A stretch of 64,000 nucleotides of DNA, from contig CALXLT010000042.1 of assembly GCA_944389275.1 (NCBI GenBank), positions 62,001-126,000 of the forward strand, in the 5' to 3' direction. This stretch comes from an uncultured Spirochaetaceae bacterium (lineage in GTDB: Bacteria; Spirochaetota; Spirochaetia; Sphaerochaetales; Sphaerochaetaceae). The position numbers and the translations under genes are program-made. Under the pieces are notes generated by a model. The model saw only the letters and a list, made by a program, of their open reading frames with translations, was not told the origin of the DNA and did not search any database. Within the stretch, counting starts at the first letter, position 1, and each line of letters starts with the position of its first letter. This document shows positions 1-64,000 of this stretch, one piece after another.

Positions 1-2
1 AA

Positions 3-308
3 TATGGTCCTGCTGTGATATCAGGCTCATTCATCATCGAGGATGATGGTGATATCCCTTACATGAATATTGATTTCAGGATTGAGGATGGCTATCTCAT
101 AAAAGGAAGCCTTGCATATAGTACCCTTGGTACAGTTTATGACATATACATATCTGATTATGAACCGAGAAATCCTGACGGTGTTGATCTTATAGATAAC
201 GGCCGCATTTACATGAACACGGATTCGGACTCATTTATCGCAAGTTTCTCCGCAGCAATCACCGATGAGGGAAAGAAGCATTCCCTTGAATACTATTCAG
301 GTGGATGA
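3..308 (+). CDS. Hypothetical protein, 5' end outside window, probably frameshifted
   Basis: The frame is open from base 3, so the gene begins upstream of the window. About 100 residues are visible, acidic and rich in Tyr/Ile/Asp with alternating hydrophobic and polar residues, as in extracytoplasmic beta-sandwich or lipoprotein modules. The frame closes at 308, but another frame stays open from 265 to 1044 with similar composition. The simplest reading is one longer gene with a frameshift between about 265 and 308. No known family was recognised. Alternatively these are two overlapping genes. Confidence 0.5.
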   Translation, partial: YGPAVISGSFIIEDDGDIPYMNIDFRIEDGYLIKGSLAYSTLGTVYDIYISDYEPRNPDGVDLIDNGRIYMNTDSDSFIASFSAAITDEGKKHSLEYYSGG

Positions 309-1044
309 GCGTGATGTGGAAGGGAATATGGTAGAGAAAGTAGTATGTCTTCTCGATGACCGTAATCTTTCCTATATTCTCTTTGCCTTTACCGGCTCTT
401 CAATGGTCCCTTCACCAGCTCCAAGTTCGGAAGAGCTGATTAAAATGATTTTTGATTCCTTTAATGAAGGATATTCATATCTTTGGGATATCTGCTCAGT
501 CGCTGTGTCGTATACGCTTTATGAGAATGGAGTTGACGGATTTGGCGATACAAGCACTCCTGCTGAAACTAGTGAAGTCGAAACTTCATTTCCTCAGAAG
601 CCTATTGATATGAACTATCTTGATCCGTCTGGCAACGAGATAAAAGGGATAGTGACAATCAATGGAATTGATGAAGATGGAAAGGTTTCCTCATATGATT
701 GTGTCATATCCAGCTTTAAGATAAGCAAAAGAGATGAGATGAATGATTATTCATTCAGTGGAAGAGCCGAGGTTCAGTTAGAAGGATCTGATAATTATTA
801 TTTTCCTTTTATCTCATCGATTGATGAATCTATGTTCAATAACAGGAATAATGAGTTTGGTTCATTCTCAGATTCTTCGTTTAATATAGATCAGGATGAA
901 CATCTATTTACATTCTCTTGTCTTACTTATAACGGAAAGAAATTGGAAATCAAATACACGGACTACGGTGTAGGAGAGCCTACGGTGGATAATATCAGCA
1001 TTACATTGGATGGCATTCCTCAGGATCCTTCAATTCTGTCATAG
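265..1044 (+). CDS. Hypothetical extracytoplasmic-type protein, probable continuation after a frameshift
   Basis: A 259-codon open frame overlaps the end of the preceding partial gene. It shows no signal peptide or lipobox at its start and no convincing ribosome-binding site, which argues against an independent gene. The protein is acidic, Ser/Asp/Tyr-rich and probably beta-structured. Residues about 115-250 loosely resemble the module in the upstream fragment. Base composition is AT-richer than the operon that follows. Function is unknown; a secreted or surface protein is an inference from composition. Confidence 0.45.
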   Translation: MRERSIPLNTIQVDERDVEGNMVEKVVCLLDDRNLSYILFAFTGSSMVPSPAPSSEELIKMIFDSFNEGYSYLWDICSVAVSYTLYENGVDGFGDTSTPAETSEVETSFPQKPIDMNYLDPSGNEIKGIVTINGIDEDGKVSSYDCVISSFKISKRDEMNDYSFSGRAEVQLEGSDNYYFPFISSIDESMFNNRNNEFGSFSDSSFNIDQDEHLFTFSCLTYNGKKLEIKYTDYGVGEPTVDNISITLDGIPQDPSILS

Positions 1045-1088
1045 CTTTTGCAATTGGATTAAAACGATTCTTCAGGCGTATATAGGGT

Positions 1089-1754
1089 ATGGAAAGCTAT
1101 ATACCGCTTGTCGATGATGGCTTCAATGCCATAAGGGAAACGAATGTATCGGGGCTTGATCTATGCTATATGGGAAGTCTCCCTTCTGGGCCTTCCATCC
1201 TTATAGGGACGACAGCCAGATACCTCATGCATGAAGAGCGCAGGGCGATCTATATCTCCGCGCTTGAGGCAGCTCTCTCAGGCTTTGGGATCGTGACGCT
1301 GGCGCTCAGCGGAGGGCTCTTCTCTCTTATAAAGGGCGCCGAGGATGGAGGAGGGCGTATCCACATCGTAACGGCAGAGGGGCTGGATGATTATCGACGG
1401 AAAAGGGAGGAGAGGATGCGGCGCGCGCTCCTTACAGGTGGTTCCGTGATATCCCCATTTCGCCATGGATACGGCAAGGATGAGGCGATCGAGGTGTCGC
1501 TCTCACTCTCATCAGCTCTTATTACGACCGGATGCGGACGCCTCATGCAGAGCGCATTGGACAATGGCATTGACACGGCGATCCTAAGGCCTTCCCTCGC
1601 TAGGAGCGCGGCGCGGAAGGCCGCAGAACAGGGCGCTCCTGTCATCGACACGTTCTCCTCGTTCCTGGCCTTTCCGTCCCGCATCGCATATCCTGATGAG
1701 AATGGTGAATATAGATTCGGCACCGAGCGTTTTGGTATAATCTCGTTGAAATGA
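1089..1754 (+). CDS. Divergent DprA/Smf-like DNA-processing protein
   Basis: This 221-residue protein looks like a shortened Rossmann-type DprA core. It has a GTTAR motif near residue 40, a GIVTLALSGG segment (residues about 66-75) at the place of the usual GIVSGLARGID motif, an SALITTGCGR motif and a final PVIDTFSSF stretch. Canonical DprA is about 300-380 residues and loads RecA on incoming single-stranded DNA. This copy is short and lacks the exact GSR and GID motifs, so activity is uncertain. The position before xerC is the familiar dprA/xer neighbourhood. A candidate -10 TATATA ends 4 bases before the ATG. Its stop overlaps the xerC start (ATGA). Confidence 0.55.
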   Translation: MESYIPLVDDGFNAIRETNVSGLDLCYMGSLPSGPSILIGTTARYLMHEERRAIYISALEAALSGFGIVTLALSGGLFSLIKGAEDGGGRIHIVTAEGLDDYRRKREERMRRALLTGGSVISPFRHGYGKDEAIEVSLSLSSALITTGCGRLMQSALDNGIDTAILRPSLARSAARKAAEQGAPVIDTFSSFLAFPSRIAYPDENGEYRFGTERFGIISLK

Positions 1755-2644
1755 AAGAGATTGAGGATTTCCTTTCATATATCTCTGATATCCGGGGGCT
1801 GTCAGAGAACACGGTCAAGAGCTATCGGGTGGATCTTGAGGAATGGGCAGTATTCCTCGATAAGATCGGCGTGCCTCTTGCTTCGTTCTCAGCTGACGAC
1901 GCCAAAGGCTATGTCAGGGAGATGATGGCGGAGTTCTCCGAGCGCTCGATACTCCGTAAGCTCACGGCGCTCCGCACCTTCTTCGGTTATCTTGAGAAGA
2001 GGGGGATAGTATCATCGGATCCCTTTGCGTCCATCTCGATGAGGAAGAAGGAGACAAGGCTTCCATCGGTGCTCACGGAGGAGGAGGTGAAGGAGCTTCT
2101 CTCCCTTCCTCGCGCATCCTTCCGCGAAGAGCGCGACCATATGCTCTTCCTTCTCATCTACAACTCGGGCATGCGCATAGGCGAGGTCCTTTCCGTCGAT
2201 ATCGACGAGATAGACTTCTCACGTCGCCGCATACTCATAACGGGAAAGGGGGACAAGGAGCGCTTCGTCTTCTTCTCGAAAGGGACAGCAGAGGAGCTGA
2301 GGCTGTATCTATCAGCGAGGGAAAGCTATCTTAGGGAGCTCGGGAAGGGGGAGGAGAAGGCATTATTTGTCGGAATGAAGGGTGGAAGGTTGCCCTTTAG
2401 TTCCGCTCATATTATCTTTGATGAATATAGGGCAAGGCTTGGCTGGCAGAAGGAGTTCACTCCGCACACGCTTCGCCACTCATTCGCGACCCATATGATG
2501 GACCGCGGTGCGGACATACGCCTTGTGCAGGAGCTGCTTGGGCATGAGAGCATCTCCACGACCCAGATCTATACGCATGTCTCAAGGCGCCGCCTCAAGA
2601 GCGTCTATGATGATACGCATCCTCATGCAAAGGAGAACAGATGA
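1751..2644 (+). CDS. xerC: Tyrosine recombinase XerC/XerD
   Basis: A 297-residue site-specific recombinase of the Xer family, which resolves chromosome dimers at dif. The N-terminal SAM-like core-binding domain spans about residues 1-95 and the catalytic domain 105-290. All catalytic residues are visible: Arg142 (GMRIGE), Lys166 (TGKGDK), His239 and Arg242 (HTLRHSF), His265 (LLGHES) and Tyr274 (QIYTHV). Length is typical. The start overlaps the preceding stop (ATGA), and the stop overlaps the hslV start in the same way, so the genes are translationally coupled. XerC and XerD cannot be told apart from sequence alone here. Confidence 0.93.
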
Positions 2645-3192
2645 CTATCCACGGTACGACGATATGCGCTGTCAGGAAGGACGGGAAGGTCGCCATCGCG
2701 GGTGATGGACAGGCCACATCCGGAGAAGGCGGGATCGTGATGAAGGGCAATTGCCGCAAGGTTCGCAGGCTCTATGACGGCAGGATCATCATAGGCTTCG
2801 CCGGCGCGACGGCCGATGCCTTCACTCTCTTCGAGCTCTTCGAGGGCAAGCTCAGGCAGTACAACGGGGACCTGATGCGCTCTGCTGTGGAGCTCGCGAA
2901 GCAGTGGAGGACGGACAGGGCGCTGAGGAACCTCAACGCGATGATGCTCACATCGGACGGAAGCAGGATCTACCTCATAACGGGTTCGGGGGATGTCCTT
3001 GAGCCTGAGGGGGACGCCGCCGGCATCGGATCAGGTGGTTCGTACGCACTTGCAGCCGCCAGGGCCTATCTTGATTCCGGCGTCTCATGGAGCGCTGAGG
3101 AGATAGCCAAGAAGGCAGTTTCAACCGCCGCGGACATCTGCATATATACCAACCACAACATTCTTTCAGAGGTCATAGATGGAAAAGCTTAA
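2641..3192 (+). CDS. hslV: ATP-dependent protease peptidase subunit HslV
   Basis: HslV forms the proteolytic double ring of the HslUV (ClpQY) protease in the cytoplasm. The N-terminal nucleophile Thr is preceded by a short propeptide: MTIHG then [10 protein letters not shown], so Thr6 should be the catalytic residue after processing. AGDGQAT, MKGN and [24 protein letters not shown] are diagnostic. [11 protein letters not shown] is two residues longer than the E. coli loop. At 183 residues it has the normal length. It is coupled to xerC by an ATGA overlap and to hslU by a 14-base overlap. Confidence 0.95.
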
Positions 3193-4537
3193 GGGAAAGA
3201 AGCATCTTGATGATATGGTGCCTTCAGAGATCGTGAAGGCGCTTGATGAATATGTGATAGGCCAGGACGATGCCAAGCGCACGATCGCCGTCGCGATCCG
3301 CAACCGCGTGAGGCGCAAGAGGCTTCCGGAGGATGTCAGGGAGGAGATAACCCCGAAGAACATCCTGATGATTGGTTCCACTGGTGTCGGAAAGACCGAG
3401 ATAGCGCGCCGTATCGCCAAGCTCGCTGACGCGCCGTTCATCAAGGTCGAGGCGACCAAGTACACCGAGGTCGGATATGTCGGCCGCGATGTCGAGTCGA
3501 TGGTCCGTGACCTGATGGGCGCATCTCTCCAGATGGTGAGGGAGGAGATGGCCCAGTCCAAGAAGGAGGAGGTGGACAGGCGTGTCGAGGACAGGCTCCT
3601 TGACCTCATCCTTCCAGCTGTAGATAAGTCCTCAGGGACCGACGTAGCAGCATCCAATACCCGTGAGCAGTTCAGGGAGATGCTCCGCAAGGGGGTCTTC
3701 GACAACAGGGAAGTGGAGATGCCTCAGTCAATGAAGCAGAACTTCGGCTTCGAGCTGATGGGCTCCTCCTCGAACATGGAGGACCTGCAGCAGGCCCTTG
3801 GCTCGCTTGGATCGATGTTCTCGAACCAGGGCAGGCCGAAGATGCGCAAGATCTCCGTCAAGCGCGCCCGCGAGATAATCGAAGAGGAGGAGATGGACAA
3901 GGTCGTCGATCCTGACAAGGCCGTCGATGAGGCCAAGGAAAGGGCAGAGGAGATGGGCATCATCTTCATCGATGAGATCGACAAGGTCGCGTCGCGCGGC
4001 AACTCCTCCAACAGCGACGTGTCGAGGGAGGGCGTGCAGAGGGATATCCTCCCGATAGTCGAGGGCACGAAGGTCTCGACGAAGTGGGGCGTCATCGACA
4101 CGACGAACATCCTCTTCATTGCGGCAGGCGCGTTCTCTTTCGCCAAGCCATCCGATCTCATCCCTGAGCTTCAGGGACGCTTCCCTCTGCGCGTGGAGCT
4201 CCATGATCTGGGAGCCGAGGATTTCTACCGCATACTCACCGAGCCTCAGAACGCCATAACCAAGCAGTACAGCGCGCTTCTATCAACGGAGGGCGTGTCA
4301 GTGACATTCACCGATGAGGCGCTGCACGAGATCGCGTCTATCGCGTACGAGGTCAACCAGACCAATGACAATATAGGGGCGAGAAGGCTCTATACCGTCA
4401 TGGAGAAGCTTCTCGAGGAGCTTTCGTTCTCCGCGAACGAGCTTAACGGGCAGCAGGTCGACATAACGAAGGACTACGTGAGGCAGAGGCTCTCCGGGAT
4501 AGTTGAGGACCAGGACCTTTCGAATTACATTCTCTGA
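3179..4537 (+). CDS. hslU: ATP-dependent protease ATPase subunit HslU
   Basis: The AAA+ unfoldase that feeds substrates into HslV. The 452-residue protein has [10 protein letters not shown] near residue 25, Walker A GSTGVGKT at 66-73, the [10 protein letters not shown] pore-loop region near 95-104, Walker [10 protein letters not shown] near 260 and the sensor motif near IGARRL. The C-terminal tail ends SNYIL, near the hydrophobic tail that docks into HslV pockets. The start overlaps hslV. flhF begins two bases after its stop. Confidence 0.95.
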
Positions 4538-4538
4538 T

Positions 4539-5618
4539 ATGGAATACTACACTGTCGTTGCTGATACATATGAGAATGCCGTACGCAAGGCCAAGAGCCA
4601 GTATGGCGATGATATAAGGATACACTCAAGGCGCGACTACATGACGCACGGCGGGATATTCACCCGCCGCCAGCCACGCTGCGAGATCGTGTGCTACTCC
4701 TCAGGAAAGGTCCAGAAGAAGGATACCAAGGTCCAGGACAAGGACATGAAGGAATTCGAGAGGGAGGCGAGGACCCCTGATCCTTCCACGCTCACGGCAA
4801 AGGAGCGCCTCGATACCGAGGTCTACAGGAAGGAGGATGAGGATGCCCTTTCGATCCTCTCAATGAACCATATAACCGATCCGCTGCGCTCGAAGCTGAT
4901 GAAGGCGTTCCCAACAGCGGAGGATACGGGCCTTGCCCTTTCCGACATGCTCCTGAGAAGCCTTGATATCGACTACGAGCATCAGGTCCATCCGAAGCAC
5001 TTCGTCGCCTTCATAGGCCCCACGGGATCGGGCAAGACAACGACGCTTGCCAAGGTGGCTTATGTCTACAGCAAGCAGGGAAAGGATGTCGCGATAATCA
5101 CCCTCGACACGTACCGCATAGGAGCCTACGAGCAGGTGAAGGCGTTCGGAGACGCGCTTTCTATCCCTGTCCTGAAGGCGGCGGCCGAGGATGAGCTGCT
5201 ATCAGCCATGGAGAGCTTCGAGAAGAAGGATATCGTCTTCATCGACACGATGGGCACGTCCCCGAAGGACAAGGAGCTCTCGCTTCGCCTGACATCTCTC
5301 ATGACTCTTCTCGGAAAGGATAGGACGGATCTCATCATGACGATCCCCGCCACGATGAAGGAGGAGGACATGAGGGAGCAGTACGCGCTCTACTCGCGCC
5401 ATGGCAAGCCATCCCTCGCGATCACGAAGCTTGATGAGACGGAGACTGTCGGCAATGTCCTCTCCTTCGCCTACAGCGCGGAGCTTCCAATCATATTCCT
5501 CACCGATGGCCAGCGTGTCCCTGATGATATAGAGAAGGCATCTGCCAAGGCCCTGATAGCCCACCTCAAGGGAATAGGGCTGGAGATGAGGAACTCAGAG
5601 AGCCAGCTCAGCAAGTAA
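4539..5618 (+). CDS. flhF: FlhF-like SRP-type GTPase
   Basis: A 359-residue SRP54/FtsY/FlhF-family GTPase. The first 60 residues (MEYYTVVADTYENAVRKAK and following) match the FlhF N-terminal B domain, and the NG domain has P-loop GPTGSGKTTT (about 163-172), LDTYRIGAYEQVK (about 189-201), DTMG and TKLDET. FlhF normally positions and helps assemble flagella together with FlhG. No flhA, flhB, flhG or other flagellar gene lies nearby, so this copy is isolated from its usual partners. The ATG at 4539, just after the hslU stop, is chosen over an upstream in-frame start because the FlhF domain begins there. Its last 24 bases overlap the convergent PBP-like gene. Confidence 0.85.
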   Translation: MEYYTVVADTYENAVRKAKSQYGDDIRIHSRRDYMTHGGIFTRRQPRCEIVCYSSGKVQKKDTKVQDKDMKEFEREARTPDPSTLTAKERLDTEVYRKEDEDALSILSMNHITDPLRSKLMKAFPTAEDTGLALSDMLLRSLDIDYEHQVHPKHFVAFIGPTGSGKTTTLAKVAYVYSKQGKDVAIITLDTYRIGAYEQVKAFGDALSIPVLKAAAEDELLSAMESFEKKDIVFIDTMGTSPKDKELSLRLTSLMTLLGKDRTDLIMTIPATMKEEDMREQYALYSRHGKPSLAITKLDETETVGNVLSFAYSAELPIIFLTDGQRVPDDIEKASAKALIAHLKGIGLEMRNSESQLSK

Positions 5619-6467
5619 GCTGACGAGCTTAGCCTTATCTGCTTCGCTTTCAGTATATATTGAGTATTCTTCTGATATAGGTTCTGTTTCATAAGGAAAT
5701 GGAACCTTATTGAATTCTATATTATTGCCATAGAAAGATGTTATCGTGTCGACGGCAGAGGAGAGCACAGCATTGTCCGGTATGCCGGAGAAGGCGAGAA
5801 GCTCTCCTTCCTTTGAAAGCACGGCGGCGTTTCCTTGCAGCCCCAGATCTAGGACAGCATCCTCCAGCGCCGCGTCGATAGTCAGCTTCACGTCAGAGCC
5901 TCTCGCGATGCGCTCGAAGGGGGAGGGCTTCGCCTTCAGATAGCCATCAAGGAGCTTCTCCAGCCCCGAGACGCCATGGAAGGAGCTATCCACCATGCCG
6001 ATCAGCGGATCCTCCCCGTGGGGATACTTCCTCTTCTCGACAGCCGCTAGCCTCACGTCATCGCCAATCCCCGCTTCCTCAAGCGCCGCCTCTATCTTAT
6101 TGAGCTCATCCAGTGAGGGAATCATCGGTATTGCTATGAAATCCTCTCCGCCCTTTATCCTGTTCTCGATGCTTATCGCGGGCTCGGTGGTGAATCGCGA
6201 GATGATCGATGCGGCATATGGCGCGGAGGTCCTCTCGAGGGATACGGAAAAGCCATAGTCCGGCGCCTGTATCGCGAGCAGCTCTCCGCTTCGATCGGTT
6301 ATCGAGCCGCGGACAAGAAGCTCGGAAAGCTCCGGATCCCTGTAGTGATGGCTTATTGAGTAATCGGTGGCATATAGATACGCAAGGGTAAGCATCACGA
6401 TAAGGGAGAGCGCCGCGACCACGGCATATGCTGCCCTGATACCCTGCTTATTGCCATTATGCATCAT
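5595..6467 (-). CDS. Penicillin-binding-protein remnant: membrane anchor and dimerization domain, no transpeptidase
   Basis: About 290 residues with one N-terminal membrane helix (about residues 12-34) and then RGSITDRSGELLA, the signature of the class B PBP (PBP2/FtsI) dimerization domain. GLEKLLDGYL and GSDVKLTIDAALEDAV mark the normal end of that domain and the start of the transpeptidase domain. The protein then stops about 80 residues later without SxxK, SxN or KTG motifs, so it cannot acylate beta-lactams or cross-link peptidoglycan. Class B PBPs are usually 550-700 residues. It may be a structural divisome or elongasome relic. The ATG at 6467 is preferred over a TTG at 6473. It is divergent from a LysM/M23 protein that also lacks catalytic residues. 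Confidence 0.75.
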   Translation of the reverse strand: MMHNGNKQGIRAAYAVVAALSLIVMLTLAYLYATDYSISHHYRDPELSELLVRGSITDRSGELLAIQAPDYGFSVSLERTSAPYAASIISRFTTEPAISIENRIKGGEDFIAIPMIPSLDELNKIEAALEEAGIGDDVRLAAVEKRKYPHGEDPLIGMVDSSFHGVSGLEKLLDGYLKAKPSPFERIARGSDVKLTIDAALEDAVLDLGLQGNAAVLSKEGELLAFSGIPDNAVLSSAVDTITSFYGNNIEFNKVPFPYETEPISEEYSIYTESEADKAKLVSLLAELAL

Positions 6468-6507
6468 GGTCAATATAATACTTCGTTAGTTGAGAGATTG
6501 TCGATAG

Positions 6508-7521
6508 ATGGGTAGATATAGTTATGATGATATGCCGCCTGAGGGCTATAGGGAGCACCGGGAAAGCGGCAAGAGAGGCACTTTCGTAATTGCATTCGTC
6601 GGTATTCTGGTGACCCTTATCGCAATCATCATATATCTGATGTATACGCCGCTTGACCAGGTTACCGCCGCGGAGGCTGATGCCGCAGCCGCTGAGAGAG
6701 TGGAAGCGGTAGAGGATGAGACAGGGGAGGAAATCCCTGCAGAGATCAATGCGACGGAAATGGAGGCTCCAGCACAGCCTCAGCCTGAATCGGTCGTTTC
6801 CGCGGTCCGTCCTCTTGAGACTACGGAGTACATCGTCTCCGAGGGCGATACCCTCATAACCATTGCCGACAAGTTCGGAGTCAAGGCATCTACCATAAAG
6901 GATTATAACAGGATATCAGACGTGAAGGTCGCGCCTGGCTCCATCATCGAGATCCCCGCATACTCCGGCACTGTCTACACTGTAAAGGAAGGAGATACCC
7001 TTGAGGACATCGCGGAAAGCTACAACCCAGAGCTCTCAGCTGATGACCTTGCGGCGCTCAACGAGCTGCCCACTACGGCTATCAGCGCGGATGACGAGAT
7101 CTTCATCCCTGAGGTCGGGAGCGATATCGCGAAGGATGACAGGTTCTCCTCCCCGGTCCCTGATGGACGCGTCATAAGGCATTACGGAGAGTTCTATGAG
7201 GATAAGGGCGAGACTGTCGAGGGCGTTGTCATCGCGTCCCTTCCAGGCTCTCCCGTCCTTTCAGCGGGGGAGGGAACGGTCAGCAGGGTCGGCATGACAG
7301 CGGAGAGACGCCGCTTCATCCAGATAGATGGCTCTGATGGCTATTCGGCTATCTATATGGATATAGAGAGCCCGCTTGTCCAGACCGGTTCTTCCGTTGC
7401 ACAGGGCAGCATCATAGGCATGATCGGCTCCAGCAGCCGTTACTATGGCGAGCCCGCTATCCTCTTCTCCCTCAGCCAGGACGGAGTCAGCCTCGATCCT
7501 GAGGATCTTATCGGATTCTGA
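6508..7521 (+). CDS. LysM-repeat protein with degenerate M23 peptidase domain
   Basis: A membrane-anchored envelope protein of 337 residues: cytoplasmic N-terminus, one transmembrane helix (about 26-46), an acidic Ala/Glu-rich linker, two LysM modules (about 106-150 and 153-202, each beginning YxVxEGDTL) and a C-terminal LytM/M23 fold (about 205-337). The fold is recognisable from GSPVLSAGEGTVSRVG and the VQTGSSVAQGSIIGMIG block. The zinc ligands are gone: the HxxxD region reads EGVVIA and the HLHFE region reads AILFSL. Like EnvC/NlpD-type LytM factors it probably binds peptidoglycan or regulates another enzyme rather than cutting. Confidence 0.82.
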   Translation: MGRYSYDDMPPEGYREHRESGKRGTFVIAFVGILVTLIAIIIYLMYTPLDQVTAAEADAAAAERVEAVEDETGEEIPAEINATEMEAPAQPQPESVVSAVRPLETTEYIVSEGDTLITIADKFGVKASTIKDYNRISDVKVAPGSIIEIPAYSGTVYTVKEGDTLEDIAESYNPELSADDLAALNELPTTAISADDEIFIPEVGSDIAKDDRFSSPVPDGRVIRHYGEFYEDKGETVEGVVIASLPGSPVLSAGEGTVSRVGMTAERRRFIQIDGSDGYSAIYMDIESPLVQTGSSVAQGSIIGMIGSSSRYYGEPAILFSLSQDGVSLDPEDLIGF

Positions 7522-7582
7522 TCTGATGAAGCTGGATCGGCATGGGGTTCAGCCATGCTGGGACTGCGGATTGAAAATATAT

Positions 7583-7879
7583 TCAGATAAACCGGGCGAC
7601 AGACACATCAAACAAGGCAGCAAGCTCCTTGGCCGTCTTCTTGCTTATTGGCTTCCTGTCGTTTTCCATATCGGAAATGAACTGCTTTGATGTGCCAAGC
7701 TTTTTTGCAAGCTCCGGCTGGGTCATTCCAATGAGCTTCCGATAAAACCGCAGATTCTTCTCAGGTGTATCTTCACTCTCAAGATTCTTGAACCATTCCA
7801 TATCCATCGCATTGACCATATCTTCTCTTTCGACCCTGACATTCTCTTCACCGGGAAACGAAGCCTGTGGAACAAACAC
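7583..7879 (-). CDS. XRE-family helix-turn-helix protein (antitoxin-like)
   Basis: The C-terminal 55 residues form a lambda-repressor-like HTH (RKLIGMTQPELAKKLG, then TSKQFISDMENDRKPIS). The open frame begins with GTG at 7879 but has no good ribosome-binding site there. An internal ATG at 7819 follows an AAAGAGAAG sequence and may be the true start, giving 79 residues. It lies directly downstream of the AAA-ATPase gene on the same strand, with a short CAAGCC/GGCTTG hairpin (7886-7901) between or overlapping them. HigA-type antitoxins look like this, but no RelE/HigB toxin gene is adjacent. Confidence 0.7.
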   Translation of the reverse strand: MFVPQASFPGEENVRVEREDMVNAMDMEWFKNLESEDTPEKNLRFYRKLIGMTQPELAKKLGTSKQFISDMENDRKPISKKTAKELAALFDVSVARFI

Positions 7880-7893
7880 TTACGTCCAAGCCT

Positions 7894-9567
7894 TCAGGCT
7901 TGTCCTGCAGGTCGTTTACCTGCTGCCATCACGAGCGCACGCTTACGGTAGAACGATATTCCGAAGCCTATAATCCTATCGTAATCGACAAGGTCATTGC
8001 CGTATTCCCTGGCCTTGAGCTGGGATATGGCTTCCTCTGCCGAGGTCTTCATTCCCTCAAGGTTCTCTGCACGCTTGAGCTTAAAGATCGCGGCGGCACC
8101 TGCCTTCCTGTCGAGAAGTATGATGTCAGGCCGTCCTTCCCCTGATTCCCTGTTGGATCTGACGACATATCCAGCATCGGAGAGAAGCCCTGCAAGGAAC
8201 GCATGGTAGAAATTCTCCCGGAAATCATATGTGCTTATCGTCTGCCTGAGATATGAGGAGATCTCCTTTGAGAGAGATGCAGCATCCTCTTCCCATATAG
8301 CTTGGAACAGGGCTTTCCTGTCGCTTTCCCTAACGGTATCAGAGAACCAATCATCGACCGATGTGGCGAAGAGGTTCCTTATCTCCTCATTCGGAAGCCT
8401 GAGTTCTGTTTCTCCGTTCGGATCATATTCCCCTGCAAGCGTAAGGTATCCTGTCATCAGGAAGAGGCTCCAGATGTTCTCCTCGCTTGAATAGAGATTG
8501 CTGTAAGTAAGTGTCTCTATGATCCTCTTCCTTATAGTACCGCCGCTTATCAGAGTGGAATATTCATCTCCGACGCCGGCATCGGTCATATCTATAAGTC
8601 GTCTTATGGCTTCGTTCCCGCTTGAGTTTGCCCAGTAATTCTCCGGATTCGCATTCTTGTTAACCTGGAGTCTTGCTACATAGGAAATAACGTCCCACGG
8701 TGTATAGATATGTTCTTTCCCGATAGCATATCCGTCGTACCATTTCCTGATGATCTCTGCCTTATCTTCCAGTACCGCATCAGAGAGCAACCCTGAAACC
8801 TCTTCCTCGGTAAAGCCGAAGGAGTCAGCATAGCTATCTCCTGTTACAGAGTAGACTGCGAGGTTATTGAGTCCTGTGAAGAGGCTTTCCTTAGAGATTC
8901 TCAGACAGCCTGTGAGGATTCCTTTCTCCGTGTATGGGCAGTCCTTCAGAACGGAAAGAAGCATGCTGCGCATGACATCGAGCATCTCCCGGTAGTAGCC
9001 GTTCCTCTCTGCCTTATCAAGAGGTACATCATACTCATCAAGAAGGATGATGACCTTCTTCCCGTAATGGAGATAAAGAAGCCTAGCAAGGATTTCCATT
9101 GATTGTCTTATCTCGCTTATCGAGCAGCTGCCGCTGCAGATATCATTGAAGATCCTCCCTTCTTCGTCGCCTTCAGAAACGCTGATAAACGAATAGCCTT
9201 TATAGAGCGCTGACAGCTTTCCGCGGAGCTTATCGATGGCAGCATTGAAATCCAGTCCATCGATATCCTTGAAAGTAAGATAGATCACAGGACGCTTGTT
9301 CATCCAGTTGTCCACTGCGTCCATGTCACCCATGATGGACAGCTCTTTGAAGATATCCCGGCTATCCTCCCTTATATCGAAGAAGGCGCTGAGCATGGAC
9401 TGGAATGTCGTCTTGCCGAATCGACGAGGGCGAGTGAAGAGGATGGATTTCGCGCCATCTTGGATAAGAGTGCCTATAGCACCCGTCTTATCGACATAGT
9501 AATATCCGCCATTCCTTATTTCCCTGAAATCCGTTTCACCGATAGGGAGCCTTATTCCTCTGTCCAT
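7894..9567 (-). CDS. AAA-ATPase-like / PD-(D/E)XK nuclease-superfamily protein, copy 1
   Basis: A 557-residue protein of the AAA-ATPase_like plus PDDEXK_9 (DUF1703) type common in gut anaerobes. It opens with IGETDFREIRNGGYYYVDKT, then Walker A TRPRRFGKTT and Walker B VIILLDEYDVPL. The C-terminal nuclease-like segment reads RPDIILLD and then AIFKLK, where related proteins have ExK, so the catalytic Glu seems replaced by Phe. The family's role is unsettled. The start at 9567 is chosen for its AAGGAG ribosome-binding site. The second copy is at 38032-39618. Confidence 0.85.
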   Translation of the reverse strand: MDRGIRLPIGETDFREIRNGGYYYVDKTGAIGTLIQDGAKSILFTRPRRFGKTTFQSMLSAFFDIREDSRDIFKELSIMGDMDAVDNWMNKRPVIYLTFKDIDGLDFNAAIDKLRGKLSALYKGYSFISVSEGDEEGRIFNDICSGSCSISEIRQSMEILARLLYLHYGKKVIILLDEYDVPLDKAERNGYYREMLDVMRSMLLSVLKDCPYTEKGILTGCLRISKESLFTGLNNLAVYSVTGDSYADSFGFTEEEVSGLLSDAVLEDKAEIIRKWYDGYAIGKEHIYTPWDVISYVARLQVNKNANPENYWANSSGNEAIRRLIDMTDAGVGDEYSTLISGGTIRKRIIETLTYSNLYSSEENIWSLFLMTGYLTLAGEYDPNGETELRLPNEEIRNLFATSVDDWFSDTVRESDRKALFQAIWEEDAASLSKEISSYLRQTISTYDFRENFYHAFLAGLLSDAGYVVRSNRESGEGRPDIILLDRKAGAAAIFKLKRAENLEGMKTSAEEAISQLKAREYGNDLVDYDRIIGFGISFYRKRALVMAAGKRPAGQA

Positions 9568-9711
9568 GTCTTCTCCTTCTGAAAGTATACATTGCCTGCC
9601 TGAAAAGTACAAAGCATATGCTTTTGCCTGCATCCTTCGCGTTTTTAGACATGCTTGACCGTAACTTTCATTCCAATTGGATACCTGCAGGGAATGCAAT
9701 GTGGACCCGCA

Positions 9712-9744
9712 TTGACAAAGGTATACAGAGGGGGGGGGTAGTAT
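9712..9744 (+). promoter_or_regulatory. Candidate phase-variable promoter with 9-G tract in the spacer
   Basis: A perfect -35 TTGACA (9712-9717) is followed by a run of nine G (9730-9738) and a -10-like TAGTAT (9739-9744). The spacer is 21 bases; about five G would give the optimal 17. Slippage in the G tract would alter the spacer and switch transcription of the lipoprotein gene starting at 9773. Poly-G promoter tracts of this kind are known in Neisseria and in Treponema tpr genes. Confidence 0.55.
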
Positions 9745-9772
9745 TCTCCCAGACTTTTATCTGAGAGGGAAT

Positions 9773-11556
9773 ATGAGAAGAACGACAATATACATTCTGC
9801 TATCTGTCCTTGCGATGATCCTGATCATGTCATCATGCTGTAATGATAGGATCATACACACTGTTGTCTTTGATCCAGCGGGGGGAACATTGACTTCTGA
9901 GGAAACCATTTCGATTGAACATGGCAATGTCCTTGAAGAACCATCTGATCCATATCGGGCAAGATACTCATTCGCTTATTGGGAAAATATGGCAACAGAT
10001 GAGAAATATGATTTCACTCTTCCTGTTACATCAGATCTTATCCTTGTCGCCAAATGGAATTACCATGGAACTGGAAATGATGGGGATAGTGATGATCGTG
10101 CTTATACCGTAAAGTTTGATGCAAATCTTCCTTCGAACTTGGTTTCAGAAGCAATACCAGATATCGAAATCGCGGCAGGGAAGGGGATATCAGAAGAGGA
10201 AATGCCTGCATCTCCTGTGCTGTCTTCAGGTGCTGATGGATTTGCGTTCCTTGGATGGTATACAGTGGATGGCATTGAATACACTTCTTCCATTGTCATC
10301 AGCAGCGATACGACGCTTATTGCGCATTGGGTTTCGAAATGGGATGGCTCAGCTGATGCAGAGTCGATAACACAGCAGATAGAGGATCCAGGATGCGAGG
10401 AGATCAGGATCAGCACTGCAGCGCAATTAGCCGGTGTTGCGAAATTGATGGAAGATGATAAATCTTATCAGGATCATACGGAATCCTTTGGAAACAAGCC
10501 TTTGATCCTTGCCAATGATATGGATATGTCCGGTAACGGCTGGACTCCGATTGGCTATCATACGGAATATAACGGCTCAAATCATTTTGCCGGTGAATTT
10601 GATGGGAATGGCCATACGATAAGCAATGTATCCATATCCGGAGATGATTATAGCGGATTGTTCAGCTTTGTATCCGAAGAAGGCTACATCCACGATCTTG
10701 CTATCAAGGGAATCACTGTAATGAATGGCTCTTATCTTGGATAGCCGGGCGCAATGATGGTACGATTGAGAATTGCTCAATCCTGGAAGGGGAGAATATC
10801 GTAACAAGCAGCGGAGATTATATCGGAGGAATTGCCGGAGAGAACAATGGCAGGATAATCAATTCTCATTATCTTGGAGAATTGTCTTTCTCTGGAGATT
10901 TCAACGGAGGCATAGCCGGAGCTAATGGAAAGAATGGATATATCATGGCAAGCTCCTTCCAGATGAATGATGATGATTACATCGAGTCAAGCGGAGATTA
11001 TGATGGAGGTATAGCTGGCTACAATGAAGGGAATATCGTTGCATGCTATGTCCCGAAAGCATCATTCTATGACACGAAGGTCTGCAGTGGAGGAATTGCA
11101 GAAGCAAGCAATGACGGCCGTATATATGCATGCTATTTCTCTGGCGATATCTCATCAAATGAGGATTATATCGGTGGAATCACAGGGGCCAATGGCGGAA
11201 TCCTATCCGGATGCGGATTCATCGGAAGCATCGAAGGCGATGAATATGTTGGAAGCATAGCTGGAAGCAATACGCCGACAATCGAAATCGATCGCGATGA
11301 GATTGAGATGACAGGCTCTGTCGAAGATAGCGTTTCATTTACGAGACCGGATCAATGGGGCGATACGGCTGATGCAGTTGGTGAAGGTGATAGCTCAGGA
11401 GTTATCGTAATAGCAGAAGAGGAGAATTTCTGGGGTGAAGCTTTGAAAGTCTTGAATTCGGCAATTGACGACTGGAATAGTGCTTATCCTGAGAACCCCT
11501 GCCGTTATCGATATGAAACATCAGGAGCAAATCCTCCAAAGCTTATCGAAGCTTGA
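9773..11556 (+). pseudogene. Listeria-Bacteroides-repeat/GLUG-repeat lipoprotein, interrupted by a frameshift
   Basis: The first frame (9773-10744) encodes a lipoprotein signal peptide with lipobox MSSC (Cys near residue 22), two Listeria-Bacteroides (Flg_new-type) repeats (about 30-95 and 105-180) and the start of GLUG repeats. It ends at a TAG after SYLG. The second frame, open through 11556, continues at once with IAGRNDGTIENCS and further repeats such as DYIGGIAGENNG, DFNGGIAGANG and DYDGGIAGYNEG. Repair needs four bases restored near 10740, as in GGAGGAATA reduced to GGATA, a likely repeat-mediated deletion. The intact product would be a surface lipoprotein of about 595 residues. A GAGAGGGA ribosome-binding site precedes the ATG. 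Confidence 0.75.
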
Positions 11557-11570
11557 TGATGGCATAAGAG

Positions 11571-11603
11571 AAAAGCACACGGTCACCTGATCGTGTGCTT
11601 TTT
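11571..11603. terminator. Bidirectional intrinsic terminator between GLUG lipoprotein gene and secA
   Basis: An 11-base perfect stem AAAAGCACACG / CGTGTGCTTTT has T/A tracts on both sides, so it can terminate the lipoprotein gene on the plus strand and secA on the minus strand. Confidence 0.85.
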
Positions 11604-11620
11604 CCTTATATCGCTAAGGA

Positions 11621-14392
11621 TTACCAGTTCTTCCCGCAGCAGTTCTTGTACTTCTTCCCGCTGCCGCAGGGGCATGGATCGTTGCGTCCAACCTTAGGCT
11701 GCGTGCGCACGATCGTGGTGTTCTCTGCCTGGGCACGGCTTGTCACGGCTGTGCTTATAGGCTGGTTAGGCCTCTGCTGGAGCGATGGTCCCGGAGACTG
11801 ATGCGTCGCCTGCATCTTTCCCTGCATGCCATGAGCGGGCCGTGGCTGGACTGTGACCTTGACAGCCATCACTGTCCTGCAGACAGCCTCCGTGATGCTT
11901 CCGATCATCTCATCGAATGCCTCTGACGCCGTGTTCTTGTACTCTACAAGAGGATTCTTCTGGGCATAGCTCATGAGGGACGCGGCTTCCCTGAGATCCT
12001 CAAGCGCATCAAGATGGTCGACCCATCTCTTGTCGATGTTCCTCAGGTATACATAGCGGATGAATGAGTTGAAGTTAGGCTTGCCGACCTTCGCTTCCTT
12101 GTCCCTTATGCCATCCTCTATGGCCTTCTCGATCGCTGCGATATCAAAGCCAAGCTCCGGATCCGGGGCGGAGGAAAAGACACGCTGGTAGTACTCTATG
12201 AACTTGTCCTTGTCTCCGGCTGCCGCCTCATAAGCTTCCCTCGCAAGCTCCTTTGAGTTGTCGATGACGCGGTCAGACAGATCTTCCGCCTCGAGTATCC
12301 TGTCGCGCTCGGAGTATATGAAGTTCCTCTGGTCATTGAGGACATCATCGTATTCAAGAAGGCGCTTACGGATCTCGAAGTTGCGCTCCTCGACGCGCTT
12401 CTGCGCATTCTCGATGGCGTTGTCCAGCATCTTGTGGTGTATCGGCTCGCCATCCTTAAGCCCAAGTCGACCGATCATCTCCTTCAGGCCTTCCTTCGCG
12501 AAGAGCCTCATAAGCGGGTCGTCGAGGGAGATATAGAACTGGCTTACGCCGGGGTCTCCCTGACGTCCGGATCGACCGCGCAGCTGGTTGTCAATGCGCC
12601 TTGACTCATGGCGCTCGGATCCGATTATGTAAAGCCCTCCGAGGGATTTGACCTCCTCATATGCCTTGCGGTACTCAGGCATGATCTCGGCCATAGCCTT
12701 CTTCAGCTCCTCGGGGGATGCTTCGGTTCCGACCTTGCGGAGCGCGAGGTGCATAGGGGAGCCTCCGAGCTTTATATCCGTTCCGCGTCCCGCCATGTTC
12801 GTCGCGATCGTCACCGCGCCCTTGGCGCCGGCCTCGCCGATGATGAAGGCCTCCCTGGCGTGGTTCTTCGCGTTGAGCACCTCATGCCTTATGCCTTCGC
12901 GCGTGAGGAGCTTCGAGAGGCGCTCGGACTTCTCTATCGATGTCGTGCCGATAAGGATAGGCTGCCCAGTCTCATGGATGCGCCTCACATCCTTCGCGAT
13001 AGCCGCGAACTTCTGCTCCTCGCTGTAGAAGGTGAGGTCCGGCAGGTCCTTCCTCTGCACCGGGACATTCGTCGGGATGACGACGACATCCATCTTGTAG
13101 ATCTCCTTGAATTCCGTCGCTTCCGTGTCCGCGGTTCCCGTCATTCCCGAAAGTTTGTCATACATGCGGAAGAAGTTCTGGAACGTTATGGTCGCGAATG
13201 TCTTGGATTGTCCGCGGACCATCACGTTCTCCTTCGCCTCTATCGCCTGGTGCAGGCCTTCGGAGTAGCGCCGCCCTGGAAGGACACGGCCGGTGAACTC
13301 GTCAACGATCTGGACCTCCCCGTCCTTGACGATGTAGTCGGTGTCCCTCTGGTGCATATACTGGGCGCGCACCGCCTGCGTGACATAGTGCACGAGCTCG
13401 AAGTTCTGGTCATCGTAGAGGGAGTACACGGTATTGCCTTCCTCATCCTTTGACGGAATGAGCGCGCCGAGCTTCTTCAGAGCCTCCTCGATATGCATCA
13501 TGCCATCCTTGGTGAACGTGACCTTCTTTCCCTTCTCGTCAAGCTTGTAGTCGCCTTTCTCATCAAAGGCCGCGTACGTCGCCCTATCAAGCTTCTCCAT
13601 TGCCGTGAGCTCATAGTAGCTGCCTGTCTCGGGATCCTTCTCGCACTCCTTTAGAAATGGGACGACAGCCTTGGCGGCGCGCACCTTCGGAGTGTCATCC
13701 TCGGCCTGGCCTGAGATGATGAGAGGCGTCCTTGCCTCGTCTATGAGGATGGAGTCGATCTCATCGACTATCGCATAGTGGTGGCGTGCCTGGAGCTTTG
13801 ACTGCAGGGAGCCCTTCATGTTGTCCCTGAGGTAATCGAAGCCGAACTCGTTGTTCGTCCCGTACGTCACGTCAGCGCTGTACGCCTCCCTCTTCCTCTG
13901 GTCATCCTGGCCCGCGACTATCACGCCGGCCTTCATGCCGAGGAAAGAGTAGACCTGTCCCATCCACTCGGCATCACGCTGCGCCAGGTAGTCGTTGACT
14001 GTCACGATATGCACGCCCTTGCCCTCAAGCGCGTTGAGATAGGCCGCCGGAACGGATGTGAGTGTCTTTCCCTCACCGGTCTTCATCTCAAGGATCGAGC
14101 CCTGATGGAGCACTATGGCGCCCATTATCTGCACATCGTAGTGCCTCTCGCCAAGCGTCCTGCCCGCGGCCTCGCGGACAAGCGCGTACGCCTTCGGGAG
14201 AAGCTCATCAAGAGTCTTCCTGCCGCTCTGGACCTCTTCCTTCCACTCATTGGTTATCCTCGGGAAGTCCTCATCCTTCAGGCTTTCGGCCCACGCGTAT
14301 TCCTTCTTGACGCTCTCGACGATAGGGGAGAGCCTCTTCATGTCCTTGTCATGCTTAGTGCCCCCGAAAAGGGCTGCCCAGATTTTTGCCAT
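11621..14392 (-). CDS. secA: Preprotein translocase ATPase SecA
   Basis: The motor ATPase of the Sec export pathway, 923 residues. It has Walker A MKTGEGKT near residue 105, [34 protein letters not shown] (the second nucleotide-binding and DEAD region), [12 protein letters not shown]-like [15 protein letters not shown], and a C-terminal SEC-C zinc motif [13 protein letters not shown] for SecB or ribosome binding. Length is normal for a diderm. A TAATAT -10-like box lies 6 bases before the ATG with no Shine-Dalgarno sequence, so the mRNA may be leaderless. It is divergent from cvpA. Confidence 0.97.
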
Positions 14393-14516
14393 AAGCTAAT
14401 ATTAGTCAAAAAAAGGCCGAGTGAGTAGATTGAGGGGAAAAACAGCAAAGCCTTCATGAGGAATACACAGAGCGGGGCATATACAAAAATATCGGGAATT
14501 GGTTTATCATCTCGCT

Positions 14517-15041
14517 ATGGATTGGACGTTCTCAATAGGGACCCTCTCATTCGGGATCCTTGATATAATAACACTCGTGATCGTGCTGATCGGAGCGATC
14601 TCCGGCTGCATAACCGGCTTCAGCGTATCGGCGACAAGGCTTGTGGGCTTCCTGGCCGCGATGCCTATCGCGCTTCTTTTCACGAAGGATCTTGCATCAT
14701 TCATCGCGGAGCGCACGGATCTCCCGATCTTCTGGTCGACGCTTATCGTCTTCGTGGCCCTCTCGCTCGTCGTATATCTTCTTATCTGCATACTCGGCAC
14801 GCAGCTTGCCAACATACTCGGGGCAAGCAGCCACCTCAGGGCCCTGGACTCGATCCTGGGCTTCGCGTGGGGACTTATCGCATCGGCCGTGACTATCTCC
14901 GTGATACTTGCCGTGCTGAACTTCCAGAGCTTCGTGGATATCTCGGTGCTCACCGATAAGAGCATCATAATAAACGAGATCATCAAGCCGCTCTTCCCGA
15001 CGCTCAAGGACTCGTTCATGGGAGCCTTCGATGGCGTTTGA
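14517..15041 (+). CDS. CvpA-family membrane protein
   Basis: A 174-residue protein with four predicted membrane helices. The N-terminal GILDIITLVIVLIGAISGCITGF segment is typical of CvpA/colicin V production family proteins, whose function is poorly defined. The ATG at 14517 is used; an earlier in-frame start at 14499 would add only MVYHLA. It is the first gene of an operon whose next members overlap: cvpA and holB by 11 bases. The order cvpA-holB-kinase-regulator resembles that recalled for Treponema. Confidence 0.8.
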   Translation: MDWTFSIGTLSFGILDIITLVIVLIGAISGCITGFSVSATRLVGFLAAMPIALLFTKDLASFIAERTDLPIFWSTLIVFVALSLVVYLLICILGTQLANILGASSHLRALDSILGFAWGLIASAVTISVILAVLNFQSFVDISVLTDKSIIINEIIKPLFPTLKDSFMGAFDGV

Positions 15042-16224
15042 GGCTCTCCGGGATACCCAAAGGACGATGGCCGAGACTCTGGAGAGGGTGCTGGCGGAAG
15101 GCATGCTTCCCCAGACCCTTCTCTTCTCCGGCCACACAGGCTCAAGCAGGCTCACGGCGGCGCTTGACCTCGCGTTCCTCCTTACAGGAGAGGAGGACAG
15201 GAGGGAGATGCTGTCATCTCAGCACATCTCTCTCTTCCTGTCCCGTCCGCTCCGCGCTGAGCTATCGGCAGCATCATCCCTTCTTCTCCGCCAGCGCAAC
15301 TCCCGCTCGAGGCGCTTCTATCTCCAGAGCATGCGCAAGGTGCTGATGCAGTACCATCAGTCTGTCGCGTCACTCCATAGGGAGGCCTCGGGGGCGAAGG
15401 GAATAAGGGACGAGAGGCTCGATGGGGACAAGTCTGTCAGCGCCGCTGCGTCCTTGATCGATGAGCGCCTGATGGCGATCGAGGAGGAGAGGGAGTACAG
15501 CGAGAGCGAGATAAAGGAAGCTGTCTCGGAGATCGACGCCCTCCTTACCGACGCCGTCATCAATGTCGGCAAGAAGACAGCCGGCGCGACTATAGAGGAG
15601 ATAAGGGCCACGCAGGCCTGGCTCCAGGAGGGGGTCGACGAGAAGGTCGTCATCTTCGAGAATCCCGAGGATTACGCTGAGGGAGCGAAGAACAGCCTTC
15701 TCAAGCTCTTGGAGGAGCCGCCTGAGCATGCCCATCTGATACTCCTCTCGAAAAGCCCGTCACGGCTTCTCGAGACGATACTCTCGCGCTGCAGGAAGTT
15801 CTCCTTCCCGGAGCTTCCGCCCGAGAGGATATCAGCATTCATAGCCCAGAGCTTCTCGATCTATGGCAGCTATGGATCCTTCGACGAGTTCTTCTTCGAG
15901 GAAGGCGCGGATGAGGGGGAGAGGAAGGCCATGGAAGAGAATATAGAGGCATACTACGGCGCCCTCAGGGATGGGCAGATGCTTCCCCCTTCCGAGGAGG
16001 ATAGGATATTCTCTTCCCTGGAGAAGAGCGGAGGCTATAGGTATTTCTCCTCCATGATCCTCTCGCGTCTCGAGAAAGCCCTCAGGGATGGCAGCATGGG
16101 AAGCGGCAGGGCCCGAAAGCTCTATGCCACGCTTTCTGAGGGGATCAGGAGAAGCGAGACATACAACATGCCCATGCGCATCTCGCTCGATCTGGTGCTG
16201 AGGGAGGCAGAGGATGTCAGCTAA
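15031..16224 (+). CDS. holB: DNA polymerase III delta'-subunit-like protein
   Basis: A 397-residue AAA+ clamp-loader relative. The C-terminal half shows the DnaX/HolB signature KNSLLKLLEEPPEHAHLILLS followed by LLETILSRCRKFSF. The P-loop position reads GHTGSSRLTAA, a degenerate Walker A as expected for delta', which does not hydrolyse ATP. An insertion of about 100 charged residues (about 85-185) with helical heptad character makes it longer than E. coli HolB (334). It overlaps cvpA upstream and the histidine kinase gene downstream. Confidence 0.8.
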   Translation: MAFEALRDTQRTMAETLERVLAEGMLPQTLLFSGHTGSSRLTAALDLAFLLTGEEDRREMLSSQHISLFLSRPLRAELSAASSLLLRQRNSRSRRFYLQSMRKVLMQYHQSVASLHREASGAKGIRDERLDGDKSVSAAASLIDERLMAIEEEREYSESEIKEAVSEIDALLTDAVINVGKKTAGATIEEIRATQAWLQEGVDEKVVIFENPEDYAEGAKNSLLKLLEEPPEHAHLILLSKSPSRLLETILSRCRKFSFPELPPERISAFIAQSFSIYGSYGSFDEFFFEEGADEGERKAMEENIEAYYGALRDGQMLPPSEEDRIFSSLEKSGGYRYFSSMILSRLEKALRDGSMGSGRARKLYATLSEGIRRSETYNMPMRISLDLVLREAEDVS

Positions 16225-17389
16225 GCTTCTTAGGAAGGTAATAGGGAATATAGACCAGTTCCCGCTCTCTGAGCTGGAGAAGCTCATAGGCGAGGGGCTC
16301 CATGAGTCCGATATCTACCGTACTCTCCTCGATTCGCTCCCGGAGGGCCATGTCATAGTCACACGCGACCATCGCGTCGTCTTTGTCTCGAAGGCGATGT
16401 CACGCCTCATCCCCGCGGACCGCAGGTACAGGCTGAGGGAAGGCGTGAGGATAGAGTCCTCTGTCTTCGACAAGGACGTTAAGGACTATATGATCGCGGT
16501 GCTCTCAGGCAAGGAGAGGGCCGAGGCCAGGGATTTCGCGTTCCAGGCTGGGGAGGGCGCTAGCGTGATGCGCGTGAGCTTCAGGACCTTCGAGGTGGAT
16601 GACGAGAGCCTTACCGACATAACGGTCAGGGATATAACCGAGGAGATAAACAAGGAGACGAAGCTCCGCCGCTCGGAGTCGCTTGCCTCCATGACCACGA
16701 TGGCCGCAGGAATTGCCCATGAGATAAAGAACCCCCTTGCCGCGATGAAGATTCATCTCCAGCTTCTGCGGAAGGCCTTCCGCAGCAAGGGCAGGCTCTC
16801 AGAGGAGGACGCGGACAGATACCTATCGGTGCTGGATGAGGAGATAGACCATCTCAATTCGATCGCCGTAGATTTCCTCTTTGCCGTGCGCCCAATGAAC
16901 GTGGAGCTCATCCTCGGCTCTATCAACTCCGTGATCGATGACCTTGTCGTATTCCTCACGCCCGAGGCGAACGACAAGAAGATAGAGATCAGGACCGATC
17001 TAGAGGCCTTCCTGCCATCGGTGGAGCTTGACCAGAGGTATATCAGGCAGAGCCTTCTGAACATAGTCGAGAACGCGTTCTCCGCGATGCCCGGAGGCGG
17101 CGTGCTGAAGATCTCCACGAAGCTTGACGGGGACTATGAGACGATACGCATCGAGGACAACGGTACGGGAATCGACGAGGAGAGCCTCTCGAAGATATTC
17201 GAGCCGTACTTCACGACGAAGGCCAGCGGCACGGGGCTGGGCCTGACTGTTGTATATAAGGTCGTGAAGGAGCATCATGGGGATATCTTCGTATCATCGG
17301 AGATGGGCAAGGGCACCGTGTTCACGATAAAGCTTCCTGTCCCCAGGAGCCAGAGGAAGGCCCTTGTAAGCAAAGAGGAGAGAGAGTGA
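16214..17389 (+). CDS. NtrB-type sensor histidine kinase with PAS domain
   Basis: A 391-residue soluble kinase with no membrane helix. A PAS-like domain (about 25-145) is followed by a HisKA phosphoacceptor box [17 protein letters not shown] (His near residue 168) and a HATPase domain with N box [11 protein letters not shown]1 DNGTGID, F box EPYFTTK and G2 [13 protein letters not shown]. The HEIKNPLA box and the partner are of the NtrB/AtoS class. It overlaps holB by 11 bases, and its stop overlaps the NtrC-type regulator start (TGATG), so the two form one coupled two-component system. Being cytosolic, it probably senses an internal metabolite or redox signal. Confidence 0.92.
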
Positions 17390-18747
17390 TGGCTACTATT
17401 CTTATCGCGGATGACGAGAAGAACATACGCTCGGGGCTTGAGCTCGCGTTCGAGGACGAAGGCTATACGACGCTCGGGGCCTCGGACGGGAAGGAGGCGC
17501 TGGAGCTTATAAACAAGAACAGTGTGGACCTGGTCATCACCGACCTCAGGATGCCTGGCATGGATGGCTATGAGCTTATAAAGCGCGTCGCGAGCGCGTA
17601 CCCGACGCTCCCTGTCATCGTCCTCACTGGCCACGGCACGATAGAGACGGCGGTCGAGACCATGCGCGACGGCGCGATAGACTTCTTCACCAAGCCCGTG
17701 GATATCGACAAGCTCCTGCTGGTCGTCAGGAAGAGCATCGCCGCTTCAAGCCTCGCTGAGCAGAACAGGAAGCTTTCCGAGGAGATAGACAAGCTGCGCA
17801 AGCAGCAGGGCTATGGCAGGATCATAGGCAAGTCCGGGAAGATCTCCGAGCTTATGCAGACGATCAATCAGGTCGCGTCAACACGCGCTACTGTGCTTGT
17901 CACAGGTGAGTCCGGAACTGGAAAGGAGCTTGTCGCTGACGCCATCGAGTCCCTTTCCGACAGGCACGGAAAGCCTTTTGTGAAGGTCCACTGCGCATCG
18001 CTTTCCCCAACGCTTCTCGAGGATGAGCTCTTCGGGCATGAGAAGGGAGCCTTCACCGGTGCCGTGGCGCAGAAGAAGGGAAGATTCGAGCTTGCAGATA
18101 CAGGCACGCTCTTCCTGGACGAGATAGGTGAGATAGACGCGGCGACGCAGGTGAAGCTCCTGAGGGTCCTTCAGGAGCGGCAGTTCGAGCGCGTGGGCGG
18201 GGAGAAGACCATCACCGTTGACGTGCGCGTGATCTGCGCGACCAACCGGGATCTCCAGGAGGAGGTCAAGGCGGGACGCTTCAGGGAGGATCTCTATTAC
18301 AGGCTCAATGTCGTGCACATAACAGTTCCGCCTCTCAGGGAGAGGAAGGAGGACATAGAGCTTCTGTCGCAGGACTTCCTGAGGACCTTCAACAGCGAGG
18401 ACGGAAGGAAGATCGAGGGCTTCACGCCCCAGGCGAGGAAGGCGCTCTTCTCATACTCCTGGCCCGGCAATGTCAGGGAGCTGAGGAACAGCATAGAGGC
18501 CGCTGTCGTGCTCTGCCGCACCCGTGTCATAGATGTAGACGACCTGCCGTCGCAGATCAGGGAGAGAGCGGCGGAGAGCTCCGTCACGCTCGCTCTTCCC
18601 ATAACCCTGGACGAGGCTGAGCGGAGGCTTATCGAGGACACGATCGCGTTCTGCGGAGGCAACAAGACGAAGGCCGCGGATCTCCTGGGGATAGGGCGCA
18701 AGACGCTTCACAGGAAGCTTTCAGAATACTCAGGCAAGGAAGAGTGA
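17389..18747 (+). CDS. NtrC-family sigma-54-dependent response regulator
   Basis: A 452-residue activator. The receiver domain (1-120) has the acidic pocket near D8-D9 and phospho-acceptor Asp52 in VITDLRMPG. The central AAA+ domain (about 145-380) has Walker A GESGTGKE (about 173-180), the sigma-54 contact loop GAFTGA (about 221-226) and FLDEIGEI as Walker B. The C-terminal Fis-type HTH contains NKTKAADLLGIGRKTLHRKL. An intact GAFTGA loop means it should activate RpoN promoters; one lies at 21783, before a sigma factor gene. The ATG at 17389 overlaps the kinase stop. Closest functional analogues are AtoC and Borrelia Rrp2. Confidence 0.95.
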   Translation: MATILIADDEKNIRSGLELAFEDEGYTTLGASDGKEALELINKNSVDLVITDLRMPGMDGYELIKRVASAYPTLPVIVLTGHGTIETAVETMRDGAIDFFTKPVDIDKLLLVVRKSIAASSLAEQNRKLSEEIDKLRKQQGYGRIIGKSGKISELMQTINQVASTRATVLVTGESGTGKELVADAIESLSDRHGKPFVKVHCASLSPTLLEDELFGHEKGAFTGAVAQKKGRFELADTGTLFLDEIGEIDAATQVKLLRVLQERQFERVGGEKTITVDVRVICATNRDLQEEVKAGRFREDLYYRLNVVHITVPPLRERKEDIELLSQDFLRTFNSEDGRKIEGFTPQARKALFSYSWPGNVRELRNSIEAAVVLCRTRVIDVDDLPSQIRERAAESSVTLALPITLDEAERRLIEDTIAFCGGNKTKAADLLGIGRKTLHRKLSEYSGKEE

Positions 18748-20807
18748 TGGACATAGAATCCGTATTCTCTCCCGGCGGCGAGCTTGATTCCGTCCTTCCA
18801 TCATACTCCTTCCGCTCCGGACAGCTTGAGATGGCCCGCCTTGTCGATGAGGCCATTAGGGAGGGAAAGCATCTTGTCGTCGAGGCAGGGACGGGAATAG
18901 GCAAGAGCTTCGCGTACCTTGCCCCGATATTCCTCCGCGCCGCTGCTGACGATGGATCTGCGTATGTCATCGCCACATCAACTATAACGCTTGAGAAGCA
19001 GCTCTATGATAAGGATATCCCGATACTGAAGAAGGCCCTTGGCCTGGACATCGACACGGCGATCCTCTTCGGCCGCTCGAACTATCTCTGCGTGAGGAGG
19101 TGGGAGGAGGTGAGGCTTGAGCGGAAGGCCCTTGGCGTGAAGGAAGGGAAGGCTGAGGCCGCTTTCGACGCGTGGGCCGAGAGCACGGAGACAGGAGCCT
19201 CTGCGGAGATCGAGGACGAGAAGGTCGGACGCCTTTTCCCATCGCTCTCGTCTGACGAGAAGGACTGCCCCTCATTCCGCTGCCCGTTCTATCAGCAGTG
19301 CTATTTCTACTCGGCGCGCCGCAAGGCCCAGAAGGCGCGCATCATCGTCACGAACCACCATCTCCTGCTGCTTGACGCGAAGAACAGGGAGGAGACGGGA
19401 AAGGGCTTTGAGGATGACGCGGTCCTTCCGTCCTACCAGGTTGCCGTTATAGACGAGGCCCATCACATCGAGGCGGAGGCTACCGATATCCTATCGCTCA
19501 CATACTCATCTGACGCCGTCTCACGCTACCTCGATTACCTGACGCGGCGCGAGAAGCGCTTCGGATCGGCATCGATCCTCGATTTCCTCTCCGTCGAGGA
19601 GAAGGACAGGGGAGTCGGGAACCGCATAAAGGAGGCAGCGGCCCATATCCGCACGCTCATGGGGCAGTATGACAGGGTCCTTTCCGATATCTTCAGCGGC
19701 CATGGATCCGAGTTCCTTCTCACCGAGGAATTCTATTCCAGGAACAGGGAGAGAATAAGGGAAGGCGAGGTGATAGCTGATGAGCTGAGGCGGATGCAGG
19801 CGGACGCATATTCAGGATACAGGGAGAATCCCTCAGAGGAGAATGCCGTCTATTTCGATCTTCTCCTGAGATACCTCTCAACTCTCTCGGCCTATGCGGA
19901 TATCCTCCTGGACTTCATCCGCTTCTCCGACTGGGATGGGACTATCCCATACGCCAGGAGCAGAGGAGACAAGTGGGAGGTGAAGCTCTCGCCCATGGAC
20001 ACGGGGCCCGTGCTCCATCGCATGCTGCTCTCAAATCTCTCATCTGTCATCTACTCCTCAGCGACGCTGTCCGTAGGGAACTCCTTTGAGTACTTCGCGC
20101 GCCGCTCGGGACTTGCCGAGGATAGGGGAAGGATGCTCTCATCTGTCTTCCATTCCCCTTTCGCCTATGGGCGTAACCTCATGCTCCTCGTGCCATCTGA
20201 CGGCGTTTCCTTCACGAGAAGCCAGAGCGATGGCTACACGGAATACGTTTCGAAGACCGTGCGCGACGCGGTCCTCTCCTCCGGTGGCGGCGCTCTTGTC
20301 CTCTTTACATCGAAGGACATGATGAGGTCGGTCTACTCATCTCTTTCAGAGGAGATCCCTGACCTCCTGATCCAGGATGACAGGTCCTCAAGGGCGGCGC
20401 TTCTCTCCGCTTTCCGTGAGCGCAAGGACAGCTCCCTCTTCGCTGTCTCCTCTTTCTGGGAGGGGATAGACGCCCCCGGCGACACGCTCCGCCTCGTCAT
20501 AATCGTCAAGCTTCCGTTCGCCGTCCCGTCAACGCCTATAGAGGCGGCGAGGGCGCGGCATTTGGAGAAGAACGGCGGCCGGCCATTCATGGAGATATCG
20601 CTGCCGGAAGCGACGCTGAGGCTCAAGCAGGGCCTTGGAAGGCTTATCAGGAGCGAGGATGACAAGGGTGTCGTGCTGATCCTCGACACGCGCGTCATAA
20701 CAACCTATTACGGCCGCATCATGCTCTCCTCACTTCCCGAGTGCTACTTTCCTGAGGACACCACGCTCTCGAACATGCCGGCTAAGATCGAGAGATTCAT
20801 TTTCTGA
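18747..20807 (+). CDS. dinG: DinG/XPD-like iron-sulfur DNA helicase
   Basis: A 686-residue superfamily 2 helicase. Walker A EAGTGIGKSFAYL is near residues 45-57 and the DEAH box VIDEAHHIE near 235. Between them are four cysteines (NYLC, CPSFRCPFYQQC) that fit the iron-sulfur cluster of DinG/XPD proteins. C-terminal motifs SSFWEGIDAPGD and QGLGRLIRSEDD are helicase motifs V and VI. It resolves R-loops and forked structures during repair. The ATG at 18747 overlaps the NtrC stop (TGATG). It ends the operon, directly followed by the groES terminator on the other strand. Confidence 0.9.
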   Translation: MDIESVFSPGGELDSVLPSYSFRSGQLEMARLVDEAIREGKHLVVEAGTGIGKSFAYLAPIFLRAAADDGSAYVIATSTITLEKQLYDKDIPILKKALGLDIDTAILFGRSNYLCVRRWEEVRLERKALGVKEGKAEAAFDAWAESTETGASAEIEDEKVGRLFPSLSSDEKDCPSFRCPFYQQCYFYSARRKAQKARIIVTNHHLLLLDAKNREETGKGFEDDAVLPSYQVAVIDEAHHIEAEATDILSLTYSSDAVSRYLDYLTRREKRFGSASILDFLSVEEKDRGVGNRIKEAAAHIRTLMGQYDRVLSDIFSGHGSEFLLTEEFYSRNRERIREGEVIADELRRMQADAYSGYRENPSEENAVYFDLLLRYLSTLSAYADILLDFIRFSDWDGTIPYARSRGDKWEVKLSPMDTGPVLHRMLLSNLSSVIYSSATLSVGNSFEYFARRSGLAEDRGRMLSSVFHSPFAYGRNLMLLVPSDGVSFTRSQSDGYTEYVSKTVRDAVLSSGGGALVLFTSKDMMRSVYSSLSEEIPDLLIQDDRSSRAALLSAFRERKDSSLFAVSSFWEGIDAPGDTLRLVIIVKLPFAVPSTPIEAARARHLEKNGGRPFMEISLPEATLRLKQGLGRLIRSEDDKGVVLILDTRVITTYYGRIMLSSLPECYFPEDTTLSNMPAKIERFIF

Positions 20808-20809
20808 TG

Positions 20810-20834
20810 AAAAAAGGACTGGCATCGCCAGTCC
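20810..20834 (-). terminator. Intrinsic terminator of groES
   Basis: On the minus strand an 8-base stem GGACTGGC / GCCAGTCC with a 3-base loop is followed by six T. It starts only 3 bases beyond the convergent dinG stop. Confidence 0.85.
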
Positions 20835-20854
20835 CCGCATTGCGCTTCTATCGC

Positions 20855-21118
20855 TTAGCCAAGCACGGCCAGGATATCCGCATAGTTGAGGATGAGGTAC
20901 TCCTCTCCATTGTCCTTGAACTGCGTTCCTGCGTACTTGTCATGGATGACCTCGTCACCTACCTTGACCTTGATGGACTCGTCATCGCCGATTGCGACGA
21001 CTGTCGCGACCTGTGTCTTCTCCTGTGCTGTCTGAGGGATATAGATACCTGATGCTGTCTTCTCCTCAACAGCCTTTGCCTTTACAAGCACTCTGTCACC
21101 AAGTGGAATGATCTTCAT
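20855..21118 (-). CDS. groES: Co-chaperonin GroES
   Basis: An 87-residue GroES: MKIIPLGDRVLVKAKAVEEKT start, the mobile loop EEKTASGIYIPQTAQEK, and GDEVIHDKYAGTQF. It caps GroEL in protein folding. groEL is not adjacent, so the gene stands alone. AGAGGTGAGC is a plausible ribosome-binding site. No CIRCE inverted repeat (the HrcA operator) is visible in the 60 bases upstream. Confidence 0.96.
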   Translation of the reverse strand: MKIIPLGDRVLVKAKAVEEKTASGIYIPQTAQEKTQVATVVAIGDDESIKVKVGDEVIHDKYAGTQFKDNGEEYLILNYADILAVLG

Positions 21119-21273
21119 ATTCGCTCACCTCTAGATAATGATCTTGGTCATTGACCATAAAGGAATATACATAGAGCAGGATGAAACGGCAAGAGAGGGA
21201 AGGAAAAACTTCTTCTTCACAAGCTCTTCACTTTTTCGGTTTTCTTATTATCTTACGCATGAGGGTTGAGGTT

Positions 21274-21651
21274 ATGGATAACGCTCTGAGCATCATAAGG
21301 TACAAGGAAGGATCGAGGGAGGCGAGGATGAACGACCGGGCCGCCGCGTTCGAGTCCTATGTATCCGCGTTCCTCTCGCGCCTTGACGGAGTCGAGCTTA
21401 CCCTCGAGTTCGTCACCTTCTACCGCTACCAGCTGCTATCATACCTCAAGGCGAAGCCTGTGTTCATACTGTCCCTGCCTGAGGGCGATATGATCTCCGA
21501 TCTGATCAAGGATAGCTATGAGTCCTTCCTCTCAGCGTTGGAATCATCGCCTTTCAATATCACGGGAGAGGGCAAGCGCAACCTCCTGGAGTCGGTGAGG
21601 ATAGCCTTTCCGTGGCAGAACGACACAGATGAGGAAGAGGATATCCTCTGA
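21274..21651 (+). CDS. Small hypothetical protein
   Basis: About 125 residues, no recognised family. The ATG at 21274 (MDNALSIIRYKEG) is preferred because GAGGTT lies just before it; the open frame reaches upstream to 21181. The protein looks helical and soluble, with an acidic end (DTDEEEDIL). No signal peptide is seen. It lies between groES (divergent) and the sigma-54-type promoter of the sigma factor gene. Function unknown. Confidence 0.55.
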   Translation: MDNALSIIRYKEGSREARMNDRAAAFESYVSAFLSRLDGVELTLEFVTFYRYQLLSYLKAKPVFILSLPEGDMISDLIKDSYESFLSALESSPFNITGEGKRNLLESVRIAFPWQNDTDEEEDIL

Positions 21652-21782
21652 GTGTCATAATGACCCGATTTGCCCCGTTTGCCTGCCGCCTGTAGCAAAG
21701 TGACCCTTTCTTTTCCTGAAGAACAAAAAGCGCATTTTAAGTATTTTGCTATACAATAAGCAATTATCTTTATTTTCAATAT

Positions 21783-21799
21783 TTGGCACGGATTCTGCA
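21783..21799 (+). promoter_or_regulatory. Sigma-54 (RpoN) -24/-12 promoter
   Basis: TTGGCACGGATTCTGCA matches the consensus TTGGCACG-N4-TTGCA except for one base, with the invariant GG and GC exactly ten bases apart. Predicted transcription start is near 21810, 26 bases before the ATG at 21836. A perfect palindrome GTCATAATGAC (21654-21664) and a TTTGC/GCAAA dyad lie 80-130 bases upstream, where NtrC-type enhancers bind. Confidence 0.75.
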
Positions 21800-21835
21800 G
21801 ATGCTTTATGAGACCCGAATAAGGAGGGCAAAAGC

Positions 21836-22717
21836 ATGGAAAACGCTAGGAAAGATATGGATATGATGGCGATGGACAACGACAACGAGGTCCTCTCCAT
21901 ATATCTTGCAGAGATAAACAGGATTCCTCTCATCTCCCATGAGGAGGAGTATGAGCTTGCCCTCAGGGCGAAGAGCGGGGACAGGGCGGCGCGCGAGAAG
22001 CTCCTGAACGCCAACCTCCGCTTCGTGGTGTCGGTTGCGAAGAAGTTCCGCGGACAGGGCCTTCCGCTCTCGGACCTCATAAACGAGGGCAACATCGGCC
22101 TCATAACCGCGCTTGACAAGTTCGAGCCTGAGAAGGGATACCATTTCATATCATACGCGGTATGGTGGATCCGCCAGGCCATAATGAAGGCTATATCAGA
22201 GAAGGGAAGGACAGTGCGCCTCCCTCTCAACAGGGCAAATGAGCTGATGCAGATCCAGAAGGCGATGAAGACGATCATCCACGACAAGGAGACCGCTGAT
22301 CCAAGCATAGAGGAGATCGCGGAGGCCACAGGACTGGACAGCGCGCTCGTAAGCGACCTTCTCTCCATCAGCCAGGATGTCGTGTCCATCGACAGCCCGG
22401 TAAGGAGGGGAGAGGAGAGCGACACGGCTCTCGGAGAGTTCATCGAGGATGAGTCGGACGGGCCGGAGAAGCAGGTGATGGACAGCGCGCTCCGCGCTGA
22501 GGTGAGGTCGCTTCTTTCGACGCTCTCTGACAAGGAGAGGGACATAATAGAGCTCAGGTACGGGCTTTCCGGCGAGAAGCCGATGTCTCTCAAGGAGATA
22601 GGCGAGAGATACTCCCTTACGAAGGAGAGGATCAGGCAGATCGAGAAGAGAGCTCTCGAGAAGCTCAGGGCCTACTCAGACGCAAAGGACGTAGGCGTAT
22701 TCAGCCAAGCTTGCTGA
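21836..22717 (+). CDS. Sigma-70-family RNA polymerase sigma factor (primary-like, lacking region 1.1)
   Basis: A 293-residue sigma factor. Region 1.2 reads VLSIYLAEINRIPLISHEEE; regions 2.1-2.4 include LLNANLRFVVSVAKKF, LINEGNIGLITALDKFEPEKGYHFISYAVWWIRQAI; region 3 follows; region 4.2 ends YSLTKERIRQIEKRALEKLR. The absence of region 1.1 and the short length fit a group 2 or RpoS-like factor rather than the housekeeping sigma. The ribosome-binding site AAGGAGG is strong. The upstream promoter is of the sigma-54 type, so this gene should be switched on by an NtrC-like activator such as the one at 17389. Confidence 0.92.
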   Translation: MENARKDMDMMAMDNDNEVLSIYLAEINRIPLISHEEEYELALRAKSGDRAAREKLLNANLRFVVSVAKKFRGQGLPLSDLINEGNIGLITALDKFEPEKGYHFISYAVWWIRQAIMKAISEKGRTVRLPLNRANELMQIQKAMKTIIHDKETADPSIEEIAEATGLDSALVSDLLSISQDVVSIDSPVRRGEESDTALGEFIEDESDGPEKQVMDSALRAEVRSLLSTLSDKERDIIELRYGLSGEKPMSLKEIGERYSLTKERIRQIEKRALEKLRAYSDAKDVGVFSQAC

Positions 22718-22743
22718 TGCGCACCATAATGCTATCCAATTCC

Positions 22744-22769
22744 GCCTCCCTGCCACGCGGTGGGGAGGC
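22744..22769. terminator. Hairpin between convergent sigma factor and repressor genes
   Basis: An 11-base stem GCCTCCCTGCC / GGTGGGGAGGC (two G-T pairs) with a 4-base loop sits between the two stops. The T tract is poor on both strands, so termination is plausible but not certain. Confidence 0.45.
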
Positions 22770-22773
22770 TATC

Positions 22774-23148
22774 TTATGCCTTCATCTCCTCGGCGTGGCG
22801 CTGTATGGCCCTGAATGACTCGTCGGATATCACATGCTCGATGCGGCAGGCGTCCTCCTCAGCCGTCTTGGGATCGACGCCAAGCCTTATCAGATAGGAG
22901 GAGAGTGCCTTATGGCGCTCGTAGATCGTCCTCGCGATCTCCTCCCCTGGAGGCAGAAGCGTTATGGCCCCCGTGTCGGTCTCCATCGAGATGTATCCAT
23001 TCTCCTTGAGGTTCTTTATCGCGCGGCTCACGCTCGGCTTGGAGAATCCCATGTCATGCGCTATGTCGATCGAGCGTACGATGCTCCTCTTCTCCGATAG
23101 CCTCAGTATTGTCTCGAGATACATCTCCGCTGATTCCTGGATGGTCAT
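22774..23148 (-). CDS. DtxR/MntR-family metal-dependent repressor
   Basis: A 124-residue protein with an N-terminal winged HTH (MTIQESAEMYLETILRL, then DIAHDMGFSKPSVSRAIKNLKENGYI) and a dimerization/metal-binding domain (ERHKALSSYLIRLGV, DACRIEHVISDESF). His/Glu/Cys residues ERHK, EEDACRIEH match DtxR/MntR metal ligands. The short form without an SH3 domain is MntR-like, so it may sense manganese or iron. It is divergent from ppdK across a 209-base region rich in repeats. Confidence 0.88.
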   Translation of the reverse strand: MTIQESAEMYLETILRLSEKRSIVRSIDIAHDMGFSKPSVSRAIKNLKENGYISMETDTGAITLLPPGEEIARTIYERHKALSSYLIRLGVDPKTAEEDACRIEHVISDESFRAIQRHAEEMKA

Positions 23149-23170
23149 ATGCTAAGCTCCTTACCCTTCA

Positions 23171-23267
23171 GTATAAGCTGAAACGGGGGCAAAAGTGAAA
23201 CAGATTGTGAAATATGTGCCAAAAGTGAAACATTGTTTCATTTTTATTTTGCAAATTTAGCTTATAC
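23171..23267. promoter_or_regulatory. Repeat-rich operator region between repressor gene and ppdK
   Basis: Three nested patterns are visible. A 9-base inverted repeat GTATAAGCT (23171-23179) / AGCTTATAC (23259-23267) frames the region. A 12-base direct repeat AAAAGTGAAACA occurs at 23191-23202 and 23221-23232, exactly 30 bases apart. The second copy is half of the palindrome TGAAACATTGTTTCA (23226-23240). These look like binding sites for one or two dimeric regulators, possibly the repressor itself. Confidence 0.55.
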
Positions 23268-23299
23268 AAAGAATAATCCAATGAAAAAACGGCAATTGA

Positions 23300-23326
23300 T
23301 TGACGCACGGTCATCTTCTGTATAAC
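23300..23326 (+). promoter_or_regulatory. Candidate ppdK promoter
   Basis: TTGACG (23300-23305) and TATAAC (23321-23326) are separated by 15 bases, shorter than the ideal 17. An alternative -10, TAACAT, would give 17. The leader to the ATG at 23358 contains the ribosome-binding site AGAGGA. Confidence 0.45.
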
Positions 23327-23357
23327 ATCTAGGCGATAAATTTAAGAGGATTAGGAA

Positions 23358-26063
23358 ATGGCAGAGAAAAAGAAGTACGTTTATTTCTTCGGCGATGGAA
23401 AGGCTGAAGGATCTGCAGACATGAAGGGTCTTCTTGGAGGAAAGGGCGCTAACCTTGCCGACATGACCTCCATTGGCCTTCCGGTACCTCCCGGATTCAC
23501 GATCACGACAGAGGCATGCGCCTTCTGGGACGAGCACAAGGCTTATCCAGAGGGAATGAGGGAGGAGGTCCTTTCTAACCTCCACAAGCTCGAGAAGATG
23601 ATGGGCGCGAAGCTCGGCGACAAGGAGAATCCTCTTCTTGTATCGGTCCGCTCCGGCGCTGCCCAGTCCATGCCAGGCATGATGGACACAGTCCTCAACC
23701 TCGGCCTCAACCCGGACTCTCTCGAGGCTCTTATAAAGAAGACGAAGAACGAGCGCTTCGCGTGGGACAGTTACCGCCGCTTCATCCAGATGTTCGGCGA
23801 TGTCGTCATGGGAGTGCCTCACTCACAGTTCGAATATGCCCTCCAGTCCGTAAAGGATGAGAATGGCAAGCACTTCGACACGGAGCTTGATGTCGACAAC
23901 CTCAAGGAAGTCATCAAGCGCTACAAGATCATCTACAAGAAGGCCACGGGCGAGGACTTCCCGACAGATCCTGAGTACCAGCTCTTCAAGACGATCGACG
24001 CGGTCTTCAGGTCATGGAACAACGACAGGGCCATCAAGTACAGGCTCATGAATGATATCCGCGGCCTTCTCGGCACCGCTGTAAACGTCCAGTCGATGGT
24101 ATTCGGCAACATGGGCGACACATCCGGAACGGGAGTGGCGTTCACCCGTGACCCGTCCACAGGCGAGAACAAGTTCTATGGCGAGTACCTGATGAACGCG
24201 CAGGGCGAGGACGTCGTAGCAGGCATCAGGACACCTCAGAAGCTCGACACGCTCCTTAGCGTCAATCCTGACGTGTTCGACCAGCTCTGCAACATCCGCT
24301 CGATTCTCGAGAAGCATTACCATGACATGCAGGATATCGAGTTCACGATCCAGGAAGGCAAGCTCTTCATGCTTCAGACAAGAAGCGGCAAGAGGACGAT
24401 CTTCGCATGGCTCAGGAGCCAGGTCGAGATGGTCGAGGAAGGCCTTATCGACAAGAAGACAGCTGTCTCCCGCGTTCCTGCGTCCGAGTTCAACAAGCTT
24501 TTCGCTCCTATCCTTGACAACAACTACATCAAGGAGCTTTCGCTCAAGGAGACCACGCACGGCCTCAACGCCTCCCCAGGAGGAGCATGCGGCCAGATCT
24601 ACTTCACGGCCAAGGAGGCTGAGGAAGCTGCAGCGATGGGCAAGGATGTCCTTCTTGTCAGGACTGAGACCAGCCCTGAGGATATCGGGGGAATGGCTGT
24701 CTCCAAGGGTATCGTCACATGCCGCGGAGGCATGACAAGCCACGCAGCGGTCGTAGCCCGCGGAATGGGATGCCCATGCGTATCCGGATGCGGAGAGATC
24801 CACATCGACGAGATCAAGAAGACACTTGAGGTCGATGGCAAGATCCTCGTTGAGGGCGACTACATGTCCATCGATGGATTCACGGGAGCTGTGTACGCGC
24901 AGAAGATCCCTGTAAAGCCATCCGAGATCATGCAGGTCCTCGAGGGCTCCATGGATGAGAAGGATTCCATCCTCTACCAGAACTACAAGAAGTTCATGGA
25001 TTACGTGAATGAGATCAAGACGATGGCTGTCCGCACCAACGCAGACACCCCTCAGGACGCTCATCACGCTGTCCAGCTCGGCGCCGAGGGCGTAGGACTT
25101 TGCCGCACTGAGCACATGTTCTTCGGCGGCAAGAGGATAATCTCGATGCGCAAGATGATCCTTGCCGACACATATGGCGAGAGGCAGATCGCGCTTTCCG
25201 AGCTCCTGCCAATGCAGAGAGAGGACTTAATCGGCATCTTCCGCGAGCTCAAGGGGCTCCCGGTCACGATCCGCCTGCTTGATCCTCCTCTCCATGAGTT
25301 CCTCCCGAACGACCACACATCGCGCCATGAGATGGCTCTCCAGCTCGGCACGACTGTCGAGACGATCTCCAAGAAGATCAATGCTCTCCAGGAGTTCAAC
25401 CCGATGCTTGGCTTCCGCGGATGCCGCCTTGCGATCGTCTATCCAGAGATCCTCGAGATGCAGGTAAGGGCGATCATCGAGGCCGCTATCACGGTCAAGA
25501 GGCAGGGTGTGGACGTTCATCCGGAGATCATGATCCCGCTCGTGGGCATCTGGAAGGAGTTCGACTTCTGCAAGAAGCACGCTGAGGCTGTCATCGAGAA
25601 GGTATTCGAGGAGCAGGGACTCAAGGTCGAGTACAAGATCGGTACGATGGTCGAGGTTCCTCGCGCCGCTATCACCGCAGATGAGATCGCGAAGGAAGCT
25701 GAGTTCTTCTCGTTCGGCACGAACGACCTGACACAGATGACCTGCGGATTCTCACGCGATGACGCCTCGTCATTCCTCTCGCACTACGTCAACGATCCTG
25801 ACAAGCAGTTCTATCCGTACGATCCGTTCGCGACGATTGATTTCGACGGTGTCGGCAAGATGATCAAGCTTGCTGTCAAGCTCGGCCGCGAGACAAGGCC
25901 TGGCATGAAGATGGGTATCTGCGGCGAGCACGGCGGAGATCCGAAGTCAATCGCCTTCTGCCAGTCAGTCGGACTTGACTATGTGTCATGCTCACCATTC
26001 AGAGTGCCTATCGCACGCCTTGCCGCTGCACAGGCCGCGATTGAGGCAGAGAAGAAGAACTGA
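23358..26063 (+). CDS. ppdK: Pyruvate, phosphate dikinase
   Basis: A full-length 901-residue PPDK, which interconverts pyruvate + ATP + Pi and phosphoenolpyruvate + AMP + PPi; in anaerobes it often works in glycolysis. The ATP-grasp domain starts GGKGANLADMTSIGLPVPPGFTI; the phosphohistidine is in GGMTSHAAVVARGMG (His near residue 459); the C-terminal TIM-barrel has LCRTEHMFF, GFRGCRLA and GFSRDDASSFLSHY. Codons are strongly biased to a C- or G-ending set, as for a highly expressed gene. It is monocistronic with its own terminator. Confidence 0.98.
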   Translation: MAEKKKYVYFFGDGKAEGSADMKGLLGGKGANLADMTSIGLPVPPGFTITTEACAFWDEHKAYPEGMREEVLSNLHKLEKMMGAKLGDKENPLLVSVRSGAAQSMPGMMDTVLNLGLNPDSLEALIKKTKNERFAWDSYRRFIQMFGDVVMGVPHSQFEYALQSVKDENGKHFDTELDVDNLKEVIKRYKIIYKKATGEDFPTDPEYQLFKTIDAVFRSWNNDRAIKYRLMNDIRGLLGTAVNVQSMVFGNMGDTSGTGVAFTRDPSTGENKFYGEYLMNAQGEDVVAGIRTPQKLDTLLSVNPDVFDQLCNIRSILEKHYHDMQDIEFTIQEGKLFMLQTRSGKRTIFAWLRSQVEMVEEGLIDKKTAVSRVPASEFNKLFAPILDNNYIKELSLKETTHGLNASPGGACGQIYFTAKEAEEAAAMGKDVLLVRTETSPEDIGGMAVSKGIVTCRGGMTSHAAVVARGMGCPCVSGCGEIHIDEIKKTLEVDGKILVEGDYMSIDGFTGAVYAQKIPVKPSEIMQVLEGSMDEKDSILYQNYKKFMDYVNEIKTMAVRTNADTPQDAHHAVQLGAEGVGLCRTEHMFFGGKRIISMRKMILADTYGERQIALSELLPMQREDLIGIFRELKGLPVTIRLLDPPLHEFLPNDHTSRHEMALQLGTTVETISKKINALQEFNPMLGFRGCRLAIVYPEILEMQVRAIIEAAITVKRQGVDVHPEIMIPLVGIWKEFDFCKKHAEAVIEKVFEEQGLKVEYKIGTMVEVPRAAITADEIAKEAEFFSFGTNDLTQMTCGFSRDDASSFLSHYVNDPDKQFYPYDPFATIDFDGVGKMIKLAVKLGRETRPGMKMGICGEHGGDPKSIAFCQSVGLDYVSCSPFRVPIARLAAAQAAIEAEKKN

Positions 26064-26082
26064 GCATAATAGCGCAGTGTAT

Positions 26083-26116
26083 ATGGAGAGGGTAGCGATA
26101 TCCTCTCCATTTTTTT
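26083..26116 (+). terminator. Intrinsic terminator of ppdK
   Basis: A 9-base stem ATGGAGAGG / CCTCTCCAT with a 10-base loop is followed directly by a run of T. Confidence 0.9.
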
Positions 26117-26144
26117 AATATCGAAAACAGCAATGAAAGCTTAT

Positions 26145-26235
26145 AAAAATAGGAGACCCCCGGTCTCCCTGTTTTTGATTAGCCCCCAGAACGCATCCGG
26201 GGGGGACGGACTGATAGCCCGAGCTACCCACCGCA
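26145..26235 (-). ncRNA. Candidate small RNA, tandem unit 1
   Basis: A 91-base unit repeated without indels 127 bases away. Read on the minus strand it has its own promoter (TTGACT at 26265-26270, TAGGAT at 26241-26246, spacer 18), a predicted 5' end near 26234, a TAGC/GCTA hairpin, a C-rich/G-rich stem-loop (26183-26203) and a 3' terminator GGAGACC/GGTCTCC followed by TATTTTT. No open reading frame fits. Between the two units the central stem has a compensatory C-G to T-A change, which supports a structured RNA. No known RNA family was recognised. The terminator hairpin also has a T run on the plus strand, so the strand call is an inference. Confidence 0.65.
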
Positions 26236-26264
26236 CTTAAATCCTACATATAAAACATGCTGCA

Positions 26265-26270
26265 AGTCAA
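26265..26270 (-). promoter_or_regulatory. -35 box of small-RNA unit 1
   Basis: TTGACT on the minus strand directly follows the T tail of unit 2. Its -10 is TAGGAT at 26241-26246 (spacer 18). Confidence 0.5.
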
Positions 26271-26271
26271 C

Positions 26272-26362
26272 AAAAATAGGAGACCCCCGGTCTCCCTGTT
26301 TTTGATTAGCTCCTAGAGCGCATCTAGGGGGGACGGACTGATAGCCCAAGCTACCCACCGCA
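26272..26362 (-). ncRNA. Candidate small RNA, tandem unit 2
   Basis: The second 91-base unit differs from the first at six positions, five within the central stem-loop and one in a hairpin loop. The terminal hairpin is identical. Minus-strand signals are TTGACG (26391-26396), GATTAT (26366-26371, spacer 19) and a predicted 5' end near 26360. The stem CTCCTAGA/TCTAGGGG (plus-strand view) keeps pairing despite the changes. Each unit therefore has its own promoter and terminator, as in other multicopy small RNAs. The next gene on the plus strand starts 85 bases away and points the other way. Confidence 0.65.
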
Positions 26363-26390
26363 GCTATAATCTGGCAGATAACAAGTCTTT

Positions 26391-26396
26391 CGTCAA
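26391..26396 (-). promoter_or_regulatory. -35 box of small-RNA unit 2
   Basis: TTGACG on the minus strand, paired with GATTAT at 26366-26371. Distance to the start of the RNA unit is within one base of that in unit 1. Confidence 0.5.
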
Positions 26397-26446
26397 CATG
26401 AATATGCCAATTGGATTATTTCACGGTTTTCTGCGTATTAGTTTAT

Positions 26447-27457
26447 ATGAAGGTTTATCAAGAGGTCCAGGGATTGCGGAAGAAATACGCTAGAATGATC
26501 CCTAACGCGGAAATCTGGAATGGCAATGATGTAATTGATTTCTTCGATTGCTATAAGCCATTGCTTACGGAGATGTTCCTTGAATACCCAGGATTCTATT
26601 TCAAGGGAATTAGATTATTCCCTGGGTTAGATGAGGAACAGCTGCCATTCGAGAAGGAACTTATCCAAGCTAAGCTATATAACCTGCTGTTCTCTTCTGA
26701 TATCGTGCTTCTTCCGCGTTATATTGACAGGATCCTTCTGAATATCCTTGGCGTTGATCTAAGGAAGGGTTCCTTAGGAGATGGACTTGCAGCTTACGAT
26801 AATAAAGGAAAGTATGTGGAGTTCAAGCTATGCAATGACAAGAAGCTTCCACAGCGTATCTCAAAAGCGGCAGGCAATGCGGATGAATTCTTCATATGCG
26901 TAGAGGATCTGAAGGATGAGACAATCAGAAAGCTTGGGACAGGAAGACTCAAGATGAATATCCCTAAAGGAACAGAAGGGAGCATCTTTGCCCTTAACTC
27001 GCATATCCTTTATTCAATCAGATCTGATGAGCATATACAGATTCAAAGACGCAAGGAATCCCTTGATGAGACCTCATCGAATGTATTGATTCAAATGTAT
27101 TCAGCTGAGCTGATGACAATCAACAGGGATGCCTCTATATCCTTTGCAGAATATCTGGATGAAGAATCAAAATCGTGGAATGAGTATACATTCCTACTGT
27201 ATGGTGGAGATATATCAATTCCTAGATGCCTAGATGAATACAGAAGGATACGAGGTATTCTTGCAAGAAGGAATATCAGGGCAGTGATCCCAAAATCATC
27301 GCTTATATCATTGTTTGATTTTCCTTTCACAGGGGTGATTGAGTTCATCTCTGAGACCAGAACTGTATTTTGCATGGATGTATCGGCAAGGACCTTCGCT
27401 GATATCAGAGGCTTGCAATACTTGAAGATAAGCAACACAGAACTATTTCTTACATAA
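26447..27457 (+). CDS. Hypothetical protein with possible PD-(D/E)XK nuclease motif
   Basis: A 336-residue protein of unknown family. The segment around residues 110-127, GDGLAAYDNKGKYVEFKL, looks like the D...ExK core of the PD-(D/E)XK nuclease fold (Asp near 117, Glu125, Lys127), preceded by a helix-rich region. The ATG at 26447 is preferred over a TTG at 26411. No signal peptide. Composition is AT-rich compared with ppdK, suggesting transfer. Next to it upstream are the tandem small RNAs, transcribed away from it. A defence, restriction or toxin role is possible but unproven. Confidence 0.6.
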   Translation: MKVYQEVQGLRKKYARMIPNAEIWNGNDVIDFFDCYKPLLTEMFLEYPGFYFKGIRLFPGLDEEQLPFEKELIQAKLYNLLFSSDIVLLPRYIDRILLNILGVDLRKGSLGDGLAAYDNKGKYVEFKLCNDKKLPQRISKAAGNADEFFICVEDLKDETIRKLGTGRLKMNIPKGTEGSIFALNSHILYSIRSDEHIQIQRRKESLDETSSNVLIQMYSAELMTINRDASISFAEYLDEESKSWNEYTFLLYGGDISIPRCLDEYRRIRGILARRNIRAVIPKSSLISLFDFPFTGVIEFISETRTVFCMDVSARTFADIRGLQYLKISNTELFLT

Positions 27458-27483
27458 TTTTGAATTGTGTATTTTATAAGGAT

Positions 27484-27524
27484 TTATCGAACAAAAACAC
27501 CTTATTTTGTTCGATAACTTGACA
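27484..27524 (+). promoter_or_regulatory. Long palindrome overlapping promoter of FN3 lipoprotein operon 1
   Basis: A 13-base perfect inverted repeat TTATCGAACAAAA / TTTTGTTCGATAA with an 8-base centre (27484-27517) ends one base before a perfect -35 TTGACA (27519-27524). The -10 is GATAAT (27544-27549, spacer 19), and the start codon follows 7 bases later. A very similar palindrome precedes the second lipoprotein operon at 30593. It looks like an operator for a dimeric regulator. Confidence 0.6.
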
Positions 27525-27556
27525 TCGACCCCATATTGAGAGCGATAATAGGGTAC

Positions 27557-29299
27557 ATGAGAAAGAAGAGATTCCTATCATGTCTGACTGCAATCATTGC
27601 AATTGCGGTATTGTTTTCGCTTTCAGCATGTTCACCGGTTGAATACCAGAACATTGAGAAGATAGATAGCTCAATCGCTGAAGACAGCGCTGAGATAGAC
27701 GTAGCTGAGAATGATGGACGCAGCCTCACTATAAAGTTCCATCCAGTTGCAGGTGCCAGGTCTTATGCCGTGACAATAGATGGGTATCTTGAGAAAGAAC
27801 CGATAATACCTGTACTGCAGGATGGAATATATACAGCAACAATCCAGCTTAATGAAAAGCCAAGGGCCAAGGCTCTTTCCTCCAATACGGTAAACGGAAC
27901 GCTCTACGCATCTTCCGAGCTTAAAGCAACTGAAAGCACTGCATGGACTCAGGTGAAGGAATTCGAAGCTCCATACAAGAGAGCATCCATCAACGACTTC
28001 GCTCCGGAGTGCCGTGTCGAGGAAAGGATGAAGGATAGCGTTCTCATAGAGATGATCAACGCCCCTGAGCCTGATATGGAATACATGGTCACGCTTCCAG
28101 ATGGCACAAGCAAGACCTATACATCGTCCCCATTCACCATCACAGGACTTACAGAAAAGGGAACATACTCAGTTGTCATCTCCCATAGATTCAAGGGCGA
28201 TGCACAGTGGGGCACGAAGACAGCAACCCTCACGATTGGTGCGTTCGAAGGTGAGGTCAAGCTGGACATAACCCATTCGGAAGAAAATGGGGATATTACC
28301 ATAACCCAGATTTCTGAAGGCTTCACACGCATAGAGCTTGTAAAGGAAGAAACAGGCCGTGTAGTTGCTTCCGCATCTCTTGATGGAAACACTGAAAGCT
28401 ACACATTCAAGGCTTCTGAAGTATTCCCCGCATTTGATCTTGGCTCCTTCAAGGCCAAGGCCATGAGTTCTGATACGACCGTCATAAGCAAGACCATCCA
28501 GTACGCTTCTCCGCTTGTCAATGCAACGGAAGAACCTGGAAGACAGCACTATGCCTTCACATTCGATGTAGCAGACGGTGTCGAATCAAGCGACGCAGCA
28601 GTCAAAATCGATGGAGCGACAGCTGAGTTCACAGTTTCAGGCAGCAAAGGGACAATAAAGCTCTCTGGCCTTGAAAGCCTCACTGACTACGATACAACCG
28701 TAACCATCTCCGGCATAGAAATCCCTCTCTCATTCACTACAGAGAGCTTTGCTGGGTACTATAGATGGACAGCGCCTAAGGGAGATGAAGAAAAAACTTT
28801 CACTGTCCATGTATCAGATAAAGGATCTGAGAATTTCAAGTATTTTATTTATGCAGTTGATGGAACTGAAGAGCTTAGAGTTTGTCCATTGATTGATAAG
28901 AAAGTACCAGAAGAAGGAATAGGTCCCATAAATTTCAGTTCTCCTGGAGAATATACAGAAGAAAACAAAGCATTTGAATGGAATTATAAACATTGGGCAA
29001 CAATGGATAGTTTCTTAGGAAAACCAATTATCATAAACTCGTGGACTATACAGAAGGTTGAGTATGCATCAGATTATGTGTCAACTGATGTCCTTACTGA
29101 TACTAATATGTCTTCAGCTACAACTAAAACATCATTTACATTAATCGAAAATGATAATGAACTCGATTCCCCAAAAATCTATTTTAAGAATGAGGGGAAA
29201 GGTCTTGCAGCTTTAGGAATGTATAAAAACAAAAATCATGTAAACGATGGTGTTGATCAATGGACTTTCCCGATGACTTATCTGGGGACATCACTATGA
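27557..29299 (+). CDS. Lipoprotein with fibronectin-III-like modules
   Basis: A 580-residue lipoprotein: signal peptide with a hydrophobic core (residues 8-20) and lipobox LSAC (Cys near 25). The following beta-rich modules have FN3-like features (ARSYAVTIDGYLEK, LTEKGTYSVVISHRFKG, LESLTDYDTTVTISG). Probably exposed on an envelope surface. From about 28,790 the DNA becomes much more AT-rich while the frame continues, so the last 170 residues may derive from another source. The stop overlaps the start of the next gene (ATGA), so the two are coupled. Confidence 0.8.
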   Translation: MRKKRFLSCLTAIIAIAVLFSLSACSPVEYQNIEKIDSSIAEDSAEIDVAENDGRSLTIKFHPVAGARSYAVTIDGYLEKEPIIPVLQDGIYTATIQLNEKPRAKALSSNTVNGTLYASSELKATESTAWTQVKEFEAPYKRASINDFAPECRVEERMKDSVLIEMINAPEPDMEYMVTLPDGTSKTYTSSPFTITGLTEKGTYSVVISHRFKGDAQWGTKTATLTIGAFEGEVKLDITHSEENGDITITQISEGFTRIELVKEETGRVVASASLDGNTESYTFKASEVFPAFDLGSFKAKAMSSDTTVISKTIQYASPLVNATEEPGRQHYAFTFDVADGVESSDAAVKIDGATAEFTVSGSKGTIKLSGLESLTDYDTTVTISGIEIPLSFTTESFAGYYRWTAPKGDEEKTFTVHVSDKGSENFKYFIYAVDGTEELRVCPLIDKKVPEEGIGPINFSSPGEYTEENKAFEWNYKHWATMDSFLGKPIIINSWTIQKVEYASDYVSTDVLTDTNMSSATTKTSFTLIENDNELDSPKIYFKNEGKGLAALGMYKNKNHVNDGVDQWTFPMTYLGTSL

Positions 29300-30558
29300 A
29301 GAAGTCCAGTCTCCTTTTAATCTGGTTCTTGCCTATATCATTGTTCGCGGCTATTCCGACACAGCCCTTTGATACCTCCGACTACTTCAGAAGCCCCGCA
29401 AGGCTTGCTGAGGTAGAGGAAGATATCTCATTCGGCTTTGAGATAGATGCCGGCAGCGATATAGATGGAATACTCTTTGCCTCCGATCCTGTCTCTGCTC
29501 TGCAGGGTGGCGCTGATTACCTCGGAAGCCATCTTGCAGAGGCAGATGACGCCTATCTTGCCTCACGTTATGAGATGCTGAAGCATGCATTCAGCTTTGA
29601 CGGCAATTTCCCTACAGCGGGTAATACAGATGCTGAGACAGCGTACTTCCTCCGTGAATACTTCGGGCAAGGAGGAGGATACGAGAAGATAGGTGAGGCT
29701 AATAAAGCCCTTGTAGTGCAGTCCATCATTGCATCCGATCCAACGCTTTTCAGGAATGGCCTTCTCGGAAGTGATATAGATCTCTCCCTGAAGTTCTATG
29801 GAGGAAGGATAAAGGAAGGTTTCGGATGGAACTGGAATGTAAGCCTTGGCTTTGATGGTGCGGAGGACCTTCTCTTCCAGTACAGGTATAAGGATCATAG
29901 CTATGGCAATGATATCTACCTCACTGTTGGTGGGGATATCGGGTACGGAATGTATGTCGGTAATAAGGTCGCTGTAGGCTTTTCTGTAACGCCGCGACTT
30001 ATGTTCCAGACATCGTTCCTGAATAGTGATTACCTGTCAGCGCGATTGAATGCTTCCATACTCAATGTGTTCGCGACAAATAGCTATAACCTTGGAATGG
30101 GAATCGGGCTCAATGCCGGCATAATGTACCGCATGAATGACGAGCTTGCGTTCACTCTTGATTTCCGAGATGTGCCATCAGTACGTACATACTGGTACTT
30201 CACGGCAGAGGATGTGCTCAATGACTTCCGCTTCCATCATGATGAAAGCCTCTACCTGACGCCTCCTGATGCGGCCTTCTCTGTCATCTGGGATAGGGGA
30301 GATTATCATCTGAAGGTAGAACTCAGCGATGCTCTTTCTCAGGTCATATGGGCCTCTACTGTAGAAGGTTATGATTATGACCCGTGGATAATCCCTAAGA
30401 TAGCGTTCAGCTATGATTTAAACAGCAGCACGACGCTCTCGGCAAAGCTTGAATACAGGATGATCAGGCTGGGGGTAGAGTGGAACAGGATGAACGTTGA
30501 GATCTCATCACGATTGGACAAACTTAACTTCGGCATAAAAGTAGGCTATTTTATCTAA
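29296..30558 (+). CDS. Outer-membrane beta-barrel protein
   Basis: A 420-residue exported protein: signal peptide MKKSSLLLIWFLPISLFA, an N-terminal helical/acidic part (about 20-150), then alternating amphipathic strands rich in Gly, Tyr and Phe that end in an aromatic/hydrophobic C-terminus (KVGYFI). This fits an outer-membrane barrel recognised by BamA. The ATG at 29296 overlaps the lipoprotein stop; a longer in-frame reading lacks a signal peptide. Base composition returns to the higher GC level. Family not identified. Confidence 0.78.
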   Translation: MKKSSLLLIWFLPISLFAAIPTQPFDTSDYFRSPARLAEVEEDISFGFEIDAGSDIDGILFASDPVSALQGGADYLGSHLAEADDAYLASRYEMLKHAFSFDGNFPTAGNTDAETAYFLREYFGQGGGYEKIGEANKALVVQSIIASDPTLFRNGLLGSDIDLSLKFYGGRIKEGFGWNWNVSLGFDGAEDLLFQYRYKDHSYGNDIYLTVGGDIGYGMYVGNKVAVGFSVTPRLMFQTSFLNSDYLSARLNASILNVFATNSYNLGMGIGLNAGIMYRMNDELAFTLDFRDVPSVRTYWYFTAEDVLNDFRFHHDESLYLTPPDAAFSVIWDRGDYHLKVELSDALSQVIWASTVEGYDYDPWIIPKIAFSYDLNSSTTLSAKLEYRMIRLGVEWNRMNVEISSRLDKLNFGIKVGYFI

Positions 30559-30592
30559 CAAATCGTAAGATAAAAATCATTATAGGCAGGAT

Positions 30593-30651
30593 TTATCGAA
30601 CAAAATCAGTTATTTTTGTTCGTTATCTTGCCTTTTTCTGTACCTTATGAT
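30593..30651 (+). promoter_or_regulatory. Second copy of the palindrome, upstream of FN3 lipoprotein operon 2
   Basis: TTATCGAACAAAA-N8-TTTTGTTCGTTA (30593-30625) differs from the copy at 27484 by a few bases and has the same centre length. Both are preceded by GGAT and followed by CTTG(A/C)C. A -10 candidate TATGAT is at 30646-30651, with a weak -35 inside the right arm. Confidence 0.55.
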
Positions 30652-30669
30652 AGCTTCCAACACCGGGGA

Positions 30670-30690
30670 GGGTAAATTTTCAGTTTACCC
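30670..30690 (+). promoter_or_regulatory. Leader hairpin before lipoprotein operon 2
   Basis: GGGTAAA / TTTACCC forms a 7-base stem with a 7-base loop in the predicted leader, 37 bases before the ATG at 30727. It could affect translation or attenuation. No T tract follows. Confidence 0.4.
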
Positions 30691-30726
30691 CCTGATTACC
30701 CTGCTTTAATGCGGAGAATGATATTG

Positions 30727-33700
30727 ATGAAAAGACCTTTGAGATATATTGCCGTATTTTTATTTATTTTTACGATTATGGTTTTCTGGAGTTGTTCAAT
30801 GGATTCTTCTGAGCCAAGTAACAGTGGCACGATTTCATATGAAAAACCTTATGTACCGAAGAATGTAAAAGCAACTTGCGGATTTAAAGATACAATAACG
30901 CTGTCTTGGGATCCTGTTGAAAATGCAAGCATGTATATTATCGAAGGAATTGAAGCTTCACGTTTTGGTTCAGCAAAAATGGAAGAGTATGGAACTACTT
31001 CTTCAACAAGCATTACATTTAATCTCAATGGTTCTGGAAATGGGGCTTACAGAGTTTTTGATGCTAATCAATCTTATATCTTCTCTGTAAGAGCTTATAT
31101 TAATTATGGTTCTAGTACTGATTATCTGATTTCTGATAATAGTAATTATGTAGAGGGATGCTTTGCTCCAGAAACTGTTCAATTTCACATTACAGTTACT
31201 AATACATCAATTCGAGCATATTGGAATTGTTCAAACCTGTTTTCAACATTAAATAATGAAAAAGAGCCAGTACAACTTTATACTCCAGAGTTTACTCTTT
31301 TATATCAGAAACAAGGCGAGAATAGCTGGCATGAAATAAAAGCAAGTGATGATATTGATGCTCAGACTTTATGGCTATTTACAAACCTCGATGTAAGAAA
31401 ATGGGGATTTGAGCATAGTCAAGAATATGTATTCATGTTGCGCATGAATGTGAAAGATACAGATGCTTTACCTGTAACATCGGAATCTATAAGTCTGAGA
31501 ATTGATGATTCATTGGATGTTTCAAGTGTAAATAATCTGACTGCGACTGATGGAACTTATTCTGATAAGGTTGTTTTAACATGGGATATTCCTTCTTGGT
31601 CTTTGCCCGCAAATAGAAGCAATTCATATTTTAAGATTCAAAGGGCCCAGTCTGGTTCTGATACATGGATTACATTAGTGGATGAAATAGCCGAGAAAGA
31701 TAACATAAATACAACCATAACACCGAATGGTTCCAGTTCCATTACTGAATCAATAACGTATGAAGATAAGAGTGCGGCTCCTGGTGTGCAGTACATATAT
31801 CGCGTAATAAATGGTGCCATTGATACAGATAACTTGATACATAATCAGGAAGATAATGATGCCGCCACAGCAAATGGAAGGATATTCTATCCTGCTCCTG
31901 TCAAAGTCTCAGGAGAATGGGCTGTTGATAGCAATTCACATTTAAAAGGAACATCGACTCTTTCATGGGGAAGTTTGATGACACAGATTCCTTCAGATCT
32001 TTCATATAAAATCGAAAAGAGCGTATGGCATGGAAAGATAGATAAGACAACAAAGGAGTTCATTGACATATCTCCCGATGAAGTATCATCTGGAACAAAA
32101 ACGATTTCTGAATCTGTCGAAAGTCTGTGTACAGAATGCTCAGCGGAAGGAACAATACATAAATATAATTATAGATTAGTAATCACACGAGGTAATTCAG
32201 TTGTTTACGAGCTTGGTATTTTCTTCTCGGATGAGAATAGGCCTACAATAGGCTCTGTAATAGAAAATCAGATATTTACTGACTTCTGTGTCACTAATAA
32301 CGGCTTAAATGATTATATCAATGCGATAAGGATAGAATGGAAAGAATCTACAGAATTATCTGAAGCTGATATTTCATATAGTTATGCAATCAAAAATGTT
32401 GGAGATAAAGAGTATTCATCTTATAGATCACTAAATCCTGAGTATGATTCAGCTTCAGGCCTCATGTATTTTGTCATAAACAACATCAATGATAGCAATG
32501 AAAAGCAAATCAAGCTCAGTGCATCTTATTCTGTTGGCGATGAGACGATAACATACCCAACAGCTGAAGATGATATATTTGTTACAGGAAAAAGATTTGA
32601 TCTTTCAGATATTGCTATAACAGCATCTGATGGTACTTACAATGATAGGATTTCCATAGGATGGGATGAAATAGCGGTATCAAGTGAAAATATTGTTTTC
32701 TCCGTTGAAATGGACAATTCGGCAATTGATACAATTAATCCAAAAAATAATACATATGAAATATTAGATACTAATTCACATGTTACCGCTGGAGAAGATT
32801 ATTCATTCAGTATCTCCGCATATAACATGAACCAGTCCGGAACTCCTAAAACATACACAAAATCCGATTTTGGTTATATTCTTCCGATACCAAAAATCTC
32901 AAATGTAACGAAAGCTGCATATGATGATCAGATAATCGTCGAATGGAATGATTGTGGAGAAAAGGTCGATGGTTATAACATTTATGTTTATGACAGCAGA
33001 TCTATGTCTGAATCAATACATAGAGAAACGATTGAAGATGCTAATTCTTTTATATTAAGCAACGATAAGTTAACTTTAGAAGCTGGTGTTGATTATTATT
33101 TTGCAGTTTCTGGAATAAAGAAAAACAATACTGATACGGTTGTAGAATCTAAATTCTATGATAGACAGGATTATTTTGATGAATTGGTAGAAAATTATCC
33201 ATATGGAGCAGATCCAATAAACGTTGGATATATATTTGATGGTTATTTCACTGCTAATCAGATTGAAATAACAGAATTGGTAAATGGAGATTATATTGCT
33301 GATTACTTCCAGATAAAGATTCCTGTGAATAAAACTATCAGATCAATCACGATTTCAAGTACTTCTGGTGAAGACAAATCATATAAGGCTTCAGATGCTA
33401 GAACATCTTCAGGGAGGAATGCTGTTGATGATTTCTGGATTATCAATGAAGGCACTGAAGCGGAACCTGCTTGGTTTGCCTATATCAATTCACAAATCGG
33501 TGTTGTAGAAATCGTAAATAACAATAGTATTCGAGTTCCGGTTGTTTATGTTCAGAGCTTTGGTCCAGCTGATAACACAAGTACTGAGTTATTTACTATG
33601 AATGAAAACGGTGGATATCGTAGAGGGCTTACAAACTACGATTATATTAGATTGTTCAATATTGTATTTAGGGAAGGTGTAAATAGTGCAAGAAGTGAAA

Positions 33701-34146
33701 ATGCTGATTGGTGGTATGTGACCAAACACGAATATACTAATGCAGATAAAACAGTAATAGTTAATTGCGCACGAAATGCTACTATAACTAACGAAGTTGT
33801 TACTCCTGGATCAGTTCAATTCAAAGAATATAAGTATTTAAATCAAATTACTCTTAATATGGATTCTTCTACACTTTTAGATGTTTTTGTTGATACTTAT
33901 GGAGGTATTGGTGCTACTAATGAAATGAGTTCAATTACAGGGGAAAACTGTGATATTTCCATGGAATTCGATTCTATTAGTATCGAAGGAACTAATGTTT
34001 CTTATAAACCTGCTAATCTTACAGTTATTACATTAAATGTAAGAGATGGTAATGAGTCAGAAGGTGTTGGAATATACACAGTAAATGATTCAACTATTGA
34101 GATCACTAAAGATATATTTGATAAATATATAAAGGAGAAACCCTGA
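30727..34146 (+). CDS. Large lipoprotein with multiple FN3-like domains
   Basis: A 1139-residue AT-rich gene. The signal peptide ends in lipobox WSC (Cys near residue 23). Several repeats follow, each starting with the FN3-like pattern V-x-A-(T/S)-x-G-x-(Y/F)-x-D-x-(I/V)-x-(L/V)-x-W, for example KATCGFKDTITLSWDPV, TATDGTYSDKVVLTWDI and TASDGTYNDRISIGWDEI. The last 250 residues form a different C-terminal region. Such proteins occur in Treponema-like genomes as surface or periplasmic adhesin-type lipoproteins. ATG 30727 is chosen because GGAG lies upstream. The stop overlaps the next start (TGATG). Confidence 0.82.
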   Translation: MKRPLRYIAVFLFIFTIMVFWSCSMDSSEPSNSGTISYEKPYVPKNVKATCGFKDTITLSWDPVENASMYIIEGIEASRFGSAKMEEYGTTSSTSITFNLNGSGNGAYRVFDANQSYIFSVRAYINYGSSTDYLISDNSNYVEGCFAPETVQFHITVTNTSIRAYWNCSNLFSTLNNEKEPVQLYTPEFTLLYQKQGENSWHEIKASDDIDAQTLWLFTNLDVRKWGFEHSQEYVFMLRMNVKDTDALPVTSESISLRIDDSLDVSSVNNLTATDGTYSDKVVLTWDIPSWSLPANRSNSYFKIQRAQSGSDTWITLVDEIAEKDNINTTITPNGSSSITESITYEDKSAAPGVQYIYRVINGAIDTDNLIHNQEDNDAATANGRIFYPAPVKVSGEWAVDSNSHLKGTSTLSWGSLMTQIPSDLSYKIEKSVWHGKIDKTTKEFIDISPDEVSSGTKTISESVESLCTECSAEGTIHKYNYRLVITRGNSVVYELGIFFSDENRPTIGSVIENQIFTDFCVTNNGLNDYINAIRIEWKESTELSEADISYSYAIKNVGDKEYSSYRSLNPEYDSASGLMYFVINNINDSNEKQIKLSASYSVGDETITYPTAEDDIFVTGKRFDLSDIAITASDGTYNDRISIGWDEIAVSSENIVFSVEMDNSAIDTINPKNNTYEILDTNSHVTAGEDYSFSISAYNMNQSGTPKTYTKSDFGYILPIPKISNVTKAAYDDQIIVEWNDCGEKVDGYNIYVYDSRSMSESIHRETIEDANSFILSNDKLTLEAGVDYYFAVSGIKKNNTDTVVESKFYDRQDYFDELVENYPYGADPINVGYIFDGYFTANQIEITELVNGDYIADYFQIKIPVNKTIRSITISSTSGEDKSYKASDARTSSGRNAVDDFWIINEGTEAEPAWFAYINSQIGVVEIVNNNSIRVPVVYVQSFGPADNTSTELFTMNENGGYRRGLTNYDYIRLFNIVFREGVNSARSENADWWYVTKHEYTNADKTVIVNCARNATITNEVVTPGSVQFKEYKYLNQITLNMDSSTLLDVFVDTYGGIGATNEMSSITGENCDISMEFDSISIEGTNVSYKPANLTVITLNVRDGNESEGVGIYTVNDSTIEITKDIFDKYIKEKP

Positions 34147-36518
34147 TGCACAATATGGAAAAGCATATTATGAGATTTCTCATTTTGATTATTTCAATTG
34201 TTGCTTTGACATCGTGCAATTGGAATATAATTTCTGCAAATCCAGAGGATTTGAATCCAGGATCAGACAATCCAGCTTCTGTGATTGTTTTCACAGGTGA
34301 GGCGCCGAAGAACGTATATGCTTCACAGGCAGTTTATGCAGATTCTGTCATTGTTTCATTTGATGGTGTTGCTGGTGCGGATACATATATTCTCGAACGA
34401 ATAATCGTTGAAAAAGCTTCACCGGAATATGAAGAAACTGATTGGCGTATTCTTTCTATTATTCCAGCAGATTCCAGCAGTAATAGATACTCTTATACAG
34501 ATACTGATATAACAACGGCTGATTATGTTTATCTTTATCGAGTGAAAGCTTCAAGCCTTTATAGTGAGTTCAAGGGAGATGTAACAGCCAAATACTCATC
34601 AATTGCAAGAGGCTGGCCATTATCTCCTCCAACCTCATTAACGGCCTCCCAAGGTGAATATAATAATAAGATAGTACTTGAATGGTCTCAGGTTGATCTT
34701 GTCGCAGGGTATGATATTTATGCATATATTCCTGATGATAATGCGCCTGAAACATGGACAAAGATAAACAATAAAATTATCCCAGCTTCTTACGGGGCGG
34801 GCATGATTTCTTATGGCTATGACAGTATTCCTGAAAATGCTGCAGGTATAGATATTTCATTCAAAGTGAAAAGCATATCTAGAGGGAATGCCGAAAGTGA
34901 TTTCAGCGGAGCACGTATTGGATATACCTATATGCCAGGAGCTCCTAATACGCCAGAGGACCTTGAAGCTACAGATGCTTATTCATCTGAATATATTCAG
35001 GTTTCTTGGAAAATGCCTGATGTACAAGGGGTAAGTGAAGAACAATCATATTTCCGATGGGAAATATACAGAAGTACGCCTACTACTGATCAGGAACTGA
35101 TTTGTAGTTTTAATTACAATTCATATAATCCTCCAGCAACTCTTACAGAAAATGTCTCGATTTCCGAAGATGGAGAGTATTTTGTATTTAAGGACTTCCG
35201 TGATAACAGAACCGTTTCAGCGGGAGTTGAATATACATATACTGTTCGAGCTGTAAAAATTGAACCTACATCATCAGAAGGAAATACTGTACAACTGATC
35301 GGCAAATCAGATTCTGATACAGGAATGTTAATTGAACCATCTGTAACCATCACAGATACTAATACTACATATCCAGATGCTTCAGGTGCAGGAGGCTCTT
35401 TTGAATTCACTATTAATCCACCTAAGGTCTTACCTACATGTGATTCTTGGGCATATTCTATTTGGGGCCGACATAATTATATAGACCAAGAGGTGGGTGA
35501 TTGGGTATTCATCCAGGAGATTGATGGGAATGGCGGAGCTAATCCTGTTTCTGTGAAGATTCCATATAATCCTGGAACAGAAATCAATGAATTTGATGTT
35601 AGGATAAAAGATAGCGAAGGTGCGGTAAGCCTTGGATATGCATCATTCTATAACGAGCCTATTGTAACAAAACGGCAAGTTGCACCAAGTGCTTCGATAC
35701 TTACCGTTTCACAAAATAAATTTGATAGTCGTTTGGAAGGTCTTGCAAATGCTTCTGGTGTATATCCCGTCATTGCTAAGATAGGGACAGATCCAAATTA
35801 TAAGGTTTTCCAAATTGGAGCCTACTCTTTGAATATCTCTGGAGATTCAGCAGAGCAAGGAGTAGTAACGCTTAACAGTGAAGATGAAATAGTCCTTACG
35901 AATTTGAGTCCAACTTCTGTCGGAGAAAAGTGGTATTACAAAGTTAGAGGGGCTGATGTTTACGGTAGATGGAGCGAATGGAGTACGGCAAATTCAAGTA
36001 CATCAGATAAATATGCAGAAGGATATGGTGCTATCACAGGGGAAGCTTTTATCAAGTTCTTTGAAGCTTATGCTATGAAACCCTGGGAATTCATCAATCA
36101 TAGTGATTTTCCTGCAAACCTGAAGACTAAGTGGAGTACAAATGAAATCACGCGAAGGATAGTCAATGCAGTCGCAGAAGAATGTAATATTCCACAAGCA
36201 TCAGAATATCATAATGGAACAATGACATATAACGTAAAAGTTGTTATTCCTAATGGTGTTATTACTTTTACATATTCAAATTTCGGAGAAATAGAAGAAA
36301 TCTGGACTGAAAGTGGTTCATATTCTATGAGTGTTGGATTAAGCGGCAATGGATCAATATCCGCTAACAAGCCTTTCATAATAAAAGGAATGTATCCTGC
36401 AACGGTTCGGATAGATCCAGCTTATATGACTGTTAAATCCAAGGCTTTTGAAGGTGACTATGTCGTTATTCAGGAAAACGGCAAGGGACAGGAATTGGTG
36501 AAGGCTACGAGAAACTAA
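34146..36518 (+). CDS. FN3-like lipoprotein, second in operon
   Basis: A 790-residue lipoprotein with signal peptide and lipobox LTSC (Cys near residue 24). FN3-like modules are seen at about 50-140 (KNVYASQAVYADSVIVSFDGV), 155-255 (TSLTASQGEYNNKIVLEWSQV) and 265-385 (LEATDAYSSEYIQVSWKM), followed by a C-terminal region unlike FN3. AAGGAG precedes the ATG. It is coupled to the preceding gene and to the next (ATGA), and shares their AT-rich composition. Probably part of the same surface assembly. Confidence 0.82.
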   Translation: MHNMEKHIMRFLILIISIVALTSCNWNIISANPEDLNPGSDNPASVIVFTGEAPKNVYASQAVYADSVIVSFDGVAGADTYILERIIVEKASPEYEETDWRILSIIPADSSSNRYSYTDTDITTADYVYLYRVKASSLYSEFKGDVTAKYSSIARGWPLSPPTSLTASQGEYNNKIVLEWSQVDLVAGYDIYAYIPDDNAPETWTKINNKIIPASYGAGMISYGYDSIPENAAGIDISFKVKSISRGNAESDFSGARIGYTYMPGAPNTPEDLEATDAYSSEYIQVSWKMPDVQGVSEEQSYFRWEIYRSTPTTDQELICSFNYNSYNPPATLTENVSISEDGEYFVFKDFRDNRTVSAGVEYTYTVRAVKIEPTSSEGNTVQLIGKSDSDTGMLIEPSVTITDTNTTYPDASGAGGSFEFTINPPKVLPTCDSWAYSIWGRHNYIDQEVGDWVFIQEIDGNGGANPVSVKIPYNPGTEINEFDVRIKDSEGAVSLGYASFYNEPIVTKRQVAPSASILTVSQNKFDSRLEGLANASGVYPVIAKIGTDPNYKVFQIGAYSLNISGDSAEQGVVTLNSEDEIVLTNLSPTSVGEKWYYKVRGADVYGRWSEWSTANSSTSDKYAEGYGAITGEAFIKFFEAYAMKPWEFINHSDFPANLKTKWSTNEITRRIVNAVAEECNIPQASEYHNGTMTYNVKVVIPNGVITFTYSNFGEIEEIWTESGSYSMSVGLSGNGSISANKPFIIKGMYPATVRIDPAYMTVKSKAFEGDYVVIQENGKGQELVKATRN

Positions 36519-37246
36519 TGAAAAAGTTGTTTTTAATTTTGATAGTTTATTTCATTATGGTTATGGCTTCTTGTGACGCTATCATAACAAAGCCAGCTCC
36601 TTTTATTGGAAGTTATATTGTTAGAGAACGTCCAGGTTCACAAGGATATATATATAGCTTTAGTTTGCGTGATAACGGGGAATTCACTTTTATCCAATGT
36701 GGAGGAGCATCGACTTCTGAGACAATTGTATTTACAGGTAAATATGATTATACACTTAGTAGCTTTGATTTTTACAATTCAACAGGAACCATTATTTTTA
36801 TGCCTGAAGAGCCAAAGGATTCAAGTTTTGAGTCTTTGATTTTCACAGTTGGAATGGAAAATTCATACTCGTTTGAATGGGAATTACCTTTAACTACTGT
36901 AAATAGCCAGCTTGTTCTTATATCAAATAATAAGGCGGTAGGTCTTGATATAACAACAAGCCAAACGGGAGCTGCTGAATTAATTTCAAGTGCAGAATTT
37001 CAAACAATTCTCGATAATGCACTGAAAACAGAAGATGATGATTCTGATAGTGTTGATGACGGCAATGCTGATCAGCAGCCTTCACCAGATGACGACAATC
37101 CATCTATTGAGAATCCTGAAGATACTCCGCAGCAACCACCAGTGGAAGATGAGGAAGAACAGCCTGATAGCGATGGAAATGAGTCAGGAGAGGAAGAAGT
37201 AGTTCCTCCTGAAGAAGGAACTACAGAAGAGGAGGAAAAGATATGA
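36518..37246 (+). CDS. Small lipoprotein with acidic C-terminal tail
   Basis: A 242-residue lipoprotein: signal peptide MKKLFLILIVYFIMVMASC with Cys19, a beta-rich core (IGSYIVRERPGSQGYIYSFSLRDNGEF resembles small lipocalin-like lipoprotein domains), then about 75 residues almost only Asp, Glu, Pro, Gln and Ser ending EEEEKI. Overlaps the neighbouring genes by 1-4 bases. Function unknown. The acidic tail could bind cations or a partner protein. Confidence 0.78.
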   Translation: MKKLFLILIVYFIMVMASCDAIITKPAPFIGSYIVRERPGSQGYIYSFSLRDNGEFTFIQCGGASTSETIVFTGKYDYTLSSFDFYNSTGTIIFMPEEPKDSSFESLIFTVGMENSYSFEWELPLTTVNSQLVLISNNKAVGLDITTSQTGAAELISSAEFQTILDNALKTEDDDSDSVDDGNADQQPSPDDDNPSIENPEDTPQQPPVEDEEEQPDSDGNESGEEEVVPPEEGTTEEEEKI

Positions 37247-37833
37247 TTAAGAAAGCCGGAATAATCCTGCTCATATTATTGCTGTTCTCCTGTTCATTCC
37301 TCGCTGCATCTGAAGAGCCTCGCACAGAGCTGGATCCAAAAGGATGGTGGGAGGCTTTCTGGGACGGGGCATATGTTTCATATGATCTATATGGAAGATC
37401 AGTCCTGCTTGGAAATGATGATCTTAATTTCGGTGGCGGATTAAGCATTGGAGTAGAGACGGAGAATTTCCTTTTCCAGATATATGGCCAAGGAGATTAC
37501 TTCCTTTTCCCTCTTGGCTCAACGGGGACAGCTGCTGCTTTGGAATTCGATATTGAAGCGGGAGTGACATTAGGATGGAAATTCATCAAATTCTGGAATT
37601 TCGATGTCTTCCTTGCCTGTGATCTTGGGTATTTTGCTCAGTTTGTCCAGACGCATTATCAGCCTAATGGATATACCATTGGCTTCAATGGGATAATGCT
37701 CAGGCCAAAGCTTATGACAGAGCTTAATATCGGGAAATATTATGGGATATCCGTTGGTGTCTTCTATCAGTTCCCGCTTTATCCAAGCTACAGCAGATAT
37801 CAAGGTGTTGGAATAATGGTTTCAATACTCTGA
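37243..37833 (+). CDS. Small outer-membrane beta-barrel protein
   Basis: A 196-residue exported protein: signal peptide MIKKAGIILLILLLFSCSFLAAS, then WWEAFWDGAYVSYDLYG and about eight amphipathic strands ending VGIMVSIL. The size fits an 8-stranded barrel. The signal peptide contains FSCS but a lipobox is not convincing. It closes the operon, which thus runs lipoprotein x3 then barrel, as the shorter operon at 27557 runs lipoprotein then barrel. GC content is higher than in the preceding three genes. Confidence 0.75.
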   Translation: MIKKAGIILLILLLFSCSFLAASEEPRTELDPKGWWEAFWDGAYVSYDLYGRSVLLGNDDLNFGGGLSIGVETENFLFQIYGQGDYFLFPLGSTGTAAALEFDIEAGVTLGWKFIKFWNFDVFLACDLGYFAQFVQTHYQPNGYTIGFNGIMLRPKLMTELNIGKYYGISVGVFYQFPLYPSYSRYQGVGIMVSIL

Positions 37834-37857
37834 TTTATGATTTCTATTTTACTGTAT

Positions 37858-37889
37858 AAAGCTCCAGCAGTATTTTCAGTTGGAGCTTT
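37858..37889 (+). terminator. Terminator-like hairpin after lipoprotein operon 2
   Basis: A 9-base stem AAAGCTCCA / TGGAGCTTT with a 14-base loop, 24 bases after the last stop. The 3' side ends in TTTCTC, a weak T tract. The rest of 37890-38031 shows only AT-rich sequence and a TATACT box at 38017-38022. Confidence 0.6.
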
Positions 37890-38031
37890 CTCAATATCAT
37901 CTAAGTAACACAAAAAATTATTATCTCTTTATATTATCAGATAATATCTGAATTCTAGCATTTCTTGTACCGTCAAGAACTGTGACTCAATTCATATTAG
38001 ATAAGAAAGAAGTAACTATACTACTGATGAT

Positions 38032-39618
38032 ATGAGGAACGTGAATATTGGCATTTCATCGTTCAGCAGCCTGATCGAGGATGGGCTTGTCTATGTCGAT
38101 AAGTCGATGTATGGATACAACCTTCTGAAAGCGGAATCAGCAAGGTTCTTCTTCATTGCCAGGCCTCGTCGCTTTGGGAAGAGCCTCTTTGTCTCCATGC
38201 TCGAGTCAGCACTTATGGGTAAGAAGGAGATGTTCGAAGGGCTGTACCTAGGATCATCTGACTATGACTTCCATCCTTATCCCGTGATCCATCTTGATAT
38301 GTCAAAGCCCACTGCAACCGATGGGGTTGACGTATTTCGTAAGAGCCTCACGCTGCATATAGCCGAGGCCGTGTCGGAATATGGACTAGATCTTTCCAAG
38401 TACATGTTCAGCCCAAGCGACCTCTTCATGGGAGCCATAAAGGAGCTGAATGCGAAGACAGGAGAGCGTGTTGCGATCCTGATTGATGAGTACGATTACG
38501 TCCTGACAAGCACATTGGATAAAAAGGACGGGAATGAGATAAGAGAGGTGACGAAAGAGCTGTACGGCAAACTCAAGCCCTGCGCGAACAAGATACGCTT
38601 CCTGTTCATAACGGGTATAACCCGTTTCTCCAATCAGTCCATATTCAGCAAGCTCAACAATCTTGTCGATCTTACCTTCAGCAAGGAATTCGCGGCTGCA
38701 TTCGGCTACACGCAGAGCGAAATGGAAGCATATTTCGAAAACGGCATTGCTGAATATATGAAGGACCATGAAGGAGCAGGACGGGATGATCTCATAGATA
38801 ATCTTAGGCATTGGTATGATGGATACCGTTTCTCCGATAATGCAGAGAAGGTTTATAACCCCATATCGATCAATTCGTTCTTCAGGAGCGATGAGAAGGC
38901 ATTCGAGCCATATTGGGGGAGGACAGCGTCCACATCGATGGTCGTGAAGCTTGCCAGGCGCGCGAACCTCGCATTCCTGCCGAATAACCTTCTTTCCGTA
39001 CGGAAGAGCATCCTTGAGAACTTCAGCATAGATGACTTCGCGCCAGAGGCGGATCTTAGTATCAAGAATATCTATGGATACCTTTACATGACAGGCTATC
39101 TCACGCTCGATCATAAGAGTGGTGATGATATGCTCCTCACCATTCCCAACCATGAGGTCGAGAAGATAATCACCGAGGTGTTTTCCACGGCTTTCCTCGG
39201 GGATGACAGCTCTGATGATATCAAGAAGGAGATCGAGGAAGCTGTCCTATGCGATGATGTAGATAAGCTCGGGAAGGCTATCAGCGAGATAATCCGCATT
39301 CCGACCTATGACATGAGGATAGATGCGGAGAGGTTCTATCAGGCGCTGATCTTTTCTGTCGCGTCCCTTTCCTGTAGGATCGAGGTCAGGGCTGAGGAGC
39401 ATACGGCGCGAGGACGCTCTGATCTTGTGTTCATCGCGAAGGGAAGGGCGGTCATCACGGAGCTCAAGCTCGAAAGGAGCGCGGATGAAGCCATCTCGCA
39501 GATCAAGGAAAGAGGATACGCGGATAAGTACCTCGGGAAATATGATGAGGTATGGCTGCTGGGGGTAAGCATCGCGAGGGAGGATCTTCAGGTTTCCTGG
39601 AAGGCAATTCATTTATAG
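38032..39618 (+). CDS. AAA-ATPase-like / PD-(D/E)XK nuclease-superfamily protein, copy 2
   Basis: A 528-residue protein of the same family as the one at 7894-9567. N-terminal ISSFSSLIEDGLVYVDKS, Walker A ARPRRFGKSLF (about 44-54), Walker B AILIDEYDYVL (about 147-157), and a C-terminal nuclease segment GRSDLVFIAKGRAVITELKL with intact Asp and ExK, unlike copy 1. The full-length frame suggests function. Family role is unclear; many copies occur in gut anaerobes. No Shine-Dalgarno sequence precedes the ATG. A TATACT box ends 9 bases upstream, so the mRNA may be leaderless. Confidence 0.85.
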   Translation: MRNVNIGISSFSSLIEDGLVYVDKSMYGYNLLKAESARFFFIARPRRFGKSLFVSMLESALMGKKEMFEGLYLGSSDYDFHPYPVIHLDMSKPTATDGVDVFRKSLTLHIAEAVSEYGLDLSKYMFSPSDLFMGAIKELNAKTGERVAILIDEYDYVLTSTLDKKDGNEIREVTKELYGKLKPCANKIRFLFITGITRFSNQSIFSKLNNLVDLTFSKEFAAAFGYTQSEMEAYFENGIAEYMKDHEGAGRDDLIDNLRHWYDGYRFSDNAEKVYNPISINSFFRSDEKAFEPYWGRTASTSMVVKLARRANLAFLPNNLLSVRKSILENFSIDDFAPEADLSIKNIYGYLYMTGYLTLDHKSGDDMLLTIPNHEVEKIITEVFSTAFLGDDSSDDIKKEIEEAVLCDDVDKLGKAISEIIRIPTYDMRIDAERFYQALIFSVASLSCRIEVRAEEHTARGRSDLVFIAKGRAVITELKLERSADEAISQIKERGYADKYLGKYDEVWLLGVSIAREDLQVSWKAIHL

Positions 39619-39668
39619 ATTGTTTGTGTGGTTGCCCCGCGCATGTTCAATAGAAGCCCTTCTTCCTG

Positions 39669-39674
39669 TATAAT
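39669..39674 (+). promoter_or_regulatory. -10 box of barrel/lipoprotein pair
   Basis: A perfect TATAAT with a weak -35 TTCAAT at 39646-39651 (spacer 17). The start codon is at 39694 with AGGAG before it. Confidence 0.5.
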
Positions 39675-39693
39675 CCTTCCTCAGGAGCAGAAG

Positions 39694-40278
39694 ATGAAGA
39701 GAATCCTTATTCCCTTGATGCTTTTCCTTGCGGCCCTCTCAGGCCTTGGCGCGGCATCATATTACGATACAGGCTCGCAGATATTCACGATCACGGCCGG
39801 CGTGTCAACGCCTATGTCATATACATCGCATGGGGAGTCCATGTTCTGGCCGGGTTCCGGAGAAGGGCAGACGCACCATACAGTTGGCGGCATCGGAGCG
39901 CTGAGCTATCAGATATTCGTTACGCCGTATCTCGCGATAGGAGGCGAGCTCGGATACCAGTTCGACTTCTCCCGCTCCGGGGACGTGAGCACGAACGTGC
40001 CTATCACGGCCAAGCTTACCTATGTGCCGGTGCAGGGTGATTTCGATATCCCCATCTCCCTCGGGCTCGGCATGGACTACATAAGCTATGACTCATACTC
40101 GAAGATATCCTTCGGCCTCACGTTCGAGGTCGGGTTCAGGTACTACTTCACGGAAAGCTGGGGAGTTGGCATCAACACAGGTCTTCTTGTCGTCCCTGAA
40201 GTCTACTTCGACAGGGCTGAGAAGAACAGCGTCATGACATATATCCCAGCCACGATCAGTGTGACATACAGGCACTAG
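39694..40278 (+). CDS. Outer-membrane beta-barrel protein (OmpW/TP0733-like size)
   Basis: A 194-residue exported protein with signal peptide MKRILIPLMLFLAALSGLGA followed by an 8-strand-like pattern (GGIGALSYQIFVTPYLAIGGELGYQF, SFGLTFEVGFRYYFTESWGVGINTG) and an ending ISVTYRH. The size and strand pattern are those of small spirochaetal barrel proteins. ATG 39694 has AGGAGCAGAAG upstream; the frame is open earlier but without a signal peptide. It is followed 11 bases later by a lipoprotein gene, the reverse of the lipoprotein-then-barrel order in the two other clusters. Confidence 0.75.
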   Translation: MKRILIPLMLFLAALSGLGAASYYDTGSQIFTITAGVSTPMSYTSHGESMFWPGSGEGQTHHTVGGIGALSYQIFVTPYLAIGGELGYQFDFSRSGDVSTNVPITAKLTYVPVQGDFDIPISLGLGMDYISYDSYSKISFGLTFEVGFRYYFTESWGVGINTGLLVVPEVYFDRAEKNSVMTYIPATISVTYRH

Positions 40279-40289
40279 GAGGAAAGGAA

Positions 40290-41528
40290 ATGAAAAAGAT
40301 CAACATGCTTCTGATTACGCTTATCATGATCCTCCTCTCATCCTGCAACCTGGACTCAAACCAGGGCGTCCTGCAGATGGCCTATAACGCGACGCATAAG
40401 ACAGGCTACACGATAACCGACGTCTATGGCACATACGATAACGGGACAAAGGTCCTCATGAACAGGGACCATGACCTATGGTATGCCACCACGGAAGGCA
40501 ATGAGCTCAAGCAGGTCAAGGTCAAGGACCTTACCCGCAGCATGGTAACCCCTATATTCATCAATGAAAGTGGCACTCTCTTCTACGCCTACAGGGAGGA
40601 TTCCAGAAGCGAGTTCAGATTCGGCTCAGCGTCTATTGAGGATATCTCGAGCGAGAACTTCAGCTTCATAGATAACCTCAATCAGGAGGGCGCGGAGCTA
40701 CAGGGCATCACGAAGTTCTACAGCACGAACCTCAACCTTGACGAGTGCCTCATCGTCTATGGCACGGATAAGGAGACTTATTACTGCAAGATCACCGATA
40801 AGCGTACCGCATCTTCCCTCTCTCTTTCCGGCGAGGTCGGACTGACGAATCTGAAGGACCATGCTGGAAACGCCATCGATACAAGGGCGGCGACAATATT
40901 CGGCACCGATGCCCTCTTCGTCTATTACGAGGACAGCGATCTCGAGAACACCCCCGACAAGCTTGCAGTGATACGCGTCGACGGCACCTCTCCTGAGGCT
41001 GTAACCCTTGGCGTCGATGAGGACAATATCCCGATGGGATACGATGGGGGATACTTCATCACATTCGACGGAGACCTTTATCAGTTCAATGATCAGTCGA
41101 ACAATGGCTATGACCGTATCGGAGGCTTTGTGTCTGATCTGAGATACAGGATCAACCACCGCCTTGTCCTCTCCAACGACGATCCGGACAGGAATGTCGG
41201 CTTCATGTACCGCAACGGCGTCTATGTCCGCGTGGTCAATGACAACAACGTCAGGCCAAGGATCCTCTCCATCGACAACAACGATAACGATATCATCTCG
41301 ACATCGTATATCGGGCACACTGAGACCACGAAGGGGGAGGAAACCTATGACAGGTATCTCTACGCGACACAGAACAACAGCTTCATCATCCTCGAAGTCG
41401 GTCCTGGCACGCTCAATTCATTGGGATCCAATCCGCGCTATGAGTACCAGGTGGATGACAGCATGCTGCAGCAGTACAATCCGCGTGTGCATGGGGATAT
41501 CTCTCAATACACGGCAAGCAGCAACTGA
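40290..41528 (+). CDS. Hypothetical lipoprotein, possibly beta-propeller-like
   Basis: A 412-residue lipoprotein: signal peptide with lipobox LSSC (Cys near 19), then repeating short blocks of the type DLWYATTEGNELKQVKVKDL, TLFYAYREDSRSEFRFGSA and LYQFNDQSNNGYDRIGGF, which suggest a beta-propeller. A strong ribosome-binding site AGGAGGAAAGG precedes the ATG. In operon with the barrel protein before it. No enzyme motif seen. Confidence 0.72.
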   Translation: MKKINMLLITLIMILLSSCNLDSNQGVLQMAYNATHKTGYTITDVYGTYDNGTKVLMNRDHDLWYATTEGNELKQVKVKDLTRSMVTPIFINESGTLFYAYREDSRSEFRFGSASIEDISSENFSFIDNLNQEGAELQGITKFYSTNLNLDECLIVYGTDKETYYCKITDKRTASSLSLSGEVGLTNLKDHAGNAIDTRAATIFGTDALFVYYEDSDLENTPDKLAVIRVDGTSPEAVTLGVDEDNIPMGYDGGYFITFDGDLYQFNDQSNNGYDRIGGFVSDLRYRINHRLVLSNDDPDRNVGFMYRNGVYVRVVNDNNVRPRILSIDNNDNDIISTSYIGHTETTKGEETYDRYLYATQNNSFIILEVGPGTLNSLGSNPRYEYQVDDSMLQQYNPRVHGDISQYTASSN

Positions 41529-41533
41529 GCTCA

Positions 41534-41562
41534 GGCAGGCCAAGCGCCTGCCTTCTTTCTTT
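41534..41562 (+). terminator. Intrinsic terminator after lipoprotein gene
   Basis: GGCAGG / CCTGCC stem with a 7-base loop followed by TTCTTTCTTT. Confidence 0.75.
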
Positions 41563-41566
41563 ATGG

Positions 41567-41596
41567 AAAAAGCTCCCTGCGATTGCAAGGAGCTTT
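41567..41596 (-). terminator. Intrinsic terminator of tRNA-Thr gene
   Basis: On the minus strand an 8-base stem AAAGCTCC / GGAGCTTT continues into five T, two bases beyond the tRNA 3' end. Confidence 0.75.
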
Positions 41597-41598
41597 AA

Positions 41599-41673
41599 TG
41601 GAGCCAAAGATGGGAGTCGAACCCGCGACCTGCTCATTACGAGTGAGCTGCTCTACCACTGAGCTACTTTGGC
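41599..41673 (-). tRNA. tRNA-Thr (anticodon CGT)
   Basis: A complete cloverleaf on the minus strand: acceptor GCCAAAG / CTTTGGC, D-arm GCTC-AGTGGTAGA-GCAG, anticodon stem GCTCA / TGAGC with loop CTCGTAA, T-loop GGTTCGACTCC, discriminator T and an encoded CCA. The anticodon CGT reads ACG (Thr). Confidence 0.95.
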
Positions 41674-41762
41674 CCGTCTATAAGACAACAGGAAGTTTTT
41701 AGCAGATATCACGGAGAATATCAATAGGGGTACGGAGATTTCATTCCCTTCCTTGCAGTGCT

Positions 41763-41791
41763 TTGAACAGGCAGGGGAAATACTCTACAAT
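41763..41791 (+). promoter_or_regulatory. folD promoter, predicted leaderless
   Basis: TTGAAC (41763-41768), 17-base spacer, TACAAT (41786-41791). The expected start of transcription is near 41798, three bases before the ATG at 41801, and there is no Shine-Dalgarno sequence. Confidence 0.7.
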
Positions 41792-41800
41792 CATCAGAGT

Positions 41801-42664
41801 ATGAGAAGGCTAGGATGCAAGGAGGTGGCCGAGTCCATCCTCCAGAAGATAAAGGAAGAGGCGAGGAGGCTTGAGCGGAAGCCTGGCCTTGCCGTCATAC
41901 TCGTCTCACACGATGCGGCAAGCGAGACATATGTGAGGAAGAAGGAGGAGGCTGCCCTTGAGCTTGGCTTCGAGCACAGGCAGCATACATTCGAGGAGGA
42001 TGCCTCCGAGGATGATATCCTCGCCCTTATAGACAAGCTGAACGGAGATGATTCCATAGATGGCATACTCGTCCAGCTCCCGCTTCCGCGCCATATCGAT
42101 GAGAAGAGGGTAATCGAGCGTATATCCCCGGATAAGGACGTGGATGGCTTCTCGCCAGTGAACGCCGGGCGCCTTCTCATAGGGGAGGATGCTTTCATTC
42201 CCTGCACTCCCAAGGGGATAATGCATGTGCTCTCATACTATGGGATAGAGACTGCGGGGAAGGATGTCACCGTGATCGGCCGAAGCAACATAGTCGGGAA
42301 GCCAATGGCGGCGCTCCTGATGCAGAAAGGCGCTGACGCGACCGTCACCGTGTGCAACACGAAGACCCGGGACCTCAGGGCCCATACCCTTTCCTCTGAC
42401 ATCATAATAGTCGCCGCGGGGCACCCTGGCACGATCGACTCAAGCTATGTGAAGGATGGCTCTGTCGTCATCGACGTGGGGGTCAACCGCATTCCTGACA
42501 GCACGAAGAAGAAAGGCTTCCGTCTTGTCGGGGATGCCGATTACGATTCATTTGCAGAGAGGGATGTCTCGATAACGCCTGTCCCTGGCGGCATCGGGCT
42601 CATGACGGTGGCCATGCTCATGGAGAACACGCTTGAGAGCGCTAAGAGGAGGCAGGGGCTTTGA
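41801..42664 (+). CDS. folD: Bifunctional methylenetetrahydrofolate dehydrogenase/cyclohydrolase FolD
   Basis: A 287-residue cytosolic enzyme of one-carbon metabolism: oxidises 5,10-methylene-THF with NADP and hydrolyses the methenyl form to 10-formyl-THF. Visible signatures are SETYVRKKEEAALELGF (catalytic YxxxK), DGILVQLPLPRHID, SPDKDVDGFSPVNAGRL, PCTPKGIM, and the nucleotide-binding GRSNIVGKPMA, ending TPVPGGIGLMTVAMLMENT. Length is normal. The start at 41801 is chosen for promoter position and family length. Its stop overlaps the TTG start of miaB. Confidence 0.96.
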   Translation: MRRLGCKEVAESILQKIKEEARRLERKPGLAVILVSHDAASETYVRKKEEAALELGFEHRQHTFEEDASEDDILALIDKLNGDDSIDGILVQLPLPRHIDEKRVIERISPDKDVDGFSPVNAGRLLIGEDAFIPCTPKGIMHVLSYYGIETAGKDVTVIGRSNIVGKPMAALLMQKGADATVTVCNTKTRDLRAHTLSSDIIIVAAGHPGTIDSSYVKDGSVVIDVGVNRIPDSTKKKGFRLVGDADYDSFAERDVSITPVPGGIGLMTVAMLMENTLESAKRRQGL

Positions 42665-43950
42665 GATACCTTATCGAATCATATGGATGCCAGCTCAACA
42701 TGGCTGAGGCTGACGCCATGGACGCTATCCTCCGTGGCCGCGGGCTTGAGAGGACGGAGGACGGTGAGAAGGCCGATGTCGTCATCATCAACACCTGCTC
42801 GGTGCGCAAGACCGCGGAGAACCGCATATGGGGACGCCTTGGCTACTACAGCGCGATGAAGAAGAAGCATCCTCTGAAGCTTATCGTCACTGGCTGCATG
42901 GCGGAGAGGATGAAGGACGAGATGAAGGCGGAGGCTCCGTTCGTCGATGCCGTTATAGGCACTAACGAGAAGGCGGAGATCCCAGACTACATCCTCACGG
43001 ACAGCCTGGACAAGGCCGAGAGCTACCGCTTCCTGCCGTCCTACCATAAAGAGGGATCATGGTCCAGCTACGTCCCTATAATGAATGGCTGCAACAACTT
43101 CTGCTCATACTGCATCGTCCCGTACGTGAGGGGCAGGGAGGTCTCAAGAAGCGTTGAGTCCATAATCTCCGAGATAAGGAGGCTGGAGGACGAGGGGGTG
43201 AAGGAGATCACGCTCCTTGGGCAGAACGTCAACTCCTACTCAGCTGAATACAATGGAAAGCCTGTTGATTTCCCGACGCTGCTGGAGATCATAACGCCTT
43301 ACCTCGACTCGATAATCTTCGTGCGCTTCGAGTCCCCGCATCCGAAGGATTTCTCTGATCACCTTATATCAGTGATCGCGGAGAACGATAGAGTAGCCAA
43401 GCACATCCATCTTCCGATGCAGTCCGGTTCCTCGAGGATACTTGACCTGATGAACAGGAAGACGACACGAGAGCGCTTTCTTTCCCTTGTGGATACCATG
43501 AAGGACAGGATCCCTGGCCTCACGCTCTCAACCGATGTTATGGTGGGCTTCCCGTCCGAGACAGAGGCGGAGTACGAGGAGACTCTGAGCGCGATGGAGG
43601 CCATGGGATGCACGGAGGCCTTCATGTACTACTTCAACCCACGAGAGGGGACAAGGGCCTTCTCGATGGATGGGCAGATAGAGGAGAGCGTGAAGATAAA
43701 GCGGCTCGAGAGGCTCATAAACGAGCAGCTTGAGAGGCAGAAGAGGATAAAGGAGAGGATGCTCCCGCTCTCTGCAAGGGCGATCGTCACCGGCAGGAGC
43801 CGCGATGACGCTGCTATGTACCTTGCCCGCGGGGAGCATAATGACTACTTTGCCTTCACGTCATCTGTAGAGCATGAGGAAGGCGATGTCGTCACGATAG
43901 ATGCGGATACCCTTTCGGGAAATACCTTCAGAGGTGCCGAGCATGTATGA
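42661..43950 (+). CDS. miaB: tRNA-2-methylthio-N6-dimethylallyladenosine synthase MiaB
   Basis: A 429-residue radical-SAM methylthiotransferase that converts i6A37 to ms2i6A37 in tRNA. The N-terminal UPF0004 domain supplies three cysteines for the auxiliary cluster (YGCQLN, NTCSVRKTAENR, TGCMAE). The radical-SAM motif CNNFCSYC has Cys144, 148 and 151, followed by IVPYVRGREVSR, which separates MiaB from MtaB/RimO. A C-terminal TRAM domain ends the protein. The start is TTG, overlapping the folD stop. The last 8 bases overlap cobB. Confidence 0.95.
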   Translation: MRYLIESYGCQLNMAEADAMDAILRGRGLERTEDGEKADVVIINTCSVRKTAENRIWGRLGYYSAMKKKHPLKLIVTGCMAERMKDEMKAEAPFVDAVIGTNEKAEIPDYILTDSLDKAESYRFLPSYHKEGSWSSYVPIMNGCNNFCSYCIVPYVRGREVSRSVESIISEIRRLEDEGVKEITLLGQNVNSYSAEYNGKPVDFPTLLEIITPYLDSIIFVRFESPHPKDFSDHLISVIAENDRVAKHIHLPMQSGSSRILDLMNRKTTRERFLSLVDTMKDRIPGLTLSTDVMVGFPSETEAEYEETLSAMEAMGCTEAFMYYFNPREGTRAFSMDGQIEESVKIKRLERLINEQLERQKRIKERMLPLSARAIVTGRSRDDAAMYLARGEHNDYFAFTSSVEHEEGDVVTIDADTLSGNTFRGAEHV

Positions 43951-44695
43951 TATCTCCCCGTTCATGAAGCTATTGGAGAAGTCCCGCCGCGTCGTCGTGC
44001 TTACAGGAGCCGGGGTCTCGACCCTTTCAGGAATCCCTGACTTCCGATCAAGCACGGGCCTCTACAGCAAGGAATTCGGCCATATGCGCGTCGAGTCCAT
44101 CCTCGATATAGACTTCTTCCTCTCACATCCTGACGTCTTCTATGACTGGGCAAGGGAATACTGGTTCTCCATGGACAGGTACGAGCCGAACATCATACAT
44201 AAAACCCTCGCGCTGATGGAGAGCATGGGCAAGCTCAGCGAGGGCATATTCACGCAGAACATAGACGCGCTTCACCAGAAGGCTGGATCGAAGAAGGTCT
44301 ATGAGCTCCATGGAAGTCTCCGTGACGGCTACTGCGTCGGCTGCCACCGCCACTACGACTACAGCTATCTTGCCGAGGCCGTGAACGCGCACATCGTCCC
44401 GCGCTGCCAGAGCTGCGGATCTCTTGTGAAACCCGATATCGTATTCTATGGAGAAAACTTAGATTCCACCATGCTCATGAGAGGGGAGAACGCCTTCACC
44501 AACGCGGACCTGGCGATAATACTCGGCTCGTCCCTTGTCGTCAATCCAGCCGCCGCACTCCCGTACAGATCCGTCATGGCGGGGCGCAGCATCGTGATCG
44601 TCAACAGGGACAGGACGTACATAGATGAGTACGCCCAGCTGCGCTATGACGACCTCGAGGCCTTCTTCACGGCTCTTTTCGAAAAACTTGCTTGA
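43943..44695 (+). CDS. cobB: Sir2-family NAD-dependent protein deacylase
   Basis: A 250-residue sirtuin. NAD-binding VLTGAGVSTLSGIPDFRS (about 18-35), TQNIDALHQKAG with the catalytic HG in ELHGSLRDG, a zinc site CVGC ... CQSC (near 130 and 154), KPDIVFYGE and GSSLVVNPAA. It removes acyl groups from lysines with NAD. ATG 43943 overlaps the miaB stop by 8 bases; a longer reading from 43901 would overlap more and adds no family residues. Confidence 0.94.
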   Translation: MYDISPFMKLLEKSRRVVVLTGAGVSTLSGIPDFRSSTGLYSKEFGHMRVESILDIDFFLSHPDVFYDWAREYWFSMDRYEPNIIHKTLALMESMGKLSEGIFTQNIDALHQKAGSKKVYELHGSLRDGYCVGCHRHYDYSYLAEAVNAHIVPRCQSCGSLVKPDIVFYGENLDSTMLMRGENAFTNADLAIILGSSLVVNPAAALPYRSVMAGRSIVIVNRDRTYIDEYAQLRYDDLEAFFTALFEKLA

Positions 44696-44732
44696 TGGAT
44701 AGCCCTCTGTCTTGCTATATTCTTATTGATTA

Positions 44733-45099
44733 GGGGGTGTTCTGGTTTCGACTGGCTTTGCCATGCCGTAGACTGCGGATCAAGAGCTGACTTGTAAAAC
44801 CGGCAACAAAAATTAAATGCAAAGAAAGAAGACGAGTACGTCTCTGACGAAGCATTTGCTCTTGCTGCCTGATCGTAGCTGAGAGCGGGAAGCTTTGGGT
44901 TAGGCCTCTGGCCCTCTGATTCCTTTACCATAGGAGGCTTGCCTGGTGGCGTCTCGCCGCGCTTTCAGGGACTCTCAGGCGATGCTGCTGCCGGACGCTG
45001 GTCCCACTGCTGAAGGCAGAGCAAGGATGAAATGGGACTATATCCGTAGACGTTTATGGGTGGACTGTTAGGACGGGAGTTCGAATCTCCCCACCTCCA
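44733..45099 (+). ncRNA. ssrA: tmRNA
   Basis: One-piece tmRNA of 367 bases. The 5' acceptor GGGGGTG pairs with 3' CACCTCC (one G-U), and the tRNA-like ends contain TTTCGACTGG and GGAGTTCGAATCTCC. The tag frame starts at the GCA resume codon (44819) and encodes AKKEDEYVSDEAFALAA before TGA (44870-44872). It rescues stalled ribosomes together with SmpB, whose gene is 600 bases downstream on the other strand. CCA is not encoded. Confidence 0.96.
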
Positions 45100-45118
45100 G
45101 ACACTATCGGGGATGCTT

Positions 45119-45688
45119 ATGAGTAGGGTAGATGTGAGAATAGTGAAGACCAAGGAAAGGCTTAGGCGTGCGCTCCTTGATCTTCTGGCTGAAAGAGGGC
45201 TTGAGGAGATTTCGATAAGCGAAGTCTGTGACCAGGCTGGTGTGAATCGGAATACCTTCTATTCCCACTATCCGAGCGTCAAGGCGCTTCTGGAGGAGAT
45301 CGAGGCGCACTTCCTGGAGGAGCTGATCAATACCGTCACGATATCGGCGGAATCGGTGAACTCAGTGAAGGGCCTTCTGTCCCTCATACTCAGCAAGGTG
45401 CGCGAGAACCGCGACATGTGCATCCTCATCTTCTCGGATCATGGGGACAAGAACTTCCTCAGATCGATCCTCAACATCTTCCTTCCAAACGCTGTCGAGA
45501 ACTGGGCAAGCAGCCTCAGCCTTCCCGAAAAGGACGCAAGCCTACTTTTCTACTTCATATCAGGAGGCGCCGTGAGCATCATAGAGGAATGGCTGAGGGG
45601 AGGATTCGGCTGGGACGAGGCGGACCTCGTCGCTAAGCTCGATTCCATGATCATGATGACCCAAAAGGCCTTCATAGAGGCTCAGTAG
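45119..45688 (+). CDS. TetR/AcrR-family transcriptional regulator
   Basis: A 189-residue regulator. The HTH (about 8-55) reads RIVKTKERLRRALLDLLAERGLEEISISEVCDQAG..NRNTFYSHYPSVKALL, typical TetR. The C-terminal ligand domain is helical (TetR_C, DhaS-like) and ends near QKAFIEAQ. An open frame reaches back to 45056 but would run through the tmRNA 3' end, so ATG 45119, preceded by GGGGA, is chosen. No operator or target gene is obvious. The 3' end overlaps the convergent smpB by 7 bases. Confidence 0.88.
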   Translation: MSRVDVRIVKTKERLRRALLDLLAERGLEEISISEVCDQAGVNRNTFYSHYPSVKALLEEIEAHFLEELINTVTISAESVNSVKGLLSLILSKVRENRDMCILIFSDHGDKNFLRSILNIFLPNAVENWASSLSLPEKDASLLFYFISGGAVSIIEEWLRGGFGWDEADLVAKLDSMIMMTQKAFIEAQ

Positions 45689-46140
45689 CTGTTGATCTCC
45701 CTGAGCTGGCGGCGCGCGTCGCGCTGGGCGTCACGCTCCTTTATCGCTTCCTTCTTGTCCCTCACGTTCTTTCCGCGCGCAAGGGCTATCCTCATCTTGA
45801 CGAGGTTGCCCTTGAGGTAGATCTCGAGAGGCACGATCGTGAGGCCGCGCTCATTGACCTTCCTCGTGAACTTCTTTATCTCCTGCTTGTGGGCCAGGAG
45901 GCGGCGCTTGCGGTCCGGCACGTGGTTGAATATATTGCCATGGCTATAAGGCTGGATCAAGAAGCCGATGAGTATGAGCTCACCGTTCTTGGGGATTATA
46001 TAGCTATCCGAGAACGAGCACTTGCCCTCGCGGATGGACTTCACCTCCGTCCCCTCGAGCTCCATGCCGACCTCAAGCTCCTCTATCATCTCATAGTTGA
46101 AATACGCTTTCTTATTCCGCTGTATCGACTTGGTTTCCAT
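45682..46140 (-). CDS. smpB: SsrA-binding protein SmpB
   Basis: A 152-residue SmpB: RNKKAYFNYEMIEELEVGMELEGTEVKSIREGK is the OB-fold signature, followed by HGNIFNHVPDRKRRLLAHKQEIKKF and a basic C-terminal tail (RDKKEAIKERDAQRDARRQLRE) that enters the mRNA channel. Essential partner of tmRNA. It overlaps the upstream SUMF1-like gene by 29 bases on the same strand. Confidence 0.97.
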   Translation of the reverse strand: METKSIQRNKKAYFNYEMIEELEVGMELEGTEVKSIREGKCSFSDSYIIPKNGELILIGFLIQPYSHGNIFNHVPDRKRRLLAHKQEIKKFTRKVNERGLTIVPLEIYLKGNLVKMRIALARGKNVRDKKEAIKERDAQRDARRQLREINSY

Positions 46141-47548
46141 CTCTTATTCCTATGCGGAGCGTCATGTACTCGCTTGTCATGCTGCGCCCGGCGACGCCGA
46201 CCGTGTCCACGGTCACATCGCTCGGGTCATTGATATAGCTGCCGCCCTTTATGATGATATCATCAAAGGGGTAGAGAGCGCCGAGACGCATGGCCTCATC
46301 ATATCCATAAAGCCTCATGAGAGGGATGTACGGCGTTGATGTCATCTCCCAGAGCTGGCCCATCATGAACGAAGGCGTGGACGGGTCGTTATCGACAGGG
46401 ATCAGCGTCGTAGCGTAATGCTTTCCCTCAGCGCTCAGCGCAGCGGCTGTCCACTCAGCCTCGGTAGGGATCATGTAGCTCACGCCATCACGCTCCGAAA
46501 GCCATTCTACATACGCCTCTGCCGCATGGTAGCTTATGTTCCTTATCGGAAGGGTAGAGCGCACGCGCGTGGTGAGCGTTATGCCGTCAAGATACCCATC
46601 ATCGACCATGCCATCCGCGATAAGCTCCTCTTTGTTCTCAGCGCTCCAATATGGGTTTGCCTCGGTAAAGAGCGCGTACTCATACTCCGATACAGGACGC
46701 TCCGCGATGCTGAACGCACCGAGATCGGTGTCTACAAGCCTCTCGTTCGCCTCCGGAAAGCTCCCTGCCTCGCTGCATCCGAGCGTGAGTGCCATCGCGG
46801 GATAGGAGAAGAACGAACCATTCCTCACAGGCTTCCCGACAGTCCTGGCAAGGAAAGAGGGAAGAGGCTCAGGCCTTTTTTCTGCTATCGCCTCAAGGGT
46901 TGGGGTTGAATAGCGCACGGATGATGAGGAGAGGATATCCAGGGCATTCTGGAAATCCTCTTCCATGGCGCTTGATGTGATATGCATCGCTCCGTAGAGC
47001 ATCTCGCTCGATATATCCTCAAAGCCGAGGGCAACCGCGTTCCTTGCAAACGACGAGAAGAGAGGAGGGAAGTGGTAGCGGTCATCGTAGTCTATGACGC
47101 GGGACCATGACGCGACCTCCAAAAGGAACTCAGCCCTAACGGCTTTTTCGATCTCTTCCGTGTTCTCCGTATCATGACTTACCTCTGTGACCTTGTGCGA
47201 GAAGAGCGTGAAGAGGATGCGGTGTGGTATATCAACGGTCACCGAGCCTGCGTCAGCCCCATAGATCGAGAAATGAAACGTGCTCGTTCCATGGGGAAGA
47301 TAATAGACAGAGCCCTCTGATGAGCCTATGTAGCTTCCATCCTCAGCCCAGATCGCGGTATCGGAAGTGTTCGTGATGAACCTGACATAGCCTCCCTTCT
47401 GCACGATGCCCGGAAGGAGGAACAGAAGGAACGCGAGGATGAGCGCGAAGGCTATGATGGCCGCGAATATCACCGCACCTGGCCTGATGCCGAAGATAGG
47501 GCTCAGACGCACCGGCTCTACATCTGGAAGCTGAGGCTTTTTTCTCAT
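46112..47548 (-). CDS. Membrane protein with SUMF1/FGE-like domain
   Basis: A 478-residue protein with an N-terminal membrane helix (about 27-50), a beta-rich extracytoplasmic part with a PEGA-like look (GGYVRFITNTSDTAIWAEDGSYIG, about 52-115) and a C-terminal SUMF1/formylglycine-generating-enzyme-type domain (about 280-470): RPVSEYEYALF, RNISYHAAEAYVEWLS, YMIPTEAEWTAAAL, GQLWEMTSTPY, IKGGSY and TLRIGIR. The active-site cysteines of true FGE are not evident, so a binding role is more likely. Its end overlaps smpB. Confidence 0.78.
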   Translation of the reverse strand: MRKKPQLPDVEPVRLSPIFGIRPGAVIFAAIIAFALILAFLLFLLPGIVQKGGYVRFITNTSDTAIWAEDGSYIGSSEGSVYYLPHGTSTFHFSIYGADAGSVTVDIPHRILFTLFSHKVTEVSHDTENTEEIEKAVRAEFLLEVASWSRVIDYDDRYHFPPLFSSFARNAVALGFEDISSEMLYGAMHITSSAMEEDFQNALDILSSSSVRYSTPTLEAIAEKRPEPLPSFLARTVGKPVRNGSFFSYPAMALTLGCSEAGSFPEANERLVDTDLGAFSIAERPVSEYEYALFTEANPYWSAENKEELIADGMVDDGYLDGITLTTRVRSTLPIRNISYHAAEAYVEWLSERDGVSYMIPTEAEWTAAALSAEGKHYATTLIPVDNDPSTPSFMMGQLWEMTSTPYIPLMRLYGYDEAMRLGALYPFDDIIIKGGSYINDPSDVTVDTVGVAGRSMTSEYMTLRIGIRDGNQVDTAE

Positions 47549-47612
47549 AGGGTTAAAGTACTCAGCCCATCCCTTCTTGTCAACTTGAGCTCTGTTGCGT
47601 TAGATTTCAGAT

Positions 47613-48620
47613 ATGGAACGTATCTTCAGCTTCCTCGAGGAGAGGACGGAGAGGCGCCTCACGAGAAGACGCCAGGAAAAGGAATACGAGAAGAGCCGCC
47701 GGCACACGGTGCTTGGCGAGATATGGAGCTGGGTGGACGCCCTTATCTTCGCCATCTTCTGGGTCATCATCATCAACCAGTACCTTTTCCAGCTCTTCGT
47801 CATCCCTTCTCCCTCGATGGTCGCGACGCTCAATGTCGGGGATAGGGTCATCGTCAACAAGGACAGCTACGGAGTGGAGCTCTATCCTGCGGGAAAGAAG
47901 GTCCTCACCGATGGCAGAAGAGTCGAGCGAGATCAGATCATAACGTTCTACAATCCCGAATATGACTCCAAGGGCCCTGTCTTCGATATCCTTTCCCAGG
48001 TCGTGTACATGGGAACGCTCACGCTGGTGAATATAGATAAGAACGAAGACGGGACGCTAGCCGAGAGGCTTTATGTGAAGAGGGCCGTAGGCATGGGCGG
48101 CGATACGGTGCGCTTTGACAGGGGCGATGTCCTCATCAGGCCTTCCGGAACTGAGGCCTTCCAGGAAGAGAGGGATTTCCGCGCCTCGAACGATCTTGCG
48201 CAAGGCCCGCATCGCTCGGTCGAGAGCGGCTACTACCCGGCGCTTGAATCCGCGGCGGTTCTCTCCGCGTATCAGGAGGAGGGACTTGCCTCCTTCGCCC
48301 CTTCCTATGAGGTGAGGGAGTACATGAAGCTTGAGGGCTCCCCGTATTCCTACGTGTTCGACCGCTATGGCTATGAGAAGGCAAGGACAAAAGCCCTCTC
48401 TTCGTTCGATCCCTCGGATATGCAGCTCCGCTCCGACGCGGCGAGGTACGATAACGGCATATACGTGCCGGAAGGCTATGTCCTCCCGCTTGGCGACAAC
48501 CGCGACAACTCACGCGACGGCCGCTATTTCGGACCGGTGGAGGAGACAAGGATAAACGGACGGGTGATCGGCCGCTTCTGGCCCCTTTCAGCGGTCTCCT
48601 CATTGATGGATAACCAGTGA
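47613..48620 (+). CDS. lepB: Signal peptidase I
   Basis: A 335-residue membrane protease that removes Sec signal peptides. An N-terminal charged helix is followed by a membrane segment WVDALIFAIFWVIIINQYLF (about 40-60). The catalytic Ser lies in IPSPSMVATL (box B, near residue 67), the Lys in YVKRAVGMGGD (box D, near 155), and box E is LPLGDNRDNSRDGRYFG. A long insertion between boxes D and E (about 170-275) makes it larger than E. coli-type enzymes of one TM. The stop overlaps the hemW start (TGATG). Confidence 0.94.
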   Translation: MERIFSFLEERTERRLTRRRQEKEYEKSRRHTVLGEIWSWVDALIFAIFWVIIINQYLFQLFVIPSPSMVATLNVGDRVIVNKDSYGVELYPAGKKVLTDGRRVERDQIITFYNPEYDSKGPVFDILSQVVYMGTLTLVNIDKNEDGTLAERLYVKRAVGMGGDTVRFDRGDVLIRPSGTEAFQEERDFRASNDLAQGPHRSVESGYYPALESAAVLSAYQEEGLASFAPSYEVREYMKLEGSPYSYVFDRYGYEKARTKALSSFDPSDMQLRSDAARYDNGIYVPEGYVLPLGDNRDNSRDGRYFGPVEETRINGRVIGRFWPLSAVSSLMDNQ

Positions 48621-49747
48621 TGCTTCCTGAAAGAATAGACAGATCAAGGCCTCTATCCCTATACATCCACGTGCCGTTCTGCCGCGCCAAGTGCGATTAC
48701 TGCGCCTTCTACTCGGTGCCTCGTTCCCGTGTGGATGATGATATCGTGAAAAGGTATATGGATATCCTCATTTCGGAGATACGCGCTCTCTCAACGGATT
48801 GGGGAAAGCCCTTCAGGACTATATTCATCGGCGGTGGCAACCCCGGTATCCTTGGCTATGATAGGCTCCGCATGATACTCGAGGAAGCCTGCCGCAATGG
48901 GATGGCAAAGGAGTGCACCATCGAGATCAACCCGGAGAACGTCACAGAGGAAATCCTCACGCTCTCCCCGTTCCTCACGCGCGTCTCGGTCGGCATCCAG
49001 AGCATGGATAGGGATACGCTCAGGACGCTTGGCCGCAATGCCAATATCCTTGACAACGAAAGGGCGCTTTCGCTTCTCTCATCATCCCCGTTCGCGTTCA
49101 ACGCTGACATCATGACGGCAGTTCCTGGATCGGGGGTGGAGACGACAGAGGAGGATATCAAAAAGATAGCTTCTTTCGACCCTGATCATATCTCGCTATA
49201 CTGCCTCACGTTCGAGGAGGGGACTCCACTCATAGAGCGTGCAAGGCCTATCGGGGAGGAAGGGGAGAGAGCGGCTCTCATCGCGTCCTGGCGGCTCCTT
49301 AAAGAGCTTGGCTACAGCCATTATGAGGTGTCGAACTTCGCGAGAGACGGGAAGGAATGCCTCCATAACAAGGTCTATTGGAGCCTTGGGCAGTACATAG
49401 GGTTCGGTCCTGGTGCAGAGAGCTCCATCGGCTACAGCGAGGCTGTATCGATGAAGGAGCCTGAGACGATAGAGGAGTATATAAGGAAGCCTAAGCTCAC
49501 ATGCTTCAACCTCACGCGTGAAGAGACCGAGGAGGAGGTTCTCCTCACATCGCTTCGGACGATATACGGGATAGACAAGGGCGAGTACAGCAAACGCTTC
49601 GGGAAGGACTTCGACGCTCTCTATTCAGAGCGCATCTCCGCACTCGATCCCGATTGCTATATAGATTCACCTGATCGCTTCAGCCTCACGGAAGAGGGAT
49701 TCCTGAAGCTTGACAGGATAATCCTTGAGATGGCGATGGCGCTATGA
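48620..49747 (+). CDS. hemW: Radical-SAM heme chaperone HemW-like protein
   Basis: A 375-residue HemN-family protein. The motif CRAKCDYCAF gives Cys21, Cys25 and Cys28; FIGGGNPGIL (usually GGGTPS) and SVGIQSMD...LRTLGR follow, and the C-terminal HemN_C segment is present (YWSLGQYIGFGPGAES). The CxxxCxxC motif with following F rather than the extra Cys favours HemW, which inserts heme, over oxygen-independent coproporphyrinogen oxidase. It is coupled to lepB upstream and the GNAT gene downstream. Confidence 0.88.
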   Translation: MLPERIDRSRPLSLYIHVPFCRAKCDYCAFYSVPRSRVDDDIVKRYMDILISEIRALSTDWGKPFRTIFIGGGNPGILGYDRLRMILEEACRNGMAKECTIEINPENVTEEILTLSPFLTRVSVGIQSMDRDTLRTLGRNANILDNERALSLLSSSPFAFNADIMTAVPGSGVETTEEDIKKIASFDPDHISLYCLTFEEGTPLIERARPIGEEGERAALIASWRLLKELGYSHYEVSNFARDGKECLHNKVYWSLGQYIGFGPGAESSIGYSEAVSMKEPETIEEYIRKPKLTCFNLTREETEEEVLLTSLRTIYGIDKGEYSKRFGKDFDALYSERISALDPDCYIDSPDRFSLTEEGFLKLDRIILEMAMAL

Positions 49748-50184
49748 TGATAAGAACCGAAACGGAAAGAAATCCAAAGCTTATTGAAAAGCTTTCCACG
49801 ATCTGGCGTAGGTCTGTGGAGAAGACCCACGATTTCCTCACAGCAGAGGATATTGATGGGATATCACATTACGTTCCGGGCCTGATCGGAAAAGTCCCGG
49901 TCCTTGTCACGGCAAATGATGGTGCTGAGCCTCTTGGCTTCATGGGCATAGACGGCCATAGGCTTGAGATGCTCTTCCTGGATCCCGATGCGATGGGTAA
50001 GGGGATAGGCAAGGCCCTCCTTCGCTGCGGCATCGATGAATGCGGAGTGAACGAGCTGACCGTCAACGAGGACAATCCAAACGCGGCTGGTTTCTATCGC
50101 CACATGGGCTTCGCGGAATACAGGCGGACTGACACCGACGAGGATGGAAGGCCGTTTCCTCTGCTATACATGAGAAGAGCATAA
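49744..50184 (+). CDS. YjaB-like GNAT N-acetyltransferase
   Basis: A 146-residue acetyltransferase closely patterned on E. coli YjaB: IWRRSVEKTHDFLTAEDI at the start, then LEMLFLDPDAMGKGIGKALL (acetyl-CoA pyrophosphate loop) and NEDNPNAAGFYRHMGFAEYRRTDTDEDGRPFPLLYM. Substrate unknown. ATGA overlap with hemW. Confidence 0.88.
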   Translation: MMIRTETERNPKLIEKLSTIWRRSVEKTHDFLTAEDIDGISHYVPGLIGKVPVLVTANDGAEPLGFMGIDGHRLEMLFLDPDAMGKGIGKALLRCGIDECGVNELTVNEDNPNAAGFYRHMGFAEYRRTDTDEDGRPFPLLYMRRA

Positions 50185-50191
50185 ACTTACG

Positions 50192-50220
50192 TTGCCGGCA
50201 CTGCTGACGGGGTTTAAGAT
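50192..50220 (+). promoter_or_regulatory. Promoter of lipoprotein gene, predicted leaderless
   Basis: TTGCCG (50192-50197), 17-base spacer, TAAGAT (50215-50220). The ATG at 50228 follows after 7 bases and lacks a Shine-Dalgarno sequence. Confidence 0.6.
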
Positions 50221-50227
50221 TATACCC

Positions 50228-51511
50228 ATGAAGAAGATCTTAATAGCATTAGCCCTTGCCATCATCCTCTCATCATGCAGCGCGGATGGAAACGGGAGCA
50301 TGGAGAGCGATATGGAAATCAGCATCGAAAGCACTACCATAGACGATAAGGTCAGCATCAGCTCCGATTCCCTTGTCACCATCTCAGGCCTAGAGAAGGG
50401 CAGCCTCTACGCCATTTTCCCGGAAAGCAGGGCCAAGGCAACACACAGCGGCGGCAGCGGCCTTATAGGGACAAGCGGCGGCACGTTCCTTTCCGTTGCC
50501 TCCTCCGATACCCTGACGATCTCTGGCAGCGACATAGGCATAGCTGAAGGAACCTTCAGGATAGCCGAGCTCAAAAGCGAGGATGGCCGCATGATCATCG
50601 GCGAAGGCTATGGCGAGCCACTCTTCATAGAATCGGACGGGACGAAGATATTCGAAAGGAAATCAACGCGGGACCTACGGTCAAGGTCGGCCTTCGATCC
50701 CTCAGAGGCCACGCTTCTCGCCGTTCTCAATGGCTCAGGCACTCTCGTGACTGATTATGGGATAATCACGGAAGACGGCAGGAAGGAGAACGGCAAGCGC
50801 CTTCTTGATCTTTCCGCAATGCCATCCGTGGACATCTACTCACAGCTCCATGTAATGAAATCCAGGGAACCGGTATCATACGAGGTCATGCTGGTAAGCC
50901 CGATCACAATCGAAAGCGGCGAGGAATTCGCCCTTGAAGCCCCGGCCGTATACCAAATAAGGAAAACAGGGAAGGAGCTCGTGCTTGAGATCCATATGGA
51001 TGGAAGCGGCCTCGATAGCTATCGCATAGCCTATATGTCCCCTGATGGCAGGTCAGCGCAGACCGGACTTCGGAGGCCATATATCTTCCCTATGGGAATC
51101 GATGGCGGCACTCTCCTCATATATGTAGGAATACCGGATGAGGACACGCTCTTCAGCTTCATCTCCGGTGGCGGCACGGCTCTCCTGAGGGAGATAACCG
51201 CGAAGGAGAAAGAAAGCATATATACGTTCAGCGGAAAAACGATGGATGTCACGGTGCCGGAACATGATGGGGAGTGCATAATACCGATCCTTTTCCACTC
51301 TAGGCCTAAAGGAGCGGAAGTCTCTGTCCAATGCCAAGATGATATCAGATACGCATTCTACCTCGTCAGCGATGTCTCCGATGGGATAGGATACTCAGAG
51401 CTCATGGCAAGGCCCACAGCCTCATTCCCATCCCACCATGCCCTGGAATACGGGTTTCTGCGCATACAGGAGGCAGAACCAGGCGATACGATAACGATAA
51501 ATCTTTCATGA
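50228..51511 (+). CDS. Hypothetical lipoprotein
   Basis: A 427-residue lipoprotein with signal peptide MKKILIALALAIILSSC (Cys17) and a Ser/Gly-rich start. The body is beta-rich with no recognised family (LVTISGLEKGSLYAIFPESRAKA, PEHDGECIIPILFHSRPKGAEV). The pattern of pre-peptidase or jelly-roll-type extracellular domains is possible. Start chosen for the signal peptide and promoter spacing. It is monocistronic. Confidence 0.7.
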   Translation: MKKILIALALAIILSSCSADGNGSMESDMEISIESTTIDDKVSISSDSLVTISGLEKGSLYAIFPESRAKATHSGGSGLIGTSGGTFLSVASSDTLTISGSDIGIAEGTFRIAELKSEDGRMIIGEGYGEPLFIESDGTKIFERKSTRDLRSRSAFDPSEATLLAVLNGSGTLVTDYGIITEDGRKENGKRLLDLSAMPSVDIYSQLHVMKSREPVSYEVMLVSPITIESGEEFALEAPAVYQIRKTGKELVLEIHMDGSGLDSYRIAYMSPDGRSAQTGLRRPYIFPMGIDGGTLLIYVGIPDEDTLFSFISGGGTALLREITAKEKESIYTFSGKTMDVTVPEHDGECIIPILFHSRPKGAEVSVQCQDDIRYAFYLVSDVSDGIGYSELMARPTASFPSHHALEYGFLRIQEAEPGDTITINLS

Positions 51512-51636
51512 TTACAGTAAATTATGATATTTGAAATATATTGTAATTCTATGATAATTATCAGTGAACTATATTGAAAACGTTTGAAGCGCGCCTTGTC
51601 CTGCATCCTTGATCGAAGGGTATATTAATTGCTTGC

Positions 51637-51666
51637 TTGACAAGGTGTTGCCTTCTGCAGAATTAT
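51637..51666 (+). promoter_or_regulatory. Promoter of yebC-ruvCAB-queA cluster
   Basis: TTGACA (51637-51642), 18-base spacer, AATTAT (51661-51666), leaving a leader of about 85 bases. The region 51512-51636 is AT-rich with ATTACA/TGTAAT dyads and contains no gene that I can see. Confidence 0.55.
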
Positions 51667-51757
51667 ACACGGTGGCATATCTAGAACAAAGATCGCTTTT
51701 GTGATAGCGTAGCTAGGTATTCATTGAAGTCAAACTTAATCAGAAGAGGTACAACTG

Positions 51758-52498
51758 ATGTCTGGCCATAGCAAGTGGGCAACGATAAAACACAAGAAGG
51801 GAATTGCTGACGCCAAGCGCGGGCAGAAATTCACGAAGCTTATCAAGGAGATCACCGTAGCTGCGAAGAGCGGTGCCGATCCTGATTCGAACGCAAGGCT
51901 GAGGACCGCTATCCTCAAGGCCAAGGCCGAGAACATGCCTAAGGATAACATCGACCGCGCTATCAAGAAGGGAAGCGGCGAGCTTGGGCAGGCTACGTTC
52001 TATGAGCTTACGTATGAGGGCTATGCTCCAGGCGGAGTTGCGATCATCATCGACACGCTTACGGATAACAAGAACAGGACCGCGGCTGATGTCAGGTCAA
52101 CGCTTACGAAGCTCGGCGGATCGCTTGGCGCGACAGGATGCGTCAGCTACATGTTCCAGACAAAGGGCGTCATCACATACGATGCCTCCAAGTACACGGA
52201 GGACCAGATCTTCGAGGCCGCTCTCGAGAACGGCGCGGAGGATGTATCCACAGAGGACGGAGTAATCGAGGTCACGACAAGCGCTGCGGACTTCCCGAAG
52301 GTGCTTGAGGCGATGCAGGCTGCGGGCTTCGAGCAGGACAGCGCCGATGTCTCCCGCATAGCTGACCAGACGGTCACGCTTGACAACGAGAAGGCGAACA
52401 AGGTCCTGAAGATCGTGGACAGGCTCGAGGAGCTCGACGATGTCCAGCAGGTTTCTACGAACCTTGACCTTCCAGAGGATTTCCAGGAAGAAGAGTGA
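51758..52498 (+). CDS. YebC/PmpR-family regulatory protein
   Basis: A 246-residue YebC-family protein, starting MSGHSKWATIKHKKGIADAK and containing AKAENMPKDNIDRAIKKGSG and EGYAPGGVAIIIDTLTDNKNRT. The family has been described as DNA-binding regulators and recently as translation factors at proline stretches. Leads the cluster yebC-ruvC-ruvA-ruvB-queA, a common order. AGAGG precedes the ATG. Stop overlaps the ruvC GTG start. Confidence 0.95.
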   Translation: MSGHSKWATIKHKKGIADAKRGQKFTKLIKEITVAAKSGADPDSNARLRTAILKAKAENMPKDNIDRAIKKGSGELGQATFYELTYEGYAPGGVAIIIDTLTDNKNRTAADVRSTLTKLGGSLGATGCVSYMFQTKGVITYDASKYTEDQIFEAALENGAEDVSTEDGVIEVTTSAADFPKVLEAMQAAGFEQDSADVSRIADQTVTLDNEKANKVLKIVDRLEELDDVQQVSTNLDLPEDFQEEE

Positions 52499-52983
52499 GG
52501 GTTCTAGGAGTCGATCCAGGACTTGCGGATACAGGCTGGGGTGTCGTCGATTTCGATGGCGGGCACTACCGGCCTGTTTCTTTTGGAACGATCAGCACAA
52601 GTCCGAAGGAAAGGATACAGGACAGGATCTATACTATAGCGACGGATCTGGGAACGCTGCTTGGGAAGTACGAATGCTCCGTGGTGGCGATGGAGGATAT
52701 CTTCTTCACGAAGAACATCACCTCCGCAATTCCCGTTGCAAAGGTGATCGGAGCGGTGATATTCCGCTTCTCGGAGCTTGGCGTCCCTGTATACCTTTAT
52801 TCCCCGCTTGAGGTGAAGATGGCCGTCACAGGCATGGGCCGGGCAGACAAGAACCAGGTCCAGGAGATGGTGAAGGTCATACTCAAGCTCAAGTCGATAC
52901 CCCGTCCTGACCATGCAGCCGATGCCCTTGCCGACTGCATATGCCACTGCACACACCAAGGGCTGAAAGGAAGAGAGCTATGA
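52495..52983 (+). CDS. ruvC: Holliday junction endonuclease RuvC
   Basis: A 162-residue resolvase that cuts Holliday junctions in symmetry. Acidic active-site residues are Asp7 (LGVDPGLADTGWG), a Glu in VVAMEDIFF, and the Asp pair in RPDHAADALADCIC. Start codon is GTG at 52495, overlapping yebC. Stop overlaps the ruvA start. Confidence 0.95.
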   Translation: MRVLGVDPGLADTGWGVVDFDGGHYRPVSFGTISTSPKERIQDRIYTIATDLGTLLGKYECSVVAMEDIFFTKNITSAIPVAKVIGAVIFRFSELGVPVYLYSPLEVKMAVTGMGRADKNQVQEMVKVILKLKSIPRPDHAADALADCICHCTHQGLKGREL

Positions 52984-53603
52984 TCAACGCTATTGTCGGC
53001 AAGATAGTGCAATGCGCCCCCGACCATGTGCTTGTGCTCACTCCGGGAGGAGTCGAATACAGGCTTGAGATATCATCAAACGCCTCCGAGCGCCTCATGA
53101 AGCAGAAGGGCGACGAGAGCGTGAGAGTGCTTGCCTATCTCCAGCATAGGGAAGACGCCATGACCCTCTTCGGCTTCTATGGGGAAGAGGAGAGATTCTG
53201 CTTCGAGCAGCTCCAGACAGTTCCCGGAATCGGCGCGAGGCAGGCTCTGAAGATCCTTTCCGGCATCACCGTCGAGAACCTCGTGAAGGCGCTTGACGGA
53301 CAGGACGTGAAGACTCTTTCGAAGGTCTCTGGCATAGGCCCCAAGACAGCGCAGAAGCTCGTGCTGCAGCTGCGCAATGTCCTCGTGCTCGAGGACGCGG
53401 ATGCAGAAGGCGAGGATGTCTCGTCTCCCGGCCAGTTCAGGGAGCTTATCGAATCATTTCTGGATATGGGTTTCGAGAGGAAGGTTGTCGTGCGCACTCT
53501 CAACCAGGTGCTGGAGGAGAACGCGCTTCTTATCCAGGGAAAGGACCTGAGAAGCGCGGAGACTCTCATATTCCCGCTTGTGCTTAAGGGGCTTTCAAGA
53601 TGA
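52980..53603 (+). CDS. ruvA: Holliday junction branch-migration protein RuvA
   Basis: A 207-residue RuvA that holds the junction for RuvB. The N-terminal OB domain ([20 protein letters not shown]) is followed by two HhH motifs ([16 protein letters not shown] and [16 protein letters not shown]) and the C-terminal RuvB-binding domain after an acidic linker. ATG 52980 overlaps the ruvC stop; the ruvB start overlaps its stop. Confidence 0.95.
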
Positions 53604-54661
53604 TCTATGACAAGAGCGATGAGATAGAGATGGACGATGGGGCCATCACCCGTACCGTTGACGCGCACTTCCAGGAGGAGGATAGGCAGGAGAACATGCT
53701 CCGCCCGCAGTATCTGGAGGACTTCCAGGGCCAGAGCTCGATCAAGGACAATCTCTCTGTCTTCATAAAGGCGGCAAGAAGCCGCGGCGACGCGCTGGAC
53801 CATACGTTCATCGTTGGGCCTCCCGGTCTTGGAAAGACGACGCTTGCATCGATCATAGCCAATGAGATGCACTCCGAGATAAGGATGACATCCGCGCCCG
53901 CGCTGGATAAGCCTAAGGATCTTGCGGGCATACTCACCAATGTCTCCGAGGGCTCCATATTCTTCATCGATGAGATACACCGCCTCAAGCCCGCGCTGGA
54001 GGAGATGCTTTATATCGCGATGGAGGACTTCGAGATCGACTGGGTCATAGGGCAGGGACCAGCGGCAAGGACGATGAGGATACCGCTTCCGCACTTCACG
54101 CTCATCGGCGCGACAACCAAGGCCGGATCAGTCTCCTCTCCTCTAGCGTCCCGCTTCGGCATAAACATACACATAGACTTCTACGCCCCGGAGGAGCTTT
54201 CGAGGATAATATCGCGCTCGGCAAGGATCCTCGAGACGAAGATAACGGATGATGCCGTGCTCGCGCTCGCTCGCTGCTCGAGAGGCACACCGAGGATCGC
54301 GAACAGGCTTCTCAGGAGGCTCCGGGATTTCGCGTATGTGCTCGGGGATGGGACAATCACCTCTGGGATCGTTCGTGAGGGCCTTGATAGGCTCGGCATC
54401 GACGAGCACGGGCTGGAGAGGATGGACAGGAACATCCTCCGAACGATCATCGAGTACTATGGCGGCGGCCCGGTAGGCGCCGACACGCTCTCGATATCCG
54501 TAGGGGAGGCAGTGGAGAGTCTTGAGGATTTCTACGAGCCGTATCTTATACAGCAGGGATATCTCAAGCGCACGCCGCGCGGAAGATGCGTCACGGACAA
54601 GGCCTACGAGCTTCTGAAGATAAAGGGAAAAGGACATGCTGACCAAGGATTACTATTTTGA
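53600..54661 (+). CDS. ruvB: Holliday junction DNA helicase RuvB
   Basis: A 353-residue AAA+ motor: [18 protein letters not shown], Walker [12 protein letters not shown] (about 73-83), Walker [18 protein letters not shown], sensor 1 GATTKAG and arginine finger region ASRFG. The N-terminus is about 30 residues longer than E. coli RuvB. Overlaps ruvA (ATGA) and queA by 26 bases. Confidence 0.96.
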
Positions 54662-55676
54662 CCTGCCCGCTGAGCTTATAGCGCAGGAGCCATCCGAGAG
54701 AAGGGGAGAGGACAGGCTTCTCCTGCTGGACAGGAAGGACGGGAGCTTCTCCGATTTCATGATGGAGGACTTCCCGTCTCTCATTCCCTCGGATTCCGTC
54801 ATAGTCGTCAACAACTCCAAGGTCCGCAAGGCGCGAGTGTACGGCACGGCCGAGAGCGGCGGAGTCGTCGAGTTCCTATTCCTCTCCCCGGAGAGCGACG
54901 GCGCCTGGAAGTGCATGGTCACGAAGACGAAGAGGCAGAAAGAGGGAAAGCGCTTTGCCTTCATGGATAAGGAAGGCAATAAGCGCGCCGAGGCGGTGAT
55001 CGTCAGGGAGAATGATGACTCAACGCGTTCCGTGATGTTCACAGAGGCGATAGACGAGAGCTTCTTCGACCGCTGCGGCCATGTGCCACTTCCCCCGTAC
55101 ATAAAGAGGGAGGATAGCTTTTCCGATGAGACAAGGTACCAGACTGTCTACGCGAAGAATCCTGGCTCGGTGGCGGCTCCAACCGCTGGCCTTCACTTCA
55201 CGCCGGCCCTGATGGATAAGGTCAGGGGAGAAGGCGTCCCGATCTATGAGGTCACGCTCCATGTCGGAGCCGGCACCTTCCTTCCCGTAAGGACCGAGAA
55301 TGTCGAGGATCATCATATGCATACCGAGCATTACTCGATCACAAAGGAGACAGCTGAGGCGCTCAATAAGGCTAAGAGGGACGGGAAGAGGATCCTCGCC
55401 GTGGGAACAACCTCGGTCAGGACGCTCGAGAGCGCCGCGGACATGGATGGGGTCATAAGGAGGCTTACAGGCGATACCGATATCTTCATCCGCCCGGGCT
55501 ACTCGTTCCGCTTCGTCGATGATCTCCTGACGAACTTCCACACACCTGAGTCAACGCTGCTGATGCTCGTGTCGGCGCTTGCCGGCAAGGATCTTATATT
55601 CTCCGCGTATTCCCACGCGATAGAGAAGCGCTACCGCTTCTTCAGCTATGGGGACGCGATGTATATAAGGTCATAG
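54636..55676 (+). CDS. queA: S-adenosylmethionine:tRNA ribosyltransferase-isomerase QueA
   Basis: A 346-residue QueA of queuosine synthesis; transfers ribose from SAM to preQ1 in tRNA to give epoxyqueuosine. Signatures: [68 protein letters not shown], and [15 protein letters not shown]. Overlaps ruvB upstream; its last 6 bases overlap the convergent tmk. Confidence 0.96.
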
Positions 55677-56291
55677 TCCGTAAGGAGATAGTTCCTTGCG
55701 GATCTCAGCCTCCACGTCCTGTGGGCTTAGCGTCCCGTCGATGCGGATGAGGCGTACGCCCTCAGGCAGTGAGGAGAACGCCTTCTCATAGTTCTTCCTG
55801 ACCTCGGAAAGGAAGTCCTGGCGATCGAAAAGCTCCTTCTCCTCTCCTCGCTTGTCTATCCTCTTCAGGCATTCCTCCACAGGGGTGTCGACATAGATGA
55901 TGAAGCGGGGCGACGGGAAATCGTTGATCGCGTTGATGAAGGCTGGATCGCACTCCACGCCCTGGTAGGCGAGGGAAGAGTAGAAATACCTGTCGGATAT
56001 CACGACAGAGCCTTCCTCGAGCGTTCTCACGATGCCGTATGAGGGATTATAGAGATGGTCATGCCTGTCAGCGGCGTAGAGCAGGGCAAGGGCCTCCGGC
56101 GTCGTCGCGATCCGCTTCTGCAGCACGTCACGCACCATCCTTCCTATCGGATTGGACGTGGGCTCGTTGGTTATGGCATAGCGGCGCCCCTCCGCCTCGT
56201 AATGACGCGAGAGCGCGTGCATCTGCGTCGTCGTCCCCGCCCCGTCCAGGCCTTCGAGGACTATGAAAGAATCAAGGATCTTCTCCCTCAT
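55671..56291 (-). CDS. tmk: Thymidylate kinase
   Basis: A 206-residue dTMP kinase. P-loop FIVLEGLDGAGTTTQ (about 9-23), DRY motif SDRYFYSSLAYQG, and NEPTSNPIG after the second strand. The usual P-loop ends GKTTQ or GKST; here it reads GAGTTTQ, with Thr in place of Lys, as seen in some spirochaetal and archaeal-like enzymes. Start at 56291 (MREKILDSF) is the first position compatible with the family, with AAAGGAG upstream. Divergent from tamB. Confidence 0.9.
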   Translation of the reverse strand: MREKILDSFIVLEGLDGAGTTTQMHALSRHYEAEGRRYAITNEPTSNPIGRMVRDVLQKRIATTPEALALLYAADRHDHLYNPSYGIVRTLEEGSVVISDRYFYSSLAYQGVECDPAFINAINDFPSPRFIIYVDTPVEECLKRIDKRGEEKELFDRQDFLSEVRKNYEKAFSSLPEGVRLIRIDGTLSPQDVEAEIRKELSPYGL

Positions 56292-56317
56292 CGTGCTGTT
56301 TCTCCTTTCCCTCTGAT

Positions 56318-59300
56318 ATGCTAACATATCCAATGGAATATTTTGAGGGCCCTGTGAAGTATCATTCGACTTTTTCGACGATTGCCATTTCCATTGCGGT
56401 GCTTCTGGCCTTCGCGGCGGTTGCGCTTGGAGTCGTTGCGGTGCTTTCCATGACAAGCCCTACGCTTATCGCGACCAATACCATACTCGAAGAGCTCTCC
56501 TCTGCCGATACCCCCCTCACGATCTCATTCGGATCGATGGACAGGAACTTCCGTGACGGTGTCTTCATAAATGAGCTTGAGATAGGCTATGAAGGGGAGA
56601 GCGTCGCCTCATTTGACAGGGTCACTGTGCACATGGGACTCTTCTCCCTTCTTCGCTACGCCGCGTTCGGTACAGGAGACCTCGAGGTGGAGGCTGAAGG
56701 GGGAACGATAACGATACCGGAAGGAATGGGAGGAGGGAGCGCAGGAGCATCGGCTCCATCCTCTTTTTCCCTTCCTCCCGTGCTCGACAACTATTCGATA
56801 ACGCTCTACGTCCATGACACGGATGCCTCGATAATGGAGGCTGCAAAGCTCTCGGATATCGAGGCGAGGATCACGCTGGACCATGGCATCGACGGGCTTA
56901 TGGGAGAGGTGAAGGCATCAACGATAGCCTTCAGCGGAAGCGGCATTGATGGAAGCGCTGAAGGCGCGGCTCTTTCCTTCTCATATGATGACGGCATCAA
57001 TGCGGATCTATCGATATCATCTGCTGCGGCGTCGTATGATGGCTACGAAGGAACAGCTGGGAAGATCAGCGCCTCGGCCTTCATCCCTCTATCCTTTGAC
57101 CTGAAAGATGCGGAAGCCCTTGTCTCAGCCGAGGATATCTCAGCCACGGGCGGGGAAGGATGGGCAAAGGTCTCCGCTCTCAGCGCTTCCTATAAGGAGA
57201 ATCTCATCTCCGCGTCCATCGATGGGGCCTCTGCATCCATTCTGGGGATAGATGCCACTATAGCCCATGCGGAGGCGGCTACTGCCGATGCTGATGACAT
57301 AAAGCTCGTTATCGAGGGCATAGATGCCAGCAGAGGCGGAGTGACTCTCCTCTCGTCCGATATGCTTGATCTTAACATCTCAATCGGGGAGAGAAGCATA
57401 TCGATAGCATCTGAGAGCGCCGATACAGGACTCATCTCCGAAGGCACCGATATATTCCCCCTGGTCTCCCTTGGAAGCCTGCGGGCGGACGCCACGCTTT
57501 CAGATGGCGGCATAAGGTTCAGCGCGCTCACGTCAGCGGTATTCAGCTCGGAAGAGGAGGAGTTCAGCGGAACGGCCCTTGACCTGAGGCTCTCGGGACT
57601 AATCAGGGACGGCAAGGCGGACGATGTCAGCATAGAGATCTCTGACCTGAGGCTGCCAGGGGTGGATGAGAGCGCGCGGCTTTCGTTCTCATACGAAGAC
57701 GGGGCCCTGCGCTTCTCCGGCCGCTATGGAAGATATCTCTCCGTCCTTGGAAGCTATAACGGGAATATCTCGCTATCGCTCATGGCAAGCGATCTCAGGC
57801 TCTATCCATTCCGCCCGCTCATATCGTTCTTCCTTCCATCCCTCTCGGAGTACATCGGCGCCGATACTTCCGCCACAGGCTCCGTGAACATCGGGCTTGA
57901 GGAAGGGGAGGACGGGCTTACTGGTCCTGCGTCGCTCTCTTTCTCCCTCAAGGACATCAGGTTCAACAACTACTCCTTCTCAGCCTCGTCCGCGTTCTCG
58001 ATGTATCTCGAGAAGGAAAGCGTCAGGGTGGACAGCGCCTCGATAACCGCGGATCCTGTCGCGGTCGAATGGAAGGGCTCCGTGGACAGGGCGGCGATGC
58101 TTCCGGAAGGGGAGTTCAGGCTGATCCGCACCAGCACGGGCGATGCGCTCGCGATTGCAGTCCTCGAGCTTTCGGACAGCAGGGAATACTCGTTCGCGCT
58201 CACTATCCCGGACGCGCCTAACGTCAGCTTCAGCGGCCATGTCGATTTCTCCACCGACAACCTCATAAGCTCCGCAGCGACCCTTTCCAGCGGAGACAAT
58301 ATCTACCCGATCGATGTCACTGTCGACCTTGCGTCAGACACGATCACGCTTTACAACCCACAGCTCTCGGTGAACGTGGAATACGGGGATGGCGTGTACG
58401 GCAACGCGCTCTTCTCATCATTCGCGCTCCCGGTACCATCCCCTGATGTCGCTCCATGCATACTCAATGGCTCGATCTCCGCGTCATTCGTCTTCTCGGC
58501 CCAGCGCCTCGAGCTCTCAGTCCCCTCATTCCAGATAGAGAACATGAGGCATCTCCCGACATCGCCCGACCTCTCGTTCACGGCGGAGGGCGACAATGAC
58601 GGGTTGAGGATCAGCAGCATAATACTCTCCGGGATAGAGACAGAGCCGCTCAGGGGAGCGCTTGAGCTCTCGCTTCCATCCCATAGCTTCGTTCTCTATC
58701 TCTCATCATCCAGAAGCGACGAGAGGGAGGAGATAAGGCTCTCGATATACGAGGAGGATTCCGTCATCTCCGGCATATTCCGCGCGGACAACCTCAACTT
58801 CGCGAGAATCGGGCTGGAGGGACTTAATGGGGATATCAACCTCACTGGAAGCGGAGGAAGCTTCCCGACACTCGCGTTCTCCGGTTCCGTTACAGCGTCC
58901 TCCACTGACGCGAACAGGCCAGGAGCTCTTTCCGCATCGCTCTCTGTCAGCAGCGATGAGATAAACCTTTCGGACATCCTCTATGAGCGTGAGGGGCTGA
59001 GGGTGGAATCCCCATCGCTCTCATTCTCATCAAGGACAGGGGATTTCAGCACCTCCGCGTCGGTCTACGCCGCGATGCTCAACAGCGACAGGGCGTACCC
59101 CGTGACGACATCGCTTTCGCTCACGGCCTCATTCGGAGAGGAGGAGAACCTTTTCAGAAGCATCATGGCCTTCATAAGCGATGAGGGGATAGGTGAGGCC
59201 TCAGGATCCCTCTCCTTCGGAAGGACAGCGATAGACAACAGGATATTCATAGAGCCGCGCGAATCGGAATTCAGCTACAGCAGCGGCTCGATCGAGGCAG

Positions 59301-60922
59301 ATGGCAGTCTCCTTGACGGCTACTTCGACATCCCATCACGCTCATTCGACCTCACGCTTGACCTTGATCCGCTTGCGGACGTGACGCTTTCAGGCATACT
59401 CACCGATAGCGGCTTTGAGATGAAGGCTGATATCAGGAACTTCGAGATAAGCGTCGTCAACATATTCTTCCCGGTCCCGACAGTGACATTCATTGACCCG
59501 GCTCCTTCCCATGGCACGGTCTACATCGTCAAGGACGGGATAGAGTGGGATCTATATGGGAAGGCCGAGGCTGAGACAGTCGCCTTCGATCTCTTCTGGA
59601 TGCCTGACGAGCGCGTCATCCTCCACAACCCGTCGTTCATAGTCTGGGAGAACAGCATCACGAGCCTCATTGATGACTGCTCGGTGCTTGACCTCAACAC
59701 ATTCGAGCGTCTTCCTGGGCGCGTATCGCTTGGCGTGGACCTCTCCCCGACGCTCTCGCTCACGCAGTGGTCGGTGGATGTCTATGTCCGCGATGGCGAG
59801 GAGGTAGGGATAAGGCTGCCTGTCCCGGCATCCAATGTGGATATATGGGGAGATGTCTCCGGGCACCTTTCCGTCGTCGGCTATGACAACTTCGTCCATC
59901 TCGGCGGGGATATAACGGCAGATGACCTCCAGATGTCCATCGGCATGGAGCCCATGCCTGAATGGTGGGGCACGCGGAAGACGACGATCATGGACATGAA
60001 CCTCCTTCTCAGGAGCAATGTCAGCTTCGTCCTCCCTCTTGGCCCTGATCCGATCCTCACAGCGATGCTCGCCGAGAACCAGAGGATATCCGTGAGCATA
60101 CCGGAGACGGGCGGGCTGAGCATCTCCGGAAACCTCGACATAAGGTCGGGAGAGTTCTTCTACTTCCAGAAGAACTTCTACATCACGGAAGGAAGCATAG
60201 GATTCCCGGAGACAGGATACGGGGATGCCTCGTTCAATCCGATCATCAACCTACGCGCCCGCCTCAAGGACTTCGACAGCGATGGACGCCCGGTGGATAT
60301 CTTCCTTGTGCTGCGCAACGCGACGCTGGACAACATCAGCCCGACATTCGAGAGCTCGCCGAACAAGGATATCAACGAGATCATGTCAATCCTCGGCGGG
60401 GCGATACTGCCGACAGGAGTCTACGGGGATGTGTCGGTATCATCGGTATTCTCGCTTGTGTCCGCGTCAGTGGACATCCTCTCGCGCGTTGGCATCCTGC
60501 GCTCCGCGGATAACGGGCTGGAGGCGTCGATCCGCAACTCCCTTTCCCTCGATACCTTCTCGATACACACCAACATCGTCGAGAACATCCTCTATGACAC
60601 CGTGAGCCTCGCTTCCTCAAATCTCAGGGAGGACAATGTCTCACCGATGGCGAGGTATCTCAATGGAACGACGCTATACCTCGGGAAGTACATCTCGCCT
60701 GAGCTGTACTTCGAGGGCATGGTGCATCTCCAGAGCTCTACCGACAGGGAGGACGTGTCGCACTCGTTCATAGCAGATGACCTCGATCTCGATATCGAGC
60801 TGTCGCTTGAATGGAACAACCCGATGTGCACAGTCACGTTCTTCACGCGGCCAGGGAACATAACGATCTACGATGTCATGGACACATTCGGCTTCGAGTT
60901 GTCTAAGAGAATCGTCTGGTAA
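56318..60922 (+). CDS. tamB: TamB-like inner-membrane/periplasmic translocation protein
   Basis: A 1534-residue protein: membrane anchor at residues about 22-45, then a very long repetitive beta-rich body typical of the AsmA/TamB bridge proteins that carry lipid or help outer-membrane assembly. The C-terminal DUF490-type end is visible: SGNLDIRSGEFFYFQKNF, YITEGSIGFPE, then LRARLKDFDSDGRPVDIFLVLRNATL. Either Met1 or Met6 (56333) may start it. It lies directly before bamA, the order seen in Treponema (TP0325-TP0326). Confidence 0.9.
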   Translation: MLTYPMEYFEGPVKYHSTFSTIAISIAVLLAFAAVALGVVAVLSMTSPTLIATNTILEELSSADTPLTISFGSMDRNFRDGVFINELEIGYEGESVASFDRVTVHMGLFSLLRYAAFGTGDLEVEAEGGTITIPEGMGGGSAGASAPSSFSLPPVLDNYSITLYVHDTDASIMEAAKLSDIEARITLDHGIDGLMGEVKASTIAFSGSGIDGSAEGAALSFSYDDGINADLSISSAAASYDGYEGTAGKISASAFIPLSFDLKDAEALVSAEDISATGGEGWAKVSALSASYKENLISASIDGASASILGIDATIAHAEAATADADDIKLVIEGIDASRGGVTLLSSDMLDLNISIGERSISIASESADTGLISEGTDIFPLVSLGSLRADATLSDGGIRFSALTSAVFSSEEEEFSGTALDLRLSGLIRDGKADDVSIEISDLRLPGVDESARLSFSYEDGALRFSGRYGRYLSVLGSYNGNISLSLMASDLRLYPFRPLISFFLPSLSEYIGADTSATGSVNIGLEEGEDGLTGPASLSFSLKDIRFNNYSFSASSAFSMYLEKESVRVDSASITADPVAVEWKGSVDRAAMLPEGEFRLIRTSTGDALAIAVLELSDSREYSFALTIPDAPNVSFSGHVDFSTDNLISSAATLSSGDNIYPIDVTVDLASDTITLYNPQLSVNVEYGDGVYGNALFSSFALPVPSPDVAPCILNGSISASFVFSAQRLELSVPSFQIENMRHLPTSPDLSFTAEGDNDGLRISSIILSGIETEPLRGALELSLPSHSFVLYLSSSRSDEREEIRLSIYEEDSVISGIFRADNLNFARIGLEGLNGDINLTGSGGSFPTLAFSGSVTASSTDANRPGALSASLSVSSDEINLSDILYEREGLRVESPSLSFSSRTGDFSTSASVYAAMLNSDRAYPVTTSLSLTASFGEEENLFRSIMAFISDEGIGEASGSLSFGRTAIDNRIFIEPRESEFSYSSGSIEADGSLLDGYFDIPSRSFDLTLDLDPLADVTLSGILTDSGFEMKADIRNFEISVVNIFFPVPTVTFIDPAPSHGTVYIVKDGIEWDLYGKAEAETVAFDLFWMPDERVILHNPSFIVWENSITSLIDDCSVLDLNTFERLPGRVSLGVDLSPTLSLTQWSVDVYVRDGEEVGIRLPVPASNVDIWGDVSGHLSVVGYDNFVHLGGDITADDLQMSIGMEPMPEWWGTRKTTIMDMNLLLRSNVSFVLPLGPDPILTAMLAENQRISVSIPETGGLSISGNLDIRSGEFFYFQKNFYITEGSIGFPETGYGDASFNPIINLRARLKDFDSDGRPVDIFLVLRNATLDNISPTFESSPNKDINEIMSILGGAILPTGVYGDVSVSSVFSLVSASVDILSRVGILRSADNGLEASIRNSLSLDTFSIHTNIVENILYDTVSLASSNLREDNVSPMARYLNGTTLYLGKYISPELYFEGMVHLQSSTDREDVSHSFIADDLDLDIELSLEWNNPMCTVTFFTRPGNITIYDVMDTFGFELSKRIVW

Positions 60923-61022
60923 GATGTAGTTTGGGTGTTTTTGCCATATCAATAGGGCAGGAAGCAGGATGAATGTAGCAACCGTCAATGCTTTTTGCTA
61001 TCATGACCGAAGGAGTTTGGAA

Positions 61023-63566
61023 TTGAGGATTAGACGCTTACTTCTGATTTTGGCCGCGCTGGCTATCCTTCTCTTACCGTCATTCGCCGCCGATGGCGTA
61101 TGGTGGGACGGGATGGTTATGACGGATTTCACATATAAAGGCCTGCAGAATGTTCCCGAGAGAACGGTGAACAGCCTGCTCCGTCCATATATGGGCAAGG
61201 AGTTCTCCGACAGCGTATTCGCGGAGATGAACGCCGTTCTGTACGCCCAGCCATGGCTGAGCTACGTCAGCGCGGAGGCACTGCAGGATGAAAGCGGAGC
61301 GCTGTATATCCAGTTCGATATCACGGAGAACCCCATGATCTCATCCGTGTCAGCCTCCGGCAACAGGAGGGTGAAGCAGAGGACGATCCTCAACCATCAG
61401 GACATATCATCAGGGGACTTCTTCACGCCAGGTATCCTCTCTGTCAGCGAGAACTCGATCAAGGATTACTATCTGCAGCGAGGATATAGGGATATCCAGA
61501 TATCATCAACGACATCGCTTGACGAGGCCGCCAATACGATGAGCATCGTCTTCAACGTGTCCGAGGGCAAGCAGTACAAGATCAGGTCCATCCTCTTCGA
61601 AGGGCTTTCAGGCCTCACCGCGCGCGACATAGAGCGCGTGCTGACGCAGAAGGAGAAGTCCTTCTTCAACAGCGGCAATTTCGTCCAGAGCAATGTCGAT
61701 ACCGACCGCAACGCGATCATAGCCCTCTATGGCACAGAAGGCTATCCAGATGCGAGGATCGACAGCGTCGAGGTCGTGCCGACGGGAGAGGAGGATGAGG
61801 ACACGATCTTCGTCAACGTCATCTATACGATCACCGAAGGCGACAGGTGGACGATAGGGGACATAACCTTCCATGGCAACAGCGTCTTCTCCGATGAGGA
61901 TATCTCATCGCTCATAACGCTCTCCCCGGGAGACGCCTATGATGTCGAGGATATCTCAAAGGAATTCGAGGCGATCTCCTCCCTGTACTATGACAATGGA
62001 TATATCCGCTCGGACATCCAGTTCAACGAGATAAGGGACCAGGAGAACCACACGATAAGCTATGACATCGCCATCACAGAAGGCGAGCAGTCAATCGTCG
62101 AGGATATAATCATAACAGGCCTCACGAAGACCAAGCCATATGTAATGGAGCGTGAGCTGACGCTCAAGGTCGGTGACGTATTCTCCCGCTCGCGCCTGAT
62201 CAGGAGCCAGCAGAACCTCATGAACACGGGCCTTATCTCAGCAGTGCGCGCGGACCTCCTGTATGGTGACACCCCGAACGGCGTCATAGTCGAGATCGCT
62301 GTCGAGGAAGGCAACCAGATGGAGCTTCAGTTCGGAGCCACATTCGGGGGTACTGTCGATGGGTTTCCGATCTCCGGCTTTCTTCAATGGTCCGATAGGA
62401 ATCTCGCAGGGACTGGCCGTGATCTATCCATCTCCACGACACTCTCTCCCGATACCCAGTCTGTATCTATATCCCTTTCTGATGATTGGGTGGGGGACAG
62501 CAGATGGGCAAACGGAATAAGCTTCTCGGTAGAGCATAGCTATCGTGACAACACGCTGCAGAGGGCGTATGGCTCCGACTACTTCGACGGAAGGGATAAC
62601 GACAAGATCACATATCCTCTGGGCTATCCATCGGCGGACGCGTGGTATGGCTCCGACAACCCGCTCTATCCGACGGACGCGTACCTCATGGCATACCATT
62701 ACTGGAGGATCGCTGTCGGCTATGACACAGGATACACCTTCACGTTTGATCCAGGCTCGCTGACGCTTGCGGCCGGCGTCTCGTTCGGCATCAACCGCGC
62801 GTTCTATGATGATACGAAGTATGATCCGTATGAGCTATTGATAAAGCGCTACCACGAGAGATGGCAGTGGTCCAACAGGCTCTCGCTGTCAATCACATGG
62901 GATGGAAGGGATCTCAGGCAGAACACGACGAAGGGCTATGTGCTCTCGGCATCCTGGACCTACGCGGGAGGCTTTTTGGGAGGACTTTCGAACTACAACC
63001 GCTTCACTCTCTCTGGCGCTGGATACCATTCGCTCTTCAGCTATACCAATGATGAGGGGGAGACGAAGAACCTCGTGCTCTCGCTCTCCACGTCCGTATC
63101 GTTCATGTTCGATCAGTTCTGGAACAATGGGGACGGGACCGGATGGTCATGGCATAACGCGAAGCAGGGTGCGACGCGCTATGAGATGCTCTACATTGAC
63201 GGCATGAACATCGGAAGGGGCTTCGATGTCGTATACGACAAGGCCTTCCTCTGGCACACCCAGCTTGACCTGACATTCCCGATCGTGAACCAGATCGTTG
63301 CGGTCGAGGGCTTCGTGTCGGCAACGGGCGTCACAGGCGAGCTTGAGGAGCTCTCGGAATTCCGCAACATAGACTGGTACTTCGCGGCTGGCATCGGGCT
63401 GAAGATGCAGATCCCGGGATTCCCGCTTGGGCTGTATATCGTCAAGAACGCGACATGGACGCACGAGAGGAACTTCCAGTGGGAATCGGGACTCCTCTTC
63501 GCGGACAGTAACAGGCCAGGATCAGGCCTGAAGATCGTCCTCGCGATAACGACATCCCTCTATTGA
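61023..63566 (+). CDS. bamA: Outer-membrane protein assembly factor BamA
   Basis: About 847 residues. Signal peptide LRIRRLLLILAALAILLLPSFA, then five POTRA domains (about 25-415) with typical starts such as ISSVSASGNRRVKQRTI, IRSILFEGLSGLTARDI, IGDITFHGNSVFSDEDI and VEDIIITGLTKTKPYV, then a 16-strand barrel. The loop-6 motif VRGF reads IGRGFDVVYD. I chose the TTG at 61023 because AAGGAG lies 7 bases before it and the signal peptide follows at once; ATG 60969 would add 18 residues. BamA folds outer-membrane proteins, such as the barrels at 29.3, 37.2 and 39.7 kb. Confidence 0.92.
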   Translation: MRIRRLLLILAALAILLLPSFAADGVWWDGMVMTDFTYKGLQNVPERTVNSLLRPYMGKEFSDSVFAEMNAVLYAQPWLSYVSAEALQDESGALYIQFDITENPMISSVSASGNRRVKQRTILNHQDISSGDFFTPGILSVSENSIKDYYLQRGYRDIQISSTTSLDEAANTMSIVFNVSEGKQYKIRSILFEGLSGLTARDIERVLTQKEKSFFNSGNFVQSNVDTDRNAIIALYGTEGYPDARIDSVEVVPTGEEDEDTIFVNVIYTITEGDRWTIGDITFHGNSVFSDEDISSLITLSPGDAYDVEDISKEFEAISSLYYDNGYIRSDIQFNEIRDQENHTISYDIAITEGEQSIVEDIIITGLTKTKPYVMERELTLKVGDVFSRSRLIRSQQNLMNTGLISAVRADLLYGDTPNGVIVEIAVEEGNQMELQFGATFGGTVDGFPISGFLQWSDRNLAGTGRDLSISTTLSPDTQSVSISLSDDWVGDSRWANGISFSVEHSYRDNTLQRAYGSDYFDGRDNDKITYPLGYPSADAWYGSDNPLYPTDAYLMAYHYWRIAVGYDTGYTFTFDPGSLTLAAGVSFGINRAFYDDTKYDPYELLIKRYHERWQWSNRLSLSITWDGRDLRQNTTKGYVLSASWTYAGGFLGGLSNYNRFTLSGAGYHSLFSYTNDEGETKNLVLSLSTSVSFMFDQFWNNGDGTGWSWHNAKQGATRYEMLYIDGMNIGRGFDVVYDKAFLWHTQLDLTFPIVNQIVAVEGFVSATGVTGELEELSEFRNIDWYFAAGIGLKMQIPGFPLGLYIVKNATWTHERNFQWESGLLFADSNRPGSGLKIVLAITTSLY

Positions 63567-63572
63567 TGCAAT

Positions 63573-63609
63573 GCGGCTTCGTTCAGGATATGACACAAAG
63601 CCGCTTTTT
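63573..63609 (+). terminator. Intrinsic terminator of bamA
   Basis: GCGGCTT / AAGCCGC stem with an 18-base loop, followed by TTTTT. Confidence 0.82.
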
Positions 63610-63619
63610 CATGTAAAGT
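63590..63619 (+). promoter_or_regulatory. mutS promoter, predicted leaderless
   Basis: ATGACA (63590-63595), 18-base spacer, TAAAGT (63614-63619), then 7 bases to the ATG at 63627. The promoter overlaps the bamA terminator. Confidence 0.5.
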
Positions 63620-63626
63620 AGTCCGT

Positions 63627-64000
63627 ATGGGAAAAAGCGATGAGCTGACGCCGATGATGCGCCAGTATATGGATATAAAGGAAAAGCATCAGGACATGGT
63701 GCTTTTCTTCCGTCTCGGTGATTTCTATGAGATGTTCAACGAGGATGCCATAGAGGTGTCGAAGCTTCTGAACCTCACCCTCACGAGAAGGGGATCCTCT
63801 CCGATGTGCGGTATTCCGCACCATGCGGCGCGAAGCTACCTTAAAAGGCTCTTGGATGCTGGCAGGAAGGTCGCAATATGCGAGCAGCTCTCGCTTCCGG
63901 AGAAGGCCAATGAGCTTGCAAAGCGCAGCGTGACCGAGATATACACGCCAGCGACTGTCGTAGATGACGAGTACCTTGATTCCCTATCATCCTCCTATAT
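63627..64000 (+). CDS. mutS: DNA mismatch repair protein MutS (3' part outside window)
   Basis: The frame is open from ATG 63627 to the window end, giving 124 residues. The mismatch-recognition domain I is unmistakable: TPMMRQYMDIKEKHQDMVLFFRLGDFYEMFNEDA, with the Phe-x-Glu loop expected in GDFYEMF, and LTLTRRG..PMCGIPHHA. MutS binds mispairs to start repair. Gene order bamA-mutS lacks the skp/ompH gene found between them in Treponema pallidum. Confidence 0.95.
   Translation, partial: MGKSDELTPMMRQYMDIKEKHQDMVLFFRLGDFYEMFNEDAIEVSKLLNLTLTRRGSSPMCGIPHHAARSYLKRLLDAGRKVAICEQLSLPEKANELAKRSVTEIYTPATVVDDEYLDSLSSSY

What the first reader, a model, noticed from the sequence alone, without database searches (positions are those of the whole stretch)
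9712..9744. Nine-G tract inside a promoter spacer: probable phase variation
A perfect TTGACA and a TAGTAT box are separated by 21 bases, of which nine are a G run. Loss of four G would give 17. The gene behind it encodes a repeat-rich lipoprotein, the usual kind of target. Poly-G promoter control is established for Neisseria and Treponema surface proteins.
Basis: partly seen in the sequence, partly recalled or inferred. Interest (0 to 1): 0.7.

Follow-up and report, generated by a model that had tools for sequence, protein, structure and literature searches.

The report
Lipoprotein promoters with length-variable G runs
The run of nine Gs sits between the two halves of a gene's promoter and is one of many such promoters in this uncultured spirochete genus, nearly all in front of lipoprotein genes, so the bacteria probably switch surface proteins on and off by gaining or losing Gs.

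Summary
In detail: TTGACA (9712-9717), a 21-base spacer ending in nine G (9730-9738), and TAGTAT (9739-9744), 34 bases before a lipoprotein gene. It is not isolated. The same architecture (TTGAC, G run, TANNNT flush against the run, lipoprotein start shortly after) gives about 275 matches in 38 of 48 genomes of the genus, against 10 for the backward control pattern. Of 115 tracts read in detail, 99 have TANNNT flush after the run and 96 lead into a lipobox-bearing ORF. Near-identical promoter copies within one genome differ in run length. Best reading: promoter-spacer phase variation, as in Treponema pallidum tp0126 and Neisseria porA, but deployed as a genus-wide lipoprotein cassette. Switching itself is inferred: no reads or expression data were available.

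The parts
9712..9717 (+). -35 box TTGACA (perfect)
   Evidence: TTGACA in 96 of 115 family tracts
9718..9729 (+). non-G arm of the spacer, 12 bases (family usually 9 or 10)
   Evidence: arm 9 or 10 in 87 of 115 family tracts
9730..9738 (+). run of nine G, 3' part of the spacer, flush against the -10 box
   Evidence: family runs 8-15, nine in 59 of 115
9739..9744 (+). -10 box TAGTAT
   Evidence: TANNNT flush after the run in 99 of 115 family tracts
9763..9769 (+). ribosome-binding-site-like GAGAGGG
   Evidence: read directly
9773..10744 (+). lipoprotein ORF, 323 aa, lipobox cysteine 22, Listeria-Bacteroides repeats (PF09479); ends at a stop where the frame breaks
10742..11556 (+). continuation of the same protein in another reading frame (GLUG-like repeats by eye; no Pfam hit for 10882-11553)

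Best explanation
The site is a sigma-70-type promoter whose spacer contains a slippery run of G. Replication slippage adds or removes G, changing the -35 to -10 distance and so the strength of transcription of the lipoprotein gene behind it. It is one of a genus-wide set: roughly 5-16 such promoters in most genomes that have them, sharing upstream A-rich sequence, TTGACA, a 9-10 base arm, G8-12, TANNNT, leader and signal-peptide sequence, but leading into unrelated mature lipoproteins. The working distance is probably 18-19 bases; at 21 the window promoter is predicted to be weak or off, and it would approach the working distance by losing about two G. Shown: the architecture, its repetition, its association with lipoprotein genes, different run lengths in near-identical copies. 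Inferred: slippage within a population, dependence of expression on length, surface exposure, and the benefit (changing the exposed coat).
For: TTGACN4-16-HG8 matches: 111 in 15 of 15 genomes, 94 in 13 of 21, 70 in 10 of 12; backward control 1, 3 and 6. These are all 48 held genomes of the genus (one search lists 48); contig-end duplicates are included. Own genome: 19 distinct tracts of nine or more G, 14 of them in this context. Of 115 tracts in 16 genomes, TANNNT is flush after the run in 99 and the run leads into a lipobox ORF in 96; 7 more end at a contig end. The same lipobox test flags 7 of 50 ORFs in the window, which itself holds a lipoprotein cluster. Of 32 within-genome promoter pairs with flanks at least 85% identical, 21 differ in run length, including G9 against G10 with identical 90-base flanks, G9/G11 and G8/G12 with two flank differences. 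In 8 genomes no pure run of 4-7 G was listed in the common 9-10 base arm context except one of five G (spacer 14), so long runs are kept. Interrupted copies show that a pure run is not needed for the spacing, yet pure runs outnumber them (264 in the 30 genomes searched, summed, against 17 interrupted matches of all kinds). Precedent in a spirochete: passages of PMC7864442 say the tp0126 G run lies between -35 and -10 and that its length sets expression.
Against: No reads, no sister strains of this species and no RNA data; length differences are between paralogous copies in assemblies, and short-read assembly can mis-size G runs. Spacers cluster at 18-19 (73 of 115), which could also mean that most of these promoters are simply on and the distance is held by selection. 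In arms of 9 against 10 bases the run compensates (ten or more G in 17 of 33 against 13 of 54, Fisher p 0.011; without genome G024 16 of 32 against 6 of 46, p 0.0007), which also fits selection for a fixed distance. The window copy has an unusual 12-base arm, lacks the A-rich upstream stretch seen by eye in most copies, and its gene is frameshifted.
Confidence: 0.74

Rival explanations
1. The G run is a fixed structural part of one lipoprotein promoter class (for example favouring a particular DNA shape next to the -10 box, or bound by a regulator). Its length is held near a 19-base spacer and the variation seen is neutral noise or assembly error.
For: Spacers peak at 18-19; 12 of 13 interrupted copies with a 9- or 10-base arm are at exactly 19 (Fisher p 0.013 against 48 of 87 intact); arm and run compensate between arms of 9 and 10.
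Against: Over the whole range of arms (5-16 bases) run length does not compensate (Spearman -0.11, p 0.26), so spacers range from 15 to 26. Near-identical copies differ by up to four G. A structural G-rich element would not need to be a pure run.
Confidence: 0.19
2. The window copy is a decaying member: a former phase-variable lipoprotein gene whose promoter has drifted to 21 bases and whose reading frame is broken. Not exclusive with the best explanation for the family.
For: Spacer 21 with a 12-base arm (3 of 115 tracts have that arm); frame break at 10742; no ortholog in the other 47 genomes, only repeat-level matches of 38% identity or less over the four best.
Against: Both halves are otherwise open for over 300 and 260 codons without further stops; a single break can be an assembly error or a recent event.
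Confidence: 0.4
3. The G run acts as one arm of a hairpin that ends or attenuates transcription entering from upstream.
For: A terminator-like match at 9732-9750 (G run pairing with TTCTCCC, then a T-rich tail).
Against: The C-rich partner is not seen by eye behind the other runs listed; the family-wide constant is the TANNNT box, not a hairpin. The other hairpin at the start codon folds no better than shuffles (z -0.08).
Confidence: 0.03
4. Chance arrangement or assembly artefact.
For: Uncultured genome in 57 contigs; homopolymers are error-prone.
Against: Chance expectation 0.01 in the window; about 275 matches against 10 for the backward control over 48 genomes.
Confidence: 0.02

Closest known systems
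tp0126 (OmpW homolog) promoter of Treponema pallidum
   Same: G run between -35 and -10 of a spirochete outer-membrane protein gene; length sets the box distance (passages of PMC7864442).
   Different: Single porin-type gene, optimum reported as 17; here dozens of lipoprotein genes per few genomes, G run flush with the -10, apparent optimum 18-19.
tprE, tprG, tprJ and tprL G runs of T. pallidum
   Same: G runs in promoters of outer-membrane proteins; 8 or fewer G permissive for tprE/G/J; tprL run varies 7-11 within isolates (passages of PMC7864442).
   Different: Different protein family; that paper's passages do not place the tprE/G/J run in a -35/-10 spacer.
porA (poly-G) and opc (poly-C) of Neisseria meningitidis
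   Same: porA G run lies between -10 and -35 and controls transcription by spacing (passage of PMC7864442).
   Different: One or a few genes in a pathogen; no shared promoter-plus-signal-peptide cassette.
Multi-gene phase-variable repertoires (N. meningitidis, Campylobacter, Helicobacter)
   Same: Many homopolymer switches in one genome (title and abstract start of PMC5084427; passages of PMC11868660).
   Different: Those sets mix in-frame and promoter switches over many gene types; here nearly all readable cases are one promoter type on one protein class.

Membership tests
Promoter-spacer (porA/tp0126-type) phase variation | Homopolymer lies between -35 and -10 boxes | tested here: met
   TTGAC before and TANNNT flush after in 99 of 115.
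Promoter-spacer (porA/tp0126-type) phase variation | Run length differs between otherwise identical copies | tested here: inconclusive
   21 of 32 near-identical within-genome pairs differ, but these are paralogous copies, not the same locus in different cells.
Promoter-spacer (porA/tp0126-type) phase variation | Expression depends on run length | not testable with these tools
   No expression data.
Promoter-spacer (porA/tp0126-type) phase variation | Transcription starts just after the -10 box | not testable with these tools
   No transcript ends available; gene starts 25-46 bases after the run in nearly all readable cases fit.
Promoter-spacer (porA/tp0126-type) phase variation | Optimal spacing near 17 | tested here: inconclusive
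   Intact runs peak at 18-19 and interrupted ones at 19; function at each length not measured.
Spirochete surface lipoprotein | Signal peptide with lipobox cysteine | tested here: met
   Window gene, cysteine 22; 96 of 115 by a pattern test.
Spirochete surface lipoprotein | Exposed on the cell surface | not testable with these tools
   Inferred from repeats (PF09479) and, in relatives, adhesive or beta-helix domains.
T. pallidum Tpr/OmpW phase-variable proteins | Homologous protein | not tested
   No direct comparison was made; the Pfam scans of the window protein and 17 relatives' ORFs returned no Tpr or OmpW family.

The most novel reading that the evidence does not exclude
A whole genus of uncultured, gut-type spirochetes carries a modular surface-coat switch: one promoter-leader-signal-peptide cassette with a slippery G spacer, copied in front of unrelated lipoproteins (in part next to insertion sequences), tuned to a 19-base rather than 17-base optimum, so that each cell displays a random subset of a large lipoprotein repertoire. 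Similar G-spacer promoters in front of secreted proteins occur in many other gut lineages.
Probability: 0.35. Interest if true: 0.75.

Novelty: new variant of a known kind. Interest (0 to 1): 0.62.

Why it matters
Large phase-variable repertoires are known mainly from pathogens, and a 2025 review says this may reflect database bias (passage of PMC11868660). A genus of uncultured spirochetes in which essentially one promoter type puts most copies of a G-run switch on lipoprotein genes would be a clear non-model case. It gives a ready set of about 275 sites on which length dependence, switching rate and the apparent 19-base optimum can be measured, from metagenomic reads alone.

Tried and rejected
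Chance and artefact: rejected for the family by the backward control and shuffles. Hairpin or terminator role: one terminator-like match at the window copy, not seen by eye in the other copies; start-codon hairpin not better than shuffles. A second sigma-70 promoter in 9500-9850 with 16-18 spacing: none found. Looking for the same promoter in viral contigs of other strains to see other run lengths: two scans, no match. Ortholog of the window gene in the genus: only repeat-level matches. One search was meant to count G8 or more over the class but the pattern as written takes exactly eight G; it still shows concentration (matches in 15 of 35 genomes of this genus and 11 of 359 others, counted from its table), and control matches in one genome.

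Literature searches made for novelty. None of the listings showed a paper on G-run promoters in uncultured gut spirochetes; only those seven searches, in open-licence PMC papers, support that statement. The link of the genus to named records rests on equal contig lengths (G011:C19 = 102574 = CALXLV010000019.1, G007:C11 = 39061 = CALXYI010000011.1, G008:C83 = 8351 = CASDZV010000083.1), all named uncultured Spirochaetaceae or Spirochaetales; the genus name was not established.

Rows dropped: two tracts seen twice in overlapping fetches (L198, L204) were removed before counting 115. Detailed loci are 100 fetched tracts (all listed matches of G001, G007, G008, G011, G013, G016, G017, G019, G020, G024, G027, G028, G030, G032, G035) plus 15 own, out of about 275; matches of the other genomes were not fetched. 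Interrupted copies: 20 sites fetched, picked by eye; the '12 of 13' counts those with arms of 9 or 10 bases (L308, L309, L311-L317, L319-L322); two others have spacer 16 (L310, L318), and L323-L327 are other short-run sites with spacers 18, 18, 18, 19, 18. Of the 12, one has lost its lipobox cysteine (L314), one leads into a weak ORF (L308) and one is cut by a contig end (L319).

Full report
What is there. At 9712-9744 a perfect TTGACA is followed by 12 bases, nine G and TAGTAT. An ATG with a GAGAGGG ribosome-binding-like sequence follows 34 bases after the run, and the ORF begins with a signal peptide and a lipobox cysteine at residue 22. The protein has Listeria-Bacteroides repeats (PF09479). 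The frame stops at 10742-10744 and goes on in another frame to 11556 with GLUG-like repeats. The pattern TTGACA-N6-14-G8 is found once in 64 kb, expected 0.01.

It is one of a family. The window lies in an uncultured genome of 2.23 Mb in 57 contigs. That genome has 19 distinct runs of nine or more G; 14 follow TTGAC within 16 bases, and one more of eight G does so. Of the other five, L005 (TAAAAT flush after the run, lipoprotein) and L001 (C run beside TATACT, lipoprotein-like start) look like variants of the same idea; L020 lies inside a tail-protein ORF, L025 upstream of a reverse transcriptase, and L012 has no clear context. Over all 48 held genomes of the genus the pattern TTGACN4-16-HG8 gives 111, 94 and 70 matches, in 15 of 15, 13 of 21 and 10 of 12 genomes; the backward control gives 1, 3 and 6. 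Copies at contig ends may be counted more than once.

Anatomy of 115 tracts from 16 genomes. TTGACA is complete in 96; TANNNT is flush after the run in 99; runs are G8 (16), G9 (59), G10 (28) and longer (12); the arm between TTGACA and the run is 9 or 10 bases in 87; upstream of TTGAC an A-rich stretch is common. Spacers range from 15 to 26, with 25 at 18 and 48 at 19. In 96 the run leads into an ORF with a lipobox start, in most cases 25-46 bases on; 7 have no ORF because the contig ends. The remaining 12 include further contig-truncated and frameshifted starts and a few that are truly different (for example L008, L235, L258). The same simple lipobox test flags 7 of 50 ORFs of the window, a generous background because the window has a lipoprotein cluster.

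Mosaic build. In five genomes, promoter, leader and signal-peptide DNA of paralogs average 70-83% identity while the first 300 bases of the mature part average 61-64% under the same global alignment, which is close to what unrelated DNA gives (inference; no random baseline was run). So a shared expression cassette heads different cargo. Pfam finds little in the cargo: of 10 relatives two have beta-helix or pectate-lyase-like adhesive domains and eight have no hit; of six more, one weak carbohydrate-binding hit and one weak adhesive/GLUG hit.

Evidence for slippage. Among 32 within-genome pairs with flanks at least 85% identical, 21 differ in run length. Three contigs of G027 have identical 90-base flanks with G9, G10 and G10; in G032 G9 and G10 with one flank difference and G9 and G11 with two; in G024 G8 and G12 with two. 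This shows that the run changes faster than its flanks among copies; it does not show change between cells at one locus.

Which length works. In 8 genomes the search down to four G listed no run of 6-7 G in the 9-10 base arm context and one of five G (spacer 14). Copies whose run is broken by one T or A, and which should slip little, have a spacer of exactly 19 in 12 of 13 with that arm; intact runs with that arm are at 19 in 48 of 87 (Fisher p 0.013). Most of these broken copies still lead into a lipoprotein start. I infer that 18-19 is the working distance. The window copy, at 21, is then predicted to be weak or off, and two G too long rather than four. Against this: the T. pallidum and Neisseria cases are reported to work best at 17 (passages of PMC7864442).

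Fixed spacer or switch. Between arms of 9 and 10 the run compensates, which fits selection for distance; over arms of 5-16 it does not (Spearman -0.11, p 0.26), so many copies stand at distances that should be poor. Pure runs far outnumber broken ones (264 against 17 matches of all kinds in the same 30 genomes), although broken ones keep the distance. I read this as selection to keep the run slippery, but it is inference.

How far it reaches. In other families of the class the same pattern is rare (5 of 24 genomes, some clearly simple G stretches, exactly eight G: 11 of 359), with exceptions such as G336, which has nine. This was not tested against a control.

Known or new. The mechanism class is known, in a spirochete too: tp0126 (passages of PMC7864442). 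Seven literature searches listed nothing on such a promoter family in uncultured gut spirochetes. I therefore call it a new variant of a known kind: same principle, but one promoter cassette, mostly on one protein class, over a genus, with a different apparent optimum.

Noticed in passing
L020 (G000:C39), run at 1500-1509: Ten G inside the coding frame of a baseplate/tail-fibre-like ORF (Gp10_C, PF21939) next to a paralog without the run: a possible phase-variable phage tail gene.
   Followed up: partly
L025 (G000:C52), run at 1500-1509: Ten G about 181 bases upstream of a reverse-transcriptase ORF (RVT_1), with TATTCT flush after the run but no clear -35.
   Followed up: partly
L001 (G000:C4) around 1480-1560: A C-run version: TTGCAA, nine C and TATACT in front of a lipoprotein-like start whose frame is short.
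   Followed up: partly
L225, L226, L227, L232 (G011) and L206 (G007): The same insertion-sequence end (transposase-like OrfA pointing away) lies 39-41 bases upstream of TTGAC in 4 of 10 tracts of G011 and 1 of 7 of G007; it may help spread or rearrange the cassette.
   Followed up: partly
G000:C35, C39, C49 contig ends (L015, L022, L024): Three contigs share an identical promoter at their ends, so assembly broke at this repeat; in L022 the promoter runs into no lipoprotein.
   Followed up: no
L080-L159 (public genomes): G-run promoter spacers flush with TANNNT before secreted or lipoprotein-like genes in many gut lineages outside spirochetes.
   Followed up: partly
window 34146-41528: A cluster of lipoprotein-like ORFs (34146, 36518, 37243, 40290) without any run of seven or more G in front.
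   Followed up: no
window 7894-9567: Divergent neighbour: AAA-ATPase-like protein with PD-(D/E)XK domain (PF09820, PF08011); an ORF with a similar N-terminus by eye lies at 38032-39618.
   Followed up: no

What the first reader, a model, noticed from the sequence alone, without database searches (positions are those of the whole stretch)
26145..26396. Tandem pair of structured small RNAs, each with its own promoter and terminator
Two 91-base units with period 127, no indels and six differences. Five differences lie in one stem-loop and include a compensatory C-G to T-A change; the terminal hairpin is unchanged. On the minus strand each unit has TTGAC(T/G), a -10-like box at matching distance, and a GGAGACC/GGTCTCC hairpin with TATTTTT. 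The -35 of unit 1 starts right after the tail of unit 2. No known family or open frame was recognised. The 5' part has a TAGC-4-GCTA hairpin followed by a C-rich stretch that could pair with G-rich ribosome-binding sites.
Basis: partly seen in the sequence, partly recalled or inferred. Interest (0 to 1): 0.78.

Follow-up and report, generated by a model that had tools for sequence, protein, structure and literature searches.

The report
Tandem small RNAs from toxin-gene antisense
Two neighbouring genes in a gut spirochaete each make a roughly 90-base structured RNA; they belong to a previously unrecorded family that appears to have begun as an antisense RNA gene inside a phage-type toxin-like gene, and that may keep that gene in check.

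Summary
In detail: two 91-base units, period 127, six differences, each with its own promoter and terminator on the minus strand. No Rfam family matches. Covariance searches found relatives in five further species of Candidatus Ornithospirochaeta and nowhere else that was searched. Eleven of 16 pairs show two-sided changes. The -35 box is 95% identical across members, the -10 63%, and the spacer between them 29% (chance level), so these are independent promoter-stem-loops-terminator genes.

The unexpected part is where the relatives lie. In two species the RNA is encoded antisense inside homologues of the gene next door (X, 26447-27457), at X residues ~195-235. X homologues in phage-like giant proteins carry a promoter and terminator antisense at the same place. 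X folds confidently and matches phage 'CDI toxin-like' and MuF-fusion proteins. The RNA overlies native X codons; it was not inserted. The window's pair looks like a freed, duplicated copy now divergent from X.

The most likely role is antitoxin-like control of X (~40%). This is inferred: no transcript or activity was measured, and the window's RNAs are not notably complementary to their own X mRNA.

The parts
26368..26396 (-). Promoter of unit 2: TTGACG (26396-26391), 17-base spacer, CAGATT (26373-26368)
   Evidence: Sequence; conserved across 8 members with unconserved spacer
26271..26362 (-). Small RNA unit 2 (W2), predicted start near 26362, ends in T-run near 26272
   Evidence: Covariance model match 96.8 bits, training member; own-genome copy
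26333..26361 (-). Unit 2 hairpin P1 (GCGG / inner stem GGTAGC-GCTATC / CCGT) with conserved inner loop TG / AGT
26312..26328 (-). Unit 2 hairpin P2 (CCTAGA-5-TCTAGG)
26278..26296 (-). Unit 2 intrinsic terminator stem-loop, T-run 26277-26272
26241..26270 (-). Promoter of unit 1: TTGACT (26270-26265), 18-base spacer, TAGGAT (26246-26241)
26144..26236 (-). Small RNA unit 1 (W1), predicted start near 26236, ends in T-run near 26145
   Evidence: Covariance model match 95.9 bits, training member
26206..26234 (-). Unit 1 hairpin P1
26185..26201 (-). Unit 1 hairpin P2 (CCCGGA-5-TTCTGGG register; two-sided C-G/U-A change relative to unit 2)
26151..26169 (-). Unit 1 intrinsic terminator stem-loop, T-run 26150-26145; the same hairpin also reads as a terminator on the + strand
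26447..27457 (+). Gene X, 336 aa (or 348 aa from TTG at 26411), divergent from the RNA pair; residues 1-202 predicted as a CDI-toxin-like / MuF-fusion-type nuclease-like domain
   Evidence: No Pfam, NCBIfam or PDB sequence match; AlphaFold pLDDT 90; Foldseek to phage CDI toxin-like protein E 9e-5
27094..27123 (-). Possible relic of the antisense promoter inside X at the place where homologues carry the RNA: TTGATT-18-TACATT, no terminator left
   Evidence: Read; the strict scan finds no unit there, so this is inference
26083..26110 (+). Terminator of ppdK (23358-26063), convergent with the RNA pair; not part of the family, marks the boundary

Best explanation
The two units are sibling small-RNA genes of a family so far seen only in Candidatus Ornithospirochaeta. 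Each has a -35/-10 promoter, a bulged hairpin P1, a hairpin P2, an A-rich linker and an intrinsic terminator. The family most likely began as an antisense RNA gene nested in the coding sequence of X, whose N-terminal domain resembles the CDI-type toxin domains carried on phage MuF or polyvalent proteins. In the window a freed and duplicated copy lies divergent to X. Its most likely job is to hold X down, as an RNA antitoxin: by antisense pairing where the RNA is still inside X, and by an undetermined route (limited pairing, or binding X or its mRNA) in the window. Step confidences: real sRNA genes ~0.93 (supported by comparison); nested-in-X origin ~0.75 (supported by position, promoter and terminator); control of X ~0.4 (inference).
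For: Family: homologues with tandem or single copies; 11 of 16 pairs with two-sided changes, 0 of 500 shuffles reaching the covariation score, slid controls at most 0.15 against 0.585; -35 95%, spacer 29%, -10 63% identity. Link to X: in G073 two units and in G054 one unit lie antisense in X homologues; 4 of 6 genomes with the RNA have X against 8 of 48 in the genus, p 0.0046, not corrected for phylogeny. A scan of 168 kb for promoter plus terminator 90-135 bases apart gives 10 units, of which 3 are the exact homologous spot in X of G041, G063 and G047, 4 are family members and 3 are background. Given the X protein sequence, such a unit arises in 4.7%, 1.9% and 0.6% of synonymous shuffles. Synonymous codons under the unit are more conserved between G041 and G063, 19 of 24 against 43 of 99 in the rest of X, p 0.0015. 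The X segment under one unit is 33-41 residues with or without a recognised RNA, and G073 is longer by exactly one 43-codon unit, so the RNA overlies native codons. X is toxin-like by fold and occurs inside giant polyvalent proteins.
Against: No expression data. The RNAs inside G041, G063 and G047 are linked to the family by place, promoter and architecture, not by a significant covariance match (12-16 bits). The codon-constraint signal is absent for G041 against G047 (p 0.30). In the window the RNAs are not more complementary to X mRNA than to shuffled targets and X's start is not a favoured partner. G040 and G042 have the RNA without a detectable X, and G074 has only a remnant of X elsewhere. 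Toxicity of X is untested and its catalytic fold is only suggested.
Confidence: 0.42

Rival explanations
1. Stand-alone trans-acting sRNAs that repress several mRNAs by pairing through the C-rich single-stranded run, unrelated in function to X.
For: UCCGUCCCCCC is exposed between P1 and P2 in the window and G073 copies; tandem sibling base-pairing sRNAs are common (OmrA/OmrB, PMC4211561); G040, G042 and G074 copies lie away from X.
Against: The C-run is not conserved across the family; the best conserved unpaired bases are the inner loop of P1; no Hfq found in the genomes checked.
Confidence: 0.22
2. RNA antitoxin that binds the X protein directly (type III or AbiF/RCd22-like), the bulged P1 being the protein site.
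For: P1 keeps its inner loop while P1 inner stem, P2 and terminator change sequence but keep pairing; two copies next to X in the window; RCd22 carries two motifs and neutralises AbiF by protein binding (PMC12373285).
Against: The RNAs inside G041, G063 and G047 lack the P1 inner-loop motif; RNA orphans exist without X; the RNA is not upstream in one transcript with X as in ToxIN (from general knowledge).
Confidence: 0.16
3. Antisense promoters and terminators inside X are by-products of protein conservation, and the free sRNA inserted into X twice because X is a tolerant site.
For: V-K/N and Y-I codons alone give a promoter-like match in 31-62% of synonymous shuffles.
Against: Promoter plus terminator is much rarer (0.6-4.7%); two independent insertions at the same residues and no length excess for one unit; G006 in another genus has an antisense terminator at the same place.
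Confidence: 0.15
4. A dispersed repeat or bidirectional terminator element with no RNA function.
For: Patchy presence in 6 of 48 genus genomes at different places; terminator hairpin works on both strands in the window; a degenerate copy exists (L008).
Against: Conserved promoter with unconserved spacer, covarying stems; only 1-3 copies per genome.
Confidence: 0.05

Closest known systems
OmrA/OmrB and other tandem sibling sRNAs (PMC4211561)
   Same: Two similar 80-90-base sRNA genes in tandem, similar ends, each with its own terminator, from gene duplication
   Different: No Hfq found here, no conserved seed, origin inside a coding sequence, neighbouring toxin-like gene
SymE/SymR and RalR/RalA type I toxin-antitoxin pairs (PMC4147584)
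   Same: Nuclease-type toxin gene with an RNA encoded on the other strand; RalA complementarity lies inside the coding region
   Different: Here the RNA gene lies at X codons ~195-235 with its own terminator inside X, X is a domain of far larger phage-type proteins in some species, and free tandem copies exist; RalA needs Hfq
tisB/istR1, zor/orz, dinQ/agrB divergent type I loci (PMC4147584)
   Same: RNA gene divergent from the protein gene, as in the window
   Different: Those RNAs pair with the long 5' leader of the toxin mRNA; X's start region was not a favoured partner here
AbiF/RCd22 and type III ToxIN (PMC12373285, PMC8860590)
   Same: Repeated structured RNA next to a toxic protein gene, RNA active in cis and trans
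   Different: No sequence or family relation found; RNA on the opposite strand with a terminator per unit; no pseudoknot repeats identified
CDI toxin-like and MuF-fusion domains of phage polyvalent proteins
   Same: Predicted fold of X residues 1-202; X occurs in a 3639-aa protein with ART-PolyVal and LPD3 domains
   Different: No sequence-family match; no antisense RNA in such genes is known to me (from memory, not searched exhaustively)

Membership tests
Known Rfam RNA family | Score at or above gathering threshold of any of 4227 models | tested here: not met
   best hits 13-28 bits, all far below threshold
Independent sRNA gene | Own promoter conserved in homologues | tested here: met
   -35 95%, -10 63%, spacer 29% identity
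Independent sRNA gene | Intrinsic terminator kept by compensatory change | tested here: met
Independent sRNA gene | Conserved secondary structure with covariation | tested here: met
Independent sRNA gene | Transcript of expected size and strand | not testable with these tools
   No expression data held
Hfq-dependent base-pairing sRNA (OmrA/OmrB type) | Hfq present | tested here: not met
   0 of 8 genomes, controls ring; genomes are incomplete MAGs
Hfq-dependent base-pairing sRNA (OmrA/OmrB type) | Conserved unpaired seed | tested here: not met
   C-run varies
CsrA-sequestering RNA | CsrA present | tested here: not met
   0 of 8 genomes
Type I toxin-antitoxin | RNA encoded antisense to, or pairing with, the toxin mRNA | tested here: inconclusive
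   Met in G073 and G054, and by position in G041, G063, G047; not shown for the window copy
Type I toxin-antitoxin | Protein toxic, RNA neutralises it | not testable with these tools
   X is toxin-like by fold only
Type III toxin-antitoxin / AbiF | RNA binds the toxin protein | not testable with these tools
   Needs EMSA or co-purification
Type III toxin-antitoxin / AbiF | Protein of a known type III or Abi_2 family | tested here: not met
   X has no match in Pfam, NCBIfam or PDB; no PADLOC scan was run
CDI-type toxin domain (X) | Fold similarity to CDI toxin-like proteins | tested here: met
   E 9e-5, probability 1.0, TM 0.43 by query; PDB search not significant
PD-(D/E)XK nuclease (X) | D...(D/E)xK active-site pattern | tested here: inconclusive
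   D112 and K127 invariant and E/D125 conserved in 7 homologues; PD-(D/E)XK folds recur among weak PDB hits

The most novel reading that the evidence does not exclude
A family of RNA antitoxins born as antisense genes nested in the coding sequence of a CDI-type toxin domain carried on phage-like polyvalent proteins, which then escaped as free, duplicated sRNA genes able to act in trans, possibly immunising the cell against incoming copies of the toxin domain.
Probability: 0.3. Interest if true: 0.8.

Novelty: new variant of a known kind. Interest (0 to 1): 0.62.

Why it matters
Spirochaete regulatory RNAs are little known, and no Hfq or CsrA was detected in this lineage. The family gives a traceable path from an antisense RNA nested in a toxin-like gene to free tandem sRNA genes, something usually only inferred, and makes it testable whether polyvalent phage toxins are held in check by RNAs written inside their own reading frames.

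Tried and rejected
Rfam at relaxed thresholds: only chance hits. First covariance model R1 with terminator also matched tRNA-plus-terminator sites in G036 and G059; rejected by reading them, and the terminator was left out of R2 and R3. Pattern scan of 84,980 species gave 99 hits, but only the G073 (L074) and G042 (L069) records hold the family by model R3. Viral contigs: no member and no X relative. Class Spirochaetia (297 genomes): only the genus. A motif pattern in 138 family genomes added no member. X in phage and plasmid records: none. Shared ppdK neighbourhood: the ppdK 3' flank differs between species, so it is not a syntenic sRNA site. Insertion of the RNA into X: rejected because segment length does not grow with one unit. 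CsrA sponge and Hfq-type regulation: the proteins are absent where checked.

Full report
Observation. The repeat is as described: 91 bases, period 127, six differences, five of them in the P2 stem-loop and one in the P1 loop, with TTGACG and TTGACT upstream and a terminator on each unit. On its own the pair would be unconvincing: folding z-scores are about -1.8 and the -10 boxes are poor (CAGATT, TAGGAT).

Homologues. The window lies in a draft genome of the genus Candidatus Ornithospirochaeta: a relative of the same genus is recorded as Ca. O. stercoravium. DNA search found relatives in two congeners: G073 with its own tandem pair (period 129) plus a degenerate copy, and G042 with one. Covariance models then added G074, G040 and G054. 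Eight complete members were aligned. Eleven of 16 pairs have two-sided changes and 93.8% of cells pair; no shuffle of 500 reached the covariation score, and sliding the structure by one to three columns destroys it. The alignment was fitted to the model, so some lean is expected, but the MAFFT alignment of six gave the same picture. The -35 is 95% identical, the 18-base spacer 29%, the -10 63%. Terminators change sequence and keep pairing. This is the pattern of independent small-RNA genes. The window pair (90% identical) and the G073 pair (71%) each group with themselves, so the two tandem duplications look independent or homogenised.

Range. No member was found outside the genus in 297 Spirochaetia genomes, in the pattern scan of 84,980 species, or in viral contigs. 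The searches use loose first-look filters and could miss divergent members.

Surroundings and the link to gene X. Upstream of the pair on the other strand lies X (336 aa, no known family). In G073 the tandem pair is antisense inside the X homologue with the X frame open throughout. In G054 a single copy is antisense inside a decayed X at the same residues. Four of six genomes with the RNA carry X or a remnant, against 8 of 48 in the genus (p 0.0046; phylogeny and MAG incompleteness not corrected). X homologues with no model match, the domain inside a 3639-aa polyvalent-type protein in G041, a 2566-aa protein in G063 and a 535-aa protein in G047, carry antisense at the same codons TTGACG-16-TATAAT or TATATT and a strong terminator about 107 bases on. 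Across 168 kb on both strands the scan gives ten such units: four in the RNA family, three at these X sites and three elsewhere. Because X codons themselves favour the promoter, I drew synonymous shuffles: the full unit appears in 4.7% (G041), 1.9% (G063) and 0.6% (G047); G041 and G063 are related, so these are not three independent tests. Synonymous codons beneath the unit are unusually conserved between G041 and G063 (19 of 24 against 43 of 99, p 0.0015), not between G041 and G047 (p 0.30). G006, from another genus, has an antisense terminator at the same residues with TTGACA upstream but a poor -10.

Overlay, not insertion. The X segment between the end of the nuclease-like domain and the V-N/V-K codons is 37-39 residues in G041, G063 and G047, 40 in G054, 33 in the window's X and 41 per unit in G073, where one extra 43-codon unit is present. 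One RNA gene thus adds no length. The simplest history is an antisense RNA gene nested in X, kept there in most species, duplicated in place in G073, and freed in the lineage of the window, where X keeps only a possible promoter relic (TTGATT-18-TACATT, 27123-27094; inference). The homology of the nested RNAs in G041, G063 and G047 with the family rests on position, promoter and three-hairpin architecture, because their P1 lacks the inner loop.

What X is. AlphaFold of residues 1-202 has pLDDT 90. The best structural matches are a phage 'CDI toxin-like protein' (E 9e-5) and a MuF-type minor capsid protein (2.6e-4); PDB hits are not significant but include several PD-(D/E)XK folds. D112 and K127 are invariant with E/D at 125. 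X is thus probably a toxin-type nuclease domain; activity is untested.

Mechanism. Shown by comparison: promoter, structure, terminator, place. Inferred: transcription, and control of X. I favour antitoxin-like control of X, by antisense pairing where the RNA is nested. In the window the RNAs have no special complementarity to X mRNA as a whole (the 5' region alone was lower than 97 of 100 shuffles, among eight tests) and the X start is not a preferred partner, so a freed copy may act by protein binding, on incoming X genes, or on new targets. Without detected Hfq or CsrA the common sRNA partners are unlikely. The C-run idea fits only part of the family.

Relation to known systems. It works like, but is not shown to belong to, type I pairs with nuclease toxins (SymE/SymR; RalR/RalA with coding-region complementarity; PMC4147584), and the tandem layout recalls OmrA/OmrB (PMC4211561). 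Protein-binding RNA antitoxins (AbiF/RCd22, PMC12373285) are the main functional rival. Novelty: a new family and, if nested origin and control of X hold, a new variant of RNA-controlled toxin.

Noticed in passing
window 27479-27521 and 30588-30630: Imperfect palindrome TTATCGAACAAAA-N-TTTTGTTCGATAA just upstream of the lipoprotein-like genes at 27536 and 30709; similar copies near ppdK in other species (L139 413-485, L151 1379-1426). Looks like an operator.
   Followed up: partly
L166 3980-14899 (-), L168: Giant polyvalent-type proteins (3639 and 2566 aa) that contain the X domain, with ART-PolyVal and LPD3 domains in the first.
   Followed up: partly
L008 4326-4419: Degenerate copy of the RNA in G073 with the P1 hairpin deleted, -35 fused to the 3' side of P1.
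   Followed up: partly
window 26063-26450 and L137-L165: The 3' flank of ppdK is a variable site: different gene content in each related species.
   Followed up: partly
L135 1-654: TnpB/Cas12f-TNB-type protein near the RNA gene in G074, and transposase remnants beside X in G054 (L180 8279-9686).
   Followed up: no
window 46112-47548 (-): Best predicted pairing partner of the C-run among 50 genes of the window (-22.9 kcal/mol); no control against chance was run.
   Followed up: no
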